Shown here one piece after another: positions 1 to 64,000 of a stretch of DNA of 64,000 bases. The stretch spans positions 1,984,001 to 2,048,000 of the forward strand of contig NZ_CP046072.1 of NCBI RefSeq assembly GCF_017357825.1, written 5' to 3'. Made by a program: the position numbers and the translations under genes. The notes beneath the pieces were generated by a model that saw only the letters and a program-made list of their open reading frames with translations, did no database searches and was not told the origin of the DNA. Position 1 is the first letter of the stretch, and every line of letters starts with the position of its first letter. Origin of the DNA: Sulfurimonas aquatica. GTDB lineage: Bacteria > Campylobacterota > Campylobacteria > Campylobacterales > Sulfurimonadaceae.

Positions 1-605
1 CTGTTAATGGCTATTTTGGAGCTACTTTAGATATGAAACCAGAAGTTGTTGATGCTTATGAAGCAGCCTATATTAGAAAATTTTCTGAGAGTTCAAACTT
101 CAAGTTAAACCTATTTTATCTAAGTAATTTAGATCAAATTAATGCACAAAACACAATGCGAACATTTATGAATAGTGGAGATAATGAGCTTTACGGTCTA
201 GAAACAGAGTTTAGAGCAAGTATACTAGAAGATGACTCCATATATCTAAACTACTCTTATGTAGATGGACATAATACACATGATAGCCTAGCTAACAGTG
301 CACATCATATGGCAAAAGCTTACTACATATATACTATTTCAGATAATCTCTCTGCTTCAACTATAGTAAAATATATCGGTGAAAAAGATAGAATTACTGT
401 AGATAATCGAGACAAACTTGATGAGTATTTCATAGCTGACTTAAGTGCTACATATAAGTACAAACCAAGTGATATACTCTTCTCTGTAAGTGTTAAAAAT
501 CTTTTTAATGAAAAGTACTATTTACCAGCACCGGAGAATACTTACCAAGGTGATTTTCAACAAGCAGGCAGAAGCTTTTTAGTTCGTGCTAGTAAAAGGT
601 TTTAA
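1..605 (+). CDS. TonB-dependent outer-membrane receptor, C-terminal part (5' truncated by window edge)
   Basis: The frame is open from base 3, so the gene begins upstream of the window and about 200 C-terminal residues are visible. They alternate short polar/aromatic strands and end with the closing barrel signature of TonB-dependent receptors: FSVSVKNLFNEKYYLP, then QAGRSFLVRASKRF with a terminal Phe, the usual signal for outer-membrane barrel assembly. Such receptors import iron complexes, cobalamin or other ligands using TonB energy; the ligand cannot be told without the plug domain. The stop lies directly before the start of a small exported protein and a c-di-GMP enzyme, which suggests one transcription unit linking ligand uptake to signalling. 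Confidence 0.85.
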   Translation, partial: VNGYFGATLDMKPEVVDAYEAAYIRKFSESSNFKLNLFYLSNLDQINAQNTMRTFMNSGDNELYGLETEFRASILEDDSIYLNYSYVDGHNTHDSLANSAHHMAKAYYIYTISDNLSASTIVKYIGEKDRITVDNRDKLDEYFIADLSATYKYKPSDILFSVSVKNLFNEKYYLPAPENTYQGDFQQAGRSFLVRASKRF

Positions 606-606
606 T

Positions 607-1137
607 ATGAAAACTTTACTTTTACTTCTCACACTAAGCTTACAAGTTTTTGCACTAGAGTACAACTCTCTAACTCTAAGAGCGCAGGCGGATATTTTTC
701 CTAAAATAATCCTCTTAGACAAAGCAATACAAGAAAAGGCCTCAAACGACAATATATTAACCCTAGCTATCATTCATTCAACAGATGAAAAAGATGATGC
801 ACTTAACTTTAAAAATATGATAGAAAAAAAGTTTAACGCTAAACTAGGTTCATATATTTTTCAGATAGTCTTACATAACTCTGATGAGTCACAACTAAGA
901 GATGCCTCTTCATACTACTTTTTAAGTCTAAAAGGTAGTAATAAACAAGAGATACTAAAAAAGGCAATGAGTACAAATAAGATATGCTTTAGTTATGATT
1001 CAAAAGATTTTACTAATCAGTCGCTTATTAGCTTGATTCTTAAAGAAAAAACATATATCTATCTAAATAAGTCGGCATTAACCCATTATGGTATAAAATT
1101 TGTTCCTATATTTTATAAGATAGTTAAGGCAAAATAG
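607..1137 (+). CDS. Small periplasmic protein, YfiR-like (DUF4154) candidate
   Basis: This 176-residue protein starts with a clear signal peptide (MKTLLLLLTLSLQVFA, cleavage near residue 16). I chose the ATG at 607, immediately after the preceding stop, over an in-frame ATG at 586, because only the later start puts the signal peptide at the N-terminus. The mature part alternates alpha/beta segments and ends with a strand-turn pattern (TYIYLNKSALTHYGIKFVPIFYKIVK) like the end of YfiR-type proteins. In the YfiBNR family the periplasmic protein restrains a membrane diguanylate cyclase; here the next gene is a membrane GGDEF-EAL protein whose start overlaps this stop by one base. Assignment to the family is inference from fold pattern and context; the sequence is too divergent to be certain. 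Confidence 0.5.
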   Translation: MKTLLLLLTLSLQVFALEYNSLTLRAQADIFPKIILLDKAIQEKASNDNILTLAIIHSTDEKDDALNFKNMIEKKFNAKLGSYIFQIVLHNSDESQLRDASSYYFLSLKGSNKQEILKKAMSTNKICFSYDSKDFTNQSLISLILKEKTYIYLNKSALTHYGIKFVPIFYKIVKAK

Positions 1138-3365
1138 TGCAAAAAATCTCTCTAACTCTGAAGATAACGCTATCATTTATTACCGTGATAGTCCCTTCAA
1201 TTTTCTTCTTGTATTTTGTTTTCTACAATCTATTTTATGAAAAAATGCTAGATTCTGAAAAACAAAAAGCAACTCTAATAGCGCAAACAATAGAGCCAAT
1301 GATAGGAATGAATTACTACCTCGGGCTTAATGATGAGATTATAAACCTTAGAGAGCAGACAACAAAGCACCCCTTAGTCCATGACATATGTATAACATTA
1401 GAGTCCGATAAAATATGTGAAGAACCAAAGCTCTCAGACAATATATTAAATGTTTCTTACCCTGTAAAGCACCCTGTAACTAGCAAAAAGATAGGCTATA
1501 TCAATATAGAGTATAAACTTGATGAATTTAATCAAGCGTTCAGAGATATTCAATCAACTATTATCAACTCTCTAGCACTTCTTGGTATAGTCTTTTTAAT
1601 TTTTGGTCTACTCATACAAAAACTACTTGCACCCCTTGGCGAAATTGCTAAAAGAGTAAAGGGCTATAAACCAGGTGAAAATATAGACTTCTCCCATGTT
1701 AGAACAGAACCAGAAACAAAAGAAATAATTACAGCCTTTGGAAGAATGCTCAACAACATTAAAGAGCATAATATGCTCCTAGAGCGATATAAATATGCTG
1801 TTGATGAGAGTGCGCTTGTTAGTAAAACCGATTTAGATGGAAATATTACTTATGTAAATGATGAGTTTGTAAAAAGCTCTGGCTTTACAAGGTCAGAACT
1901 ACTCGGAAAGAATCACAATATCACTCGTCATCCTGACATGAAAGATGAGACATTCAAACAGATGTGGTCTCTACTTAAAAATAAAAAAGCTTGGAAAGGC
2001 ATCATAAAAAATAGAAATAAAGATGGCTCAGAGTATTATGTAAAATCAATAATCCTGCCACTTTTTGATGAAAATATGAACTCCGTAGAGTACATGAGTA
2101 TTCGTACTGATATTACAACCATCATCAAACAACAAGAGCAGATAGCTAGACAAACTACAGACCTCATTACAGGACTTCCAAACAGAGTAAAACTTGAAGA
2201 GGATATTAAAAACCTAAAGCACCCAAAACTTGCACTCATTGCCCTTGATAACTTTAATGTTATTGAGGACTATTACGGTTATGACATTGGGAACAAAACA
2301 CTTAAAGACACAGCATCTATGCTTACATCATACATACAAAATAGTGATATAAATATCTATAAACTCTCATCTGGACAGTTTGGCGTTTTAGTTGGAGAGA
2401 GTACGGAAGTAGATATATTTAGCGCATTTTGTAAAAACATCCTACAAAAGATTGATGACTATATAGTTCATGTAGAAGATGAATCATTTAACATTCATGC
2501 AACTGCTGGCATGACATATATAAAAGAGAATGCCTTTGCAAATGCTTCTTTAGCACTTCTTCATGCCCAAAGCACCAAAAAAGACTCTGTGATTTATGAG
2601 GATGCCAACCATATTATAGAATCTTATGAAAACAACCTTCAGTGGACAAAAAATATTAAGCATGCTCTCAAAGAGGATAGAATTGCAGTATTTGTACAAC
2701 CTATCTTTAAAGTAGGTGCAAAAGAGGCGAATAAATATGAGTGTTTAGTAAGAATGGTAGGTGAAGATGGCAAGATTATATCTCCATTTTTCTTCCTTGA
2801 CATTGCTAAAAAGTCTAAACTCTATCTTGAGATTACAAAAAAAGTTATCGAGAAATCATTTGCTGTCTTTTCTCAACTTGAAGGTAAAACTTTCTCTATC
2901 AACCTCTCTGTAGAAGATTTACTAAATAAAGAGAGCATGGAGTTTTTAATAGAGTATATCAATAAATTCAAGCTAGCAGATCAGCTTATTCTTGAGATAG
3001 TAGAATCTGAGGGAATAGATAACTTTGAAGAGGTTATTTCTGTTATAGCTGAGCTAAAGGCACTGGGTTGTCGAATCTCAATTGATGATTTTGGTACAGG
3101 TTATTCAAACTTTGCATATTTGATGCAGCTTAATGTTGATTATATCAAAATAGACGGTTCTCTTATAAAAGATATAGACCATGATAAAAATAGTCAAATC
3201 ATCTCTAAAACTATTGTAGATTTTGCACAACAACTAGAGATGAAGACGGTTGCTGAATTTATTCATAACAAAGAAGTAATGGAGTACGTTCAAGAGATGG
3301 GTGTTGACTATCTCCAAGGTTTCCACCTTGGTGAACCAGAGCCTATAGAGAATCTTTTGGGGTAA
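1137..3365 (+). CDS. Membrane HAMP-PAS-GGDEF-EAL cyclic-di-GMP phosphodiesterase
   Basis: The 742-residue protein uses a GTG start that shares one base with the previous TAG. Order of parts: transmembrane segment about 8-30, periplasmic region to about 140, second transmembrane segment about 145-165, HAMP, PAS (about 220-330, DLDGNITYVNDEF), GGDEF (about 340-490) and EAL (about 500-740). The GGDEF signature is degenerate (SSGQFG), so it is probably not a cyclase. The EAL domain reads ECL at the signature but keeps the expected metal and catalytic residues: the Glu, INLS, EIVES, DDFGTGYSN, KIDGS, AEF and YLQGF. It therefore probably hydrolyses c-di-GMP, with the degenerate GGDEF possibly sensing GTP. 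The upstream receptor and small periplasmic protein are likely its input. Confidence 0.88.
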   Translation: MQKISLTLKITLSFITVIVPSIFFLYFVFYNLFYEKMLDSEKQKATLIAQTIEPMIGMNYYLGLNDEIINLREQTTKHPLVHDICITLESDKICEEPKLSDNILNVSYPVKHPVTSKKIGYINIEYKLDEFNQAFRDIQSTIINSLALLGIVFLIFGLLIQKLLAPLGEIAKRVKGYKPGENIDFSHVRTEPETKEIITAFGRMLNNIKEHNMLLERYKYAVDESALVSKTDLDGNITYVNDEFVKSSGFTRSELLGKNHNITRHPDMKDETFKQMWSLLKNKKAWKGIIKNRNKDGSEYYVKSIILPLFDENMNSVEYMSIRTDITTIIKQQEQIARQTTDLITGLPNRVKLEEDIKNLKHPKLALIALDNFNVIEDYYGYDIGNKTLKDTASMLTSYIQNSDINIYKLSSGQFGVLVGESTEVDIFSAFCKNILQKIDDYIVHVEDESFNIHATAGMTYIKENAFANASLALLHAQSTKKDSVIYEDANHIIESYENNLQWTKNIKHALKEDRIAVFVQPIFKVGAKEANKYECLVRMVGEDGKIISPFFFLDIAKKSKLYLEITKKVIEKSFAVFSQLEGKTFSINLSVEDLLNKESMEFLIEYINKFKLADQLILEIVESEGIDNFEEVISVIAELKALGCRISIDDFGTGYSNFAYLMQLNVDYIKIDGSLIKDIDHDKNSQIISKTIVDFAQQLEMKTVAEFIHNKEVMEYVQEMGVDYLQGFHLGEPEPIENLLG

Positions 3366-3636
3366 GGGACTCCCCTCTCTCCTCTTCTATCTTTGCTTTT
3401 GTCTGGGCCATTTTAATTCTAATCTCATCGATTATTATGGGTGAGACATTATCATCTTTAAGCCATTTAACTTCATCAACATTCCCACCATAGTCTTGTG
3501 AGAGTTCTAACATCTTTACTTCAAACACATCTAAATCTTCACATAACTCCACTCTACCATCAACTGTATCTTTAAGCTCAATAAACCAGCTATTAGTGTT
3601 GTCTACTTTTATAGTTGCTTCAAAGATTACACTCAT
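3343..3636 (-). CDS. Conserved small protein at the end of the nap operon
   Basis: This 97-residue acidic protein has no signal peptide or membrane segment and no family that I recognise. It is mostly charged and predicted mixed alpha/beta, with a helical, charged C-terminus (DEIRIKMAQTKAKIEEERGE). Its ATG overlaps the napD stop by four bases (ATGA), so it is translationally coupled to the nap cluster and may assist Nap assembly or maturation. That role is an inference from position only. Its 3' end overlaps the convergent GGDEF-EAL gene by 23 bp. Confidence 0.6.
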   Translation of the reverse strand: MSVIFEATIKVDNTNSWFIELKDTVDGRVELCEDLDVFEVKMLELSQDYGGNVDEVKWLKDDNVSPIIIDEIRIKMAQTKAKIEEERGESLTPKDSL

Positions 3637-4025
3637 ACTCTATTCTTTGTGTCGTCAAAAGTTTTAGCAAATCCCTCTAAGTTTTTCTTCTTCAAGTCAC
3701 CATTATAGATAATATCTTCAGGCTTAAGGTCATCATCATAAAGCATTTTAGGCACTACATCTGCATTTTTGAGTACTTCCATATGCTCATCTAGTTCATC
3801 TTCGCTATAAGCCATCTGCATGTCAGCAGCGATTACATGAGGGATAGCTTCTATAACATGCAGTTTTTCTAACTCTTCAGAGACACCTTCTCCCTCAATA
3901 GTAATAATAATACGACCTTTTTCATCATGAAGATGATAATCACATGCTTCACATGCTTTTAAACTAGCGACAACTTCTTCTACAAACTTTGGTAATGTTT
4001 GAACTACTATACTTGATATATTCAT
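3633..4025 (-). CDS. napD: NapD, NapA-specific Tat-signal chaperone
   Basis: NapD proteins are cytoplasmic chaperones that bind the twin-arginine signal of NapA and delay export until the molybdenum cofactor is in. The 130-residue product opens with the family pattern MNISSIVVQTLPKFVEEV followed by ACDYHLHDEKGRIIITIEG, the ferredoxin-like fold seen in NapD. It is longer than the enterobacterial protein (about 87 residues): residues 80-130 form an acidic extension typical of the phylum's version. It follows napL after 27 bp, and its stop overlaps the next small gene. Confidence 0.85.
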   Translation of the reverse strand: MNISSIVVQTLPKFVEEVVASLKACEACDYHLHDEKGRIIITIEGEGVSEELEKLHVIEAIPHVIAADMQMAYSEDELDEHMEVLKNADVVPKMLYDDDLKPEDIIYNGDLKKKNLEGFAKTFDDTKNRV

Positions 4026-4052
4026 ATTAATCCTTATAACTCATCTATTATA

Positions 4053-5000
4053 TTATTTTACTTTAAATAGGTTTATCACTCTAGCATCACTCGCAACTAA
4101 AAATTCACTCTCATTTAAAAAGAGGATTTTATTTAATGTCATTGTATTACCAGTAAATATACCTATCTCTTTTTTACTCACAGTATCAAAGAGTGTTACA
4201 TTATTATTTTCATCACTTGCATATGCAACTGTAACTCCACTAGGAGAGAGCCCCACACTATAAATTAAAAAAGAAGAAGTTTTATAGTACTCTATAAAAT
4301 TTTCTACATCATATATTACAACTCGTCTATCTTGTCCAGCTGTTGCTATGATACCATTTTTATAATCAACTTGAAAAACATTATCAAGGTTTTGTCCACT
4401 TAATCGCTCTATTAAAACACCAGTGTTAGTGTTTAATATTTTCAATTCTCCACTCTCATCAGCTACAACAACTCTATCTCTACTCTCATTTAAAACAAAG
4501 TCTGAAAACTTTGACTGAGAAACCTGCACTCTCCAGTTAACGCTCTTTTTTTCTATATTAAAAGATATTATCTCATTACTTAAAAGTCCTAAAATAAGGT
4601 TTTTCTCATCTAAAAACTTCACTTCAGAGATATACATCTCATCATTTTTAGATATTAAAAGCTTTAGTTTTTCATCTTTAACTATATGAACTCTACGAAA
4701 ACCTTTATCTGATTGAGATAAGAGTACTACACTCCCATTTAAAACATCTAAAGAGTAAACTTTTGAGTCGCTCTTTTGGCCCATAAAATTTACTATTTTT
4801 GGAACTTCAATCTTGTTAATTTTTTGTGCAGTTTTTAAATCAAAAATATCTACACAACTTAATTTAGTAGCTGCATATAACTTCTCTTTCGTAATATGTA
4901 TATCAACAACAGGTCCACTCGCTTCAAACTTTAAAACTGGCTCGTTTTGTAAAGAGAAAAGATAGCATGACAATGAGAGTAAGATTAAAAATATTTTCAT
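4053..5000 (-). CDS. napL: NapL, periplasmic WD40-like protein of the nap cluster
   Basis: NapL is a nap component peculiar to Campylobacterota, with an exported beta-propeller and no enzyme activity known to me. The start at 5000 gives a signal peptide (MKIFLILLSLSCYLFS) and overlaps the napF stop as ATGA; an in-frame ATG at 5036 would bury the signal, so I rejected it. The body shows repeated WD-like blades, for example GIIATAGQDRRVVIYDVE and VAYASDENNNVTLFDT. The protein has 315 residues, normal for the family. Its exact role in nitrate reduction is unsettled; a scaffolding role for Nap is inference. Confidence 0.82.
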   Translation of the reverse strand: MKIFLILLSLSCYLFSLQNEPVLKFEASGPVVDIHITKEKLYAATKLSCVDIFDLKTAQKINKIEVPKIVNFMGQKSDSKVYSLDVLNGSVVLLSQSDKGFRRVHIVKDEKLKLLISKNDEMYISEVKFLDEKNLILGLLSNEIISFNIEKKSVNWRVQVSQSKFSDFVLNESRDRVVVADESGELKILNTNTGVLIERLSGQNLDNVFQVDYKNGIIATAGQDRRVVIYDVENFIEYYKTSSFLIYSVGLSPSGVTVAYASDENNNVTLFDTVSKKEIGIFTGNTMTLNKILFLNESEFLVASDARVINLFKVK

Positions 5001-5491
5001 GCTAGTGCCACGATTTCTATTGAAGATGCTGGACATCTACTTATACAGAATCCACATGATGTGCATTTTGAATCATCTATCACAGGTTTAAAAAGCCCCT
5101 GAAACACTATGGCATTTTCTAAACAGGGGTCCTTACATGAAAAGCACATTACATTCTCCCATGAGAGACATGATGATACAGATATATTTATACCTACATC
5201 AACATTTTTTTTATTTTCCACTTCTAAAACACCAAACTCACAGGCTATAGCACACTCATCACAAAAAGTACAACCACTTGATTCAAAACTTAGATATGGC
5301 GTTTGATCATCAGCTATTTTTATAATCTCTTCTTCACAAACACTTACACATTTAGCATCACAGTTTTGACACTCTGATGTAAATAGCATTTCATCATTGT
5401 TGTATGGTGGCCTAATGATAATTTCTGACTCTGCTGTTGTGCTACTTGGTAGACCAGAAGTCAGAGAACCAAAAAGTTCTCTTCTATTCAT
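4997..5491 (-). CDS. napF: NapF, ferredoxin-type iron-sulfur protein
   Basis: The 164-residue cytoplasmic protein carries several 4Fe-4S cysteine clusters: CQNCDAKCVSVC, CTFCDECAIACE, a CMFSC-like segment reading CFSCKDPC, and CTSCGFCISRCP near the C-terminus. NapF is thought to take part in cofactor assembly or activation of NapA before export. The N-terminal MNRRELFGSL resembles a vestigial twin-arginine start, as in other NapF proteins. It lies 3 bp after napB and its stop overlaps napL, so the reading order B-F-L is tightly coupled. Confidence 0.9.
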   Translation of the reverse strand: MNRRELFGSLTSGLPSSTTAESEIIIRPPYNNDEMLFTSECQNCDAKCVSVCEEEIIKIADDQTPYLSFESSGCTFCDECAIACEFGVLEVENKKNVDVGINISVSSCLSWENVMCFSCKDPCLENAIVFQGLFKPVIDDSKCTSCGFCISRCPASSIEIVALA

Positions 5492-5494
5492 ACT

Positions 5495-6205
5495 TTAGTG
5501 ACCAGAACCTTTTAAATGTCCAGCTGCAGAATCAGAGTTATCAAGGTCATCTTCAGTTAAACGTGAATCTTCTCCAACAGTATTTAGATCATCTAAAACA
5601 ACTTCGTCCCAACTAGACTTAAACTCTCCACCATCCTTAGTAAAGTTTGCTTCAAAAAGATTCTCTACACTTGGATTACCTTGTGATTGAGGAGCATGAC
5701 ACTGAGAACAGTTAAAACGTGCTTGAGATAAGTGGGTTAACTTCTTAACATCTGTTTCATTTTTAGTGTTATCTATAGACTTTTTAAACTTAACGCCATC
5801 ACAAATATGACGTGGACGCATATCTAAATAGTGAGAAGGTGGAATCGGTGTTGCACCCATAGCAGGAGCAATATCTGGTGCATGACAACCTACACAAGCA
5901 TTGTAATCAGCTGTGATAGGTAAAAAGTCACTTACATCATGAGGAATCATCGGTGGAGCATCTTGATATGCTCTTTTGATTTTTGTACTTGTTCCAGGCT
6001 GAGCACTTCTATATGAAGTTTTAGATGCTAGTGTGTCATCTTCAGCATATATATCTGTCTTTCTTAATCCAAGTGATTCTTCAGAAACAGATGCAACAGC
6101 TTTTGCCTCAGTTACAACCTCAGCTGGAGTAGCACTTCCACCACAACCTACAAGTATAAGTGTAGCAGTTACTAAACCCAATGTTATTTTGTTTATTAAT
6201 TTCAT
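5495..6205 (-). CDS. napB: NapB, dihaem cytochrome c subunit of periplasmic nitrate reductase
   Basis: NapB passes electrons from the quinol-oxidising NapGH branch to NapA in the periplasm. Two haem-binding motifs, CVGCH and CSQCH, are visible in the middle and C-terminal thirds, with extra histidines (SHYLDMRPRH) available as axial ligands. The signal region ends in LILVGCGG, a lipobox-like sequence, so this NapB may be lipid anchored rather than soluble; that is inference. At 236 residues it is longer than the usual 150-200, because of a linker before the first haem and an acidic tail. It sits 2 bp after napH. Confidence 0.92.
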   Translation of the reverse strand: MKLINKITLGLVTATLILVGCGGSATPAEVVTEAKAVASVSEESLGLRKTDIYAEDDTLASKTSYRSAQPGTSTKIKRAYQDAPPMIPHDVSDFLPITADYNACVGCHAPDIAPAMGATPIPPSHYLDMRPRHICDGVKFKKSIDNTKNETDVKKLTHLSQARFNCSQCHAPQSQGNPSVENLFEANFTKDGGEFKSSWDEVVLDDLNTVGEDSRLTEDDLDNSDSAAGHLKGSGH

Positions 6206-6207
6206 CT

Positions 6208-7008
6208 CTAACTCCTATTTTTGTTAATATAACTTCGTATAGAAAAGTTTAGTGCATCATCGTTACACACTTCTATACATCGTGCACAGTTTGTACATGC
6301 ACCCATTTCAACTGTCTCGGATGACTTTCCAACCATAAACAGAACCTCTTTTTCAGGACAAACGACCTTGCACTCCATACACTCTGTACACTTCTGAGTG
6401 TTATGAGCCACTCTGATTAAAGAATACTTACCTATGAGTGAGTAAAATCCACCGAGTGGACAGACATAACCACACCATCCATTTTCATGAACTAACAGAT
6501 CAAAGAAAAAGATAATAAGTACTACACTAAGTCCAAATCCCATACCAAAGATTAAACCTCTGTGGAGTATAGAGATAGGACTAATGAGCTCAAATGCCGT
6601 TAGTCCCATCAAAAATGATAAGAGTAAACTAAGTCCAAGTACCCAATATCTTATATTTCTACTCATATATACACGTTTTTGAATAGCCGAAATACCTAAC
6701 TTTCGTCTGAGTAAATTTGCAGCATCCGTAACTATATTTATAGGACAGACCCATGAGCAAAACATACGCCCACCAATAAGAGCATAAAATATAGTGATAA
6801 TCAATGCCCCAATAAATATATCCATAGTAATTATAGAACCTGCAACAAACATCTGAAGAACGGCAAATGGGTCACTTAAAGGAACTGTGCCTAAAAGTAA
6901 AGACGAGCTCAAGTTCCCTTCTAGAATCTTAACTCCCCAAATATTTGCCGCCATATACAAAAGTATTATTGATACTTGCGTGATTCTTCTACTTATTAAA
7001 TATCTCAT
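6208..7008 (-). CDS. napH: NapH, membrane quinol-oxidising iron-sulfur protein
   Basis: NapH is the membrane partner of NapG; together they draw electrons from menaquinol, replacing NapC, which is absent here. The 266 residues hold about four to five hydrophobic segments, two CxxxCP motifs at membrane boundaries (CSWVCP and CGYVCP) and two C-terminal 4Fe-4S ferredoxin motifs (CTECMECKVVCP and CTNCARCIEVCN) facing the cytoplasm. Its ATG overlaps the napG stop by four bases. Length and architecture are normal for the family. Confidence 0.93.
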   Translation of the reverse strand: MRYLISRRITQVSIILLYMAANIWGVKILEGNLSSSLLLGTVPLSDPFAVLQMFVAGSIITMDIFIGALIITIFYALIGGRMFCSWVCPINIVTDAANLLRRKLGISAIQKRVYMSRNIRYWVLGLSLLLSFLMGLTAFELISPISILHRGLIFGMGFGLSVVLIIFFFDLLVHENGWCGYVCPLGGFYSLIGKYSLIRVAHNTQKCTECMECKVVCPEKEVLFMVGKSSETVEMGACTNCARCIEVCNDDALNFSIRSYINKNRS

Positions 7009-7796
7009 TCGAAAAGTCCTGAGCTATCATTCAAACTATCAACAGCACTTCTTTTACTAATCTCAGTCTGCGTTATACCACCCCGAGCATTTTTAACTCT
7101 CTCTTGGTCTTTTTTATCCCAACCTTTAACATAGTGATCACCAGCTCTACCCATAACGACTTCTCTTGGAAGAACCGTTATAGAAGCTTTTTCAGTTATA
7201 CAAGCGTTCTCACACATTCCACAACCAGTACATATATCTGGGACAACAACAGGTTTCAGATAAGCATGTTTTCCAGTACGTTCATTTCTTGCATACTCTA
7301 AAACTATAGCCTGATCTAAAAGTGGACAAGCACGATAGCAAGCATCACACTGAATTCCCCAAAAAGCTATACAAGCATAAGGATCAACAACTGCAACACC
7401 CATCTGAGCAAGATTTATATCTAATACACCATCTGTAGTAACACTAGCAACATCCAGTGCTCCACTTGGACATACAGGAACACAAGGAATATCAGGACAC
7501 ATATAACAAGGTGTCTCTCTAGCCTCAAAAAATGGAGTCCCCATAGGTTTTTTATCTCCCGGAGCTGCAAGTTTTAGCGTTTCATATGGACAAGCAGATA
7601 CACACAGACCACACTTTATACATGTCTTTAAAAAGTCTATCTCATCTAGGGCACCAGGCGGACGCAAAAGTAAAGATGCATGCACAGACTCTTCTAGGAC
7701 AGAACTCCATACAAGAGCCCCAATACCAGCAAGACCCGCAGCTCTTGCCATTCCTAAAATAAATTTGCGTCTATCGCTCATCATACTTTTTTGCAT
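7005..7796 (-). CDS. napG: NapG, Tat-exported ferredoxin-type subunit
   Basis: The N-terminus has a twin-arginine signal, SDRRKFILG followed by a hydrophobic stretch, so the protein is exported folded. Four 4Fe-4S cysteine groups are visible: CIKCGLCVSACP, CYMCPDIPCVPVCP, CIAFWGIQCDACYRACP and CTGCGMCENACI. NapG sits on the periplasmic face and relays electrons from NapH towards NapB/NapA. The chosen ATG has a GAAG purine stretch a few bases upstream; Met codons at residues 5 and 6 are possible alternatives that keep the Tat motif. The gene follows napA after 15 bp. Confidence 0.93.
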   Translation of the reverse strand: MQKSMMSDRRKFILGMARAAGLAGIGALVWSSVLEESVHASLLLRPPGALDEIDFLKTCIKCGLCVSACPYETLKLAAPGDKKPMGTPFFEARETPCYMCPDIPCVPVCPSGALDVASVTTDGVLDINLAQMGVAVVDPYACIAFWGIQCDACYRACPLLDQAIVLEYARNERTGKHAYLKPVVVPDICTGCGMCENACITEKASITVLPREVVMGRAGDHYVKGWDKKDQERVKNARGGITQTEISKRSAVDSLNDSSGLFE

Positions 7797-7811
7797 CTTT
7801 TACTTCTTCAA

Positions 7812-10640
7812 TTATGCGCTATAAACTTTTACAGCACATTTTTTAAAGTCGGTCTGTTTTGACATTGGACATGTCGCATCTAGACACACTTTGTTGATAA
7901 ATACATTTTCATCAAACCATGGAACAAACACTAGTCCACGAGCTGGTCTGTTACGCCCACGTGTTTCAACGCGAGCTTTTACTTTACCACGACGTGATTC
8001 AACCCAACAAAGTTCACCCTGTTTGAGGCCTTTTTCTTTAGCATACTGAGGGTGAATATAACAGAGCGCTTCTGGAACTGCACGATAGAGCTCAGGTACA
8101 CGCATAGTCATAGTTCCAGAGTGCCAGTGCTCAAGTACACGACCTGTACTTAACCAAGTGTCATACTCTTTATCTGGAATTTCAGGTGCATCCATATATG
8201 GACGAGCAAATATTTTTGCTTTGTTTGTTAATGGCATTTTCTTAGAATCGTTGTCTTTACCTTCAAGTGTTCCTGATTGTAATGCTTTTGCTATTGTTCC
8301 GTAGAATGCAAATGGATTTCCACTTTTCATAGTCTGTGCAGCTGCATACGGATCGTATTTAGCATTAAAACGCCACTGTGTCTCTTTACCATCAACAACC
8401 GGCCATTTAAGCCCACGAACTTTATGGTAAACGTCAAATGGCGCCAAATCATGCCCATGACCACGACCAAACGCAGCGTACTCTTCAAATAGATACTTGT
8501 GAACATGGAAACCATATCCTTTAAACACTTTACCATCTGAGCCTACAACGTTACGAGCATCACCATACCCCTCTGAGTTATCATAACCTCTTTGAATAGG
8601 ATCATCTTGGTCAAGTTTATATGAACGTGCGTCTTTGTTGTTAAAGAGAATGTCAAACATAGTTGTATCTCCGCTATAACCCATATCTCTAGCTTCCGCT
8701 CTTACATCGGCTAGCATAGTTTTTCTTGGTCCAGATGGTGCATACGCTCCCCATAAATCATCAACACTAAAGCGTTTTGCAAACTCCATCCACTGCCAAG
8801 TATCACTCATAGCATCCCCAACAGGTATGACTTGTTGTCTCCAGTGTTGCGTGCGGCGTTCTGCGTTTCCATACGCTCCCCACTTCTCATATATCATTGC
8901 CGATGGTAAGATAAGGTCTGAGACTTTTGCCGAGATACCAGGGTAACCATCTGATGTTACGATGAAGTTATCCATCTCTCGCGCTGCTTTAATCCAGTGA
9001 GTTGCACTTGCTGAATCTTGATAAGGATTACATACATTTACCCATGCAAACTTCACAAGTCCATCTTCAATATCACGGTGAATCTGCATTATATCCTGCG
9101 TGCCAACACCATTAAGAGTTCCTGCTGGTACTTTCCATTTTTCTTCAACTATCGCTCTATGCTTAGAATTATTAACCATCATATCGGCAGGAAGACGGTG
9201 TGTAAACGTACCAACTTCACGAGCCGTACCACAAGCTGAAGGTTGGCCAGTTAGTGAAAACGCGCCTGAACCTGGTTTTGCTTGCTTGTTAAGTAAAAAG
9301 TGAACATTATATGCAAGTGTATTATCCCATGTACCACGAGTATGTTGGTTCATACCCATAGTCCAAAAAGATACTACTTTACGACCTTTTTCTATATAAA
9401 GTTTTGCTAAAGCACGCAGTTTTTTCTTGAAGTCTTTCATAGGCTCATCTGGATCACCCTTACACAATTTAGCTGTATAGCTTAGTGTATATGGCTCAAG
9501 TGAACGTTTATACTCCTCAAATGAGATTTCCCAGTGACCGAGTGTTCCACCATTGTTTACCATAGTGTCGCCCTCTTTATAACCAAATGGCTCTAATGCT
9601 GGACCCTCTTCTGCTGAGACAACTTTTGACATCTCTTTAGAGATAGTTTGCATCTCGAGGTCTGTATACTTACCCTCTTTTATAGACTTGTCATTTGAGT
9701 TTCTCAAACCATAACCAAGATTTACAGGACCTGCTGCAAATATAATATGCTTACGGATAAACTCCCACTCAATTGCTTCAGGATTTTCATAGACAATCTC
9801 TCTAGCTATATAGTTCCAAAGTGCAGTATCTGTATTTGGAGTAAAAATAATCTCTATATCTGCTAAATCCGAAGTACGATGTGTATATGTCTGAATAGAT
9901 ACAACTTTAACACGGTCAGGATCTGAAAGTTTTCTATCAGTTACACGAGACCAAAGTATAGGGTGCATCTCTGCCATGTTTGAGCCCCAAGACACAACAG
10001 TATCTGTAAGTTCAATATCATCATAACAACCAGATGGCTCATCAATACCAAATGTTTGATAAAAACCAACAACAGCAGAAGCCATACAGTGACGAGCATT
10101 TGGATCTATCGCATTAGAACGAAACCCACCCTTCATCATCTTCTGAGCAGCATAACCTTCCATCACTGTGTACTGACCAGATGCAAATACTGCAACTGAC
10201 TCAGGTCCGCCATGTTTTAGTGCTTTTTTAGCATGTACTTCCATCTCATCAAAGGCTCTTTTCCAAGAGACTGGAGCAAATTTACCATGCTTATTAAATT
10301 TACCATCTTTATCAACACGAAGGAGTGGTTGCTTTAATCTATCTGCACCATACATAATCTTTGCGTTAAAATAACCTTTGATACAGTTAAGTCCACGATT
10401 AACTGGTGCAGCAGGGTCTCCCTTAACTGCAACAATCTTTCTATCAACTCCTTCACCACTTGTAGCCATCATGATTCCACAACCAGTACCACAAAAACGA
10501 CAGGCTGCCTTATCCCACCTCCAATTACTTTCAGCTTTTAAAGCTGAAGCTTCTAATTCTGCAGGAACATTCATACCAATCGCAGCAGCTGCAGATGCAG
10601 CAGCTGAACTTTTAAGAAACTCTCTTCTTGATAGTGACAT
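7812..10640 (-). CDS. napA: NapA, periplasmic nitrate reductase catalytic subunit
   Basis: NapA reduces nitrate to nitrite in the periplasm with a bis-MGD molybdenum centre. The 942-residue product begins with a Tat signal ([18 protein letters not shown]), then the 4Fe-4S motif [11 protein letters not shown] with its fourth Cys in NCIKGY. The molybdenum-ligating Cys is in [13 protein letters not shown]. The start at 10640 has an AGGAG ribosome site; an in-frame ATG 39 bases upstream would put extra residues before the Tat motif. The protein is about 100 residues longer than the enterobacterial enzyme, as is usual in this phylum, with an insertion around residues 330-390. It is first in the nap operon and divergent from a porin gene. 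Confidence 0.96.
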
Positions 10641-10669
10641 ATTAACTCCTCTTATCTTTGTTATGAGAT

Positions 10670-10675
10670 ATTGTA
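10670..10675 (-). promoter_or_regulatory. Possible -10 element of the nap operon
   Basis: On the minus strand TACAAT lies 30 bases before the napA start. No convincing -35 is present, as is common for sigma-70 promoters in this phylum, where an AT-rich periodic stretch often replaces it; here that stretch is very T/A rich. The 154-bp napA-porin gap must hold promoters for both directions, and no clear FNR/CRP-type palindrome is visible. Confidence 0.3.
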
Positions 10676-10794
10676 TCACTTTTTTATAATTTTTTATTAT
10701 TTTTCTTAAAAAAATAGATAATTTATATTTTAAGGAAAAACTAAGTATTTAAGCTAGATAATAGCTCAGTCATATGTTTAACAAAAGGAACAAA

Positions 10795-12012
10795 ATGAAA
10801 AAAATAATCATCTCAACAGTTGCTCTAAGTGCAATTATAGGTTCATTTAGCACTATCAGTGCAAATGAAGGTCTAAACATATTTAGTGATACAAAGTTTA
10901 GCGGTGAAATACGTCCGCGTTATGAATTTGCAGATAAAGAGGGTGGAACTGAGGCGGCAAATGCTTTTACAGCACGTACTCGCTTAAGAGTTCAATCTAA
11001 GTTATTAGACATGGATGGACTTTCAGCTACAGTAGCAGTTTCTACTGTAAATAACTTTGGCTCAACTGACTATTCGCCAGCAAGTCCAAAGTACGATCTT
11101 ATATTAGATCCTCAAAAAGCTATGCTCTCTGAAGCTATGATTAACTATAAAATCGGAGCTACTACAATAGCAGCAGGTAGATCACACTTAAATCTTGACG
11201 ACCAGCGTTTTATAGGTACGGTTGGGTGGAGACAACTTGAGCGTTCTTATGATACTATCAATGTTATAAGTAAGCCCGTAGATGGGCTCACTCTAATTGG
11301 TGCCTATGTGTATGGTTATGAAGGTGTAGATGCAAATCCTACTACAGAGACAAACTCGGCAGTACTTAATGCAAAGTATATTGTTAATGACAATTTAACG
11401 GTTACAGGTTTTGGATATTTACTAGCAGATATTCATGACACTTATGGTCTTAGAGCTACGGGTAAAGTTAATGTAGATAATATAAAACTAGATTATGCGG
11501 CTTCTTATGCTATGCAAAGTAAGGCATCTCTTAACGCAACTGATACAGTAAATGTGGATATAGATGCATCATACATAGACTTAGCTCTTGGTGCGAATAT
11601 GAGTGGCTTACTTTTAGGTGTAGAGTATGAATCTCTTGGTCAAGCAAATGGCTCGAGTGCAAAAGGTTTTACAACTCCTCTAGCTACTCTGCATAAATTT
11701 CAAGGTTTTGCAGATGAGTTTCTAGGTCAAACACGTGATTCAAACACTGCGGGTATCATAGATATAAGTCTAAAAGCTGGTTATACTGCAAAAGGTTTTG
11801 GAAAAGCTTTAGTTTTCTATCATAACTTTTCTTCAGATGATGGTTCACTTGATTTAGGTTCAGAGATAGATGCTCTTTATGTAAATGCTCTTCCTGGCGT
11901 TAAAGGCGTAAGTGCTCTTCTTAAAGCTGCTTACTATACAGCAGGTGAAGCTACTTCAGGTCATACAGCTAACAATACAAAATTTTGGGCTCAACTAGAT
12001 TATAAATTTTAG
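10795..12012 (+). CDS. Outer-membrane porin-like protein (copy 1, beside nap)
   Basis: The start at 10795 has AAGGA upstream and gives a signal peptide (MKKIIISTVALSAIIGSFSTISA). The 405 residues are rich in alternating beta strands and end LDYKF, the terminal Phe typical of outer-membrane barrels. Blocks shared with the second copy at 18710 include NIFSD, GEIRPR, RFIGTVGWRQLERSYDT, LGSEID and WAQLDYKF. The pattern resembles alginate-export/OprD-like porins annotated in Sulfurimonas. The substrate is unknown; its position divergent from napA suggests nitrate or nitrite passage, which is inference. Confidence 0.8.
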   Translation: MKKIIISTVALSAIIGSFSTISANEGLNIFSDTKFSGEIRPRYEFADKEGGTEAANAFTARTRLRVQSKLLDMDGLSATVAVSTVNNFGSTDYSPASPKYDLILDPQKAMLSEAMINYKIGATTIAAGRSHLNLDDQRFIGTVGWRQLERSYDTINVISKPVDGLTLIGAYVYGYEGVDANPTTETNSAVLNAKYIVNDNLTVTGFGYLLADIHDTYGLRATGKVNVDNIKLDYAASYAMQSKASLNATDTVNVDIDASYIDLALGANMSGLLLGVEYESLGQANGSSAKGFTTPLATLHKFQGFADEFLGQTRDSNTAGIIDISLKAGYTAKGFGKALVFYHNFSSDDGSLDLGSEIDALYVNALPGVKGVSALLKAAYYTAGEATSGHTANNTKFWAQLDYKF

Positions 12013-12033
12013 TCCTAAATAATTTTTAATAAA

Positions 12034-12063
12034 ATAAGTAAAGAGAATTTTCTCTTTACTTAT
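12034..12063. terminator. Bidirectional hairpin terminator between convergent genes
   Basis: ATAAGTAAAGAGAA and TTCTCTTTACTTAT form a perfect 14-bp inverted repeat separated by two bases. It sits between the porin stop and the end of the convergent EAL gene, with T runs nearby on both strands. Confidence 0.8.
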
Positions 12064-12072
12064 CACAACTTT

Positions 12073-13257
12073 TTAGTTTAGTATATCAAAACATACTATA
12101 TAATTATTTCCATTACTTAACACTTTTGACGAGTAAGTTCTGCACATATTTCCACTTGCTTTTGAGATATACTTTGCGCTTAAAAAATCACCCCTACTAG
12201 ACTCTTTAGCTATATAGTAGTACTCCCTTAAACTATGGTCATGTCCATCTTTTGAAGGTGTATAAAGATACTTCTCCTCTGCATGTATTACAGTCTCTCC
12301 AACCTGCACACCACTATATAAGTCAATAATATATACAGCTTCGAGTTTATCATTTTTAGCAAATACTTTGTGTACTTTAGAGAGGTCGTAATCTTTCTTT
12401 TCATTTAAAACGCTGAGTACTTCTTTTGTGAGAAGTTTTGTATTTTCAAGGAGTTGCTGTTTCTTTTTTATATGCTCTTTTACGCCATTTTTATACTTAT
12501 CGCCTATATACTCTACCGATTTACATATATCCTCCGCCATGGAGATATCTATATCTTTAGTTGGTCTTGCAAACCAGTACCCTTGAAAAACGTCAATATG
12601 TTTTCTCATACATGTCAAAACCTCATCGCCATTTTCCACGCCTTCAGCCAAAGTCATTGCGCCTATTTTATTACACATGTTTGAGATGGCCGTAAGTATT
12701 TCAGAGTTGATAAAATTATTGTGTATATTATATATGAGCGAGCGATCAATCTTAACTATATCGGGTTGAATATACTCTAGCCTATCAAAACTCGAGTAGC
12801 CGGCACCAAAATCATCCAAAGCTATAATGAAGCCATTTTTTTTATAATGATTTACAAATGATTTAAGAGCATGTGTATTTTTTATCTTCTCCTCTTTTAC
12901 TTCTATGACTATGTTTGAGGGAGAAATATTGTACTTGTATGCCATAGGCACAAAATCGTTACTCATCTCATTTTCTATAATATTAGATTCGAAATTTAAA
13001 AACAGAAGAACGCTCTTATCATCTCGATAGTAGGATTGAAATTTCGCTAACGCCAACTCTCTAACATAATCATCCAACTCGCAGGAGAGATTCTCTTTTT
13101 TAGCCTGTTCAAACAGATAATGAGGAGAGATACTCTCTCCATATCTATCATTTGCTCGCGTTAGCGCCTCATAACCAAATATTTTTTTATCTTTTATGGA
13201 TATTATTGGTTGTAAGTATATCTCTATATTTTTTTCATTTATTAAGTCATTTATCAT
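12073..13257 (-). CDS. EAL-domain c-di-GMP phosphodiesterase with C-terminal Cache/PDC-like domain
   Basis: Residues 1-235 form an EAL domain with catalytic residues in place: YLQPI, YEALTR, NFE, EVKEEK, DDFGAGYSS, KIDRS, EGVE and FQGYWF. A helical linker (about 245-290, KEHIKKKQQLLENTKLL) leads to a C-terminal sensory domain ending with REYYYIAKESSRGDFLSAKY and SKASGNMC, a pattern like single Cache/PDC domains. There is no membrane segment, so sensing is probably cytoplasmic. A very similar domain occurs in the membrane protein at 20092, on the other side of the nitrate genes. c-di-GMP hydrolysis is likely; the ligand is unknown. Confidence 0.88.
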   Translation of the reverse strand: MINDLINEKNIEIYLQPIISIKDKKIFGYEALTRANDRYGESISPHYLFEQAKKENLSCELDDYVRELALAKFQSYYRDDKSVLLFLNFESNIIENEMSNDFVPMAYKYNISPSNIVIEVKEEKIKNTHALKSFVNHYKKNGFIIALDDFGAGYSSFDRLEYIQPDIVKIDRSLIYNIHNNFINSEILTAISNMCNKIGAMTLAEGVENGDEVLTCMRKHIDVFQGYWFARPTKDIDISMAEDICKSVEYIGDKYKNGVKEHIKKKQQLLENTKLLTKEVLSVLNEKKDYDLSKVHKVFAKNDKLEAVYIIDLYSGVQVGETVIHAEEKYLYTPSKDGHDHSLREYYYIAKESSRGDFLSAKYISKASGNMCRTYSSKVLSNGNNYIVCFDILN

Positions 13258-13303
13258 ACTCTAATTATCCCATATCGTTAATTATTTTTCACCATAAATA
13301 TGT

Positions 13304-15301
13304 TCAATTTTTATACAACTCATACACTTTGTCTATATATACTGCACTATGGTTATAATCGGGCTGTAGGGACTCTCTATCAAGAAGATCGTTTGTAAGG
13401 TAGTTTATCTCTCTATTACTTATTGGGATAAATATCATTTTCTCACGGATGTCGCTTGTAATTTGTAGCTTTGTTTTAAGAGAGCCCCTTTTTGAACTCA
13501 CAACCACATCATCACCACTTTTAAGCCCAAGAGCCTGTGCGTCTAGAGGATTCATCTCACAAAAATTCAACTCCTTATGTTTTAAAAGCGTTGTAGGTAG
13601 ATTTGTTTTAGTTCCACTATGCCATTGATCTCTAGTTCTACCTGTAAGAAGTATAAATGGATATTTAAGAGAAGTTTTTTCACTTAGTAATCTATTTTCT
13701 ACAAAATGAAGATTTCCTTTTTTATCTGGCGTTAAAAAATTATCTATCTTCTCTCCCCAAACATAGGGTATCATAGATAACTCATCATAGTTTGCTTCAG
13801 CGATATCCATGTAAGAGTTTAGTTTGGTCATCTCTTGGTACTCAGTGAAAATTTCTTTAGAGTTTTTAAAATTAAAGAACTCTTTAAAGCCTAATTTTTG
13901 AGCTATTAGCTGGAAAATCTCCCAGTCATGTTTTGCGTCTATCGAGTGTCGTGTTAGCTTCACTTGCTTTGTGATGGTTCTATCTAGATTTGTTTGCGTT
14001 CCCTCTTTTTCTCCCCAAGGTGTTGCCGGTAATTTCATATGAGCAAACTTTGACGTTTCTGAGTTCTCATATGCGTTTATCTCTACTACAAACGGTATCT
14101 CGCTTATAAGTCTCTCCACTCTATTTCTATTTGGCAGATGATAAACTGGATCGGTATGACATATTATTAAAACATCGAGTTTTGCGTCTAGCATCTGGGT
14201 TGCACTCACTCCCTCTTTTTTGGAGATTTTATTTGTCTTCCAAAAAGAAGATACAGCTTTAATGCTTCTCTCATCAAATCCTAGCCCAACGCCAAGCATA
14301 TTGCTAAAGCTTCCAACTTCTCTTCCTCCCATGGCGTTTGGCTGACCTGTGAGACTAAAGGGACCATTTCCCTCTTTAAAGATTCTTCCCGTCAATAGGT
14401 GAGTATTTATGATCGCTAAGTTTTTATCCACTCCTTGAACGGATTGATTGACTCCCATAGTCCATGCCGTAATGATATTTTTACTTCTTTTATAAAGATC
14501 AAAAAACTCTTCGAACTCGGTGCTACTTAAACCTGTACGTTTAAGCATTTTAGTAAGGGCTGCGCGTTTAAACTTATTTTTTAAAAGCTCGAAGTTATTT
14601 ATATGGTTTTTTACAAACTCCTTATCATACAACTCTTCGTCAATCAATCTCTTAGATATTAAATTAAACAAGTCTATGTCACTCCCCGCTTTTATGGGGA
14701 GATAAACGTCAGCGGATTTTGCAGTATCGGTATAACGCGGGTCTATTACCACCACTTTTAATCCCTCTTTTTTAGCCTTTTTTATCTGATTATGAAAGAC
14801 TACGTGGGCTTCATCTGTATTTGCTCCTACTAAAATTAACAAGTCTGACTTGAAGATATCATTCATTCTCACAGGTACATAATCTGCACCAAGTGATTTT
14901 TTATAAGCCACAACGCTGCTTGACATACAGGTTCTGCTATTTGTATCTACGTTGTTTGTTCCTATAAAACCTTTTGCAAGTTTGTTCGCTACATAATAAT
15001 CCTCTGTTAATAGTTGTCCAGAGAGATAAAATCCAACCTTTTTCTTTGGAGCTTCATTTATCTTTTGAGCGATAATCTCTATAGACTTCTCCCAACTCTC
15101 TATCCTATACTCCTCTTTTATGCTTTTTCTATAATGAGGACGCAGTAATCTTGTACTCGTTTGTATACTGATGAGTTCCGAAGCGCCCTTAGAACATACG
15201 CTCCCCTCATTAGTCGGATAAGTTATATTTCCTATAAGCGACTCTGCACTGTACTCCAAACCACATCCAACGCCACAATACCCACATACAGACCGAATCA
15301 T
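13304..15301 (-). CDS. nasA: Assimilatory nitrate reductase catalytic subunit (NasA/NarB type)
   Basis: A cytoplasmic molybdopterin oxidoreductase of 665 residues with no Tat signal. The N-terminal 4Fe-4S motif is CGYCGVGCGLEY with the fourth Cys in VCSKG; the molybdenum Cys is in SRTCMSSSVVAY. The C-terminal molydopterin-binding domain carries TGRTRDQWHSGTKT. It lacks the BFD-type 2Fe-2S extension of longer NasA proteins, so it resembles cyanobacterial NarB, which is ferredoxin dependent. I chose the ATG at 15301, eight bases after GGAG, over a GTG at 15310. Divergent nitrate-transport genes support an assimilatory role. No nitrite reductase gene lies in the window. Confidence 0.88.
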   Translation of the reverse strand: MIRSVCGYCGVGCGLEYSAESLIGNITYPTNEGSVCSKGASELISIQTSTRLLRPHYRKSIKEEYRIESWEKSIEIIAQKINEAPKKKVGFYLSGQLLTEDYYVANKLAKGFIGTNNVDTNSRTCMSSSVVAYKKSLGADYVPVRMNDIFKSDLLILVGANTDEAHVVFHNQIKKAKKEGLKVVVIDPRYTDTAKSADVYLPIKAGSDIDLFNLISKRLIDEELYDKEFVKNHINNFELLKNKFKRAALTKMLKRTGLSSTEFEEFFDLYKRSKNIITAWTMGVNQSVQGVDKNLAIINTHLLTGRIFKEGNGPFSLTGQPNAMGGREVGSFSNMLGVGLGFDERSIKAVSSFWKTNKISKKEGVSATQMLDAKLDVLIICHTDPVYHLPNRNRVERLISEIPFVVEINAYENSETSKFAHMKLPATPWGEKEGTQTNLDRTITKQVKLTRHSIDAKHDWEIFQLIAQKLGFKEFFNFKNSKEIFTEYQEMTKLNSYMDIAEANYDELSMIPYVWGEKIDNFLTPDKKGNLHFVENRLLSEKTSLKYPFILLTGRTRDQWHSGTKTNLPTTLLKHKELNFCEMNPLDAQALGLKSGDDVVVSSKRGSLKTKLQITSDIREKMIFIPISNREINYLTNDLLDRESLQPDYNHSAVYIDKVYELYKN

Positions 15302-15363
15302 TTCCCACACTCCAAAATTTATTTATGCCGTATTATAATATTCATTTAATGTAAAATTAAGAT

Positions 15364-15413
15364 TTAACTGTATAAATTTTAAACATTAGTGAGTATATAT
15401 ACTATACAGTTAA
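15364..15413. promoter_or_regulatory. Perfect 11-bp inverted repeat between nasA and nrtA
   Basis: TTAACTGTATA (15364-15374) and TATACAGTTAA (15403-15413) are exact reverse complements, 28 bases apart, in the 164-bp region between the divergent nasA and nrtA genes. A TTGATA just after the right arm could be the nrtA -35. The arrangement suits a regulator binding both arms to control both directions; the regulator is not identified. Confidence 0.55.
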
Positions 15414-15465
15414 TTGATACAATTCCCCTCAGATATATTTAAAAATGTAAAATTAAGGATTACAG

Positions 15466-16845
15466 ATGATAAAAAGATTTATAGGTATCGGTTTAGGTTT
15501 ATCACTAGTTGCTACGTCATTGATGGCTGAGATAGAAAAGAAAGATTTAACGATTGGTTTTATTGCGCTTACTGACTGTGCACCTATCGTTATAGCTAAA
15601 GAGAAAGGTTTTTTTAAAAAGAATGGTCTTAACGTTCACGTAGTAAAAGAGGGAGGTGGATGGCCAGGGATTCAACAAAAAGTTATCTCTGGTGAGTATG
15701 ACTTCTCTCATGCGTTAGCGGGTATGCCAATAGCGGCAACTCTAGGTATAAATGGAAATGCGAACTTACAAGCTGTTTTATCACTTGACTTTAATGGTAA
15801 TGGAATCACGTTTGGAAATAAAATCATTAAAAAGATGAAAGCCTATGGTATGGACGAGACAAAGCGCCCTTTAACGTCAGAAGCTCTTAAAAAATATATA
15901 GACGCAAAGCATAAAAAAGAGGGAACTAACTACCAGCCACTCTCATTTGGTATGGTTCACCCAGTTTCAACTCACAACTACGAGCTGCGTTATTGGATGG
16001 CTTCTTCTGGAATCGTTCCTGATCGTGACACGACTATCAAACCATTCCCACCACCGACTATGCCATCTAACCTCATCGCAGGAAATATCGAGGGTTACTG
16101 TGTTGGAGAGCCATGGAATGAGCGTATAGTTTTAAAGAAAAAAGGCTCAACTCTAGTAACAAACTACGATATCTGGAACAATAACCCAGAAAAAGTACTT
16201 CAAACAAGAGCTGACTTTATAGAGAAAAATCCTGAAACTACTAAGGCGGTTATGAAGTCAATTCTTCAAGCGCAAATCTGGCTTGATACGTCATGGGAAA
16301 ACCGTAAAGAAGCGGCAAAAATCATGAGTAAACCAAACTATGTTAAAGCGCCAGTTAGCGTTTTAGAAAAATCTATGACAGGAACTTTTCAGTACCTAAA
16401 AGGTCAAGATTCAGAGCCAAACCCAATGTTTAACGTATTTGCTAACTACTATGCGGCTTATCCTTACTACTCACACGGTATGTGGTTTATAACGCAGATG
16501 TACAGATGGGGACAGATCGATAAAGCTGTTGATATGAAAAAAGTTATTGAGTCTGTATACAGACCTGACCTATTTGCTGAAGTAGCTGCAGAAGTTGGTT
16601 ACACACTTCCTCCAAGTGCTTGGAAAAAAGATGGCGTAGATAAATACAACATGTTTATGGATGGAAAAGTTTGGGATCCAAACAAAGCGGTTGAGTATAT
16701 CTTCTCTACAGGTATTGATGAGTCAAAAGTATCTAAAGAAGATCTTCTTAAAGCAAACAAATGGACAGTTAAAACTGAACAGCCCAACTATGTATGTCCT
16801 TATGGACCTGCTGGTTGTGCAGATCCAAAGTATGTAACAAAATAA
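15466..16845 (+). CDS. nrtA: NrtA-type nitrate/nitrite ABC transporter substrate-binding protein
   Basis: A 459-residue exported protein with signal peptide MIKRFIGIGLGLSLVATSLMA. The mature N-terminus LTIGFIALTDCAPIVIAKEKGFF matches the NrtA/CmpA class. Further family marks are PGIQQKVISGEYDFSHALAG, FPPPTMPSNLIAGNIEGYC and VGEPWNERIVLKKKG. It would capture nitrate or nitrite in the periplasm and deliver it to NrtB. No lipobox is seen, so tethering is unclear. It is separated from nrtB by a 163-bp structured leader, which could let the binding protein be made in excess. Cyanate or bicarbonate specificity (CynA/CmpA) cannot be fully excluded, but the neighbouring nasA argues for nitrate. Confidence 0.88.
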   Translation: MIKRFIGIGLGLSLVATSLMAEIEKKDLTIGFIALTDCAPIVIAKEKGFFKKNGLNVHVVKEGGGWPGIQQKVISGEYDFSHALAGMPIAATLGINGNANLQAVLSLDFNGNGITFGNKIIKKMKAYGMDETKRPLTSEALKKYIDAKHKKEGTNYQPLSFGMVHPVSTHNYELRYWMASSGIVPDRDTTIKPFPPPTMPSNLIAGNIEGYCVGEPWNERIVLKKKGSTLVTNYDIWNNNPEKVLQTRADFIEKNPETTKAVMKSILQAQIWLDTSWENRKEAAKIMSKPNYVKAPVSVLEKSMTGTFQYLKGQDSEPNPMFNVFANYYAAYPYYSHGMWFITQMYRWGQIDKAVDMKKVIESVYRPDLFAEVAAEVGYTLPPSAWKKDGVDKYNMFMDGKVWDPNKAVEYIFSTGIDESKVSKEDLLKANKWTVKTEQPNYVCPYGPAGCADPKYVTK

Positions 16846-16886
16846 TTTTTCGACAAATAGATAGAGGCTTTTGCCTTTGTCTACTT

Positions 16887-16998
16887 AACTTATAGATATA
16901 AGTACCTAGTAGCCATTTAAAAGATCTTCCTTCTTTAATATGACTCCTCAATGCTAGGTACTTCTATGTGTAAGTTATAGACTTATATCAGAAGGAAG
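16887..16998 (+). promoter_or_regulatory. Structured leader before nrtB with possible ribosome-site pseudoknot
   Basis: Two 22-23-nt arms at 16887-16909 and 16954-16975 are imperfect reverse complements (core AAGTACCTAG / CTAGGTACTT). The enclosed loop contains CTTCCTTCT (16926-16934), an exact complement of AGAAGGAAG (16990-16998), which is the nrtB ribosome-binding region. Stem plus loop-to-SD pairing would form an H-type pseudoknot that hides the ribosome site. A further small hairpin (AGGCttttGCCT) lies at about 16864-16876. I recognise no known riboswitch class. Confidence 0.5.
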
Positions 16999-17008
16999 GA
17001 AGTTAAAA

Positions 17009-17824
17009 ATGAATAAAGAGTTAATAAAAAAAATACTATTGCCACTTATAGTTTTAGTGGTGATAATTCAAGTCTGGTCTGGAATCTCTACAATAGTAGA
17101 AGACTTTCCAACACCAAGTGATACATATGTAGCTGCGTTTGGTGGAGTGAATGCAGATGGAGATGAGATAGTTGGCGTTTTAACGGATCCGTTTTACATT
17201 GAAAATCAGGATGATAAAGGTCTATTTTGGCAGATTATCGAGTCTTTAAAAAGAGTGTTTGCTGGATTTACTCTTGCTATTTTAGTTGGCGTTCCTCTGG
17301 GTTTGCTTATTGGTATGAGTAAAAGCGCTCAGTATGCGTTTGATCCATTCATTCAAATATTTAAACCGGTCTCACCTTTAGCATGGTTACCTCTGTTACT
17401 ATTTATATTTCAAGATATAAATGTGACGGCAATTTCGACTATATTTATCACATCTATATGGCCTATTATCATCAATACTACTCTTGGTGTTAAGAGTGTA
17501 AGCGATGACTATATGAATGTTGCAAAAGTTCTAAGATTTACTCCAATGGAGAAAATCTTTCAGATTATACTGCCAGTTTCAGTTCCATATATCTTTACAG
17601 GGATGAGACTCTCGCTTGGTATTGCTTGGCTTGTAATCGTGGCAGCTGAGATGTTAACAGGTGGTATTGGTATTGGGTTTTGGATTTGGGATGAGTATAA
17701 CAATCTTAACTACCATAACATTATCATAGGTATCATAGTTGTAGGTCTCATAGGATACCTACTTGACCTTGTGATGGGAAAAATTGCAAACTATTTTGAT
17801 TACACAAAGAAAGGACGTTCATAA
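17009..17824 (+). CDS. nrtB: NrtB-type nitrate ABC transporter permease
   Basis: The 271-residue inner-membrane protein has about six hydrophobic segments and the binding-protein-dependent transport signature (EAA loop) around MNVAKVLRFTPMEKIFQIILP. The start is preceded by GAAGGAAGGAAG with 6-base spacing. It forms the channel through which substrate handed over by NrtA passes. A short soluble stretch after the first membrane helix (about residues 30-70) is normal for this family. Its stop shares one base with the start of the ATPase gene. Confidence 0.9.
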   Translation: MNKELIKKILLPLIVLVVIIQVWSGISTIVEDFPTPSDTYVAAFGGVNADGDEIVGVLTDPFYIENQDDKGLFWQIIESLKRVFAGFTLAILVGVPLGLLIGMSKSAQYAFDPFIQIFKPVSPLAWLPLLLFIFQDINVTAISTIFITSIWPIIINTTLGVKSVSDDYMNVAKVLRFTPMEKIFQIILPVSVPYIFTGMRLSLGIAWLVIVAAEMLTGGIGIGFWIWDEYNNLNYHNIIIGIIVVGLIGYLLDLVMGKIANYFDYTKKGRS

Positions 17825-18615
17825 TGAGTAAGTTTTTAAGTTTAGAAAATATTGAGAAGAGATTTCCAATCCCAGGAAAAGAGGACTATGTAGCGGTTAC
17901 AAATGTCGACCTAGAGATAAAAGAGAATGAGATCATTGCAATTATCGGTCATAGTGGCTGTGGAAAAAGTACGTTACTTAATATGATAGCTGGTCTTGAC
18001 GCACAAAGTGAGGGAGCGATACTACTAGAGAATCAACATGTAAAAGGACCAGGGCCGGAACGTGCGGTTGTTTTTCAAAATCACTCACTTCTACCTTGGT
18101 TAACGGTCTATCAAAACATAGAAATGGCTGTAAAAAAAGTAATGCCGGAGTTGAGCGCTTCTGAGCTTAGAGAGAGAGTAGAGATGTTTGTAAGCATGGT
18201 AAATCTTGACCATGCAAAAGACAAACTCCCAGATGAGATAAGTGGAGGGATGAAACAGCGTGTGGGAATTGCAAGAGCGCTCTCCATAAGTCCAAAAGTG
18301 CTACTTATGGATGAGCCTTTTGGAGCACTTGATAGTCTAACACGAGCAAACCTGCAAGAGCATTTGATGAGAATCCAGCAAAAAGTCAAAAACACGGTAA
18401 TAATCATTACACATGATATTGACGAAGCGGTTCTGCTTAGCGATAGAGTCATCATGATGACCAATGGCCCTGAGGCTGAGATAGGCGAGATACTAGAAGT
18501 AAACCTTGAACATCCAAGAGATAGAGTCTCTCTGCAGCATGATCCTGAGTATATTAGATGTCGTGAAGCGATACTTAGTTTCTTATATGAAAAATTTGCA
18601 AAAGATGATGAATAA
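17824..18615 (+). CDS. nrtD: NrtC/NrtD-type nitrate ABC transporter ATPase
   Basis: A 263-residue ABC ATPase with Walker A GHSGCGKST, Q-loop VVFQNHSLLPWLTV, signature SGGMKQRVGIARAL, Walker B VLLMDEPFGALD and H-loop IIITHDIDEA. It energises transport through NrtB, probably as a homodimer because there is no second ATPase gene. It lacks the NrtA-like regulatory extension of cyanobacterial NrtC, so it corresponds to NrtD. The stop codon lies in the loop of the terminator that ends the operon. Confidence 0.9.
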   Translation: MSKFLSLENIEKRFPIPGKEDYVAVTNVDLEIKENEIIAIIGHSGCGKSTLLNMIAGLDAQSEGAILLENQHVKGPGPERAVVFQNHSLLPWLTVYQNIEMAVKKVMPELSASELRERVEMFVSMVNLDHAKDKLPDEISGGMKQRVGIARALSISPKVLLMDEPFGALDSLTRANLQEHLMRIQQKVKNTVIIITHDIDEAVLLSDRVIMMTNGPEAEIGEILEVNLEHPRDRVSLQHDPEYIRCREAILSFLYEKFAKDDE

Positions 18616-18628
18616 TTCATCATCTTTT
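18600..18628 (+). terminator. Rho-independent terminator overlapping the nrtD stop
   Basis: AAAAGATGATGAA (18600-18612) and TTCATCATCTTTT (18616-18628) form a perfect 13-bp stem whose 3-base loop is the TAA stop codon itself. The right arm ends in TTTT. Confidence 0.75.
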
Positions 18629-18709
18629 GCCCTAATGTTTCTATACAGCGTAATATAATTACGTTATCTAGAGATATGAAATCTCATACTAATCAAAGGA
18701 ATTAAGAAG

Positions 18710-19948
18710 ATGAAAAAATTGTTATTATCAATGGCTACAGTGCCATTACTTGTGGGTGGATTAAGTGTAAGCGCTAGTGCTGATGGAATAAATATATTTA
18801 GTGATGCGAAACTAAAGGGTGAAATCCGTCCGCGTTTTGAAACGGCAGACGTAATAGACAATGGTAAAGATGCTGCGACATCATTTACAGCTCGTACACA
18901 TTTATCTGTGAGCGCTGGTCTTTTAGAAGTTGAAGGTTTAAGTGCAACTGTTGGTATACAAAGTGTAAATAGTTTTGGTTATGAAAGTTATAATAGTACT
19001 CTTAACGGTGAGACTACATACGATGTTATCAAAGACCCACAATTTGCAATGATTTCTGAAGCATCTCTTAATTATAAAACTGGCAAGACTGATATACATG
19101 CAGGTCGTTCACAATTAAATCTTGATAACCAAAGATTTATAGGCACTGTAGGTTGGAGACAGCTTGAGCGCTCTTATGACACAGTTTCTGTAACAAATAC
19201 AGATGTAAAAAACTTAAAAGTTTACATCGCTTACCTTTATGGAATGCAAGGAGTTGGAGCTGCTCCTACGAAGGAGACTAATTCTATTTTGTTTAATGCA
19301 AAATATAAAGTTATGGATGAGTTAACTGTAACTGCTTATGACTACATGATGGGTTCAGAAACTGACACGATGGGTATCGCACTAACAGGTAATATAGATG
19401 CTGGAGCAAAACTTAACTATCGTGCTGAGTATGCAATGCAGAGCGATCCGACTATGGAATACCGTGTAAAGAATATTAAAGCGGATGCGACATATATCAA
19501 CCTAGACCTAGGAGCTAATATATCTGGTGTTTTAGCTGGTGCAAATTATGAAGTTCTTAGTGGTACCAATAGTGCAGACAAAACCGCTTTTAAACCTTCA
19601 TATGGAACAAACCACAAATTTAATGGTTGGGCAGATGTGTTTTATGTAGCGGCTTCACCAACAAGCGGTCTCAAAGATGCAAACCTGCGTTTAGGTTATG
19701 CTGCTAAAGGTTTTGGTAAAGTACTCGCTGTTTATCATAGTTATACGGCAGAAACTACAACTGGTACAAATTCTGATGACCTAGGCTCTGAAATTGATGT
19801 TCTGTATGTTAACAAGATTCCAGGTGTAAATGGTCTCTCAGGACTTCTTAAATATGCATCATTTTCTAAAGGTGCCGCAACAAATGGTTTTGCAGCATCT
19901 CAAAGTGATAAACAAGTAGCATGGGCTCAATTAGACTATAAATTCTAA
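18710..19948 (+). CDS. Outer-membrane porin-like protein (copy 2, after nrt genes)
   Basis: A 412-residue paralogue of the porin at 10795. It has a signal peptide (MKKLLLSMATVPLLVGGLSVSASA), then INIFSDAKLKGEIRPR, the shared block RFIGTVGWRQLERSYDT, GSEIDVLYVNKIPGVNG and the C-terminal WAQLDYKF. Strand-rich composition and terminal Phe indicate an outer-membrane barrel. It follows the nrt terminator by about 80 bp with its own AAGGA ribosome site. The two copies bracket the nitrate genes, so they may be entry pores for nitrate or nitrite; the actual solute is unknown. Confidence 0.8.
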   Translation: MKKLLLSMATVPLLVGGLSVSASADGINIFSDAKLKGEIRPRFETADVIDNGKDAATSFTARTHLSVSAGLLEVEGLSATVGIQSVNSFGYESYNSTLNGETTYDVIKDPQFAMISEASLNYKTGKTDIHAGRSQLNLDNQRFIGTVGWRQLERSYDTVSVTNTDVKNLKVYIAYLYGMQGVGAAPTKETNSILFNAKYKVMDELTVTAYDYMMGSETDTMGIALTGNIDAGAKLNYRAEYAMQSDPTMEYRVKNIKADATYINLDLGANISGVLAGANYEVLSGTNSADKTAFKPSYGTNHKFNGWADVFYVAASPTSGLKDANLRLGYAAKGFGKVLAVYHSYTAETTTGTNSDDLGSEIDVLYVNKIPGVNGLSGLLKYASFSKGAATNGFAASQSDKQVAWAQLDYKF

Positions 19949-20045
19949 TCCATTTCTCACTTAAAGCGAGAGTATAATGCTCTTTGCTTTATAGCCCCTC
20001 ATTTATACGCATATTTTCTATACAATTTTATGTGAGCATCTTCTT

Positions 20046-20075
20046 ATAAATAATATATACTTTTATATTATTTAT
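20046..20075. promoter_or_regulatory. AT-only inverted repeat before the membrane sensor gene
   Basis: ATAAATAATATA and TATATTATTTAT are perfect 12-bp arms with a 6-base loop, ending 16 bases before the ATG at 20092. It could be an operator or an mRNA hairpin next to the AAGGA ribosome site. AT-rich palindromes arise easily here, so function is uncertain. Confidence 0.3.
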
Positions 20076-20091
20076 CATATAAGGAAATAAT

Positions 20092-20967
20092 ATGCAAGAA
20101 TTCATGCAAACATATAAAGACAATGTAGATGATATAGAAAACTTTTTAATTGAAACAATTAAAAATACAGGTAACTTACATAACCACCAAAAAGATAATT
20201 TTATAACTCAGTTTAAAGCATTTCCTTCATTAGAGTTAGTATATATTTGCAATAAAGACGACTTTACTCAAAACTCGCCAAATATATATAGACATGAAAT
20301 CAGTATGCTACAAGTAGGCAGCGATAGAAAGTACCTACTATCAAAAATCAAATTAAGTGATAAAAGCATATCTGTGTCGGCACCCTATATCAGTAGCGCT
20401 ACAGGACAAACTTGTATAACAGTGGCAAAAGAGGAAGCTGGTCAAATATTTTTACTTGATTTTGACTTAGTCATTTTACTCCAACGCCTTGGTCTTGTAA
20501 ACGTACATAAACAATTCAACTTTATTAGTAAGTCATTTTATATGATAACTGCAAATGTAATGATGCTTCTCGCACTCTTTACTGTCGGTTATGCACTCTT
20601 TGACTTTTTTCACTCTATTTTCATTAAAGAGTATATTTCCATTGAATCTATTTTTAAACCTGTTATCGCACTTACGCTAGGTCTTGCAATATTTGATTTG
20701 GCAAAAACTATTTTAGAACAAGAGGTAATTTTTAAATCTTATTCTAAGAATGGAAAAGCAGAATATAAGGTGTTGATAAAATTTTCCATTACTATCATTA
20801 TTGCACTACTTATAGAATCTCTTATGGTTGTTTTTAAAATTGCCATTGCTGATTATCATCAAATGATACATGCATTTTATCTTGTAGGTGGTGTTTCAAC
20901 TTTAATTATCTCTTTAGGTTTATTTATATATTTCACTAAACAATCTTTGATTAATAAACACTTATGA
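20092..20967 (+). CDS. Membrane protein with N-terminal Cache/PDC-like sensor domain
   Basis: Residues 1-135 form a soluble domain with the pattern RKYLLSKIKLSDKSISV, APYISSATGQTCITVA and FLLDFDLV, as in Cache/PDC sensor domains. There is no signal peptide before it, so the domain is likely cytoplasmic. Residues about 150-285 contain four hydrophobic segments. The domain closely resembles the C-terminal domain of the EAL protein at 12073. No output domain is present; it may act with a partner. Position after the nitrate transport genes suggests sensing of nitrate or a linked signal, which is inference. Confidence 0.6.
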   Translation: MQEFMQTYKDNVDDIENFLIETIKNTGNLHNHQKDNFITQFKAFPSLELVYICNKDDFTQNSPNIYRHEISMLQVGSDRKYLLSKIKLSDKSISVSAPYISSATGQTCITVAKEEAGQIFLLDFDLVILLQRLGLVNVHKQFNFISKSFYMITANVMMLLALFTVGYALFDFFHSIFIKEYISIESIFKPVIALTLGLAIFDLAKTILEQEVIFKSYSKNGKAEYKVLIKFSITIIIALLIESLMVVFKIAIADYHQMIHAFYLVGGVSTLIISLGLFIYFTKQSLINKHL

Positions 20968-21026
20968 AGATTATATTTCTACATAAAACTTAAGCTACAA
21001 TACAAAATATAATTTAAAGGCATATA

Positions 21027-22664
21027 ATGACATCAAATACTATTAAAAGTTCCAGCTTCTCTCTTGCCAAACGCAATGAGCTCAAGGGTGACGACTTTTA
21101 TGATGTAAAGACCATAGGCAACTTAACTGTAGCCATAGTCTGTGATGGAGTTGGAAGTGCCTCAGAGGGTGCCGAGGCAGCTAAAAGAGTAACGACTTAT
21201 CTTATGAACAACTTCAAGATTCGCCCAAAATCTTGGAGTATTGAAAAATCTATCATCTCATTTACAAAATCCATCAACTCCATACTCTATCAAGAGTCTC
21301 AAGTCAATTATGACAGATCAGAGCTTGTAACAACTCTCACTATAGTTGTTATAGAGGGAAACCAGCTGTATGGCGCGAATGTAGGAGACAGTCGCGTTTA
21401 CCTCTTTCGTAACAATAGTTTAAATCAACTCTCCGATGATCATTCCATGGATGAAGCGGGATATGAAAACGTCCTAACGCAAGCCATAGGAATAAGCGAT
21501 GACGTAACGCCATACTATTTCGAGAATATCCTAATGCAAGATGATAAAATACTCCTCTGTAGTGATGGACTCTATAATATAATGAGTGAAAACAGACTTG
21601 AAAAAGGAATAAATCTAGGGGCACATGCCTTAGTGAAAAAAGCATCAAAACTAATGGAAGACAATCTTCCAGATGATACAACCGCAGTAGTTCTAGATAT
21701 ACTCAAAGCGGATGAACTTGAAATCCTAAAAAAGCAGCATCTTATCATTCCAGAGAAGTTAAGAAAGGGAGAAGTAGTTGATGGCTACACTCTTGAAAAA
21801 TCTCTCATTCAAAATGATAGAACATGGTTATGTTCAAAAAAAACAAAAAAATACGTTCTTAAGTTTGCCCCAAAAGAGTCCATAGACAATGAGTCTATTC
21901 TTGACTTGTTTGTTAAAGAAGCTTGGAATGCAAAACGACTTAAAGCAGACTTCTTTCCCAAGGCCGTCATTCCAAAAAATAGAACCATGCGCTACTATGT
22001 AATGCAACTCTTTGAGGGTGAAGATCTTAGTGATTATCTTGATTCTAAAAACTTAAGTATTGATGATTCAGTTGAGTTAGCCTCTACTCTACTAAAGATG
22101 TCTCAGTATCTTCTAAAATTTGACCTTGTTCATGGTGACATAAAGCCTCATAACATTATGGTTTGGAAAAACTCTGAAGAAGAGATAGCATTTAAAATCA
22201 TAGACTTTGGAAGCATTACAGAGATATTTTCAACGCAAACAAAAGCGGGAACTCCAAGTTTTTTGGCGCCTGAGAGATTTCAAAACGAAGCGATTAGTGA
22301 AACAACCGAACTTTTCGCCATTGGGGTGACTCTGTACTTTGCTTTAACTGGAAAATATCCTTATGGAGAGATAGAGCCTTTTCAGAACCCAAGCTTTAAA
22401 GAACCAAAACCAGTAAGTTTTTACAATAAAAACATACCCAGCTGGCTCGACAGTGTCATTCTTCGCTCAATTGCCATAGATAAAGAGCAAAGATACGCTC
22501 ATTTTACTGAAATGAGTTATGAACTTAACAATCCAACCAAAGTCAAACCCTACTTTACAAAAAACGCGCCACTTATAGAGAAGTCTCCATTACTCTTTTA
22601 TAAGAGTGCTTTCACTATAATGACGTTTGTAAATTTTATACTAATATACTTGCTACTAAAATAG
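21027..22664 (+). CDS. Bifunctional PP2C phosphatase - Ser/Thr protein kinase, membrane anchored
   Basis: A 545-residue fusion. Residues 1-230 are a PP2C phosphatase: DDFYDV, VCDGVGSASEG, ANVGDSRVY, LLCSDGLYN and DDTTAVVLDI supply the metal-binding Asp residues. Residues 250-510 are a Hanks-type kinase: VLKFAP (catalytic Lys), VHGDIKPHNIM (catalytic loop, HGD instead of HRD), IIDFGS (DFG) and AGTPSFLAPE. The glycine loop is poorly conserved. A single C-terminal membrane segment (about 525-543) anchors it with both domains in the cytoplasm. Similar kinase/phosphatase fusions lie beside nitrate assimilation genes in other proteobacteria. The following two genes are probably co-transcribed and may be its substrates. 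Confidence 0.87.
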   Translation: MTSNTIKSSSFSLAKRNELKGDDFYDVKTIGNLTVAIVCDGVGSASEGAEAAKRVTTYLMNNFKIRPKSWSIEKSIISFTKSINSILYQESQVNYDRSELVTTLTIVVIEGNQLYGANVGDSRVYLFRNNSLNQLSDDHSMDEAGYENVLTQAIGISDDVTPYYFENILMQDDKILLCSDGLYNIMSENRLEKGINLGAHALVKKASKLMEDNLPDDTTAVVLDILKADELEILKKQHLIIPEKLRKGEVVDGYTLEKSLIQNDRTWLCSKKTKKYVLKFAPKESIDNESILDLFVKEAWNAKRLKADFFPKAVIPKNRTMRYYVMQLFEGEDLSDYLDSKNLSIDDSVELASTLLKMSQYLLKFDLVHGDIKPHNIMVWKNSEEEIAFKIIDFGSITEIFSTQTKAGTPSFLAPERFQNEAISETTELFAIGVTLYFALTGKYPYGEIEPFQNPSFKEPKPVSFYNKNIPSWLDSVILRSIAIDKEQRYAHFTEMSYELNNPTKVKPYFTKNAPLIEKSPLLFYKSAFTIMTFVNFILIYLLLK

Positions 22665-22699
22665 AATAATATACAAAAGATTTAACATAAAGTGAGTCC

Positions 22700-24019
22700 A
22701 TGAACTGGCTAGATTTTTTCCAAGAAAAACAACCTTGTCCCTTTAAATTTGGTAGGGATATAAACGCTAACATAGCAAAAGATGAAGAAGAACTTTATAA
22801 CAAAGCCTATGAAGCTTTTGATGCAAAAGAGATACTCGATGCATATGAGTACTTTTTACGCTCTCTTATTAACTACAGCGATACTATCTCCAATGAAAAT
22901 ATCATACTTGATAAAAATGAAACCGAGCTAAAGTTTGAGATGATCCAAGGAAGTGCAAAAATCAATGGGCTTGTTACAAAAGAGCATCTCTATGCCGAAG
23001 TAAGTATTGTAAAGAGTAAAGACGCATCAGTCGCACTTAAACGCTACATACTTGAACGCAACTATCAACTTACCTATGTGAACTACTTTAGTGATGGCCA
23101 ATACATTAAGTTAAAACTCTATCTAGACAACATTACGCTAAGTCCTCAAAAAGTTTTTTTTCCACTTCGAGAGCTGGCGTTAAACGCCGACTTTGACAAA
23201 GAGTATATTTTAAGTGAGTTTACCGATGTAATTCTCGAAGACTCTGCACATATTCAAAACCTTAAAGAAGATGAAATCCAAGTAAAATACAAACATTTGA
23301 AAAAGTGGATAGAAGAGCTCAATGCAAAAGTTTTGACGCTACCTTCAAATGATAATGCGGGAATGCAGTCATTTTTATATCTTAATATCCTTTTTAAAAT
23401 AGACTACTTACTCATGCCTAGACGCAAGATGTATCATAAACTATCAAAAAAGATTCAGTTATACTTTAGTGATGAGCATACCACCATGGAATCTAAAAAT
23501 GATGAATTAAACAAGTATGTGCTTAAACTTCATGAAATGAGTTATGAAGATTTTGCAACTAACTTTTATAGTTCAAAACAGACTTTTAACCAAACCGAAA
23601 AATCATCCTACGAAGATGTGGTAAACTTCATAAACGAATCACTTATAAAAGTAAGATGGTATAAGAATAATCGTTACGCTCAAATAATTCCTACAATATA
23701 TAAATATATCGCGTTTAACTGTCTCTATAATTACGGTCTTAATCCTGTAGTAAAACAACTTTTTCATACTTTAGTTGAAATACAAAACTCTGAGTTTTTT
23801 AGAGACCTTGGATGTGATGCACTTTATGACATAGGCAAACAGGAGTTTTCAAAAAAAGCTATTATTTCTAAGATTGAAAAAATCCACAATGAAAACAAAC
23901 ATAAATTTAAAGCACTAAAAATTCAAACGGATGAGTTAAACTTTAACTCTATGAATGAGTTTAGCAACAGCTTTTATATAATGCTTAAAACGCTTGACTT
24001 TGAGGAAATTTCAATATGA
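22700..24019 (+). CDS. Unknown cytosolic protein between kinase/phosphatase and protease
   Basis: I do not recognise a family for this 439-residue protein. It has no signal peptide or membrane segment. The N-terminal third (about 35-170) alternates strands and helices in a pattern like YbjN/type III chaperone-like folds (LKFEMIQGSAKINGLV, LYAEVSIVKSKDASVALKRY). The rest is helical and charged, with Tyr-rich stretches (KYIAFNCLYNYGLNP). It starts 35 bp after the kinase gene and overlaps the protease gene by four bases, so all three are likely one operon. It could be a substrate, adaptor or sensor; this is inference from context. Confidence 0.55.
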   Translation: MNWLDFFQEKQPCPFKFGRDINANIAKDEEELYNKAYEAFDAKEILDAYEYFLRSLINYSDTISNENIILDKNETELKFEMIQGSAKINGLVTKEHLYAEVSIVKSKDASVALKRYILERNYQLTYVNYFSDGQYIKLKLYLDNITLSPQKVFFPLRELALNADFDKEYILSEFTDVILEDSAHIQNLKEDEIQVKYKHLKKWIEELNAKVLTLPSNDNAGMQSFLYLNILFKIDYLLMPRRKMYHKLSKKIQLYFSDEHTTMESKNDELNKYVLKLHEMSYEDFATNFYSSKQTFNQTEKSSYEDVVNFINESLIKVRWYKNNRYAQIIPTIYKYIAFNCLYNYGLNPVVKQLFHTLVEIQNSEFFRDLGCDALYDIGKQEFSKKAIISKIEKIHNENKHKFKALKIQTDELNFNSMNEFSNSFYIMLKTLDFEEISI

Positions 24020-25104
24020 ATACACAAAATATTCTCGAGAAATATATTGAAAACATTATGCAGATAATGACGCCTTATGGAAGTGGAACTGGATTTATCA
24101 TAGATGACTTAATCATTACAAATTCACATGTTGTCGGGGGTCTTAAAGAGGTTGTTATAAGTGCGAAAAAAGTTAAACGCACAATAGCAAAAGTTATTTA
24201 TGACGACCCCTATTATGACCTCGCGTTTATAAAATATGAGTTTGATAAACCAAAAAATCCCCTCATTCTTGCCACTACAAATGTTGAAGATGGAGACACA
24301 ACTATAGCCATAGGACATCCATATGGCCTTAACTATACGGCAACAGAAGGTATAGTATCTCGTGCCGCACGACTTCAAGGGGATCTAGAGTACATTCAGA
24401 TAGACGCCGCGATAAATCCTGGAAATAGCGGTGGGCCTCTTTTAAACATAAATGGCGAAGTTACGGGCGTAAACACTTTTATCATTCAGAACGCCAACAA
24501 CCTTGGCTTTTCTCTTCCATTTTTTTATCTCCAAGATGCTCTTAGCGCGTTTAAGGCACAAGAGAATCAATCTATAATTAAATGTCCCTCGTGCAAGAAC
24601 CTAATAGAAGAAGAGAGTATAGAGCATGATTATTGCGGTGAGTGTGGTGTTAAGCTTGAGACTGCTAGACTTAGAAGAAAAGGTTACAATCCCACAGGTC
24701 CAACTAAGTTATTAGAAGAGATATTAGACTCTTTAAATATAAACGTTACTCTTGCTAGGCGTTCGCAATCTTCTTGGCGAATAGATGAAGGAAGCGCTAG
24801 AATAGACATCAACTACTATGAAAATGGTATCATTATAGGAGATACTAAACTATGCGCCATTCCAAGAGAAAATATAAACAGGGTTTACGATTATCTACTC
24901 AAAGAGAATGATAAACTCTCCTATCTTCAATTTTCCATCAATGAAAACAGCATCTATCTCTCCTATCTTATTGTCGACTCTTCACTCTCATTTAAAGAGG
25001 GAAGAATTGCGATAGAAAGACTGCTAAAATACTCAAACAGATATGATGATATACTCATAAACGAATATGGCGCCATAGAGCAAAAACGCGATGAAGAAGA
25101 TTAA
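24016..25104 (+). CDS. Cytosolic trypsin-like (S1C) protease with zinc ribbon and C-terminal YbjN-like domain
   Basis: Residues 1-175 are a DegP-class trypsin fold with a full triad: TNSHVV (His), YYDLAFI (Asp) and GNSGGPL (Ser). Unlike DegP/HtrA proteins it has no signal peptide and no PDZ domain. A four-Cys zinc ribbon follows (CPSCKN about 190, CGECG about 215). Residues 235-350 look like a YbjN/type III chaperone-like domain (RIDINYYENGIIIGD, LSYLQFSINENSIYLSYLIV). A cytosolic regulatory protease coupled to a kinase/phosphatase suggests phospho-controlled proteolysis. The start overlaps the preceding stop (ATGA). No close named family is known to me. Confidence 0.78.
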   Translation: MNTQNILEKYIENIMQIMTPYGSGTGFIIDDLIITNSHVVGGLKEVVISAKKVKRTIAKVIYDDPYYDLAFIKYEFDKPKNPLILATTNVEDGDTTIAIGHPYGLNYTATEGIVSRAARLQGDLEYIQIDAAINPGNSGGPLLNINGEVTGVNTFIIQNANNLGFSLPFFYLQDALSAFKAQENQSIIKCPSCKNLIEEESIEHDYCGECGVKLETARLRRKGYNPTGPTKLLEEILDSLNINVTLARRSQSSWRIDEGSARIDINYYENGIIIGDTKLCAIPRENINRVYDYLLKENDKLSYLQFSINENSIYLSYLIVDSSLSFKEGRIAIERLLKYSNRYDDILINEYGAIEQKRDEED

Positions 25105-25130
25105 AACCAACAATTTAAGGAAACAAATAT

Positions 25131-27080
25131 ATGTCAAAATTTTTACAATTTCAATGTGATCTAGATACTTTTATAGATGAGCTCTCTTTAAGAGTAAAAC
25201 AAAATAACGCCAGAGTAGAAGAGTTACTTAAGACAGAGAAGAAGACTTATGCAAACTTTGTAAAGGCTATGCAGAGTATGGAAGAGGAGCTAGAACTTTT
25301 TTTCACGCCTCTTTCACATCTAAACTCCGTTAACAATTCTGATAAAACACAAGAGGTATATACTCAAAGTCTTCCCATCATTACAGAGTATGGAACAAAA
25401 CTCTCTCAAAATATAGATATATACAAGAGCTATAAGGCAATTCTTGAGAATGAAAAAGAGACGTTAAACTATGAACAAAAAAAAGTACTAGAGTTAAATA
25501 TACAGCATTTTGAACTCTCTGGTGCGCATCTAGACGATAAAACCAAAGCTAGACTCGAAGAGATAAACATCAAAAAGAGTGAACTATCAAATAACTTCTC
25601 TCAAAACCTACTTGACGCTACAAATGCCTATGAGTACATCATCACAGACGAAAAAGACGTAGAAGGAATCCCTGTGAGTGATAAGGAGAGTGCAAGGTTC
25701 GAAGATGATGGCGAAACAAAATATAAATTTACGCTTCAAATGCCCTCTTATATAGCTTACATGACCTATGGAAAAAATAGAAAAATCAGAGAAGCACTCT
25801 ATAAAGCCTATGTTAGCCGCGCGCCTGAAAATGGAAAAATAATTGAAGAGATACTTTCACTCAAAGATGAAATGAGTAGACTTCTTGGTTTTAAAAACTA
25901 CTCTGAGTACTCACTTGCTTCAAAAATGGCAAAAGATGAAGAGAGCGTGTTAAGCTTTTTATACAATCTTTTAAATAACGCCAAAGAGCAAGCGAAAAAT
26001 GAACTCAAAGAGTTACAAGCTATCGCGCCACAAAACTTAGAAAGTTTTGATACGGCCTTTTATGCTGAGCTGCTAAAAAAAGAGCAGTATGATATAGATG
26101 AAGAAGAATACCGCCCTTACTTTGAACAAAAGAGCGTCGTAAACGGTATGTTTGAATTTTTAAACAGACTCTTTGGCATCAGTTTTAAAAAAGTGCAAGA
26201 GAAGCTTTGGCATGAAAAAGCTCTCTCTTATGACGTAGTGTTAGATGGAGAAGTAAGAGCCAGAATATATCTAGACCTTGAAGCAAGAGAGTCTAAACGC
26301 GGAGGAGCATGGATGCATAATTGGCAAGCTCACTCCATAGATGAAAAAGGAGATGAGAGTTTAGCGTCTGCGTTTGTAGTCTGTAACTTTCCACCATCCA
26401 GTGATACAAATCCATCATTACTTAGACATGACGATGTTGTAACTCTTTTTCATGAGATGGGACACACAATTCATCATGTACTTTCATCCGTAAATGAAAA
26501 TGAAGTGAGTGGAGTTAATGGTGTTGAGTGGGATGCAGTAGAGTTTCCTTCACAGTTTTTGGAAAACTTTGCATATGAGCCACAAGTCTTAAAAATGTTT
26601 GCATTGCATCATGAAACAAAAGAGATACTTCCTGATGCAATGATAGAAAAACTTGTCAAAAGTAAGAACTTCCTCTCAGCTATAGGAATGCTACGCCAAT
26701 TAGAATTTTCAATCTTTGATTTTAAGCTCCATGCAAAAGTTCATACTGAAGATGAAGTGCAATCTCTACTTAATGAGATAAGAAAAGAGACAGCGCTTAT
26801 AACAACACCAGAGTATAACAAATTTCAAAATGGATTTGCCCATATATTTGGTGGTGGATATGCCGCAGGTTACTATAGTTATAAATGGGCGGAAGTATTA
26901 AGTGCAGATGCATTTTATAGTGTTGTAGATGAGGGAATATTTAACTCCCAGACTGCTAAAAAGTACTTAGATATAGTCCTAAATGGTGGTGGTGCAAAAA
27001 GCATGGGGATTCTATTTAAAGAGCTTATGGGAAGAGATGCAAACACCGACCAACTCTTGCGTTTAAATGGCATAAAATAG
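25131..27080 (+). CDS. prlC: Oligopeptidase A, M3 family zinc metallopeptidase
   Basis: The 649-residue cytosolic enzyme carries the M3 zinc motif LFHEMGHTIHH (HExxH) with the third ligand Glu in SQFLENFAYEPQVL. The long helical N-terminal half and the FAHIFGGGYAAGYYSYKW segment are family features. M3 enzymes trim short peptides left by ATP-dependent proteases and can degrade signal peptides. Length is close to the usual 680. It lies 26 bp after the trypsin-like protease gene and overlaps the next start by one base, so it may share transcription with the kinase operon. Confidence 0.9.
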   Translation: MSKFLQFQCDLDTFIDELSLRVKQNNARVEELLKTEKKTYANFVKAMQSMEEELELFFTPLSHLNSVNNSDKTQEVYTQSLPIITEYGTKLSQNIDIYKSYKAILENEKETLNYEQKKVLELNIQHFELSGAHLDDKTKARLEEINIKKSELSNNFSQNLLDATNAYEYIITDEKDVEGIPVSDKESARFEDDGETKYKFTLQMPSYIAYMTYGKNRKIREALYKAYVSRAPENGKIIEEILSLKDEMSRLLGFKNYSEYSLASKMAKDEESVLSFLYNLLNNAKEQAKNELKELQAIAPQNLESFDTAFYAELLKKEQYDIDEEEYRPYFEQKSVVNGMFEFLNRLFGISFKKVQEKLWHEKALSYDVVLDGEVRARIYLDLEARESKRGGAWMHNWQAHSIDEKGDESLASAFVVCNFPPSSDTNPSLLRHDDVVTLFHEMGHTIHHVLSSVNENEVSGVNGVEWDAVEFPSQFLENFAYEPQVLKMFALHHETKEILPDAMIEKLVKSKNFLSAIGMLRQLEFSIFDFKLHAKVHTEDEVQSLLNEIRKETALITTPEYNKFQNGFAHIFGGGYAAGYYSYKWAEVLSADAFYSVVDEGIFNSQTAKKYLDIVLNGGGAKSMGILFKELMGRDANTDQLLRLNGIK

Positions 27081-28084
27081 TGAGAACACTTGCTATTTTA
27101 TTACTATTTATCTCATTGCTACAAGGAGAAAGTGTTTTGAAAATAGCAACGTATAACATAGAGAACCTTTTTGATTTAAGTAGAAGTGGTTATGAGTATG
27201 AAGAATATGTACCAAATACTAAGGCCCAATGGAATTTAAAAAATTATAGAATAAAGTTAAAAAACATAGCCAAAGTAATTAAAGATATAGATGCCGATAT
27301 TATTGCCCTTCAAGAGATAGAGTCACTGGTAGCACTCAAAGATTTAAGACTTACTCTTAAGCAACAAGGTCTTTACTATCAGTACTATAAAATTGCGGAT
27401 AATAAAAACACAACCATAAAAGTTGCGATATTAAGTAAAATTCCTTTTATATATACAAAAGAAATAAGTGTGACAAAATCATATAAATATAGAAATATTT
27501 TAGAAGCAAAATTTAAAATAAAGAACCAAGATTTATTCCTATTAGTTAATCATTGGAAGTCTAAAGCTGGACCAGAGAGTATGAGAATTATCTCGGCAAA
27601 AACAATTAAAAAAAGAGTTCAAGAGTTAGGCAAAAATAAAAACATCATACTGCTAGGGGACTTTAACTCGCACTATGAAGAGAATAAAATATTTGTTAGA
27701 AAACGTAAGCATAATGATACAGATGGGATAACAGGTATAAATGATATTTTGGCAACAAAAAAGTACAAAGATAGAGTAGAGAATATATCTCTAAAAAATT
27801 ATGCTTTTTATAATCTGTGGTATGACACAGAAGTTAAGGATCGATTCTCATATATATTTAGAGGTAAAAAAGAGACACTAGATAATATACTTATATCCCA
27901 AGAACTTATAAATTCAAGTGGCATCCAGTACATAAGTCACAGTATTGAATCATATAAAGCCCCATATCTCTTTAAAGGTAAAAATATATATAGATGGCAG
28001 GTAAGAAGAAAAAGACCCCATATACACAAAGGAAAAGGCTATTCTGACCATTTAGCCGTTATAGCAAAGTTTGCTGTGAACTAA
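27080..28084 (+). CDS. Exported endonuclease/exonuclease/phosphatase-fold protein
   Basis: The GTG start shares its first base with the previous TAG. An N-terminal signal peptide (MRTLAILLLFISLLQG) implies periplasmic or extracellular location. Fold residues are in place: ATYNIENLFD, IALQEIES, VNHWKSK, LLGDFNSHYEE and the final SDHLAVIAKF, matching Mg-dependent phosphodiesterases of the EEP superfamily. A role as an extracellular DNase or phosphatase is possible; the substrate cannot be read. The 3' end overlaps the convergent ung gene by 26 bp. Confidence 0.8.
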   Translation: MRTLAILLLFISLLQGESVLKIATYNIENLFDLSRSGYEYEEYVPNTKAQWNLKNYRIKLKNIAKVIKDIDADIIALQEIESLVALKDLRLTLKQQGLYYQYYKIADNKNTTIKVAILSKIPFIYTKEISVTKSYKYRNILEAKFKIKNQDLFLLVNHWKSKAGPESMRIISAKTIKKRVQELGKNKNIILLGDFNSHYEENKIFVRKRKHNDTDGITGINDILATKKYKDRVENISLKNYAFYNLWYDTEVKDRFSYIFRGKKETLDNILISQELINSSGIQYISHSIESYKAPYLFKGKNIYRWQVRRKRPHIHKGKGYSDHLAVIAKFAVN

Positions 28085-28742
28085 GACACCAATCTATTTC
28101 TGTAATTCCGTGAGATTGTAAATATTTATTTGTTTGAGAAAAAGGCTTTGAACCGAAAAAACCTCTATAGGCAGATAATGGTGATGGGTGGGGAGACTTA
28201 AGCACTAAATGCTTTGTAGTGTCAATAAGCAGCTCTTTTTTTTGAGATGGTCCACCCCATAAAATAAATACAATATTTTCAAATTTATCTGACAATCTTT
28301 CAATAACTGTGTCTGTAAATATCTCCCAACCAATTCCTCTATGTGAATTAGCTTCTCCAGCAACAACGCTAAGTACGCTGTTTATCAGTAATACTCCCTC
28401 ATTGGACCATTTTGTCAAGTCTCCATCATTAGGTACTGAACATCCAATATCATCAATAAGTTCTTTATAAATATTTTTAAGAGAAGGAGGAATTTTAGAT
28501 TTAGAAGAGACAGAAAAAGCCAAACCGTTAGCTTGATTTATTCCATGATATGGATCTTGTCCTATAATTACAACTTTTACTTTTAAAGGAGAGAGTAAAT
28601 TAAAAGCTCTAAATATATTTTCATACTTAGGATAAATGGTTTTATCTTTATACTCTTTATCAATAAAAGAGCACATATCAACAAAGTAATCTTTTTTTAA
28701 CTCATTATCAAGAAAAGAAATCCAATCATTATTTAAAAACAT
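28059..28742 (-). CDS. ung: Uracil-DNA glycosylase, family 1
   Basis: Ung removes uracil from DNA to start base-excision repair. The 227-residue protein has the water-activating motif GQDPYHG, the uracil-binding NSVLSVVAGEANSH region and the DNA-intercalation loop SPHPSPLSAYRGFFG. Length is normal. It is convergent with the exported nuclease-fold gene and lies about 180 bp past the 5S gene on the same strand. Confidence 0.96.
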   Translation of the reverse strand: MFLNNDWISFLDNELKKDYFVDMCSFIDKEYKDKTIYPKYENIFRAFNLLSPLKVKVVIIGQDPYHGINQANGLAFSVSSKSKIPPSLKNIYKELIDDIGCSVPNDGDLTKWSNEGVLLINSVLSVVAGEANSHRGIGWEIFTDTVIERLSDKFENIVFILWGGPSQKKELLIDTTKHLVLKSPHPSPLSAYRGFFGSKPFSQTNKYLQSHGITEIDWCLSSQQTLL

Positions 28743-28920
28743 TATAATCCATTTATTTTTTTAAATTATATACTAAAATAATGATTATAAAATAAAAGAC
28801 CATAATAAAATAGATTAGAAAAAAGATAGCAAGCGAATATGTAAAAGTAATTTAATAAAAAAGGTTAAAGCCAATAAATAAAGTAATGATTAGAAGTAAA
28901 AAAGAAGAAATAACGATTAA

Positions 28921-29037
28921 CTAGGCAGCGACCTACGTTTCCAATCCTGAAAGGATAAGTATTATCAGCGATGAGGGGCTTAGCTTCTGGGTTCGGAATG
29001 GAGCCAGGCGTTTCCCCCTCTCTATAGCCACCTAGAC
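28921..29037 (-). rRNA. rrf: 5S ribosomal RNA
   Basis: The minus strand reads from about 29037 with TCTAGGTGGCTATAGAGAGG and contains the conserved segments GGGAAACGCCTGGCTCC and CCGAACCCAGAAGCTAAG, closing with a complementary CTAG end. Length is about 117 nt; ends are good to a few bases. It is last in the rRNA operon. Downstream the transcript enters a T-rich stretch near 28860-28905 without a strong hairpin. Confidence 0.95.
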
Positions 29038-29154
29038 AATCAAAGCTAAAGACATCATCTGCACTCCACTTACGCTTTAGCGACGGGAGTATCGGCATTT
29101 AGTGCCAGATGTTCTTAACTTTGACTGTAAAAGTCAGTTAAAAGGGTAAATTGT

Positions 29155-29294
29155 AATTGTTAAAGTCAACAGAGCTAAATGCTCTAACTAAATAACTAAT
29201 TCAGATATTCTATATTTAAGTATCACATAAAAAAATTTAGTTTTTTTATTGCGTTCGCCCGTTAGGCGTCATACACTAAATAAGGTAGTGAACG
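29155..29294 (-). repeat. 23S precursor-processing stem, 3' side arms
   Basis: Three segments here are reverse complements of segments upstream of the 23S gene. 29272-29294 pairs with 32216-32238 (one mismatch in 23). 29186-29197 pairs with 32277-32288 (AACTAAATAACT, exact). 29155-29171 pairs with 32312-32328 (17 bases exact). They would bring the 23S ends together for RNase III cleavage. Confidence 0.85.
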
Positions 29295-29324
29295 AATTGT
29301 GTTCATTTAAGAACTTAATAAAAA

Positions 29325-32203
<2,879 letters not shown>

Positions 32204-32215
32204 TTTTCTAATTTG

Positions 32216-32328
32216 CGTTCACTACCTTATTTAATGTATCTCTACACTTCAATAAGATGAATGATCTGTTTATTGTAGTTATTTAGTTTAATTATATTTC
32301 TATAATTAAGTTGTTGACTTTAACAATT
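32216..32328 (-). repeat. 23S precursor-processing stem, 5' side arms
   Basis: These are the partners of the arms at 29155-29294: 32216-32238, 32277-32288 and 32312-32328. All keep the same nesting order, as expected for one long interrupted stem enclosing 23S. Confidence 0.85.
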
Positions 32329-32405
32329 GTAATTTAATGAACTTTTTGGTTTAAAAACCAAATATAAACTTTCTATTTAAAAGCTTATATTTAATTTTAA
32401 AACTT

Positions 32406-32490
32406 GTTTTTGTGCTAGTTGTGCTTTAAAAGGTGACGAAGCATCCTTGAGGATGTGAGTTAACTTTTAAAGTGCAAATAGTGCAAAAAA
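32406..32490. repeat. Palindromic segment in the 16S-23S spacer
   Basis: CTTTAAAAG (about 32424-32432) and CTTTTAAAG (about 32464-32472) form a 9-bp stem, with an inner hairpin CATCCttgaGGATG. GTGC occurs symmetrically twice on each side of the stem, in the same orientation. It occupies the place where a tRNA-Ala would be in many rRNA operons. It may be a processing or antitermination structure. Confidence 0.4.
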
Positions 32491-32567
32491 TGGTGGGCCT
32501 ACCAGGACTTGAACCTGGGACCTCACCCTTATCAGGGGTGCACTCTAACCAGCTGAGCTATAGGCCC
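32491..32567 (-). tRNA. tRNA-Ile (GAT)
   Basis: The minus strand runs GGGCCTATAGCTCAGCTGG, the anticodon loop CTGATAA (anticodon GAT), T-loop GTTCAAGTC and acceptor GGCCCACCA with encoded CCA. All four arms pair. It lies in the 16S-23S spacer; no tRNA-Ala companion is seen. Confidence 0.96.
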
Positions 32568-32688
32568 TAAAGTGTCTATTAATAGTCCGATTAAGGAATG
32601 AAATCCCTTTATCTCGCTTGGACCGCTGTGGTCACTAAAGCTTAACTCTAAAGAGTTAGAATACTAATTTCTATTTCAAATGAACATA

Positions 32689-32720
32689 GATCACTGAAGA
32701 CTAAGCAAGTAGAAGAACTA
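32689..32720 (-). repeat. 16S precursor-processing stem, 3' side arm
   Basis: This 32-base segment is the near-perfect reverse complement of 34578-34609 upstream of 16S (core ACTAAGCAAGTA / TACTTGCTTAGT). The two would pair and loop out the 16S precursor for RNase III. Confidence 0.8.
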
Positions 32721-32785
32721 AATAATAACATCTCTCGTGAGATTTTCTTTGTAAGATAAACAATCGAATGTTTACTCTTTACTCT

Positions 32786-34301
<1,516 letters not shown>

Positions 34302-34749
34302 TGTTGTCCGAAGACTTGATTATGTAAAGATCACATTGCTGTGATTATTTACTGATCTTTTGCCCAAGAATTAAATTCATTGGCTTTGTTTTTATTCGTA
34401 CTAATCTGCTTAAAGAATTAGTCAGAAATTCTAACACTAATTAAAGTGTTAGAGTATAGTTATCTACACTATTGGGAAACCATAAAAGCTATAAAGCTAA
34501 TGTGGATTTCAAAATAGAATAGACGGTTGTTGTTATATTAGTTATTTCTAAGTAATACCAACTGATTCGTTAAAATCTAGTCTTCTTACTTGCTTAGTTT
34601 TCAATGATCTTCAAACAATCTCTTAACTCTTCAACATGAAGGGTTCGTATCCTCATTTTAAACAAGGTGTCTCTGTTTGTGGATGGGAATTATAGGAGGA
34701 TGTTGCTTAGAGATTGCTTAATATTAATGGGTTGAGAAAAAGAATTTTA
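34302..34749 (-). promoter_or_regulatory. rRNA operon leader and promoter region
   Basis: The roughly 450-bp stretch between 16S and the pseudopilin gene holds no gene. It contains the 5' processing arm at 34578-34609 and a minus-strand TATAAT at 34694-34689, the best -10 candidate, with a GC-poor upstream stretch. No good -35 is present (GCAATC at 17-base spacing). Confidence 0.6.
34578..34609 (-). repeat. 16S precursor-processing stem, 5' side arm
   Basis: Partner of 32689-32720; see that entry. It lies about 277 bases upstream of the mature 16S 5' end. Confidence 0.8.
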
Positions 34750-35427
34750 TTAAAATGCAACAGTAGCATATCCAGTTTCTGGTCTAACTATAATAGATAC
34801 ATTATTATCATCTGCATCTTTGAGTACTATTATACAATTATCTTGAATTAAATTATCACTTTCATATGCTTCCGCATTTCCTCCACCACTGGCTCCACCA
34901 AGTTTACCTTTTATTGGTCTACCCAGATGATCAAATGCTATTCTTGTACTTCCACTAACCTTACATGTTGATGACAATGTTATAGAATCTACTCCGTAAC
35001 TTAAGCCAAGATTTAATTTTTTCATACCTATAAAATCTGCATGATTAATATCCATTTTGTTATCACCGCTATATCCACCGGTCATAAGTTGAGCAGAATT
35101 TTCAGGATTTAGTGCCACTTCTTCTTTATCTGCATCACCAGTACTACTTCCTGATGTGTCAGCATAAATAGTATATGCTGGTTGATTATCAGCTGCAGCT
35201 GATGCTGAGAATGCAATTTGCCATCTTTGCTTATACCAATTGGTATCGGTTGTACTAAACTGATCATTAACTAATGCCAAATGCTGTGTGTACCTAATAT
35301 GTGAAACAAGCTGTATCGCAGCTTCTTGAAGCGGATTTGTTTTAACTGTGGGGATTATTGTTGCGGCAAGTATTCCTATAACTACAATAACGAATACTAG
35401 TTCTAACATAGTGAATGCTTTTTTCAT
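34750..35427 (-). CDS. Type II/IV pseudopilin with N-terminal methylation signal
   Basis: The N-terminus MKKAFTMLELVFVIVVIGIL is a prepilin signal: short charged leader, peptidase site before Phe, Glu at mature position 5, then a hydrophobic helix. The residue before the cleavage site is Ala instead of the usual Gly. The remaining 200 residues are a Gly/Ser-rich globular domain with two Cys pairs possible (STCKVSGS, DNCIIVL). It stands alone, upstream of the rRNA promoter. It could be a minor pilin for a type II secretion or DNA-uptake pilus; the system is not in the window. Confidence 0.85.
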   Translation of the reverse strand: MKKAFTMLELVFVIVVIGILAATIIPTVKTNPLQEAAIQLVSHIRYTQHLALVNDQFSTTDTNWYKQRWQIAFSASAAADNQPAYTIYADTSGSSTGDADKEEVALNPENSAQLMTGGYSGDNKMDINHADFIGMKKLNLGLSYGVDSITLSSTCKVSGSTRIAFDHLGRPIKGKLGGASGGGNAEAYESDNLIQDNCIIVLKDADDNNVSIIVRPETGYATVAF

Positions 35428-35486
35428 GTTTAAAGTATATCGAAAAAGAGTGGAATTTAAAAGTATAGTAAGGATTAAAGAAAGTT

Positions 35487-35524
35487 ATTTTTAATCAAAG
35501 AGAGTAAACTCTTAGATTAAAAAT
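35487..35524 (-). terminator. Terminator after aclBA
   Basis: ATTTTTAATC (35487-35496) pairs with GATTAAAAAT (35515-35524), with an inner AGAG/CTCT stem and a 6-base loop. On the minus strand it follows the aclA stop and ends in a T run. Confidence 0.7.
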
Positions 35525-35539
35525 TTTATATAGTAGTAA

Positions 35540-37342
35540 TTATATCTTTTCAGCTACAGGAACATCATATAAGATATCATCCATTGGATGTCTATACATT
35601 GGCATAGCAAGACGTTTTTCATCTAGTACATGACCGATGAAACCGATTGAACGACCAACAATAAAGAATGCGTTCAGCGTACCAGAAGAGATAAATTCAT
35701 TTATATCTTCTTCAGAATAACCTAAAGCTCTCCACATATCTACCATTAAGATACCAATAGTACCATCAACATTTAAGATAAGGTTCTCTTTTTTAGATGT
35801 AGTAAGAGCTTCAACAGTTCTTGCATAGTCTAATAGTGGAGTTGATGGAAAATGCTCTGCTGCATAATTCATAAGACCAGTTACACGTAAGTCTGGATTT
35901 TTAAGTGACTTAATACGGTGACCAATACCTGGAATTGGAATACCTTCTTTTTTCATATAACCTAAGAATTCTTTTGGAGTTAGTCCATTGTCATCTGCAT
36001 ATTTGAAGTGCTCAGCTGCACCATCTATAGCTCCACCAAAACGTGGACCAATTGTTAAAAGACCAGTTACAAGTGACTCAACAACTGATTTACCAGCACG
36101 TGCAGTTACTTTTGCATTGTGAGCACCAGAAACAGCAGGACCATGATCTGCAACAGTTTTAATTACAGTTTCGATAAAGTCTGTAGCCCATTTTGGATAC
36201 TGTTTTTTGAACCATAAAAGTGATACAACATCACCAATGCCTTTGCCAGTATCTGGAGTAGCAACTGAAGATATTGGGAAACCTGCATAAGTAGCCTCAT
36301 CACCACGATCATCAGAAATAGTACAGATAAACTCTTTACTTCTTCTAACAGTAGGACATACACTCATAGCTGGCTCTGGAATATCTGCTAAGTTAAGATC
36401 AGTAAATACTTTTTTTATCATTGCAGGTAGTTCATTGAATGAGGCTGGTACATGTATACCTGCTTCAGCCATTGCTCTGTTTTTAAACTCAGCAGTTTCA
36501 GACTCAGCATTTGCAGATGCACCTGCATGACCAAACTGAACGCCAGAGTCATAATACTTAGCGATTGTACCAATACACCATGCAATAACTGGCTTAGTAA
36601 TACGACCATCTTTGATAGCTTCAATTACTTTATACTCTTCCGTACCACCAACTTCACCAAGAAGAATCATATATTTAACTTCTGGATTTTTCTCCATTCT
36701 AAGAAGATTGTCAATGAAAACCGATCCAACAAATCTATCTCCACCAATAGCAACGCCCTCAGCAATACCATCAGCGTTAATAGCGATTATGTTAGAAAGC
36801 TCATTAAACAGACCACCTGAACGAGTAACAAGTCCACAAGAACCTGCACGGTGAAGTTTAGAGTTAACGATATTTGTAATAGTACCACCAATATTTGCAA
36901 CTTTAAACGCACCTGGAGTTATAGCACCAACAGTTGCTGGCCCGATAACAGTTACACCTAATGCTCTTGCTTTTTCATTCATACCACGTGCTAGACGCTC
37001 AGGAATACCTTCAGCAGTAATCATTATAGATGAAAAACCACCAATTTTTAAAGCTTCCATAGTTACATCATAAGCAGTTCTAAATGATGCAAAGTTTAAA
37101 AGTACATCAGCTTGTGGCTGAGCAGCTTTAGCATCCGCAGTAGTTTTGAAAAGAGGAATCATAACTTCATCTGGTCCAAAAAAGAACTTCTCAAATTTAT
37201 TTCCACTTGTTGGTGCAACAATTGCAGCTACTGAAGGAGTTTTTCTTTGAATTGTATAATCGTAATCTAACATTCTTTGGATAGCAGTTTTATTATTATT
37301 CCAAAAAATAGCTTGTGTGTCTTTTGTATATAGTTGTTCCAT
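35540..37342 (-). CDS. aclA: ATP-citrate lyase, large subunit
   Basis: ATP-citrate lyase splits citrate to acetyl-CoA and oxaloacetate, the reversing step of the reductive TCA cycle for CO2 fixation. The 600-residue subunit has an N-terminal CoA-binding/succinyl-CoA-synthetase-like half with the phosphohistidine segment FGHAGASANA near residue 270. The C-terminal half is citrate-synthase-like (GPRFGGAIDGAAEHF, GIGHRIKSLKNPD). This matches the AclA layout of Chlorobium and Sulfurimonas. It lies 9 bp after aclB. Active autotrophy by this cycle is inferred. Confidence 0.95.
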   Translation of the reverse strand: MEQLYTKDTQAIFWNNNKTAIQRMLDYDYTIQRKTPSVAAIVAPTSGNKFEKFFFGPDEVMIPLFKTTADAKAAQPQADVLLNFASFRTAYDVTMEALKIGGFSSIMITAEGIPERLARGMNEKARALGVTVIGPATVGAITPGAFKVANIGGTITNIVNSKLHRAGSCGLVTRSGGLFNELSNIIAINADGIAEGVAIGGDRFVGSVFIDNLLRMEKNPEVKYMILLGEVGGTEEYKVIEAIKDGRITKPVIAWCIGTIAKYYDSGVQFGHAGASANAESETAEFKNRAMAEAGIHVPASFNELPAMIKKVFTDLNLADIPEPAMSVCPTVRRSKEFICTISDDRGDEATYAGFPISSVATPDTGKGIGDVVSLLWFKKQYPKWATDFIETVIKTVADHGPAVSGAHNAKVTARAGKSVVESLVTGLLTIGPRFGGAIDGAAEHFKYADDNGLTPKEFLGYMKKEGIPIPGIGHRIKSLKNPDLRVTGLMNYAAEHFPSTPLLDYARTVEALTTSKKENLILNVDGTIGILMVDMWRALGYSEEDINEFISSGTLNAFFIVGRSIGFIGHVLDEKRLAMPMYRHPMDDILYDVPVAEKI

Positions 37343-37351
37343 TATTTCTCC

Positions 37352-38689
37352 TTACTTCTCTAGTGCCATACGAACGATGTCTGTAACATGTGTTTCTGGT
37401 CCGTAAACTTCTATGTATAGACCTAGTCTATCTGCAGCTTCTTTAATATCTTTAAGACCTTTTTCATAGTTTGGTCCACCACGTCTTACATAAATTTTAA
37501 GATCTACTGCTTTCATTTTTTCAGCATATACTTCAAATGCTTGAATAATACCTGTAAATGTTTTTGCAACATCCGTAAAGTTTGCAATAGCTCCACCGAT
37601 GATCATAACTTTACCACGACCTTGAGGATCTTTTTCTCTAGTCATTAAGTCAAGAAGTGTTTCAGCATAAAACTTTGTCTCACCAGTAGTTGGACCACCT
37701 GAGTACTCACCGTAGTTAGCAAGGTCATCAATACCCGCCATATCAGCAATAGTATCTGCATAAACAACAGAAGCACCACCACCAGCAACCATAGTCCAGA
37801 TTCTAGCTTCTGGTTTAAGTAGTGTAAGTTTAAGTGAAGCACCTGTTTTAGCATCAGCTTCTTCAATAGCTTCAACTTCAGGAGATTTAGCTTCCATACC
37901 AAATGCAGTAGGATACTCAATGTCACCCCACTCCTCTACCATCATGAAACCAGCTGTATCATCAAGCTTAGCAACCATGTCTAATAGCTCGATTTTGTTA
38001 CCTTGCATAACAAAAGGGTTGATCTCTAAATATGCGAAATTTAATTCGCGGTATGCTTTAAAGAAACCAATAGCAAATTCAGCATAAGCTGCTTTGTCTT
38101 TTTGGGCAACATCAGCAGGAATATTTGCCTTGATTTTACTAGCTATTTGTTCTTCAGTATCAGTAATTGCAAAAGCTACTTCAGTAACTTTATCATCCCA
38201 ACCCTCTTCAACTTCCATACCACCTTCAGCAGACATATAAAGCATGTCCATATCTCCAACTACAGTTGCAGAGATATAGTACTCTTCTGCTTGTTCATGT
38301 GGAGTAAATGGCTCAACAATAAAATGTGTTAACATATCTACAGATGGCTCACCAGTTGGTGTATCTCCATCAAATGAGAAATAAACTGATTGTTTTTCAC
38401 TAGATTTTTCATCAATCCATGAAGTAGCCTTAGCTAAAGAAACATCACCTGGTTTAGTATCTCTAAATAAAACTAAATCATTTTTACCACGTTTACCAAA
38501 CAACATATCTGGTTTAGCAACTAGTGCTTTCTCATTTAACCACTTTTTATCTTTTGCTGCCTCAGTTAATTCTGATCCATTTTGAACCATAACTGTTTCG
38601 TATGCATAAGTAAAGTCTGGAAAATATTTATCCCAGTGTTTTGCTAAGATAGACTTAGCATCATATTCGCGTATCGCTTTTTGAGCCAT
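37352..38689 (-). CDS. aclB: ATP-citrate lyase, small ATP-grasp subunit
   Basis: The 445-residue product is the ATP-grasp partner of AclA: an N-terminal nucleotide-binding region (AYLEINPFVM with metal-binding Glu/Asn) and a CoA-ligase-like C-terminus (MIIGGAIANFTDVAKTF, VRRGGPNYEKGL). It precedes aclA in the same order as in known rTCA bacteria. The ribosome site GGGAG lies a few bases before the ATG. Its promoter must be in the 87-bp gap to the next gene. Confidence 0.94.
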   Translation of the reverse strand: MAQKAIREYDAKSILAKHWDKYFPDFTYAYETVMVQNGSELTEAAKDKKWLNEKALVAKPDMLFGKRGKNDLVLFRDTKPGDVSLAKATSWIDEKSSEKQSVYFSFDGDTPTGEPSVDMLTHFIVEPFTPHEQAEEYYISATVVGDMDMLYMSAEGGMEVEEGWDDKVTEVAFAITDTEEQIASKIKANIPADVAQKDKAAYAEFAIGFFKAYRELNFAYLEINPFVMQGNKIELLDMVAKLDDTAGFMMVEEWGDIEYPTAFGMEAKSPEVEAIEEADAKTGASLKLTLLKPEARIWTMVAGGGASVVYADTIADMAGIDDLANYGEYSGGPTTGETKFYAETLLDLMTREKDPQGRGKVMIIGGAIANFTDVAKTFTGIIQAFEVYAEKMKAVDLKIYVRRGGPNYEKGLKDIKEAADRLGLYIEVYGPETHVTDIVRMALEK

Positions 38690-38776
38690 AGAAACTCCCT
38701 ATTTTGATATTTATTCAACATTTTATCATAATATCATTTAAATAATAAGGGTAGTTATATTTAGTATTAAATAGAT

Positions 38777-39970
38777 TTATAGATTGTTTATTTTAGTAAC
38801 GTTTGCCTTATATATATCTCTATTGTTGTAACTAATTGTTACATCTGTATTTTCATGAGTATTTAACGGCATATCTATTAGTTTATGCTCCTTACAAAAA
38901 TCTATCTCATAAAATCGCAGTCTTAGTTGCATCCCTTTAGTTGTACTTACACATTTAATGCTTTTACTTTTTAAATCTTCTGAGAGCTCTTTTGCCACAT
39001 GCATATTGTATGCGAAATGGCGTTTTGGATTATCGATATAGTGATATAGTTCTTTATTGTATGAGACAACAAACGTGTTTAAAAATAAAAAGATAAAAGA
39101 AAGTACAAAGGCTAGCTTGTAACTCTTTCTAAAACCCTTCAGCCTGACTCTATATGAGCTAATAAAAGATTGTGCAGCTAAAGGAAGAGCAATAATTAAA
39201 TAGGGTGCAAAGTGTTCTATCGCTATTTTTTGTCTAAAAGAGAGTATCAAAGAAAGAAGCAGTGCAGTAGAAGATATATACCAGAGCATATCGACATTAG
39301 AAGTTAAGTACCTTCTAAAGAGTGTATAGGATAAGTAAATAAAGATTATTGGGGTAAATATTGCACCATATACACCTATAGTATCTAAAAAGTGTCCTTT
39401 AGGGTAGCCGTATGCATCAAATCCATATAGATAACTTGTTAAGAGGTAAAGAGCTATAGTATAGATAAAGAGTAGACTTTTTTTGTTTAAAACATAATAA
39501 ACAGACAAGCCTAAAAATAAATATGCAAAACCGATATCAATAATTGAGTATAGTAAAAGTAACACATTAAGTATATATTGTGGTACTTTTTTACTCAGGT
39601 AGATAAAAAGAAGTAAGCCAAAGATTACCATACCTGCACTATTAACGACTATTGCAGAACTTACAACTCCGGGTAATAATAGAAATACCAACAAAAGCCA
39701 TATCTGATTTCTCTGTTGCGATATATACTCTTTAGAGATTTCATAGACTAGTACAGCACTCATTAAATGAAAGAGTATCATCACAAAACGCAGACCTAAA
39801 TCATTATTTCCTATCAGTGCTAAAGAGGCTTTTGTTAATAGTTGTAAAAATGAAAATTCTCCATAAAGAAGAGAAGCTTCAGCGGCAGAGATAGATACAT
39901 TGAAAGTTTGAAGAAAAAGAATTAAGGCATCGATTCCAATAATGGAAAAGACGATGTACCTATGACTCAT
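38777..39970 (-). CDS. Multi-spanning membrane protein, GT39/ArnT-like glycosyltransferase candidate
   Basis: The 397-residue protein has about nine to ten hydrophobic helices and a soluble C-terminal tail (about 320-397). The first external loop (SISAAEASLLYGEFS, then NNDLGLRFVMILFHL) resembles the start of ArnT/PMT-like lipid-linked sugar transferases, but with Glu in place of the usual Asp-Glu pair. The target sugar and acceptor are unknown. The ATG overlaps the preceding amidotransferase stop by four bases, although a functional link is not obvious. Confidence 0.55.
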   Translation of the reverse strand: MSHRYIVFSIIGIDALILFLQTFNVSISAAEASLLYGEFSFLQLLTKASLALIGNNDLGLRFVMILFHLMSAVLVYEISKEYISQQRNQIWLLLVFLLLPGVVSSAIVVNSAGMVIFGLLLFIYLSKKVPQYILNVLLLLYSIIDIGFAYLFLGLSVYYVLNKKSLLFIYTIALYLLTSYLYGFDAYGYPKGHFLDTIGVYGAIFTPIIFIYLSYTLFRRYLTSNVDMLWYISSTALLLSLILSFRQKIAIEHFAPYLIIALPLAAQSFISSYRVRLKGFRKSYKLAFVLSFIFLFLNTFVVSYNKELYHYIDNPKRHFAYNMHVAKELSEDLKSKSIKCVSTTKGMQLRLRFYEIDFCKEHKLIDMPLNTHENTDVTISYNNRDIYKANVTKINNL

Positions 39971-40536
39971 AGTTTTAAGAAGTTACCTATCATTTCATGG
40001 CCATATTCACTCATGATAGACTCAGGATGAAATTGAACGCCATAGATATCTTTATCTTTTATTTTGAGTGCCATGATTTCACTATCGTCCGTGCTATATG
40101 CTTTTGGTTCTATAATAATAGGCAGAGTGTTTTTATCAACTATTAGAGAATGATAGCGTGTGGCAACAAACTCCTCAGGTAAATCTTTAAATATCTCACA
40201 GCTACCATTTTGCTTCATAATTGATGTTTTTCCATGCATCATATTTTTTGCACGGACAACATCTCCACCAAAAACTTGTGCGATGCTTTGATGACCAAGA
40301 CAAATTCCAAGTATAGGAAGTTTATCTGCAAAGTATTTTATAACTTCGAGTGTAACACCTGCTTCATCTGGAGAGGCTGGACCAGGTGAAATGATGATTT
40401 TTTCAGGATTTAGCTTTTCTATCTCCTCAACACTCATCTCATCATTTCTTATAACTTTTAAATCTGCACCAAGTTCACGACAATACTGAACTATGTTATA
40501 TGTAAAACTATCATAATTATCAATCATTAATATCAT
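39967..40536 (-). CDS. trpG: Glutamine amidotransferase, anthranilate/aminodeoxychorismate synthase component II
   Basis: The 189-residue class-I amidotransferase has the nucleophile motif GICLGHQSIAQVFGG and the His-Glu pair in QFHPESI; SPGPASPDEAG is the TrpG/PabA signature. It supplies ammonia from glutamine for anthranilate (Trp) or p-aminobenzoate (folate) synthesis. No trpE or pabB is adjacent, so the pathway assignment is open and the enzyme may serve both. Confidence 0.9.
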   Translation of the reverse strand: MILMIDNYDSFTYNIVQYCRELGADLKVIRNDEMSVEEIEKLNPEKIIISPGPASPDEAGVTLEVIKYFADKLPILGICLGHQSIAQVFGGDVVRAKNMMHGKTSIMKQNGSCEIFKDLPEEFVATRYHSLIVDKNTLPIIIEPKAYSTDDSEIMALKIKDKDIYGVQFHPESIMSEYGHEMIGNFLKL

Positions 40537-40594
40537 ACTATTATTCCATTCAAAAATTTATCTTTGAAGAAATTATACCAAGATATGATTAAAA

Positions 40595-40843
40595 CTATTT
40601 TTTACACTTGCTAGCAGAGAGGTTCTTTTTATTATTATCTATAAACTTAGCCCCAATACCCTTAACTGACGTTAAGTCATTTACGCTTTTAAAACAATGC
40701 TTTTTTCTATAAGTAACTATTGCTGTAGCTTTTTTTGCACCTATGCCTTTAAGTGTCATCAACTCTTTCTCTTTTGCAGTGTTAATATCTACTGCTCCAA
40801 ACAAGAAACTCGCCCCTAATGCTACAATCGCTAAAATTTTCAT
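40595..40843 (-). CDS. comEA: ComEA-like periplasmic helix-hairpin-helix DNA-binding protein
   Basis: An 82-residue exported protein: signal peptide MKILAIVALGASFLFG, then VDINTAKEKELMTLKGIGAKKATAIV and a second hairpin SVKGIGAKFIDNNKK. ComEA proteins bind incoming DNA in the periplasm during natural transformation and act as a ratchet. It is a minimal form without the membrane anchor of Gram-positive ComEA. It is divergent from a gene for a secreted DNA ligase. Two relatives lie within 2.6 kb: the fused domain at 41961 and the pseudogene at 43198. Confidence 0.85.
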   Translation of the reverse strand: MKILAIVALGASFLFGAVDINTAKEKELMTLKGIGAKKATAIVTYRKKHCFKSVNDLTSVKGIGAKFIDNNKKNLSASKCKK

Positions 40844-41034
40844 TTTAACCCCTTTAATTTTATTTACAAGTATTTTACATATATTTTTAATTAATCAAAA
40901 AAAATATTTCATGTTGTCAAAATAATTTGAATTTTTTTATAATAATCGAGTAGTTTAGTTACATATTTTTAAACATATTATCATTTTATTTTATGTTTTA
41001 CTATTTCATTTTTTTAGATTGATATACTTTTTAG

Positions 41035-41856
41035 ATGAAATCACTTATTTTAACTTTACTCTTTTCTACCCTTTTATTTGCTCAAAAACCTGATTTATTG
41101 CTCTTGAGTAACTATGAAGAGGAACAAAATATCAATGGTTGGTATATGAGTGAGAAGCTAGATGGTGTGAGAGCTTATTGGGATGGGAATAAACTTATTT
41201 CGAGGAGTGGCAAACTGTTTGCTACTCCCGACTTTTTTACAAAAGATTTTCCAAAGCACAACCTTGATGGTGAACTCTGGAGTAAAAGGGGCGATTTTGA
41301 GGCTATAGTTTCCATTGTAAATCAAAAGTCACCTCACCCAGGATGGGACAATATCACTTATAATATTTTCGAAGTTCCACAAAGTGATGGAAATTTAACA
41401 ACAAGACTTTCCAAAGTTATACAAAGCAACTATGTAAAATTAATACTACAGATAAAAATACAAAACAAAGAACATCTAAAAGAATTTTTACACAAAATAG
41501 AAAGACTCGGAGGAGAAGGAGTAGTCATACGGGATGGATCACTCCCCTACTTCACTGGACGAGGGAAAAATGCTTCTAAAGTAAAAAGCTACATTGATGA
41601 TGAATGTATTGTTGTTGGATACAACAGAGGCAATGGAAAGTTTCAAGATATGGTCGGTTCTCTCTCTTGCAGACTAAAAGATAAAAGAGTTATTAAGATA
41701 GGAAGTGGATTGAGTGAAAAAGAGCGAGTAAATCCTCCAAAAATTGGAACACTTATAACTTTTAAATATTATGGTTTGACTTCAAAAGGAAATCCTAGAT
41801 TTCCCGTGTTTATGAGAGTAAGAGAATTAACTACTTCGACTGACTCCCATGAGTAA
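41035..41856 (+). CDS. Secreted ATP-dependent DNA ligase (LigE type)
   Basis: The 273-residue ligase has a signal peptide (MKSLILTLLFSTLLFA), so it acts in the periplasm. Nucleotidyltransferase motifs are complete: I, SEKLDGVRAYW with the adenylated Lys; Ia, RSGK; III, LDGELW; IV, EGVVIRDG; V, KVKSYID. A small OB domain follows (GYNRGNGKFQDMVGSL). Periplasmic minimal ligases of this kind occur in naturally competent Gram-negatives, where joining of incoming or extracellular DNA has been proposed. It lies between a comEA-like gene and the HHH/ZorA-like gene. Confidence 0.9.
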   Translation: MKSLILTLLFSTLLFAQKPDLLLLSNYEEEQNINGWYMSEKLDGVRAYWDGNKLISRSGKLFATPDFFTKDFPKHNLDGELWSKRGDFEAIVSIVNQKSPHPGWDNITYNIFEVPQSDGNLTTRLSKVIQSNYVKLILQIKIQNKEHLKEFLHKIERLGGEGVVIRDGSLPYFTGRGKNASKVKSYIDDECIVVGYNRGNGKFQDMVGSLSCRLKDKRVIKIGSGLSEKERVNPPKIGTLITFKYYGLTSKGNPRFPVFMRVRELTTSTDSHE

Positions 41857-41960
41857 ACTAATCTTAAAAATCAAGTTTCTCCTTCAGAAAATGACAAGCA
41901 CATTCTTTGTACAATTTTAATAATTAAAAAGCACTAAAGCAAAGTCTCTAAGGACATCAT

Positions 41961-42545
41961 ATCTTAAAATATATAACACTATTTTTCTTAACTATCTCTC
42001 ACTTGTTTGCTCTTGTAGATTTAAACAATGCTACAGCTGCTGAGCTTTTACAATTAAATGGTATAGGAAAAGCAAAATCTCAAAAAATTATAAACTACAG
42101 GGAACTAAATACTTGCTTTAAAAGTTTAGATGAACTTGGAAATATTGAAGGTATTAGCAAGAAGTTAATCGCTAGCAATAGATCTAATATAACTCTTGGC
42201 ATTTGTGCAATAGTTAAAGATAAAGAGAACACTTCAAGTTCAGCCATAAAAGATGTTCTGCTAGACCCTGTAAATATCATCTTTGTCATATTTATTTTTA
42301 TACTTGCACTACTTGATATAAAAACAGGTAAAGACTTTAAGAGTCAAATCGTAAGCATTGGCGTACTAGGTACATTTGTTGGTATATTTATAGGTCTGCA
42401 AGGTTTTAATCCTACTGATATAGTGAATAGTGTCAATGAAATTCTAGTTGGGCTAAAAACAGCATTTTTCACCTCTATAGTTGGTATGGGAGTGTCAACA
42501 ATACTCTCTATCACTCAAAAGCTAAAGGCTAACTCTGAAAACTAG
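41961..42545 (+). CDS. Helix-hairpin-helix domain fused to a MotA/ZorA-like membrane channel subunit
   Basis: The gene encodes a ComEA-type pair of helix-hairpin-helix motifs (VDLNNATAAELLQLNGIGKAK, about residues 18-70) followed by three hydrophobic segments. The core GVLGTFVGIFIGLQGF and GLKTAFFTSIVGMGVSTIL is that of MotA/TolQ/ZorA proton-channel subunits. No ATG starts the frame. TTG at 42003 would cut the signal peptide; ATC at 41961 has AAGGA six bases upstream and gives ILKYITLFFLTISHLFA, a good signal peptide. The HHH part would face the periplasm. Length (about 194 residues) is far below ZorA, which carries a long cytoplasmic tail. The ZorB-like gene follows and overlaps. Confidence 0.65.
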   Translation: MLKYITLFFLTISHLFALVDLNNATAAELLQLNGIGKAKSQKIINYRELNTCFKSLDELGNIEGISKKLIASNRSNITLGICAIVKDKENTSSSAIKDVLLDPVNIIFVIFIFILALLDIKTGKDFKSQIVSIGVLGTFVGIFIGLQGFNPTDIVNSVNEILVGLKTAFFTSIVGMGVSTILSITQKLKANSEN

Positions 42546-43194
42546 TAATAGCGAATGGATGAGTATATCTGACATGATGTCAGGACTCATGCTAGTTTTT
42601 TTGTTCATAGCTATAAGTTTTATGATAGAGGTTGAAAAAGAAAAGCAAGGAATGAAAGATATAGCCATCTCATACAGAGACACAAAAGCAAATCTAAATG
42701 AAGCTCTTTACTCTGAGTTTGAAAATGATCTGGAAGCTTGGGGTGCTACTATCACACAAGAAAACAGCATCACATTCAATTCTCCAGAAGTTCTGTTTGA
42801 AGTAAGTAAAAGTAATATCAAAAATGACTTTAAAACCATTTTGGAAGAGTTTTTCGTAAGATATGTAAAAGTTTTAACTTCAAAAGAGTATAAAGATGAG
42901 ATAAAAGAACTAAGAGTAGAGGGACACACATCTGATAAGTGGGGAAATATCCTATCTGAAAAAGAGATATATCTTAAAAATATGCAACTTTCACAAAGCC
43001 GCGCCTATGAAGTTCTCTCCTACTGTTACTCTTTAGAAGATGAAACTATAAAAGAAAATAGAACTTGGCTAGAAAAACATTTCAGAGCGAATGGAATGGC
43101 GTTTTCTAAGTTAAAAAAGAATGATAAAGCCAGACGTGTTGAGTTTAGCATCCAGATGAAAAGTGAAGATAAGGTTTATGAGATATTAAAATAG
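42535..43194 (+). CDS. MotB/ZorB-like protein with OmpA-type peptidoglycan-binding domain
   Basis: One N-terminal membrane helix (SISDMMSGLMLVFLFIAISFM) with the EWMSISD-M-SGLM pattern of ZorB/MotB stators is followed by a coiled linker and an OmpA-like domain (ELRVEGHTSDKWG, LSQSRAYEVLSYC). ATG at 42559 would lose the conserved Glu-Trp before the helix; CTG at 42535 has AAAGG six bases upstream and restores it, so I prefer CTG. With the previous gene it should form a PMF-driven 5:2-type stator anchored to peptidoglycan. No ZorC, ZorD or ZorE gene is nearby. The upper part of the helix lacks the Asp usual in flagellar MotB, although SISD supplies one. Confidence 0.7.
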   Translation: MKTSNSEWMSISDMMSGLMLVFLFIAISFMIEVEKEKQGMKDIAISYRDTKANLNEALYSEFENDLEAWGATITQENSITFNSPEVLFEVSKSNIKNDFKTILEEFFVRYVKVLTSKEYKDEIKELRVEGHTSDKWGNILSEKEIYLKNMQLSQSRAYEVLSYCYSLEDETIKENRTWLEKHFRANGMAFSKLKKNDKARRVEFSIQMKSEDKVYEILK

Positions 43195-43197
43195 CCT

Positions 43198-43373
43198 ACT
43201 TTAACAATCTAATCTACATCCTTAAAGCAATGTATTTGCCCATAGACAACAATATCCTCTGCTTTTTCTTACCAATGCCTTTGAGAGTATTAAGCTCTTT
43301 TTTAGTTCCATTATTTATATCTACTGCAAAAAAATTGACTCATTCCTAAGAGTAAAATTATTATGATTTTCAT
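43198..43373 (-). pseudogene. Decayed comEA-like gene
   Basis: From an ATG at 43373 the minus strand encodes MKIIIILLLGMSQFF. After a frame change it reads AVDINNGTKKELNTLKGIGK, then after another change AEDIVVYGQIHCFKDVD and a stop. This parallels the intact ComEA at 40595 (FGAVDINTAKEKELMTLKGIGAKK). At least two frameshifts and a stop inactivate it. One frameshift is at a T/A homopolymer after the signal peptide. Confidence 0.75.
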
Positions 43374-43415
43374 TATAAATATTTATCAAATTTAAATTAA
43401 TTATAACAAAAAAAT

Positions 43416-43817
43416 GTGTATAAGTCATGCTATGATGTTATTAGTGGTAAGATTATAGTTAACAAAAGAACTGCAGTTTTGCACCATACAGAATTTTGCA
43501 AAGATCACCTACCTTATAGTAGAAATATTGAATCTAGAATCATTTTTAATAGCAACATGAGATTTCATAAAACAAAAAAAGTTCATATTTTAAGTGAGCT
43601 AAGTAAAAATCTTAGTGCAGAAGATGCAATTGAGATTTTATTACTTGCTGTTAACAATAATCCTACTTCAGTACACATTTACGATAAACTTATAAAACTT
43701 TTAGGTAAACTTAAACGGTACACATCTATACATTTACTTTTGGATGATGCAACAAAAAAATTGTCAGCAGAATTGCGATTACTCAAGAGGGGAAACTACG
43801 ACATAACTGTGAGTTAG
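43416..43817 (+). CDS. Hypothetical protein
   Basis: A 133-residue reading frame from GTG at 43416, with no family that I recognise. The C-terminal two thirds look helical (VHILSELSKNLSAEDAIEILLLAV, SVHIYDKLIKLLGKL), somewhat like helical-repeat or response-regulator-output segments. There is no good ribosome site, and it lies in a decayed region, so it may be a fragment. Its last codons overlap the tRNA-like fragment described next. Confidence 0.35.
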   Translation: MYKSCYDVISGKIIVNKRTAVLHHTEFCKDHLPYSRNIESRIIFNSNMRFHKTKKVHILSELSKNLSAEDAIEILLLAVNNNPTSVHIYDKLIKLLGKLKRYTSIHLLLDDATKKLSAELRLLKRGNYDITVS

Positions 43818-43854
43818 TTACGAGAGGGAGGTTCAACTCTTCCAAGGTCCACCA
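43804..43854 (+). other. tRNA 3'-end-like fragment, possible attachment scar
   Basis: GGAGG-TTCAACT-CTTCC (43827-43843) folds as a T-arm with a consensus T-loop, followed by AAGGTCC and ACCA, the shape of an acceptor strand with encoded CCA. Upstream, TAACT-gtgagtt-AGTTA (43804-43820) could be an anticodon stem-loop. A 5' acceptor strand GGACCTT and a normal D-arm are missing. Integrating elements often leave such tRNA 3' ends at their borders. Confidence 0.35.
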
Positions 43855-44248
43855 AAACTTATACTATTAAAAACTCTTGAATATTGAGTACCTCAATATT
43901 TTCAATTACTCTACTTTGATCTTCAAAATATTTATTTTTTGCACTTATTACCAACAGACAGGTACTGATTATCCATGATGAAGCAATTTACCCCCCCCCC
44001 TCCCTCTCCTTTAGAAAAGGCAATTGCTTTAAAGCCATTGACGAACTTAAGTGTTTCGAAGTGTAAGAAGTAGATTGCTTCGTCCCTCGCAATGACGGGT
44101 TTATATCACTGACAATAACGGGATGGCGTCACTGCAAGCGATGACGGGTTTGTGTCACTGATAATAACGAGATACCGTCACTGCGAGGCTTTAGCCGTGG
44201 CAGTCTAGTTACAAAGTAGATTGCTTTGTGCTACATAATGACTGCTGA
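43855..44248. repeat. Gene-free stretch with REP-like hairpin array (array 1) and a C10 tract
   Basis: No gene is visible. 43991-44000 is a run of ten C. From about 44072 to 44231 lie inverted copies of two hairpin units. Unit A is GTCATTGCGAGGGACGAAG plus CAATCT (stem ATTGC/GCAAT); unit B is AGACTGCCACGGCTAAAGCC plus TCGCAGTGACGG (stems ACTGC/GCAGT and GGCT/AGCC). The same A-link-B composite recurs in arrays 2-4. Confidence 0.75.
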
Positions 44249-44304
44249 CTAACTATAAAGTCGTACCATCAAATATGATAGATGTAATAAATCCAAGTTT
44301 TCAA
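44249..44304 (+). pseudogene. ugd fragment (internal part)
   Basis: The segment from 44249 matches the intact ugd gene at about 50488-50520 almost base for base (CTAACTATAAAG, CGTACCATCAAATATGATAG), then diverges. It encodes the stretch NYKxVPSNMI of UDP-glucose dehydrogenase. The C-terminal end of the same gene is found at 45453-45521. Confidence 0.75.
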
Positions 44305-44501
44305 TTACCGCTTACTTATCCCTGATTGAGTCAGATATAAATTAACAAAATCGTGGCTATTTAAGACTTTTACTTCGCCTTTATAAAATCCTTTATTATT
44401 CGTAATGATGAGCTCACATTCATTTTCTAGAGAACAAAGATATTGAATGTTTTCTTCTATATCAGATCAAGGAAGATATTCGTATCGACAAATATCTTCA
44501 A
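44305..44501 (-). pseudogene. PIN-domain (VapC-like) toxin remnant
   Basis: A TTG at 44501 overlaps the antitoxin stop and starts LKIFVDTNIFLDLI, the PIN N-terminus with its first catalytic Asp, then hits a stop. A different frame continues with ENECELIITNNKGFYKGEVK and VLNSHDFVNLYL, the PIN C-terminus. The central 60-70 residues are missing, so a deletion and frame change removed toxin activity. Confidence 0.75.
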
Positions 44502-44710
44502 AGTACCATCCTATTGTACTTCTCGTCATCAGTTTTAAAATCACTGTTTAAAATTCCTGTAAATTTATTAAATGCACCTTCACTTAAATCTTTTTTCGAG
44601 ATAACAGCTTTTTTAATATGAGATTTTTTATCTACTATGAGTACCGTTTGGTTTAATAACTTCGTAAATTGATTTTGCACTTGTGATATGCCTAATTCTA
44701 ACATCATCAC
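44498..44710 (-). CDS. Antitoxin of a PIN-type toxin-antitoxin pair
   Basis: This 70-residue protein reads MMMLELGISQVQNQFTKLLN then VLIVDKKSHIKKAVISKKDL, the N-terminal fold of Phd/YefM-like antitoxins, where the strand-helix region binds DNA and the tail covers the toxin. Its stop overlaps the start of the broken PIN toxin, the usual operon arrangement. With the toxin dead the gene may persist passively or cross-protect. The exact start among three consecutive Met codons is undecided. Confidence 0.7.
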   Translation of the reverse strand: MMMLELGISQVQNQFTKLLNQTVLIVDKKSHIKKAVISKKDLSEGAFNKFTGILNSDFKTDDEKYNRMVL

Positions 44711-44802
44711 ATCCTTTTACTTTAGTAGTAAACCTAAAAGCATAGAGAGTATCAATGATCTCTGAGAGTTTGCATAGGATGATATGTTTTAATAAACTCA
44801 TT

Positions 44803-44991
44803 AGACTGCCGCGCTTCGCTCGCAGTGACAAAGGGTTGTTATCGCTCGTAGTGACGGCATCCCATTATTGCTAGTGACACAAGCCCGTTATTGTCGGTGA
44901 TGCAAGCCCGTCATTGCTAGTGACACAAACCCGTCATTGCGAGGAACGAAGCAATCTCACAAGTCCGTCATTGCGAGGAACGAAGCAATCT
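44803..44991. repeat. REP-like hairpin array 2, upstream of GIY-YIG gene
   Basis: The array begins with a unit-B variant (AGACTGCCGCGCTTCGCTCG) and continues with degenerate copies of CCCGTTATTG/CCGTCATTGC. It ends with two intact unit-A copies, GTCATTGCGAGGAACGAAGC followed by AATCT. Apart from this array, 44711-45044 holds no gene. Confidence 0.85.
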
Positions 44992-45044
44992 AATCATATT
45001 AATTTGATACAATACCTTACAAAAAATCATTACACGAGTTTAAA

Positions 45045-45335
45045 ATGAAGCAAGGCTATGTCTATATAATGACAAACAAAAAAGATGGAACACTCTATGT
45101 AGGTGTAACTAGTAACCTTGTAAGACGAGTTTATGAACATAAAAACGGATTAGTAGATGGTTTTACAAAAAAATACAACTTAAAACAGCTAGTATATTTT
45201 GAAGTATATGACGATATTAGTGAAGCTATAAAACAAGAGAAGCAGTTAAAAGCAGGTTCAAGGAAGAAGAAGAAGGTAGAGCTAATAGTTTCTGTAAATG
45301 AGTCTTGGGATGATTTGTATGGGAGTATAACCTAG
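45045..45335 (+). CDS. GIY-YIG family endonuclease, small (UPF0213-like)
   Basis: A 96-residue single-domain nuclease. The family signature is GYVYIMTNKKDGTLYVGVT, with the catalytic Arg in NLVRRVYEHK and the Glu in EAIKQEKQLK. There is no DNA-binding extension. A possible -10 TACAAT lies at 45008-45013. REP-like arrays lie directly on both sides, and the TAG stop is part of the first unit-B repeat (CTAGACTGCC), so gene and repeat are physically joined. This suggests, but does not prove, that the nuclease moves or maintains the repeats. Confidence 0.88.
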   Translation: MKQGYVYIMTNKKDGTLYVGVTSNLVRRVYEHKNGLVDGFTKKYNLKQLVYFEVYDDISEAIKQEKQLKAGSRKKKKVELIVSVNESWDDLYGSIT

Positions 45336-45432
45336 ACTGCCACGGCTAAAGCCTCGCAGTGACGGAGGGTTGTGTCATTGCGAGGGACGAAGCAATCTCA
45401 CAAACCCATCATTGCGAGGGACGAAGTAATCT
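45331..45432. repeat. REP-like hairpin array 3, downstream of GIY-YIG gene
   Basis: One intact unit B (GACTGCCACGGCTAAAGCCT then CGCAGTGACGG) is followed by two unit-A copies with the GAGGGACGAAG variant. It continues into TCTACTCTGTGCAGAACGGTA, which resembles the link TCTACTTTGCATAGAACAGT in array 4. Between here and 45607 only the ugd tail and AT-rich sequence are seen. Confidence 0.85.
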
Positions 45433-45452
45433 ACTCTGTGCAGAACGGTACA

Positions 45453-45521
45453 TTAGAGGAAACTCTAGCTGATGTTATAGATAAAGTATATACTCGTGAT
45501 ATTTTCCAAAGTGATAGTTAG
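45453..45521 (+). pseudogene. ugd fragment (C-terminal end)
   Basis: The frame reads [20 protein letters not shown] then DS and a stop, against [20 protein letters not shown] then DS at the end of the intact Ugd (50900). It lacks a start. About 100 codons of the gene that should lie between it and the fragment at 44249 are gone. Confidence 0.85.
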
Positions 45522-45606
45522 AGGTTTTTGAAATCTTTTTTACCCTCAATAGAATAGTTAAAATTATTAGAATTTATAAAGTAGGTATTTGACTACCTAT
45601 AAATAG

Positions 45607-46457
45607 GATATAGTAACTTATCTAATACCGACTAAAGGAAGTCACGATTTAAGTAGGCGCGCACATATTTTAAAAATGCATGGAATGAGTTTTAGAGAGT
45701 ATTTAGAACTTATGTTAGATATAGAACTTCCAATCATTAAACTCGAAGATATATTAAAAAGTCATGAAGATATTATTTTTGATATAACGGCTAAGCTTGA
45801 AAAACTAGATGTAAGAGTTATCCCCTTGTTTAAAAGATATTTAAAAGTTGGTTATTATCCATATTCATTAGATATTGATGATGACGATGTATTTATTGAT
45901 ACTTTAAAACAAAATATACATATATCAATCTCTTACGACTTACTGTCCGTTTACCCTAGCTTGGATGGCAATAGTATAAAAAAATGAATTTACTTTTGAA
46001 AATTATAATGCACTCAGTTCCTTTTGTGCCTGTAATTGAAAAACTAAAAACTACTCTAGAAATTGGTGATGGAAGAACACTTAAAGAGTATTTTATAAAA
46101 CTTGAAGATGCCGGAATCATAAAACTTTTAATGAAGTCATCTTCAAAAGGGCTCCAGCAATTAGAAAAACCAGAAAAAATTTATCTAGATAATACCAATT
46201 TACTAGGTATTGCAGAAAGTAATATTGGGACACTCCGAGAAACATTTTTCCTAAATGCTGTAGCAGAAGTTCACAATGTAACTTATCCAAAAAAAGGAGA
46301 TTTCTTGATAGACAATAATTTCTTATTTGAAGTTGGTGGACGAAATAAGGGGTTTACTCAAATAAAAGATATTCCTAATAGTTACCTTGCCTGTGATGAT
46401 CTTGAAATAGGTTATGGTAACAAGATTCCACTTTGGTTTTTTGGCTTTTTATACTAG
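45607..46457 (+). pseudogene. DUF4143-type AAA ATPase, 5' truncated and frameshifted
   Basis: The first frame (45607-45985) reads SHDLSRRAHILKMHGMSFRE then IPLFKRYLKVGYYP, typical of the middle of AAA_14/DUF4143 ATPases. The second (from 45984) continues the same protein with LLLKIIMHSVPFVPVIEKL, LEDAGIIKLL and the RETFFLNAVAEV block. The shift is at a run of seven A (about 45977-45983). The N-terminal Walker A part is absent. These proteins are common accessory ATPases of uncertain function. Confidence 0.75.
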
Positions 46458-46486
46458 AAAACATAATAGCTGCATATATAGATCTG

Positions 46487-46549
46487 CATGAGCTAATTAG
46501 TTTGACAAATAGCTCATATAATGATACGATTATTAAATTAATCAGCTCA
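46487..46549. promoter_or_regulatory. Promoter with repeated AGCTCAT-type operators before fic
   Basis: ATGAGCTAATTA (46487-46498) and TTAATCAGCTCAT (about 46537-46549) form an inverted repeat with one mismatch; a further TAGCTCAT lies between them. The set surrounds TTGACA with TACGAT 17 bases on, a plausible promoter. The right arm abuts the GAGG ribosome site of the Fic gene, so autoregulation is possible. Confidence 0.5.
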
Positions 46550-46559
46550 TGAGGTATAA

Positions 46560-47693
46560 ATGAAAAATAAACAACAGTGGATTTGGCTACATCAGGACTA
46601 TCCAAAGTTTCACTATAACATTCATAAACTTCTTCCTAAAGTTACACAAATAGCTCAAAATATTGGTCAAGTAAAGGCTCTTATCAGTTTACTTGATACA
46701 GATTCTCAGAACACTATAAAAGTAGATCTCTATACTAATGAAATAGTATCAACTTCTGCGATTGAAGGAGAGAAGCTCTCAAGAGAGAGTGTAAGGTCAT
46801 CAATAAGAAAAAAATTAGATTCACCATTTGATACAGTACATGATAAGTCAACTGATCACACCGATGCACTTGCTGATATACTTATGGATACACTTTTAAA
46901 TGCAGCACCTCTTGAGTTAGAGCGTTTACATAAATGGCATATTGCACTTTTATCTCATACACCAAGTAATTTTAACAAAGTCAAACTTGGAGAATTTCGA
47001 GACTATGACGATATGCAAATTGTCTCTGGACCGATAGGCAAAGAGAAGGTACATTATGTAGGGTTGCCCCATGGAAGAATTAGTGAGGACATTAAGTCCT
47101 TTATAGAATATATAAATAACTCTAAAGACGATATGTATATCAAAAGTGCAGTAGCTCATTTATGGTTTGTAACTATCCACCCTTATGATGATGGTAATGG
47201 TAGAATAGCAAGAATCATAAGTGATTATATAGTATCTCAAAGTTTTGGATTAGAATATAAATATTTTTCTATTTCTACAGCTATTGCGAGTGATCGTAAA
47301 AATTATTATGAAAAGTTAGAAATGTCTCAAAACCTTACAGATAATCCAAGCCTAGATTGCACATCTTGGATAGCTTGGTATTTAGATAGATTTAATGATT
47401 CACTTCAAGAAACACTAAATTCTATAGATAAAGTTATGAGTAAAACAAAATTTTGGGATAAGGTAAGACATGTTACTCTTAATCAACGCCAAATAAAAGT
47501 ACTTAGTAAATTATTAGAATATAATGCAGGTGAGTTTCAAGGTTCTCTAACAACTAAAAAATATGTAGCAATAACAAAAACTTCATTAGCAACTGCAAAA
47601 AGAGATATGCAAGAGCTTCTAAAATATGGATGCTTATATCAAATTGAAGGCACACAAGGAAGAAATATTAAATATGACCTTCTGTATGAATGA
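46560..47693 (+). CDS. Fic-domain protein with N-terminal inhibitory helix (class II), possible AMPylase
   Basis: The 377-residue protein has a Fic core with HPYDDGNGRIARI, which fits HPFxxGNGR with the catalytic His. The upstream inhibitory motif is STSAIEGE around residue 65, whose Glu blocks ATP binding until released. An N-terminal DUF4172-like region (WIWLHQDYPKFHYN) and a C-terminal winged-helix-like segment (TTKKYVAITKTSLATAKRDMQEL) complete a typical layout for large bacterial Fic proteins with DNA-binding tails. Fic enzymes AMPylate hydroxyl side chains; the target here is unknown. It appears intact amid decayed neighbours, and its promoter has repeated operators. Confidence 0.88.
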   Translation: MKNKQQWIWLHQDYPKFHYNIHKLLPKVTQIAQNIGQVKALISLLDTDSQNTIKVDLYTNEIVSTSAIEGEKLSRESVRSSIRKKLDSPFDTVHDKSTDHTDALADILMDTLLNAAPLELERLHKWHIALLSHTPSNFNKVKLGEFRDYDDMQIVSGPIGKEKVHYVGLPHGRISEDIKSFIEYINNSKDDMYIKSAVAHLWFVTIHPYDDGNGRIARIISDYIVSQSFGLEYKYFSISTAIASDRKNYYEKLEMSQNLTDNPSLDCTSWIAWYLDRFNDSLQETLNSIDKVMSKTKFWDKVRHVTLNQRQIKVLSKLLEYNAGEFQGSLTTKKYVAITKTSLATAKRDMQELLKYGCLYQIEGTQGRNIKYDLLYE

Positions 47694-47725
47694 AAAAATT
47701 GCAATGAATGAAAAAATTACAACCA
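47686..47725. repeat. Short tandem duplication at the end of fic
   Basis: GAATGAAAAAATTGCAAT is followed directly by GAATGAAAAAATTACAAC. The first copy includes the fic stop region. It is probably replication slippage. Confidence 0.5.
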
Positions 47726-47803
47726 TTTTGAATTAACATCTTTACCAGCTAATCTTTTAACGTCTCCATCTGGTAAGTTCTGAATCGCAGTAAATATTTT
47801 CAT
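47717..47803 (-). pseudogene. Short orphan reading frame, possible gene remnant
   Basis: A 28-codon frame starts MKIFTAIQNLPDGDVKRLAG and stops after SKWL. The sequence looks protein-like but I do not recognise it. It has no convincing ribosome site and lies among repeats, so it is probably the front end of a lost gene. Confidence 0.3.
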
Positions 47804-47845
47804 AAAATAAATTTACTTTTAAAATCATCATTTGAACTAGATTCT

Positions 47846-48009
47846 TCAGTGACGGCCTTTCGTCATTGTCACGGACTTGAAGTGACACAAAGCCCGTGAT
47901 TGCGAGGAACGAAGCAATCTACTTTGCATAGAACAGTATACTAGACTGCCACAGCTAAAGCCTCGCAGTGACGGAGGGTTTGGACTGCCGTGCTTTGCTC
48001 GCAGTGGCA
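47846..48009. repeat. REP-like hairpin array 4
   Basis: It contains a unit A (GATTGCGAGGAACGAAGCAA), the link TCTACTTTGCATAGAACAGT, and a complete unit B (GACTGCCACAGCTAAAGCCT), then a further GACTGCCGTGCTTTGCTCGC variant. From here to 48175 no gene is visible; a promoter for the next gene must lie in 48010-48170. Confidence 0.8.
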
Positions 48010-48175
48010 ATAAACCTTAAACCCCTGAAAATAGGGATATTGTCTCAAAAATCCCAAGTAAAACAAAAATAAAAATCGCTATTTTTTCTTCGAAACTTAA
48101 ACGATTGAAGCAAATTCAAAGTTTGAATAGAGTATTATTCCATTACAAATATTTAATAACATCAGGAAACAAGAT

Positions 48176-48496
48176 TTGAACCACGAAGAGCTAGAGCTTA
48201 CTATACTTAAGAATGTTGAAGAGATGCATTCTCAAAAGTCTTTGGCTAGCGAGATAGGCTTTAGCGTTGGAAAAGTCAACTATGTTTTAAAAGCTCTTGT
48301 AGACAAAGGTTTTGTAAAAGCGGATGTGTTTTTAAACTCTCAAAACAAGAGAAAGTATACTTACCTTCTAACCGATGAGGGTATAAAAGAGAAGATGACT
48401 CTTACAAAAAAGTTTATAGTGAGAAAAAAAGCTGAGTATGAAGAGCTTCAAAGTGAACTCGAAGCTGATAAAGTTAAATGGGGGGGGGCAAGTTAA
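48176..48496 (+). CDS. MarR-family EPS-associated transcriptional regulator
   Basis: The 106-residue protein is a winged helix (LTILKNVEEMHSQKSLASEI, VGKVNYVLKALVDKGFVKAD) with a charged helical tail (KKFIVRKKAEYEELQSELE), like the small MarR-type regulators found at the head of exopolysaccharide clusters. It uses a TTG start after AGGAAA. It probably controls the sugar genes downstream. The last codons run through a tract of nine G (48480-48488); one-base slippage changes the tail and the distance of its stop from the next ATG at 48497. Confidence 0.8.
   Translation: MNHEELELTILKNVEEMHSQKSLASEIGFSVGKVNYVLKALVDKGFVKADVFLNSQNKRKYTYLLTDEGIKEKMTLTKKFIVRKKAEYEELQSELEADKVKWGGAS
48480..48488 (+). 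repeat. G9 homopolymer tract in the regulator gene
   Basis: Nine G lie within the final codons of the EPS regulator. With nine the protein ends WGGAS; with eight it would end WGGQVK; with ten it would read through the next ATG and end WGGGKLNE. Poly-G tracts of this length are typical contingency sites in Campylobacterota surface loci. Confidence 0.7.
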
Positions 48497-48742
48497 ATGA
48501 GTAAGACTTCTCATAGTAATCTAACTGTTAAAGAACTAATTAAAAAACTTTCTGATTTGCCACAGGATGTGCCCTTGGTGACAGATGGTTATGAAGATGG
48601 CTTAGATGCAATCATAAATGTAGAATTGATTGGGATTGAAAAAAATAGCAGTGATAAATGGTGGGATGGTTTCTATGTTAACAAAGAAAATAATGAGAAA
48701 AATGCTGTTTATCTATTAAGCACAAGAGGAAGCAAGTCATGA
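48497..48742 (+). CDS. Hypothetical small protein
   Basis: An 81-residue protein, starting immediately after the regulator stop. I recognise the general pattern LTVKELIKKLSDLPQDVPLV, then DGYEDGLDAIINVEL, from small phage- and plasmid-type hypotheticals, but no function. It has no membrane segment or cysteines. Translation is probably coupled to the regulator and may respond to the G tract. Its stop overlaps the start of a galU fragment. Confidence 0.5.
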   Translation: MSKTSHSNLTVKELIKKLSDLPQDVPLVTDGYEDGLDAIINVELIGIEKNSSDKWWDGFYVNKENNEKNAVYLLSTRGSKS

Positions 48743-48894
48743 TAAATATCATAGAAAATACGCCACCAGGAAAAGGTGGAGAGATTCAGATAACGGATGT
48801 GCTACTTACTTTAGCTAAACAAGGTTTTTACTGTGGTAGCATTGATGGGTTCGTTGAAGCTACTAACTATTTTTATAAGAAGATAAACTTATAA
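48739..48894 (+). pseudogene. galU C-terminal remnant
   Basis: The 51-codon frame reads IENTPPGKGGEIQITDVLLT, then CGSIDGFVEATNYFYKK, the conserved end of UTP-glucose-1-phosphate uridylyltransferase (consensus PPGxGGEIQLTDA and GFVEATVEFAL). About 240 N-terminal residues are missing. GalU makes UDP-glucose, the substrate of the Ugd encoded 0.8 kb downstream, so an intact copy should exist elsewhere. Confidence 0.85.
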
Positions 48895-49701
48895 ATGGCT
48901 AAGATAAAAGTTTTAGATCAGGACATCACTATCGTAAAAGTGAATGATGAAGATTTTATATCTTTAACAGATATGCTTAAATCTAAAGATGGAGAGTTCT
49001 TCATATCTGATTGGCTTAGAAATAGGAATACTATAGAGTATTTGGGCATATGGGAAAAAATCCACAATCCAAGTTTTAATTATGGCGAATATGCCACAAT
49101 TGTGTCACAGTCTGGTTTAAATAGCTACAAAGTTAGTGTAAAAGAGTGGACATCAAAAACAAATGCGATTGGTTTGATAGCTAAAGCTGGAAGGTATGGC
49201 GGTACATATGCTCATAAAGATATAGCATTTGAATTTGGAATGTGGATCAGTGCTGAGTTTAAAATATATCTTATAAAAGAGTTCCAAAGACTAAAAGATG
49301 ATGAACAAAAGAAATTTGGCTGGGACATCAAAAGAAACCTAACAAAGATAAACTATAGAATCCACACAGATGCTATAAAAGAGAACTTAATACCTAAGCA
49401 GTTACAGAAATCTCAAATCAACTTTGTTTACGCAAACGAAGCTGACATACTAAACGTAGTGCTATTTGGAATGACTGCAAAACAGTGGAATGAATCAAAT
49501 CCAGACCTAAAAGGCAACATCAGAGACCAAGCAGGTATGTACCAGCTAGTATGTTTAGCTAACTTGGAATCTTTAAACACGCATTTTATAAATGAAAACA
49601 TAACTCAAGAACAAAGAGTACAAAAGTTAAATGAAGTAGCCATTAAACAGATGAGTATACTCTTAGATGATAGTAACATGCAAAAACTGGAGAATAAATA
49701 A
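48895..49701 (+). CDS. KilA-N domain DNA-binding protein
   Basis: Residues 1-135 match KilA-N domains of phage and bacterial DNA-binding proteins: [20 protein letters not shown], then [13 protein letters not shown], and [21 protein letters not shown]. The C-terminal half is helical ([20 protein letters not shown]). Such proteins come from phage regulators but are common between galU and ugd fragments as cargo. The ATG directly follows the galU remnant stop; its own stop shares a base with the ugd start, which is unusual for foreign DNA. Confidence 0.82.
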
Positions 49702-50900
49702 TGAAAATAGCAATAGCGGGAACAGGCTACGTAGGACTCTCAAACGGAATCCTTCTTTCTCAAAACAATGAAGTCATAGCCCTTGACATCATCCCTGAAA
49801 AAGTAGTAATGCTAAACAAAAAACAATCTCCCATAGAAGATAAAGAGATAGAAGAGTACCTTTTAAGAGACGACCTAAACTTCAAAGCTACACTTGACAA
49901 AGAAGAAGCCTATACTAATGCAGACTTCATCATCATAGCTACTCCAACTGACTATGACTCAGAGACTAACTACTTCAATACTAAAAGTATAGAATATGTT
50001 ATAGCAGATGTACTAGCCATTAACCCAAACGCCACTATGGTTATAAAGTCTACTATACCAGTAGGTTATACTAAAGTACTAAATGAAAAGTTTAACACTA
50101 CTAACATCATCTTCTCTCCAGAGTTTCTAAGAGAAGGCAAAGCACTTTATGATAATCTTTATCCATCAAGAATCATAGTTGGTGAAAAAAGTGAAAGAGC
50201 TACAACATTTGCAAATCTTTTGGCAGGTGGTGCAAAAAAAGAGAACATCGACATTCTCTTTACAGACTCAACTGAAGCAGAAGCGATAAAACTTTTTGCA
50301 AACACTTACTTAGCTATGAGAGTCTCTTACTTTAATGAGCTAGACTCATATGCAGAAACTCATGGACTAAACTCAAGAGAGATCATAGAGGGTATAGGAC
50401 TCGATCCTCGCATAGGAACTCACTATAACAATCCAAGCTTTGGCTATGGTGGTTACTGTTTACCTAAAGATACTAAGCAACTTCTAGCTAACTATAAAGA
50501 CGTACCATCAAATATGATAGAAGCCATAGTAAATTCCAACTCAACGAGAAAAGACTTTATAGCGGATAGCATCATAAAGATGTTAAACAAGTCTTTAACA
50601 AACCCTCACTCATCTCATAAGACTGTAGGCATCTACAGACTCACTATGAAGTCAGGAAGCGATAACTTCAGAAGCTCAGCTATTCAAGGAATAATGAAAC
50701 GCATAAAAGCTAAAGGTATAGAAGTAGTTATATATGAGCCAGTAATGCAAGAAGAAGAGTTTTTTAACTCCAGAGTTATAAAAAATATAATAGAATTTAA
50801 AAAGCTAAGTGATGTCATAGTTGCCAACAGACTAGAAGAGATTTTAGACGATGTAAAAGACAAAGTATATACTCGTGATATATTTAACTCGGATAGTTAA
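49701..50900 (+). CDS. ugd: UDP-glucose 6-dehydrogenase
   Basis: Ugd oxidises UDP-glucose to UDP-glucuronate with two NAD, for capsule, EPS or LPS sugars. The 399-residue enzyme has the N-terminal NAD fold [15 protein letters not shown] and the active-site Cys in [14 protein letters not shown], plus [15 protein letters not shown]. Length and domain order are normal for the short Ugd class. Parts of a second, broken copy lie at 44249 and 45453. It is first of the tightly packed sugar genes. Confidence 0.94.
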
Positions 50901-50913
50901 GGAATTAATGTAG

Positions 50914-52293
50914 ATGACAAATATAATCCTATGCGGTGGTAGCGGAACAAGACTTTGGCCTATCAGTAGAACACTTATGCCGAAGCAGTTCGTAAAGTTA
51001 TTTGACTCAAAGTCACTCTTCCAACTTACAGTAGAGCGAAACTCTAAAGTATGTGACTCTCAGTTTATAGTCTCTAACTCTGAACAGTACTTCTTAGCAC
51101 TAGACCAACTAGAAGAGTTACATAAAGATAACAACAGATACCTTCTAGAACCAGTAGGAAGAAACACGGCTCCAGCAATTGCATTGGCATGTATGGCACT
51201 TGATAAAGATGAGATAGTTTTAGTAACTCCATCAGACCACCTTATAAAAGACGAAGAAGAGTATGCAAAAGTCTTAAAAAAAGCACAAGCATTAGCAGGT
51301 GAAAACAACTTAGTGACTTTTGGTATTACACCATCATTTGCTGAGACTGGATTTGGTTATATTGAGTCTGGAGAAGAAAACTCAGTTAGAGCCTTTCATG
51401 AAAAACCAGACAAACAAACAGCACAAAGCTATCTTGATGCAAGTAACTATTACTGGAACAGTGGCATGTTCTGTTTTAAAGCAGGAGTATTTTTAGATGA
51501 ACTTCAAAAATACTCACCTGAGATATATGAAGCATCTCTAAAAGCACTTAATAGTGCTAAAGATGAAACTACTCTCACCAGAATCAAACACGAAGATATG
51601 ATAGCTATCCCTGAAGATAGTATAGACTATGCAGTAATGGAAAAATCTTCAAAAGTAAAAGTTGTTCCATCCAACATAGAGTGGAGTGATGTAGGAAGCT
51701 TTGACTCTCTTTATGAAGAACTCCCACAAGATGAAAATGGAAATACCATAAACGAAAACCATATATCTATTGACTCAAAAAACAATCTCATCTATGGTAA
51801 ACAGAGAAAGATAGCTACAGTAGATATAGAAGACCTTATTATCGTAGATACTGGTGATGCTCTACTCATAAGTAAAAAAGGCTCATCCCAAAAAGTAAAA
51901 GAGATAGTTAAAGAGGTAAGAAAAACTACAGAACTTCATAACATTCACCTAACAGGTCATAGACCATGGGGAACTTACACAATTTTAGAAAGTACTCCAG
52001 GCTATAAGATAAAACGAATAGTTGTAAAACCAGGTAAACGCCTAAGCCTTCAAAAACACTTCCATAGAAACGAACACTGGATAGTAGTGAGTGGAACAGC
52101 AACAGTAACTGTGGGAGATGAGACAAAACTCATTAGACCAAACGAGTCTACATATATAAAGATGGGTGAACTTCATCGTCTCTCAAATGAGGGAAAAATA
52201 CCCGTTGTTCTTATCGAAGCACAAGTGGGTGAGTATACTGGGGAAGATGACATCGTCCGAATAGATGATGATTATCAAAGAGAAACGCCATGA
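50914..52293 (+). CDS. manC: Mannose-1-phosphate guanylyltransferase / mannose-6-phosphate isomerase
   Basis: This bifunctional type II enzyme makes GDP-mannose. The N-terminal nucleotidyltransferase has GGSGTRLWPISR and FHEKPD; the C-terminal cupin isomerase has LQKHFHRNEHWIVVSGTA with metal-binding His residues. At 459 residues it has the usual length. It supplies the GDP-mannose used by gmd and gmm, the next genes. Its stop overlaps gmm by four bases. Confidence 0.95.
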   Translation: MTNIILCGGSGTRLWPISRTLMPKQFVKLFDSKSLFQLTVERNSKVCDSQFIVSNSEQYFLALDQLEELHKDNNRYLLEPVGRNTAPAIALACMALDKDEIVLVTPSDHLIKDEEEYAKVLKKAQALAGENNLVTFGITPSFAETGFGYIESGEENSVRAFHEKPDKQTAQSYLDASNYYWNSGMFCFKAGVFLDELQKYSPEIYEASLKALNSAKDETTLTRIKHEDMIAIPEDSIDYAVMEKSSKVKVVPSNIEWSDVGSFDSLYEELPQDENGNTINENHISIDSKNNLIYGKQRKIATVDIEDLIIVDTGDALLISKKGSSQKVKEIVKEVRKTTELHNIHLTGHRPWGTYTILESTPGYKIKRIVVKPGKRLSLQKHFHRNEHWIVVSGTATVTVGDETKLIRPNESTYIKMGELHRLSNEGKIPVVLIEAQVGEYTGEDDIVRIDDDYQRETP

Positions 52294-52736
52294 TTCCAGA
52301 TAGAGAGTTCAAGACAGTAGTAGAGCATACTCCTTTAGTCTCTTTGGATTTCATAGTTAAGTATCAAGATAATATCCTTCTAGGTAAAAGAAAAAACAAA
52401 CCTGCTCTTGGGTATTATTTTACTACTGGTGGCATAATAAGAAAAAACGAAACTTTACAGATAGCGATGAAACGTTTGGCAGAAGTGGAATTAGGTATAG
52501 AGCTACAACAAGAGCCAAAATTTATAGGAGTGTTTGAACACTTCTACGAAGATAGCATCTTTGAAGATGTATCGACTCACTATGTTAACTTAGGCTATAT
52601 GCTAGAACTTACACAAGAGCCAAAAACTCTTCCAAAAGAGCAGCATACTGACTACAGATGGTTTGAACTAAATGAGTTACTTCAGAGTGATGAAGTTCAT
52701 AAATATGTAAAAAATTATTTTAAAGAAGGAAATTAG
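52290..52736 (+). CDS. gmm: GDP-mannose mannosyl hydrolase (Nudix family)
   Basis: The 148-residue protein resembles WcaH/Gmm: LVSLDFIVKYQDNILLGKRK, GYYFTTGGIIRKNETL and a modified Nudix box with RLAEVELGI. Gmm hydrolyses GDP-mannose or GDP-glucose to GDP and sugar, probably balancing the pool for fucose-type sugars. It is coupled to manC by ATGA overlap and followed by gmd. Confidence 0.88.
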   Translation: MIPDREFKTVVEHTPLVSLDFIVKYQDNILLGKRKNKPALGYYFTTGGIIRKNETLQIAMKRLAEVELGIELQQEPKFIGVFEHFYEDSIFEDVSTHYVNLGYMLELTQEPKTLPKEQHTDYRWFELNELLQSDEVHKYVKNYFKEGN

Positions 52737-52739
52737 AAA

Positions 52740-53861
52740 ATGGCAGATAAAAAAGTAGCACTTATAACAGGGATAACAGGACAAGATGGTTCATACTTAG
52801 CAGAATTTTTACTAAAAAAAGGTTATATCGTTCATGGTGTAAAAAGAAGAAGTTCACTCTTTAACACCGATAGAATTGACCATTTATACCAAGATGTGCA
52901 TGAAAACAATGTTAACCTGCATCTTCACTTTGGAGATATGACAGACTCTATGAACCTTACTCGTATTATCCAAGAGACTCAACCTGACGAGATATATAAT
53001 CTTGCAGCAATGAGTCATGTAGCAGTTAGCTTTGAAACGCCAGAGTATGTAGCAAATGCAGATGGAACAGGGACACTTAGAATACTTGAAGCTGTAAAAC
53101 TTCTAGGCCTGACAAACAAAACTAGAATCTATCAAGCATCTACAAGTGAGCTCTACGGAAAAGTTCAAGAGACTCCACAAAGTGAAACTACTCCTTTTTA
53201 TCCAAGAAGCCCTTATGCAGTAGCAAAGATGTATGCATACTGGATAACAGTAAACTATAGAGAAGCTTATGGAATGTTTGCATGTAACGGTATCCTTTTT
53301 AACCATGAGTCTCCTGTTCGTGGAGAGACATTTGTAACAAGAAAGATTACTCGTGCCGCTTCTAAGATAGCTTTAGGACTTCAAGATAAACTCTACCTTG
53401 GAAACCTAGATGCTAAACGCGATTGGGGACATGCAAAAGACTATGTAAGAATGATGTGGATGATACTTCAAGCAGATGAGCCAGAAGACTGGGTAATAGC
53501 AACAGGACAAACTACAACTGTTAGAGATTTTGTAAAAATGGCGTTTAAATATGCAGGTATAGAGCTAGAATTTAAAGGCAAAGGTGTAGATGAGAAAGCT
53601 TATGTAGTAAGTTGTTCAAACCCTGAGTACCAAGTAGAGATAGGCAAAGAAGTAGTAGCAGTAGACCCAAGATACTTCAGACCTACAGAAGTTGACTTAC
53701 TCTTAGGTGACCCAAGTAAAGCAGAGCAAAAACTAGGCTGGAACAGAGAATACAACTTAGAAGAGTTAGTATTTGATATGATGAAGTCTGACTTGAAACT
53801 CATGACAAAAGATGTTTACCTTCAAGAGGGTGGATATAAGACTATGAGTTATTACGAGTAG
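52740..53861 (+). CDS. gmd: GDP-mannose 4,6-dehydratase
   Basis: Gmd converts GDP-mannose to GDP-4-keto-6-deoxymannose. The 373-residue SDR enzyme has the NADP motif [19 protein letters not shown], the catalytic STSELYGK and [15 protein letters not shown] (Tyr/Lys), and [17 protein letters not shown]. Length is normal. The product can go to fucose through the next gene or to the 3,6-dideoxy sugar colitose through the aminotransferase-fold gene after that. Confidence 0.97.
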
Positions 53862-53873
53862 GATTAGAATAGT

Positions 53874-54803
53874 ATGCGAAAAATATTGATAACTGGTTCG
53901 AATGGAATGGTTGGAAGAAATATAGTTGAATTTGAAAAATCAAAAAACTATACCCTGCTGACACCAACAAGCTCTGAGCTTAATCTTTTAGATAGAGCTT
54001 CAGTAGATAAGTATTTACAAATGAATAAACCAGATATTGTAATCCATTGTGCAGGTATTGTTGGTGGGATACAGGCCAATATGGCACAACCTGTAAAGTT
54101 TTTAGTAGATAATACACAAATGGGTCTCAATATTGTTATGGGCTCATATCAATCAGGTATAAAGCAGTTTATAAATATGAGTAGTTCATGCATGTATCCT
54201 AGAGAAGCTGTTAATCCTTTGGGTGAAGAGCTTATTTTAAAAGGCGAACTTGAACCAACAAATGAAGGTTATGCCATTGCAAAAATTACTTCAACAAGAC
54301 TCTGTGAATATATCAATAGAGAAGATAGTACTTATGAATACAAAACAGTAATACCATGTAACCTATATGGTAAGTATGATAAGTTTGATCCAAAACATTC
54401 TCACATGCTTCCAGCAGTAATTAAAAAAATACATGAAGCTAAAGTAGCAAATGTTGATAGTGACATTTGGGGAAGTGGAGAAGCTAGAAGAGAGTTTATG
54501 TATGCTGAGGATTTAGCAGATTTTATCTACTATGCCCTTGAAAATTTTGCTCAAATGCCACAGAATATAAATGTTGGCTTAGGTCACGACTATACAATCA
54601 ATGAGTATTATAAGGCAATAGCAGAAGTAATAGGTTTTAAGGGTGAGTTTATACATGACCTAACTAAACCAATAGGTATGAAACAAAAACTTATAGATGA
54701 CACTAAGCTTAAAGAGTTTGGTTGGAAATATAAGACATCTTTAGAAGATGGGATTGAAAAAATATATAAATATTATTTAGAAGAGGTAATAAATGACAAG
54801 TAG
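53874..54803 (+). CDS. fcl: GDP-L-fucose synthase-like epimerase/reductase (Fcl or ColC)
   Basis: The 309-residue SDR has GSNGMVGRNIVEF, the HCAGIVGGIQANMAQP segment and GYAIAKITSTRLCEY with Tyr/Lys. SSSCMYPREAVNPLGEE is highly typical of Fcl. It would epimerise and reduce GDP-4-keto-6-deoxymannose to GDP-L-fucose. ColC, which makes GDP-L-colitose, is a close homologue and here a colD-like gene follows directly, so the product could be either sugar. The start of the next gene overlaps its end by 11 bases. Confidence 0.88.
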   Translation: MRKILITGSNGMVGRNIVEFEKSKNYTLLTPTSSELNLLDRASVDKYLQMNKPDIVIHCAGIVGGIQANMAQPVKFLVDNTQMGLNIVMGSYQSGIKQFINMSSSCMYPREAVNPLGEELILKGELEPTNEGYAIAKITSTRLCEYINREDSTYEYKTVIPCNLYGKYDKFDPKHSHMLPAVIKKIHEAKVANVDSDIWGSGEARREFMYAEDLADFIYYALENFAQMPQNINVGLGHDYTINEYYKAIAEVIGFKGEFIHDLTKPIGMKQKLIDDTKLKEFGWKYKTSLEDGIEKIYKYYLEEVINDK

Positions 54804-55956
54804 TTATCCACTAGCAACATCTACATGGGATGATAAAGAACTAGATGCAATTCAGTCTGTAATAGATAAAGATATTTTTACAATGGGTGATAGTGTAAAA
54901 CAGTTTGAAGAAGATTTTGCGAAATTTTTAAATAAAAAACATTGTGTTATGGTGAGTTCAGGCTCTACTGCTAACCTGATAGCTACAGCTGCGCTCTTTT
55001 ATACAAAGAATCCTATGCTCAAACGTGGTGATGAAGTAATAGTTCCAGCTGTGTCTTGGTCTACGACTTACTTCCCACTTCAGCAGTATGGACTAAAACT
55101 TAAGTTTGTAGATATTGATTTAGAAACTCTAAACTATGACTTAGCAGCATTCGCATCTGCAATATCATCTGATACAAAAATGATAATGGTAGTAAATTTA
55201 CTTGGTAATCCAAATGACTTTGATGCAATCAATAAACTCATAGTAGATAAAGATATTTTTATACTAGAAGATAACTGTGAATCTATGGGAGCAGAGTATA
55301 AAGGTAAGCAAGCTGGAACATTTGGAGTAATGGGAACATTTTCAACATTCTTTTCTCATCACATGGCGACTATGGAGGGTGGATTTGTAACGACAGACGA
55401 TGAAGAGTTATATCATATTCTTCTTTCGATGAGAGCACATGGATGGACAAGGAATCTTCCTAAAGAAAACAGAGTTTCAAATAAAAACGATGACTGGTTT
55501 ACTGAGTCTTTTAGATTTGTGCTTCCAGGATATAATGTACGTCCTGTGGAGATGAGTGGAGCAATAGGAGTAGAACAACTTAAAAAGCTACCAAGTTTTT
55601 TGAAACAAAGAAGAGAAAATGCAAAGCTATTTGTAGAACTTTTTGACAACCATCCTGATTTTATAATCCAAAAAGATATAGACAATAGCTCATGGTTTGG
55701 ATTTTCACTTATCATAAAACCCACTTCAAAATTAAAAAGAACAGATGTGATTAAAAAACTACAAGAAAACAACATTGATTGTAGACCTATAGTTACAGGA
55801 AACTTCACAAGAAATGAAGTAATGAAGTTTTTTGACTATGAGATACATCAAGAATTAAAAAATGCAGATTATCTACATGATAATGGTTTGTTTGTAGGGA
55901 ACTCTCAGGTTTGTTTAGAGAAAGAGATTAAATTTTTAGGAGAGGTGTTATCATGA
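54793..55956 (+). CDS. ColD-like GDP-4-keto-6-deoxymannose 3-dehydratase (PLP-dependent)
   Basis: A 387-residue DegT/DnrJ-family protein. The usual PLP-binding Lys is replaced by His in FFSHHMATMEGG, the hallmark of 3-dehydratases such as ColD and RfbH, which remove the C3 hydroxyl rather than transaminate. Other family blocks are SSGSTANLIATAAL and ILEDNCESMGAEY. No Fe-S cysteine set of the RfbH type is evident, which favours ColD. With gmd and the fcl/colC-like gene it could make GDP-colitose. A CDP-sugar substrate cannot be excluded, because CDP-sugar genes follow. Confidence 0.78.
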   Translation: MTSSYPLATSTWDDKELDAIQSVIDKDIFTMGDSVKQFEEDFAKFLNKKHCVMVSSGSTANLIATAALFYTKNPMLKRGDEVIVPAVSWSTTYFPLQQYGLKLKFVDIDLETLNYDLAAFASAISSDTKMIMVVNLLGNPNDFDAINKLIVDKDIFILEDNCESMGAEYKGKQAGTFGVMGTFSTFFSHHMATMEGGFVTTDDEELYHILLSMRAHGWTRNLPKENRVSNKNDDWFTESFRFVLPGYNVRPVEMSGAIGVEQLKKLPSFLKQRRENAKLFVELFDNHPDFIIQKDIDNSSWFGFSLIIKPTSKLKRTDVIKKLQENNIDCRPIVTGNFTRNEVMKFFDYEIHQELKNADYLHDNGLFVGNSQVCLEKEIKFLGEVLS

Positions 55957-56726
55957 AAGTATTACTATTAGCAGGTGGATTTGGAACTAGACTTAGTGAA
56001 GAGACTGATGTAAGGCCTAAACCAATGGTGGAAATAGGCGGTAAACCAATACTTTGGCATATCATGAAGACATATTCAAAATATGGCTTTAATGATTTTG
56101 TGATTCTTCTTGGATATAAAAGTTACTTTATAAAAGAGTATTTTGCAAACTATTTTCTTCATCAAAGCGATGTGACCATTGACATGACAAATGGAAAGAT
56201 GGAAGTTTTAAATAACTCTAGTGAACCTTGGAAAGTAACACTTCTTGACACAGGAATAGACACTATGACAGGTGGAAGAGTTAAGCGTGCTCAAGACTTT
56301 ATTGGTGATGAACCTTTTATGCTGACTTATGGCGATGGTGTAAGCGATATAAATATAAAAGAGTTAGTAGAGTTTCATAAATCACATGGTAAATCTATGA
56401 CAATGACTTCAGCTCAACCTGACGGTAGATTTGGAGCATTAAATATTACTGAAGATAACCAAGTTACAAACTTTTTGGAAAAACCAAAAGGCGATGGTGG
56501 TTGGATAAACGCTGGTTACTTTGTATGTGAACCTAAAGTATTTGATTACATTCTAGAAGGAGATAGTACTGTGTTTGAACAGTCACCTCTTCAGAACCTA
56601 GCAAAAGATGGTGAAATATTTACATTCAAGCATGAAGGTTTTTGGAAACCAATGGACTCACTAAAAGATAAAAATGATTTAAATAAATTATGGGATAATA
56701 AACAAGCACCTTGGAAAGTTTGGTAA
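55953..56726 (+). CDS. rfbF: Glucose-1-phosphate cytidylyltransferase
   Basis: RfbF makes CDP-glucose, the first step to 3,6-dideoxyhexoses. The 257-residue protein has LLAGGFGTRLSEETDVRPKP and MVEIGGKPILWHIMK, then TYGDGVSDIN and GWINAGYFVCEP, the family pattern. Its ATG overlaps the colD-like stop and its stop overlaps rfbG by one base. Confidence 0.95.
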   Translation: MKVLLLAGGFGTRLSEETDVRPKPMVEIGGKPILWHIMKTYSKYGFNDFVILLGYKSYFIKEYFANYFLHQSDVTIDMTNGKMEVLNNSSEPWKVTLLDTGIDTMTGGRVKRAQDFIGDEPFMLTYGDGVSDINIKELVEFHKSHGKSMTMTSAQPDGRFGALNITEDNQVTNFLEKPKGDGGWINAGYFVCEPKVFDYILEGDSTVFEQSPLQNLAKDGEIFTFKHEGFWKPMDSLKDKNDLNKLWDNKQAPWKVW

Positions 56727-57823
56727 TGCAAAACCTTTTCTCTGGAATTTACAAAGATAAAACTGTTTTAGTTACAGGTCATACTGGTTTTAAAGGTTCA
56801 TGGCTTGTATATTGGTTAAAGCAAATGGGAGCCAATATTGTTGGTTACTCTCTTGAAGCACCAACAAGTCCAAATCATATAGAACTTTTAGATTTAGACA
56901 TTATTTCCATTGTAGGTGACATAAGAGATTTAGACAAACTAAATGAAACTTTTACAAAACATCAACCGGATATTGTATTTCATCTAGCGGCTCAGCCTTT
57001 GGTAAGGCTCTCGTATGAAAACCCAATAGAAACATATGAAACAAACGTGATGGGAACGCTCAAGGTATTTGAAGCATGTAGAACTGCTAAAGTAAAAGCA
57101 ATAGTAAATATCACAAGCGACAAAGCATACGAAAATAAAGAATGGATATGGGGTTATAGAGAAAATGATCCAATGGGTGGATACGATCCATATAGCTCAT
57201 CTAAAGGTTGTGCAGACTTATTAGCTAATTCATATAGAAATTCTTATTTCAATACGAATGATTACAAAAAAACTCATAATACTCTCATTGCATCTTGTAG
57301 AGCAGGAAATGTTATAGGTGGTGGAGACTGGGCGCAAGACAGACTTATCACGGACATTATGCTTTCTGTTTCACAAGATAAAAAAGTAAGTATACGAAAC
57401 CCATATGCTACAAGACCTTGGCAACACGTACTTGAACCACTAAGCGGATATTTACACATTGGTCAAAAACTATTAGAAGAAAAAGTAGAATTTGGCGAAG
57501 CTTGGAACTTTGGACCATCAGATGAGGGAAGCATTAACGTTGAAGAAGTTGTAAAAAATGTTAAACTCCATTGGGATAAGATTGATTATGAAATAAATAG
57601 AGACCCACATCAACTTCATGAAGCAAATTTACTTAAGCTAGATTGTTCAAAAGCGCATATACTTCTAAAATGGAAAGACGTATGGAATAGCGATACAACT
57701 TTTGAAAAAACAGTAAAATGGTATAAATCATATTATGAAGACAATAAAAAAATATCAACAAAAAAAGATTTAGAGTCTTATGTGAATGATGCAAAATTAA
57801 ATAACATTAAGTGGGCTCAATAA
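56726..57823 (+). CDS. rfbG: CDP-glucose 4,6-dehydratase
   Basis: RfbG forms CDP-4-keto-6-deoxyglucose. I chose ATG at 56726 (MQNLFSGIYKDKTVLVTGHT), which shares a base with the rfbF stop, rather than one 15 bases upstream. It has the NAD motif GHTGFKGSWLVYWL, FHLAAQPLVRLSYENP, NITSDKAYEN and the catalytic DPYSSSKGCADLL. The 365 residues have normal length for the enzyme. Confidence 0.95.
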   Translation: MQNLFSGIYKDKTVLVTGHTGFKGSWLVYWLKQMGANIVGYSLEAPTSPNHIELLDLDIISIVGDIRDLDKLNETFTKHQPDIVFHLAAQPLVRLSYENPIETYETNVMGTLKVFEACRTAKVKAIVNITSDKAYENKEWIWGYRENDPMGGYDPYSSSKGCADLLANSYRNSYFNTNDYKKTHNTLIASCRAGNVIGGGDWAQDRLITDIMLSVSQDKKVSIRNPYATRPWQHVLEPLSGYLHIGQKLLEEKVEFGEAWNFGPSDEGSINVEEVVKNVKLHWDKIDYEINRDPHQLHEANLLKLDCSKAHILLKWKDVWNSDTTFEKTVKWYKSYYEDNKKISTKKDLESYVNDAKLNNIKWAQ

Positions 57824-57825
57824 TA

Positions 57826-58701
57826 ATGACTATCTTGATATCTGGCTCAACAGGTTTTTTAGGAAGCTATTTATTAAAATCATTTATCCGAATGGGACAT
57901 AAAGTCATAGCGCTTAAAAGATCAACTTCTGATACTTATAGGATGGACAATAAGTTAAATGAATGCACTATTTGCGATATAGATAAAATAGCATTAAAAA
58001 ACATCTTTGAAAATCATAAAATAGATATAGTAATAAATACAGTTACAAACTATGGAAGAAGTGACAGTAAAATATCTTCAATTCTTGATACAAACTTAAT
58101 ATTTGGATTAAAACTATTAGAAGAATCTGTGTCAAACAATGTTAAAGCTTTTATAAATACTGACACACTATTAGAAAGAGATATAAACGCATACGCCTTA
58201 TCAAAAGCTCAACTAGTGGATTGGATGAAGTTTTTATCAGATAAGTCTACAAAGATGATTAATATAAAGATTGAACATATGTATGGTTTACAAGACGATG
58301 AGAATAAATTTATATATTGGTTAATTAACCAACTAAAACAAAATATTCAAAAGATAGACTTAACAAGTGGTACTCAAAAAAGAGACTTTATTTATATAAC
58401 TGACATTGTAAATGCATATGAAATTATAGTTCAGAATATAGAAAAGTTATCAAACTACGAAGAGTTTGAGTTAGGTAATGGTGATTCTATAGAAGTTAAA
58501 AAGTTTATAGAACTTATTTATAAAGAGTTATCAAAGAAACAAACTGTAGAAACACTTTTAAATTTTGGAGCTGTAGAATATAGAGCTAATGAAAATATGA
58601 ATATACAAGCTGACATTTCAAAACTAGAAAAACTTGGATGGGAATCAGTAGTTTCAATGGAAAATGGAATAAAAAAAATAATAAACGGAGAAGTCAAATG
58701 A
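57826..58701 (+). CDS. NAD(P)-dependent CDP-sugar reductase (paratose/abequose synthase-like)
   Basis: A 291-residue SDR starting MTILISGSTGFLGSYLLKSF. The catalytic site is AYALSKAQLVDWM with Tyr/Lys, and RDFIYITDIVNAYE is typical of nucleotide-sugar epimerases/reductases. Its position between rfbG and rfbH fits the C4 ketoreductase that makes CDP-paratose or CDP-abequose. The ATGA overlap with rfbH shows coupling. An ATG 15 bases upstream is less likely because it lies within the preceding gene. Exact stereochemistry cannot be read. Confidence 0.75.
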   Translation: MTILISGSTGFLGSYLLKSFIRMGHKVIALKRSTSDTYRMDNKLNECTICDIDKIALKNIFENHKIDIVINTVTNYGRSDSKISSILDTNLIFGLKLLEESVSNNVKAFINTDTLLERDINAYALSKAQLVDWMKFLSDKSTKMINIKIEHMYGLQDDENKFIYWLINQLKQNIQKIDLTSGTQKRDFIYITDIVNAYEIIVQNIEKLSNYEEFELGNGDSIEVKKFIELIYKELSKKQTVETLLNFGAVEYRANENMNIQADISKLEKLGWESVVSMENGIKKIINGEVK

Positions 58702-60032
58702 CTAAACAAGAACAATTAAAAGAAGAGATACTCAATAAAACAAAAGAGTACTATGAACTAGTTCATAAACCACAACAAGATAAAAAATTTGTAGATGGCG
58801 AAAGCAGAGTGAACTATGCTGGTCGTGTATTTGATGAAACTGAAATGCAATACCTTGTTGATAGCTCGTTAGACTTTTGGCTTACTTATGGAGATTATTC
58901 TAAAAAGTTTGAAAAAGATTTAGCTAAGTTTTTAAATGTAAGATGGTCTTTTTTAGTAAACTCTGGAAGTTCTGCAAATCTTTTAGCATTTTATGCTCTA
59001 ACCTCTCCACTTCTAAAAGAGAGACAAGTAAAACGCGGTGATGAAGTTATAACCGTTGCCGCATGTTTCCCAACAACAATTGCTCCTATAGTTCAGTATG
59101 GTGCGGTTCCAGTATTTGTAGATATGGAAATGACACATATAAATATGGATGTTACTCAGTTAGAAAAAGCACTCTCACCAAAAACAAAAGCTATTATGAT
59201 TGCACATACTCTAGGAAATCCATTCGACATTAAATCGATAAAAGAGTTCTGCGATAAACACAATCTTTGGCTCATAGAAGACAACTGTGATGCTCTTGGA
59301 AGTATATATGATGGAAAGCCGACGGGAACTTGGGGCGACATAGGAACAAGTAGTTTTTACCCTCCTCACCATATGACAATGGGTGAAGGTGGAGCTACTT
59401 ACACTGACAATCCTCTTTTACAAAAAATCATGCTTAGTATGAGAGACTGGGGGAGAGACTGCTGGTGTGAAAGTGGTGTAGACAATACATGTGGAGCTAG
59501 GTTCTCTAAAAGTTTAGGAACACTTCCAAAAGGGTATGACCATAAGTATGTTTACTCTCACTTTGGATTTAATCTAAAAGTGTCAGATATGCAGGCAGCA
59601 GTTGGTGTTGCACAACTTGAAAAGTTTCCATCGTTTGTTCAAAAAAGAAAAGATAACCATAAAAGACTTCTAAATGGATTAGAAGGACTTGAAAAATATA
59701 TCTCTATTCAAAAAGCGACTCCAAACTCTGATCCTAGCTGGTTTGGATTTTTAATTACCGTAAATGAAGGTATGAAGTTTTCAAGAAACGATATGTCTAT
59801 GTTCTTAGAAGAAAATAATATTCAAACAAGAAACTTATTTGCTGGAAATGTACTCAGACATCCTCTATTTGATAGTATGACTGAGAATGAAGACTATAGA
59901 GCTGTTAGTGAACTTGAAAATACTGATAAAATAATGAATGATAGTTTCTGGATAGGTCTTTACCCTGGTATGGGTGATGATGCTATTGACTATATGGTTA
60001 AAAAAATTAAAGAATTTTTAAAGGCTAACTAA
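58698..60032 (+). CDS. rfbH: RfbH, CDP-4-keto-6-deoxyglucose 3-dehydratase
   Basis: RfbH is the PMP- and 2Fe-2S-dependent E1 enzyme that removes C3-OH. The 444-residue protein has the His replacing Lys in YPPHHMTMGEGGA, and the Cys-rich stretch RDCWCESGVDNTCGARF for the cluster. I chose ATG at 58698 (MTKQEQLKEEI), overlapping the previous stop. It needs a ferredoxin-reductase-type E3 partner, which is not in the window. Length is normal. Confidence 0.95.
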   Translation: MTKQEQLKEEILNKTKEYYELVHKPQQDKKFVDGESRVNYAGRVFDETEMQYLVDSSLDFWLTYGDYSKKFEKDLAKFLNVRWSFLVNSGSSANLLAFYALTSPLLKERQVKRGDEVITVAACFPTTIAPIVQYGAVPVFVDMEMTHINMDVTQLEKALSPKTKAIMIAHTLGNPFDIKSIKEFCDKHNLWLIEDNCDALGSIYDGKPTGTWGDIGTSSFYPPHHMTMGEGGATYTDNPLLQKIMLSMRDWGRDCWCESGVDNTCGARFSKSLGTLPKGYDHKYVYSHFGFNLKVSDMQAAVGVAQLEKFPSFVQKRKDNHKRLLNGLEGLEKYISIQKATPNSDPSWFGFLITVNEGMKFSRNDMSMFLEENNIQTRNLFAGNVLRHPLFDSMTENEDYRAVSELENTDKIMNDSFWIGLYPGMGDDAIDYMVKKIKEFLKAN

Positions 60033-61048
60033 TGAAATATTTAATAACAGGTGGATGCGGTTTTTTAGGCTCAAATATAGCTAGTGAAATACTTAAGCAG
60101 GGCGATGAACTTATAGTCTTTGACAGTCTTTATAGACATGGTTCTTATCAAAACCTTGAATGGCTAAAAACTCAAGGTACATTTGAATTTATTCATGGTG
60201 ACATTAGAAATACAAACGATGTAGAGCGAACTATTAAAACTCATAAACCAGATGTTATCTATCATTTGGCTGGGCAAGTTGCAATGACTACCTCTATAGC
60301 TGATCCTAGAATGGATATGGAAGTAAATGTAGGTGGAAGTTTTAACCTATTAAACGCAGTAAGACTTTATAGTCCAGAGAGTGCAGTAATTTACTCATCT
60401 ACAAACAAAGTATATGGTGATTTAGAACAATTTACTTATGAAGAAACAGCTACAAGATACAAATGTATAGAAAAACCGAATGGATTTGATGAGAGTGTCA
60501 ATCTTGATTTTCACTCACCATATGGAACTTCCAAAGGAAGTGCAGATCAATACATGCTAGACTTTGCAAGAATCTATGGACTAAAAACCGTAGTGTTTAG
60601 ACACTCGTCCATGTTTGGGGGAAGACAGTTCGCTACTTATGACCAAGGATGGATAGGTTGGTTTACACAACAAGCCATCAATATCAAAAATGGAAATCAA
60701 AAAGAGCCTTTTACTATCTCTGGAAATGGGAAGCAAGTAAGAGACATAGCTCATGCTGAAGATATGGTTACTCTATATCTGAAAGCCTCAACTAAAATAG
60801 ACAGTATTAAAGGTCAAGCTTTTAATGTAGGTGGTGGAATAGACAACTCTTCATCTCTTCTTGAACTATTTAGCTTTTTAGAAAAAGAACTAAGTATAAA
60901 GATGGAATATAAAGAACTTCCAGTAAGAGAATCAGACCAAAGAGTATTTGTGGCAGACTTATCAAAAGCTAAAGAATTGATTGGATGGGAACCTAAAGTG
61001 AGTAAAGAAGAAGGTATATGCAAAATGATTGAATGGATTAAGGGATAA
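60032..61048 (+). CDS. rfbE: CDP-paratose 2-epimerase-like (tyvelose synthesis)
   Basis: The 338-residue SDR begins MKYLITGGCGFLGSNIASEI. It has YHLAGQVAMTTSIADPRMDM, YSSTNKVYGDL, SPYGTSKGSADQYM and FRHSSMFGGRQFATYDQGW, matching CDP-paratose/tyvelose 2-epimerases. It would convert CDP-paratose to CDP-tyvelose, completing the CDP branch. It shares one base with the rfbH stop. Other CDP-sugar epimerases are possible but less likely. Confidence 0.88.
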   Translation: MKYLITGGCGFLGSNIASEILKQGDELIVFDSLYRHGSYQNLEWLKTQGTFEFIHGDIRNTNDVERTIKTHKPDVIYHLAGQVAMTTSIADPRMDMEVNVGGSFNLLNAVRLYSPESAVIYSSTNKVYGDLEQFTYEETATRYKCIEKPNGFDESVNLDFHSPYGTSKGSADQYMLDFARIYGLKTVVFRHSSMFGGRQFATYDQGWIGWFTQQAINIKNGNQKEPFTISGNGKQVRDIAHAEDMVTLYLKASTKIDSIKGQAFNVGGGIDNSSSLLELFSFLEKELSIKMEYKELPVRESDQRVFVADLSKAKELIGWEPKVSKEEGICKMIEWIKG

Positions 61049-61050
61049 GT

Positions 61051-61950
61051 ATGATACCAGAAATTTTATTTGTGATTCCTACTTATAATAGGATAGATAC
61101 AATCATGAAAACATTACCCGTGAATATGGATATATGTGAAAGATATAATGTTGATATTGTCGTTATTGATAATTGCTCTACAGATAATACAGGTGAAGAA
61201 ATAAAATCCATATATCCAAGATTAAATATAATTATTAATTCAATAAATATTGGTTTAAAGGGTTCTTTTAAAAAAATAATCACAGAATATTGTGATCTAG
61301 ATAAAATTGTTATAATATTATCAGATGAAGATATTATATTTGAATCAGGACTTGTACAATTATTAGAAAAAATTAAATCTGATGATGTACTTTATTCAAA
61401 GGAAATAGAATCGGTTTTATATTTTAACTATATAAATAAGGCAGGGAAAGATTTTAACTTCAGGAGAAATAAAAAGAAAATAATCACTTGGAATGATATT
61501 GAAATTTTTTCATTTGGTTTGATAAGTGCAGTTGGCTTTAAGGTATCATCTTTAACAGCATCAAATATTGACTGGGAAACACATTTAGATGCTAGAAATG
61601 TTTACCCTCACTTTACTTTATTTAAGCATAAAAATGTCTTTACAAATGTTGTAGGACTTCCAATAGCAGCACTTTATAAGGAAGAAAAAGTTTCTTTTTT
61701 ACATAGTGAATGGGCTTCTAAATCACATCATTTTTCTAAGGAAGCTGTTTCGGATTATCTATCATATCACGAAGAAAATTTTGATACACAAGATGCTAGA
61801 AAATTTAGAAGGGTGTATAAAAATATAGCATTTATTTTTACAAGTCAGGATGAATGGAAGTCACTGAAAATGCTTTATAACTTTATTTCGTTATTCATAC
61901 TTTCACCTAAATTTGGTTTTTATTATGTATTACGAAAATTTGGTTACTAG
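61051..61950 (+). CDS. Family 2 glycosyltransferase
   Basis: The 299-residue protein has a GT-A fold start, ILFVIPTYNRIDTIMKTLP, VVIDNCSTDNTG, and the metal/nucleotide site IILSDEDIIFESG (DED in place of DXD). It has no large membrane segment, though the C-terminus (MLYNFISLFILSPKFGFYYV) is hydrophobic and may attach to the membrane. It likely adds one of the deoxy sugars to the repeat unit. Codon use becomes more AT-rich from here, as is common for linkage-specific O-antigen genes. Confidence 0.85.
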   Translation: MIPEILFVIPTYNRIDTIMKTLPVNMDICERYNVDIVVIDNCSTDNTGEEIKSIYPRLNIIINSINIGLKGSFKKIITEYCDLDKIVIILSDEDIIFESGLVQLLEKIKSDDVLYSKEIESVLYFNYINKAGKDFNFRRNKKKIITWNDIEIFSFGLISAVGFKVSSLTASNIDWETHLDARNVYPHFTLFKHKNVFTNVVGLPIAALYKEEKVSFLHSEWASKSHHFSKEAVSDYLSYHEENFDTQDARKFRRVYKNIAFIFTSQDEWKSLKMLYNFISLFILSPKFGFYYVLRKFGY

Positions 61951-61959
61951 CTAATAAAA

Positions 61960-62637
61960 ATGGATATTATAATATTAATTTTATTTTATATGGGTGTTTT
62001 TATTACATGGGGTACTGAAGCAGTAGGTTCAATCATTAAAAAAATTGGTATGATTTCTAAAAAGAACTTACTCTCATCATCTTTTGTACAATCTTTAAGT
62101 ATTCTCGCAAGGTTTGGTTTTTTCTTACAATTACTAGTTGTTTCTTGGATTGTTGACGAAAAATTATATTTAGAATCTAGAGGGTCTCTTGCTTTAGGAT
62201 ATACAGTTATGGTCTTATTATCTATTATGATAGTACAAAAGATTGGTCCAAAATCACTTTTTTATCTATTTAACTTGATTATGAATAAGTTTAATTTTGA
62301 AACCCATGATAATGCAAATACAGGTGATGTACATATAAGCTTAGTTGCACCTACAATAACTCAAGTATCAGGATATTTATTATTATATACAGGGGGTATG
62401 CTACCATTATTAATTCAACTTGCTTTTCCTGAATTTTCTGCAAGAGGTCTTGCCATTGCAGGTGTAGTTAATGGTTTGTCAACGATATTATTAATTGCGA
62501 TTAATGATACAAAAATGTCCATGCAGATTCATAAAAATGGTTTTAGTAAAATACCAGATCAGCTATATGTTGCAAGATATATAGCTATTTCTATACTTAT
62601 TATAGTATTAATTGTGTTTAATTTAATTTTTAATTAA
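61960..62637 (+). CDS. Multi-spanning membrane protein, Amj-like (DUF2837) flippase candidate
   Basis: A 225-residue protein with about six hydrophobic segments. Its start, ILFYMGVFITWGTEAVGSII and then SSFVQSLSILARFGFFLQLL, resembles the pattern of Amj, the alternate lipid II flippase of Bacillus, but it is slightly short. It sits where a Wzx flippase would be expected, between a glycosyltransferase and the polymerase. It may therefore move the undecaprenyl-linked repeat unit across the membrane. The match is by eye and weak. Confidence 0.45.
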   Translation: MDIIILILFYMGVFITWGTEAVGSIIKKIGMISKKNLLSSSFVQSLSILARFGFFLQLLVVSWIVDEKLYLESRGSLALGYTVMVLLSIMIVQKIGPKSLFYLFNLIMNKFNFETHDNANTGDVHISLVAPTITQVSGYLLLYTGGMLPLLIQLAFPEFSARGLAIAGVVNGLSTILLIAINDTKMSMQIHKNGFSKIPDQLYVARYIAISILIIVLIVFNLIFN

Positions 62638-62641
62638 TATA

Positions 62642-63916
62642 ATGAAATTTAATTCTTCAAAGATTTTTCTAGAATCTCTAAGTTCTGAAAAAATGATATT
62701 ATTTATTAACAAATTCATATTTATATTATTTTCATATTTAATATTTTTTCCGTCAGTTACTTTTTCTTTAATTAGTGCAGAAATATTTCCTTGGGCAATA
62801 CTATTTACTTTAATATATATCAAAAGAATAAACAAATTTTTTATATCTATAATTATATTGTTATTATTATCTACAGTGTATGGATACTATTTAAGTGATG
62901 GTACGAGTTTATTTGAATCTATTCGTTCTTTTAGCGCATATATGAATACTTTACTAATATTTACATTTTTATTAAATGTTGATTATACTTTTATTAAAAA
63001 AATACTTCCTATAGTGCCAAAAGTCTTTTATTTTTTAACAGTTTTAGGATTATTTCAATATTTTAGTTTAATTGATTTTTTAGATCCTTTTTTTAAGTTT
63101 TTGGCTCCACGTGCAAGTGCAGAATCACTTGCATATATGGGTAATAGAGGTGTAACCTTGTTAGCCTCTGAACCATCAAGGGCTTCCTATGAGTTTCTAT
63201 TTATTTATATTGCATATAGAACTATATTTTTAAATCAAAAATTTTATTTATTATCTGACTTATTTTTGATTATATATATGATGTTTATTATCAAATCTGG
63301 GGTCGGTCTTATTCTTTCAATTATTTTTTTAATTATTTTTTATAGATTAAAGTTTATATTGTTAGGTGCTGCATTGGTGTTAACAGCATTACCTTTTATG
63401 GATGAACTTGGAGGTAGATCATTTGACTTACTGATTAATATTTTGACGATAAATAGTATAGACTCATTATTCGAGATGCTTTTAAATGCTTCAGGCTTCC
63501 GATTAATATCAATAATAGCATCATTTAATTATGGGATTATGGAACTTATTGGTGGTGGTATAGGTAATTGGGAACAAAGCTCTATAGTAGCACTTGGTTT
63601 AACGGGTTTAGATCCAATGAATATTTCATATTTTAAATGGTTTGGGGGTGGGAATTGGATTAGCATTCGACCTACTTCATATTTTTTTGCATTTATGTTA
63701 GACACAGGTATTGTGGGGATTGGCATACTAAGTATATATTTGTATAGAAATTTAATAAATTATTTTAAAATAAACAAAACGAGTCGTAATATTATTGTTT
63801 TTTTTGTATTATATTTTTTTATTATAGGCTCTGTTGGAAATCCTATACCATTTGTTTGCCTTGTGGTTACATTAAGGTTTTTAAAAAAAAAGAGATTAAA
63901 ATATGATTATTATTAG
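62642..63916 (+). CDS. O-antigen polymerase (Wzy-like)
   Basis: The 424-residue protein has about ten to eleven membrane helices and a large periplasmic loop around residues 255-345 (NASGFRLISIIASFNYGIME, GGGIGNWEQSSI), the typical topology of Wzy/WaaL-type O-antigen proteins. RGVTLLASEPSRASYEFLF recalls the conserved loop of Wzy proteins. It probably links repeat units. Very high A+T and a rare-codon content fit an imported, strain-specific gene. Confidence 0.75.
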   Translation: MKFNSSKIFLESLSSEKMILFINKFIFILFSYLIFFPSVTFSLISAEIFPWAILFTLIYIKRINKFFISIIILLLLSTVYGYYLSDGTSLFESIRSFSAYMNTLLIFTFLLNVDYTFIKKILPIVPKVFYFLTVLGLFQYFSLIDFLDPFFKFLAPRASAESLAYMGNRGVTLLASEPSRASYEFLFIYIAYRTIFLNQKFYLLSDLFLIIYMMFIIKSGVGLILSIIFLIIFYRLKFILLGAALVLTALPFMDELGGRSFDLLINILTINSIDSLFEMLLNASGFRLISIIASFNYGIMELIGGGIGNWEQSSIVALGLTGLDPMNISYFKWFGGGNWISIRPTSYFFAFMLDTGIVGIGILSIYLYRNLINYFKINKTSRNIIVFFVLYFFIIGSVGNPIPFVCLVVTLRFLKKKRLKYDYY

Positions 63917-63986
63917 ATTAGCTAATGTTTTAATAAACCAAATATTTGAACTTGCTCTAGCCCAAAAAAATGAAATAAGGATATAA
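63903..63986 (+). CDS. Very short reading frame overlapping the polymerase end
   Basis: A 27-codon frame, MIIIRLANVLINQIFELALA then QKNEIRI, overlaps the last codons of the polymerase. RLANVLINQIFE might be a fragment of a transferase (for example the RlmA/Fut-like beginnings of fucosyltransferases), but it stops immediately. AAGGA before its stop is the ribosome site of the next gene. It is probably a remnant. Confidence 0.2.
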   Translation: MIIIRLANVLINQIFELALAQKNEIRI

Positions 63987-63988
63987 GC

Positions 63989-64000
63989 ATGAAAGCTTTA
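63989..64000 (+). CDS. Start of a further gene, cut by the window edge
   Basis: ATG at 63989 follows AAGGATATAAGC, a good ribosome site, and only MKAL is visible. This beginning is compatible with a sugar nucleotidyltransferase or epimerase, but nothing can be concluded. Confidence 0.35.

What the first reader, a model, noticed from the sequence alone, without database searches (positions are those of the whole stretch)
40595..43373. ComEA/LigE/ZorAB-like cluster: candidate PMF-driven periplasmic DNA machine
Within 2.8 kb lie a ComEA-like protein, a secreted ATP-dependent DNA ligase, a protein joining a periplasmic ComEA-type HHH DNA-binding unit to a minimal MotA/ZorA channel core, a MotB/ZorB-like OmpA-domain stator and a dead comEA copy. 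ZorAB motors normally sit with ZorC/D (or E) nucleases and have long cytoplasmic tails; here the tail is absent and the DNA-binding part is on the other side of the membrane. I infer a motor acting on DNA in the periplasm: pulling in DNA for transformation, or restraining and joining it, or a defence against incoming DNA.
Basis: partly seen in the sequence, partly recalled or inferred. Interest (0 to 1): 0.8.

Follow-up and report, generated by a model that had tools for sequence, protein, structure and literature searches.

The report
Zorya-derived motor with periplasmic DNA-binding head
A membrane motor that looks derived from an anti-virus defence system has, in Sulfurimonas-like bacteria, no inner tail and no nuclease partner but an outward-facing DNA-binding-type head, so it may act on DNA entering the cell.

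Summary
Window 41961-43194 (Sulfurimonas-like genome) encodes a two-gene unit: HHH-ZorA (signal peptide, ComEA-type HHH domain, type II ZorA membrane core, no cytoplasmic tail) and ZorB2 (MotB-like, OmpA domain). It recurs near full-length in 20 of 135 genus genomes and in 26 named loci of Campylobacterota (sets overlap). Its ZorBs form one clade (99/97) in an unresolved fork with type II Zorya ZorBs, whose operons keep the ZorA tail and ZorE. ZorE was found beside 0 of 27 HHH-ZorAB copies; positive controls hit. HHH and core are both under purifying selection. The simplest history: a type II Zorya motor lost tail and effector and gained a periplasmic DNA-binding-type head.

LigE and comEA are mostly inherited scenery: in relatives they sit in a surface-glycan locus, and LigE is beside HHH-ZorAB in 2 of 27 loci.

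Unforeseen: hhh-zorA mostly starts with AUC/AUU. 17 of 26 orthologues lack a plausible ATG/GTG/TTG, against 0 of 28 stand-alone comEA genes.

Mechanism (inferred): a peptidoglycan-anchored, ion-driven stator that grips or senses DNA crossing the periplasm. Whether it blocks, senses or helps DNA entry is undecided.

The parts
40595..40843 (-). stand-alone ComEA-like HHH protein (82 aa) with signal-peptide-like N-terminus; belongs to the glycan/ligE/comEA locus, probably not part of the motor
   Evidence: HHH_3 5.8e-18; comEA-like gene near ligE in 8 of 20 fetched ligE regions
41035..41856 (+). LigE-type ATP-dependent DNA ligase with signal-like N-terminus; neighbour, not a conserved partner
   Evidence: PRK09125 2.1e-98; beside HHH-ZorAB in 2 of 27 loci
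41950..41954 (+). Shine-Dalgarno-like AAGGA, 6 nt before ATC
   Evidence: sequence; AGG-type motifs before ATC/ATT in orthologues, by eye
41961..41963 (+). inferred ATC start codon
   Evidence: 17 of 26 orthologues lack a plausible ATG/GTG/TTG, against 0 of 28 stand-alone comEA-like genes
41961..42545 (+). hhh-zorA: fusion gene, 194 aa plus stop
41961..42011 (+). signal peptide or N-terminal anchor (residues 1-17)
   Evidence: hydrophobic; helix 2-16 in the model; weak codon-level constraint
42012..42206 (+). ComEA-type HHH domain (residues 18-82) with invariant K39 and C52/C82
   Evidence: HHH_3; 8dss ComEA rmsd 0.9 over 65 residues, Z 12.0; 24 of 24; dN/dS 0.07-0.19 in the ten closest pairs
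42255..42542 (+). tail-less type II ZorA membrane core (residues 99-194; helices 103-122, 127-147, 154-191)
   Evidence: ZorA2 2e-17; 8vvi_C rmsd 1.6 over 91 of 99 residues, Z 11.3; model
42559..43194 (+). zorB: one TM with proton-carrier-type Asp (SISD), long helix, OmpA-like peptidoglycan-binding domain
   Evidence: ZorB2 4e-80; 8vvi_A 6.6e-40; OmpA 28.1 bits, cut-off 27.2; model pLDDT 83.5
43201..43373 (-). decayed comEA copy
   Evidence: three-frame translation; partial tblastn match
48739..54803 (+). glycan genes of the host locus: partial galU-like match from 48739 (no frame of 150 aa or more there), ugd-like 49701-50900, manC-like 50914-52293, gmd-like 52740-53861, fcl-like 53874-54803
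   Evidence: tblastn with locus representatives; frames

Best explanation
HHH-ZorA/ZorB is a stator derived from type II Zorya. Shown by comparison: the ZorA membrane core and ZorB are of type II Zorya; the cytoplasmic tail is missing and no ZorE is found; a ComEA-type HHH with a signal-like N-terminus precedes TM1, which puts it in the periplasm. Inferred from solved ZorAB structures: five HHH-ZorA surround two ZorB, ZorB is anchored to peptidoglycan, and ion flow turns the ZorA ring. Inferred further: five HHH heads on the periplasmic face form a DNA-binding crown, so the complex grips, or is switched by, DNA crossing the periplasm (phage genome or transforming DNA) and acts there by restraining or twisting the DNA or by opening its ion path, rather than by sending a nuclease through a tail. 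I favour an accessory gatekeeper of incoming DNA (defence-like) over an uptake motor. My confidence is about 0.95 for the anatomy, 0.85 for descent from type II Zorya and 0.4 for action on DNA; the confidence field is for the whole statement.
For: Family and fold of both halves. ZorB: 8vvi_A 6.6e-40, profile 2.3e-50. The 26 partner ZorBs form one clade within a larger group of type II-like ZorBs. In L138 ZorA2, ZorB2 and ZorE2 were recognised, with a ZorA tail. ZorE query: 0 of 27 (26 loci plus the whole window) at E 0.01, while six of nine control loci hit, down to 33% identity; 0 of 135 genus genomes at 1e-5; genome-level control 5 of 10 handles, two of which are one genome. HHH under purifying selection. 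K39, by position the equivalent of V. cholerae ComEA K63, whose change to Ala brought DNA uptake below detection (PMC3879209, passages), is invariant in 24 of 24, as are C52 and C82. Patchy distribution, 20 of 135, against ComEC in 123 of 135, and broken copies L127, L135, L136, as for an accessory gate rather than core competence.
Against: No experiment. The HHH is on average less basic than in stand-alone ComEA-like proteins (mean net charge +1.8 of 24, range -1 to 6, against +5.1 of 25, range 1 to 12; +5.2 of 28) and the K62-equivalent is Ala in 22 of 24. The second hairpin is GIS/GVS in all 24, but 3 of 28 stand-alone proteins have GIS too. HHH folds also serve without DNA: PsbU and T2SS pseudopilins are among the fold matches. 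In known Zorya the tail is needed for defence (PMC11890865, passages), so loss of tail and ZorE argues against a conventional defence mechanism. No defence-gene neighbourhood was shown; glycan genes are the usual surroundings. The ZorB fork that would name the nearest relative is unresolved. Complex and stoichiometry were not modelled.
Confidence: 0.4

Rival explanations
1. Envelope/glycan motor: the unit belongs functionally to the surface-glycan locus in which it sits; the HHH is a protein-interaction module that couples the stator to envelope or glycan machinery, as TolQR and ExbBD do work in the envelope.
For: 21 of 27 distinct loci (22 of 28 rows, one genome twice) have a match to a glycan-locus gene within 7 kb; in four of them (L112, L115, L127, L135) only a GT2, in the window only a partial galU match. 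A GalU-type cluster is in 10 of 27 loci, one of them rmlA-like, directly upstream in L116, L122, L126 and L130. Lower HHH charge. TolQ and ExbB chains among the fold matches.
Against: The same locus carries LigE and comEA in regions without HHH-ZorAB, so the site may be a landing place. No glycan gene is constant: the largest cluster is 10 of 27. K39 and the first hairpin are kept. No background rate for the association was computed.
Confidence: 0.22
2. DNA-uptake helper: a ratchet or winch that adds ion-driven pulling to ComEA-type DNA capture during natural transformation.
For: ComEA-type domain with the K63-equivalent. ComEC in 20 of 20 carriers (lists). LigE and comEA in the same locus.
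Against: Not found in most ComEC-positive genomes of the genus. Several carriers keep stand-alone comEA-like genes as well. Apparent origin from a defence system.
Confidence: 0.2
3. Decaying gene: a fossil Zorya fused by accident and drifting.
For: Broken copies L127 (signal peptide), L135 and L136 (G009, G147 and G153 appear to be the same records), an insertion between the genes in L129, and no ZorB beside L125. Weak start codons.
Against: dN/dS 0.07-0.19 for the HHH and 0.03-0.08 for the core in the ten closest, overlapping pairs (dS above 1 in some). One old clade with the ZorB Asp motif present in each of the 25 ZorB-bearing loci of L111-L136.
Confidence: 0.08

Closest known systems
Type II Zorya (ZorA2-ZorB2-ZorE)
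   Same: ZorA membrane core (8vvi_C, rmsd 1.6 over 91 of 99 residues) and ZorB2 (8vvi_A); same larger clade in the ZorB tree
   Different: No cytoplasmic tail beyond about 10 residues, no ZorE in 27 loci or 135 genus genomes, and an added signal-like N-terminus plus HHH on the periplasmic side
ComEA-type periplasmic DNA-binding protein (Cj0011c in Campylobacter, known to me here from a title in a reference list)
   Same: HHH domain with GIG first hairpin and K63-equivalent; same Cys pair as the genus' own ComEA-like proteins
   Different: Fused to a stator subunit, on average less basic, K62-equivalent mostly Ala
TolQ-TolR and ExbB-ExbD, and other non-flagellar stators with extra N-terminal domains
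   Same: 3-TM A subunit of similar fold (Z about 10 to 11, rmsd 3 to 4). A survey reports A subunits with added N- and C-terminal domains of unknown function such as DUF3450 and DUF2341 (PMC12505986, passages)
   Different: Sequence places it in ZorA2; the B subunit carries an OmpA domain; a DNA-binding-type head is present, which the passages seen do not mention
LigE periplasmic DNA ligase
   Same: Encoded next door in the window and linked to extracellular DNA and biofilm in Neisseria (PMC10799422, abstract and passages)
   Different: Separate gene, in 69 of 135 genus genomes, of which 14 are among the 20 carriers; adjacent in 2 of 27 loci

Membership tests
Zorya type II | ZorA2-type MotA/ExbB membrane core | tested here: met
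   PADLOC 2e-17 over residues 91-185; 8vvi_C fold match. NCBIfam ZorA2 matched far below its full-length cut-off (48.5 of 700 bits)
Zorya type II | ZorB2 with TM Asp and OmpA peptidoglycan-binding domain | tested here: met
   PADLOC 4e-80, OmpA above cut-off. The Asp motif SI[SA]DMM was my search pattern for A3, so its invariance there is by construction; but each of the 25 ZorB-bearing loci had it. NCBIfam ZorB2 167 bits, cut-off 400
Zorya type II | long cytoplasmic ZorA tail | tested here: not met
   protein ends about 10 residues after TM3 in 24 of 24 aligned orthologues
Zorya type II | ZorE effector encoded with ZorAB | tested here: not met
   0 of 27 at E 0.01 with six of nine control loci positive; 0 of 135 genus genomes at 1e-5, genome control positive
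Zorya type II | anti-phage activity | not testable with these tools
   needs plating assays
ComEA | HHH domain of ComEA type | tested here: met
   TIGR00426 domain 54.4 bits, cut-off 53.1; 8dss fold match
ComEA | separate protein, not part of a stator | tested here: not met
   fused to ZorA in 24 of 24 aligned orthologues; full-length comE model TIGR01259 56.4 of 152 bits
ComEA | DNA binding through the lysine pair K62/K63 | tested here: inconclusive
   by position K63 is kept (K39) and K62 is Ala in 22 of 24; binding not measured
TolQ/ExbB | Pfam MotA_ExbB gathering score | tested here: not met
   19.8 against 22.9 bits for the window protein; the own-genome search with this family lists 7 other places and not this one
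5:2 rotary stator | A5B2 assembly and ion-driven rotation | not testable with these tools
   only single chains were modelled; inferred from homologues (PMC11890865)

The most novel reading that the evidence does not exclude
An ion-driven rotary complex with five DNA-binding heads on the periplasmic face: a peptidoglycan-anchored winch or clamp that grips, twists or stalls DNA crossing the periplasm, made by turning a Zorya motor inside out (tail and nuclease lost inside, DNA grip gained outside). Its dose is held low by an infC-like AUC/AUU start codon.
Probability: 0.28. Interest if true: 0.9.

Novelty: new variant of a known kind. Interest (0 to 1): 0.66.

Why it matters
Zorya motors are proposed to sense envelope damage and pass a signal through the ZorA tail to a nuclease. 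This lineage keeps the motor without tail or nuclease and puts a DNA-binding-type domain outside. It is a natural experiment that separates motor from effector and makes testable whether a stator of this kind can do mechanical work on DNA. Because most copies start with AUC/AUU, gene calling that accepts only ATG/GTG/TTG would be expected to cut off the HHH half or part of it, which may be why I found no mention of the unit in three library searches.

Tried and rejected
Five-gene functional cluster: rejected as stated, since LigE adjacency is 2 of 27 and LigE/comEA belong to a glycan locus also in regions without HHH-ZorAB. Only 20 LigE regions were fetched (from 19 of the 69 genomes with LigE), chosen by me for long contigs and kinship. 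Of the 20, 18 have a glycan-locus gene or GT2, 15 mqnC, 14 pgi, 12 pglB and 8 a stand-alone comEA-like gene; one of the 20 (L206) is the L114 genome.

Phage- or plasmid-borne unit: IMG/VR gave 7 loci, all matching the ZorA core alone; PLSDB gave 23 records, none covering 80% of the query. Fusion elsewhere in the phylum: of 397 genomes 33 matched at 1e-24; G000 and G107 were full-length, 30 matched in the ZorA core and G496 in the HHH alone.

Pseudogene or sequencing error at the start: rejected by orthologues with ATC/ATT in the same place and by codon constraint of the signal-peptide region, which is weak. Caveats: L127 is frameshifted inside the signal peptide; L130 has an ATG 11 codons further upstream; L133 was left out because its contig cuts it. 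infC of the same genome was looked at as a control, but its start (TTG or ATT) is not decisive.

Stand-alone comEA set: the 25 were picked with a pattern that demands GIG or GVG in both hairpins; a relaxed pattern gave 28, of which 3 have GIS, so the GIS hairpin of the fusion is no strong mark.

ZorB tree: 42 rows; loci whose ZorB did not match my motif or lay outside the fetched DNA were left out, many Helicobacter loci among them; L140 and L083 are one genome; the fork joining the HHH clade, the Sulfurovum-type ZorBs and the L175/L050/L051 group is unresolved, so I withdraw 'sister of Sulfurovum' (noted in my notebook). The second structure job (ZorB) was not taken to a fold search. The list was cut in the middle; one search covers those loci. 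Print: 0 papers for ComEA + helix-hairpin-helix + ZorA, helix-hairpin-helix + TolQ + ExbB + fusion, Sulfurimonas + Zorya in the held open library, which lacks most subscription papers. In the second-look fold search only Foldseek's own candidates could appear.
Full report
1. What is there. The window lies in a 2.85 Mb genome of two contigs; of the 26 named loci with the fusion 20 are titled Sulfurimonas, the others bear wider or other Campylobacterota names.

2. The fusion is real. Residues 18-78 match HHH_3/ComEA and 91-185 match ZorA2. The AlphaFold2 model (24 sequences, pLDDT 79.2, pTM 0.45) matches Geobacillus ComEA (8dss, rmsd 0.9 over 65 residues, Z 12.0) and type II ZorA of Sulfuricurvum kujiense (8vvi_C, rmsd 1.6 over 91 of 99 residues, Z 11.3) (Foldseek E-values were weak, 2.3e-03 and 7.4e-02). 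Tol/Ton chains score nearly as high (Z up to 10.7, rmsd above 3); the assignment to ZorA rests on sequence and rmsd. The protein ends about 10 residues after the third TM: no tail.

3. Recurrence. Near full-length fusions occur in 8 of 60 genomes counting the window's own, 20 of 135 genus genomes counting its own, plus two in pieces, and in 26 of 69 loci of a scan of named genomes. These sets overlap. In 397 genomes over the phylum two had it, both of this genus. A ZorB gene lies in 26 of 27 loci (L125 lacks it), close downstream in 25 of the 26; L129 has an insertion between the genes.

4. Origin. In a tree of 42 ZorBs the 26 partners of HHH-ZorA form one clade (99/97). It hangs in an unresolved fork with a Sulfurovum-type group (L138, L140, L146, L148, L083) and a group of L175, L050 and L051. 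ZorA in L138, L140 and L148 has 414-440 aa, with a tail; in L138 ZorA2, ZorB2 and ZorE2 were recognised. The ZorE query hits L137, L138, L140, L148, L175 and L173 (33-67% identity apart from itself), not L049, L050 or L051, and none of the 27 HHH-ZorAB loci; it hits 0 of 135 genus genomes, while 5 of 10 control handles hit. So the HHH lineage most simply descends from type II Zorya by loss of tail and ZorE and gain of the HHH. The direction is inferred; the tree is midpoint-rooted.

5. Topology. In ZorAB the tail is cytoplasmic (PMC11890865, abstract and passages); with three TM helices the N-terminus should be periplasmic (inference). HHH-ZorA has a signal-peptide-like N-terminus and an invariant Cys pair (C52, C82; 24 of 24); 28 of 28 stand-alone ComEA-like proteins have at least two Cys. 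Cleaved or not, that segment leaves the HHH outside.

6. Selection and DNA-binding residues. In the ten closest pairs, which share members, dN/dS is 0.07-0.19 for the HHH and 0.03-0.08 for the core, with dS above 1 in some; over all pairs pN/pS is 0.31 (HHH), 0.20 (core), 0.58 (signal region), 0.79 (linker). In V. cholerae ComEA K63 is the main DNA contact and K62 assists (PMC3879209, passages). Counting from the second G of the hairpin GIG, taken as G60, K63 corresponds to K39, invariant in A2, and K62 to a position that is Ala in 22 of 24. Against strong DNA binding: mean net charge +1.8 of 24 fused domains, against +5.1 of 25 or +5.2 of 28 stand-alone ones, with overlapping ranges.

7. Start codon. 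41961 is ATC, preceded by AAGGA. Of 26 orthologues (L133 left out, cut by its contig) 17 have no ATG/GTG/TTG at a place that keeps the signal peptide (codons -24 to -13 before the HHH motif) and 9 have one; of the stand-alone comEA-like genes 28 of 28 have one (25 ATG, 3 TTG, first in the range). Eleven of the 26 have none anywhere between the upstream stop and the HHH. In 15 of the 17 an ATC or ATT stands exactly at codon -18, where the ATG or GTG of L125, L129, L131 and L134 stands; L132 has ATC at -21 and -20; L127 is frameshifted there, with an ATC one base out of frame. AGG-type motifs precede these codons (by eye). That AUU starts are used for control by IF3 (infC) is recalled; a GTC start repressed by IF3 is reported for Streptomyces sigR (PMC5472188, abstract in the listing). 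A deliberately weak start is the inference; it is unproven.

8. Neighbourhood. LigE is in 69 of 135 genus genomes. In the 20 regions fetched, 18 have a glycan-locus gene, 15 mqnC, 14 pgi, 12 pglB and 8 a stand-alone comEA-like gene, often in the order mqnC-GT2-pglB-(galU)-ligE-pgi-(comEA)-manC-gmd-fcl. HHH-ZorAB lies within 7 kb of a match to such genes in 21 of 27 distinct loci; four of these rest on a GT2 alone, and the window on a partial galU match. Pfam scans of ten representatives named nine; the ligase fragment of L114 gave no family. The window has comEA and ligE beside the unit and ugd-, manC-, gmd- and fcl-like genes at 49701-54803. Either the unit serves this locus or the locus is a landing place; no background rate was computed.

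9. Mechanism. Shown: parts, fold, pairing, selection. Inferred: origin, 5:2 assembly, rotation, DNA grip. ComEC is in 123 of 135 genomes, including 20 of 20 carriers, whereas HHH-ZorAB is patchy; with the apparent defence origin this makes me prefer a gate on incoming DNA over an uptake motor. In known Zorya the tail is needed for anti-phage activity, so any defence here must work differently, at the periplasmic face or by ion flow. The glycan rival stays open.

10. Membership. It is not a type II Zorya system: tail and ZorE were tested and not met. It has the same kind of motor parts. It is not ComEA either, though it carries a ComEA-type domain. A survey reports other stator A subunits with extra domains (PMC12505986, passages). 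I file it as a new variant of a known kind: a Zorya-derived, tail-less HHH stator.

11. Changes made on checking. 'Sister of Sulfurovum' became an unresolved fork; the GIS hairpin was dropped as a mark; the core dN/dS range, the broken-copy count and the window's galU were corrected; ZorE absence was tested directly.

Noticed in passing
41961-41963 and orthologues L111-L136: Conserved AUC/AUU start codon of hhh-zorA: 17 of 26 without a plausible canonical start, 0 of 28 for stand-alone comEA-like genes.
   Followed up: partly
L138:5983-8830; L148:160-2928; L140:5974-8888: Type II Zorya operons in Sulfurovum-like genomes: ZorA2-ZorB2-ZorE2 recognised by PADLOC in L138; ZorE in two pieces in L140.
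   Followed up: partly
L049:8806-12224 (genome G049): ZorA (890 aa, long tail) plus ZorB without ZorE, beside exbB/exbD-, truB-, ispE- and smpB-like genes (names by eye); no ZorE hit in that genome. Long ZorA frames recur in the same family.
   Followed up: no
L050:8894-10148 and L051:9634-10888: Another short ZorA/ZorB pair (210 and about 230 aa) with PLD-like and lipoprotein-like neighbours (by eye) in G005 and G004, without HHH or ZorE hit.
   Followed up: no
L118, L119, L121, L124, L128, L129, L132, L134: Uma2-family gene (PF05685, putative restriction endonuclease; one representative scanned) near HHH-ZorAB in 8 of 27 loci.
   Followed up: no
L129:4158-7660: About 3.5 kb insertion between hhh-zorA and zorB with an integrase-like fragment (named by eye).
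   Followed up: no
G000:C1:2597921-2599814 (L007, L041, L053): Second MotA/ExbB-type (384 aa frame) and OmpA-type (376 aa frame) pair in the same genome, distant from the window pair.
   Followed up: no
window 45045-47693: Accessory-looking genes downstream: GIY-YIG-like small protein, an ATPase-like fragment and a Fic-like protein (named by eye).
   Followed up: no
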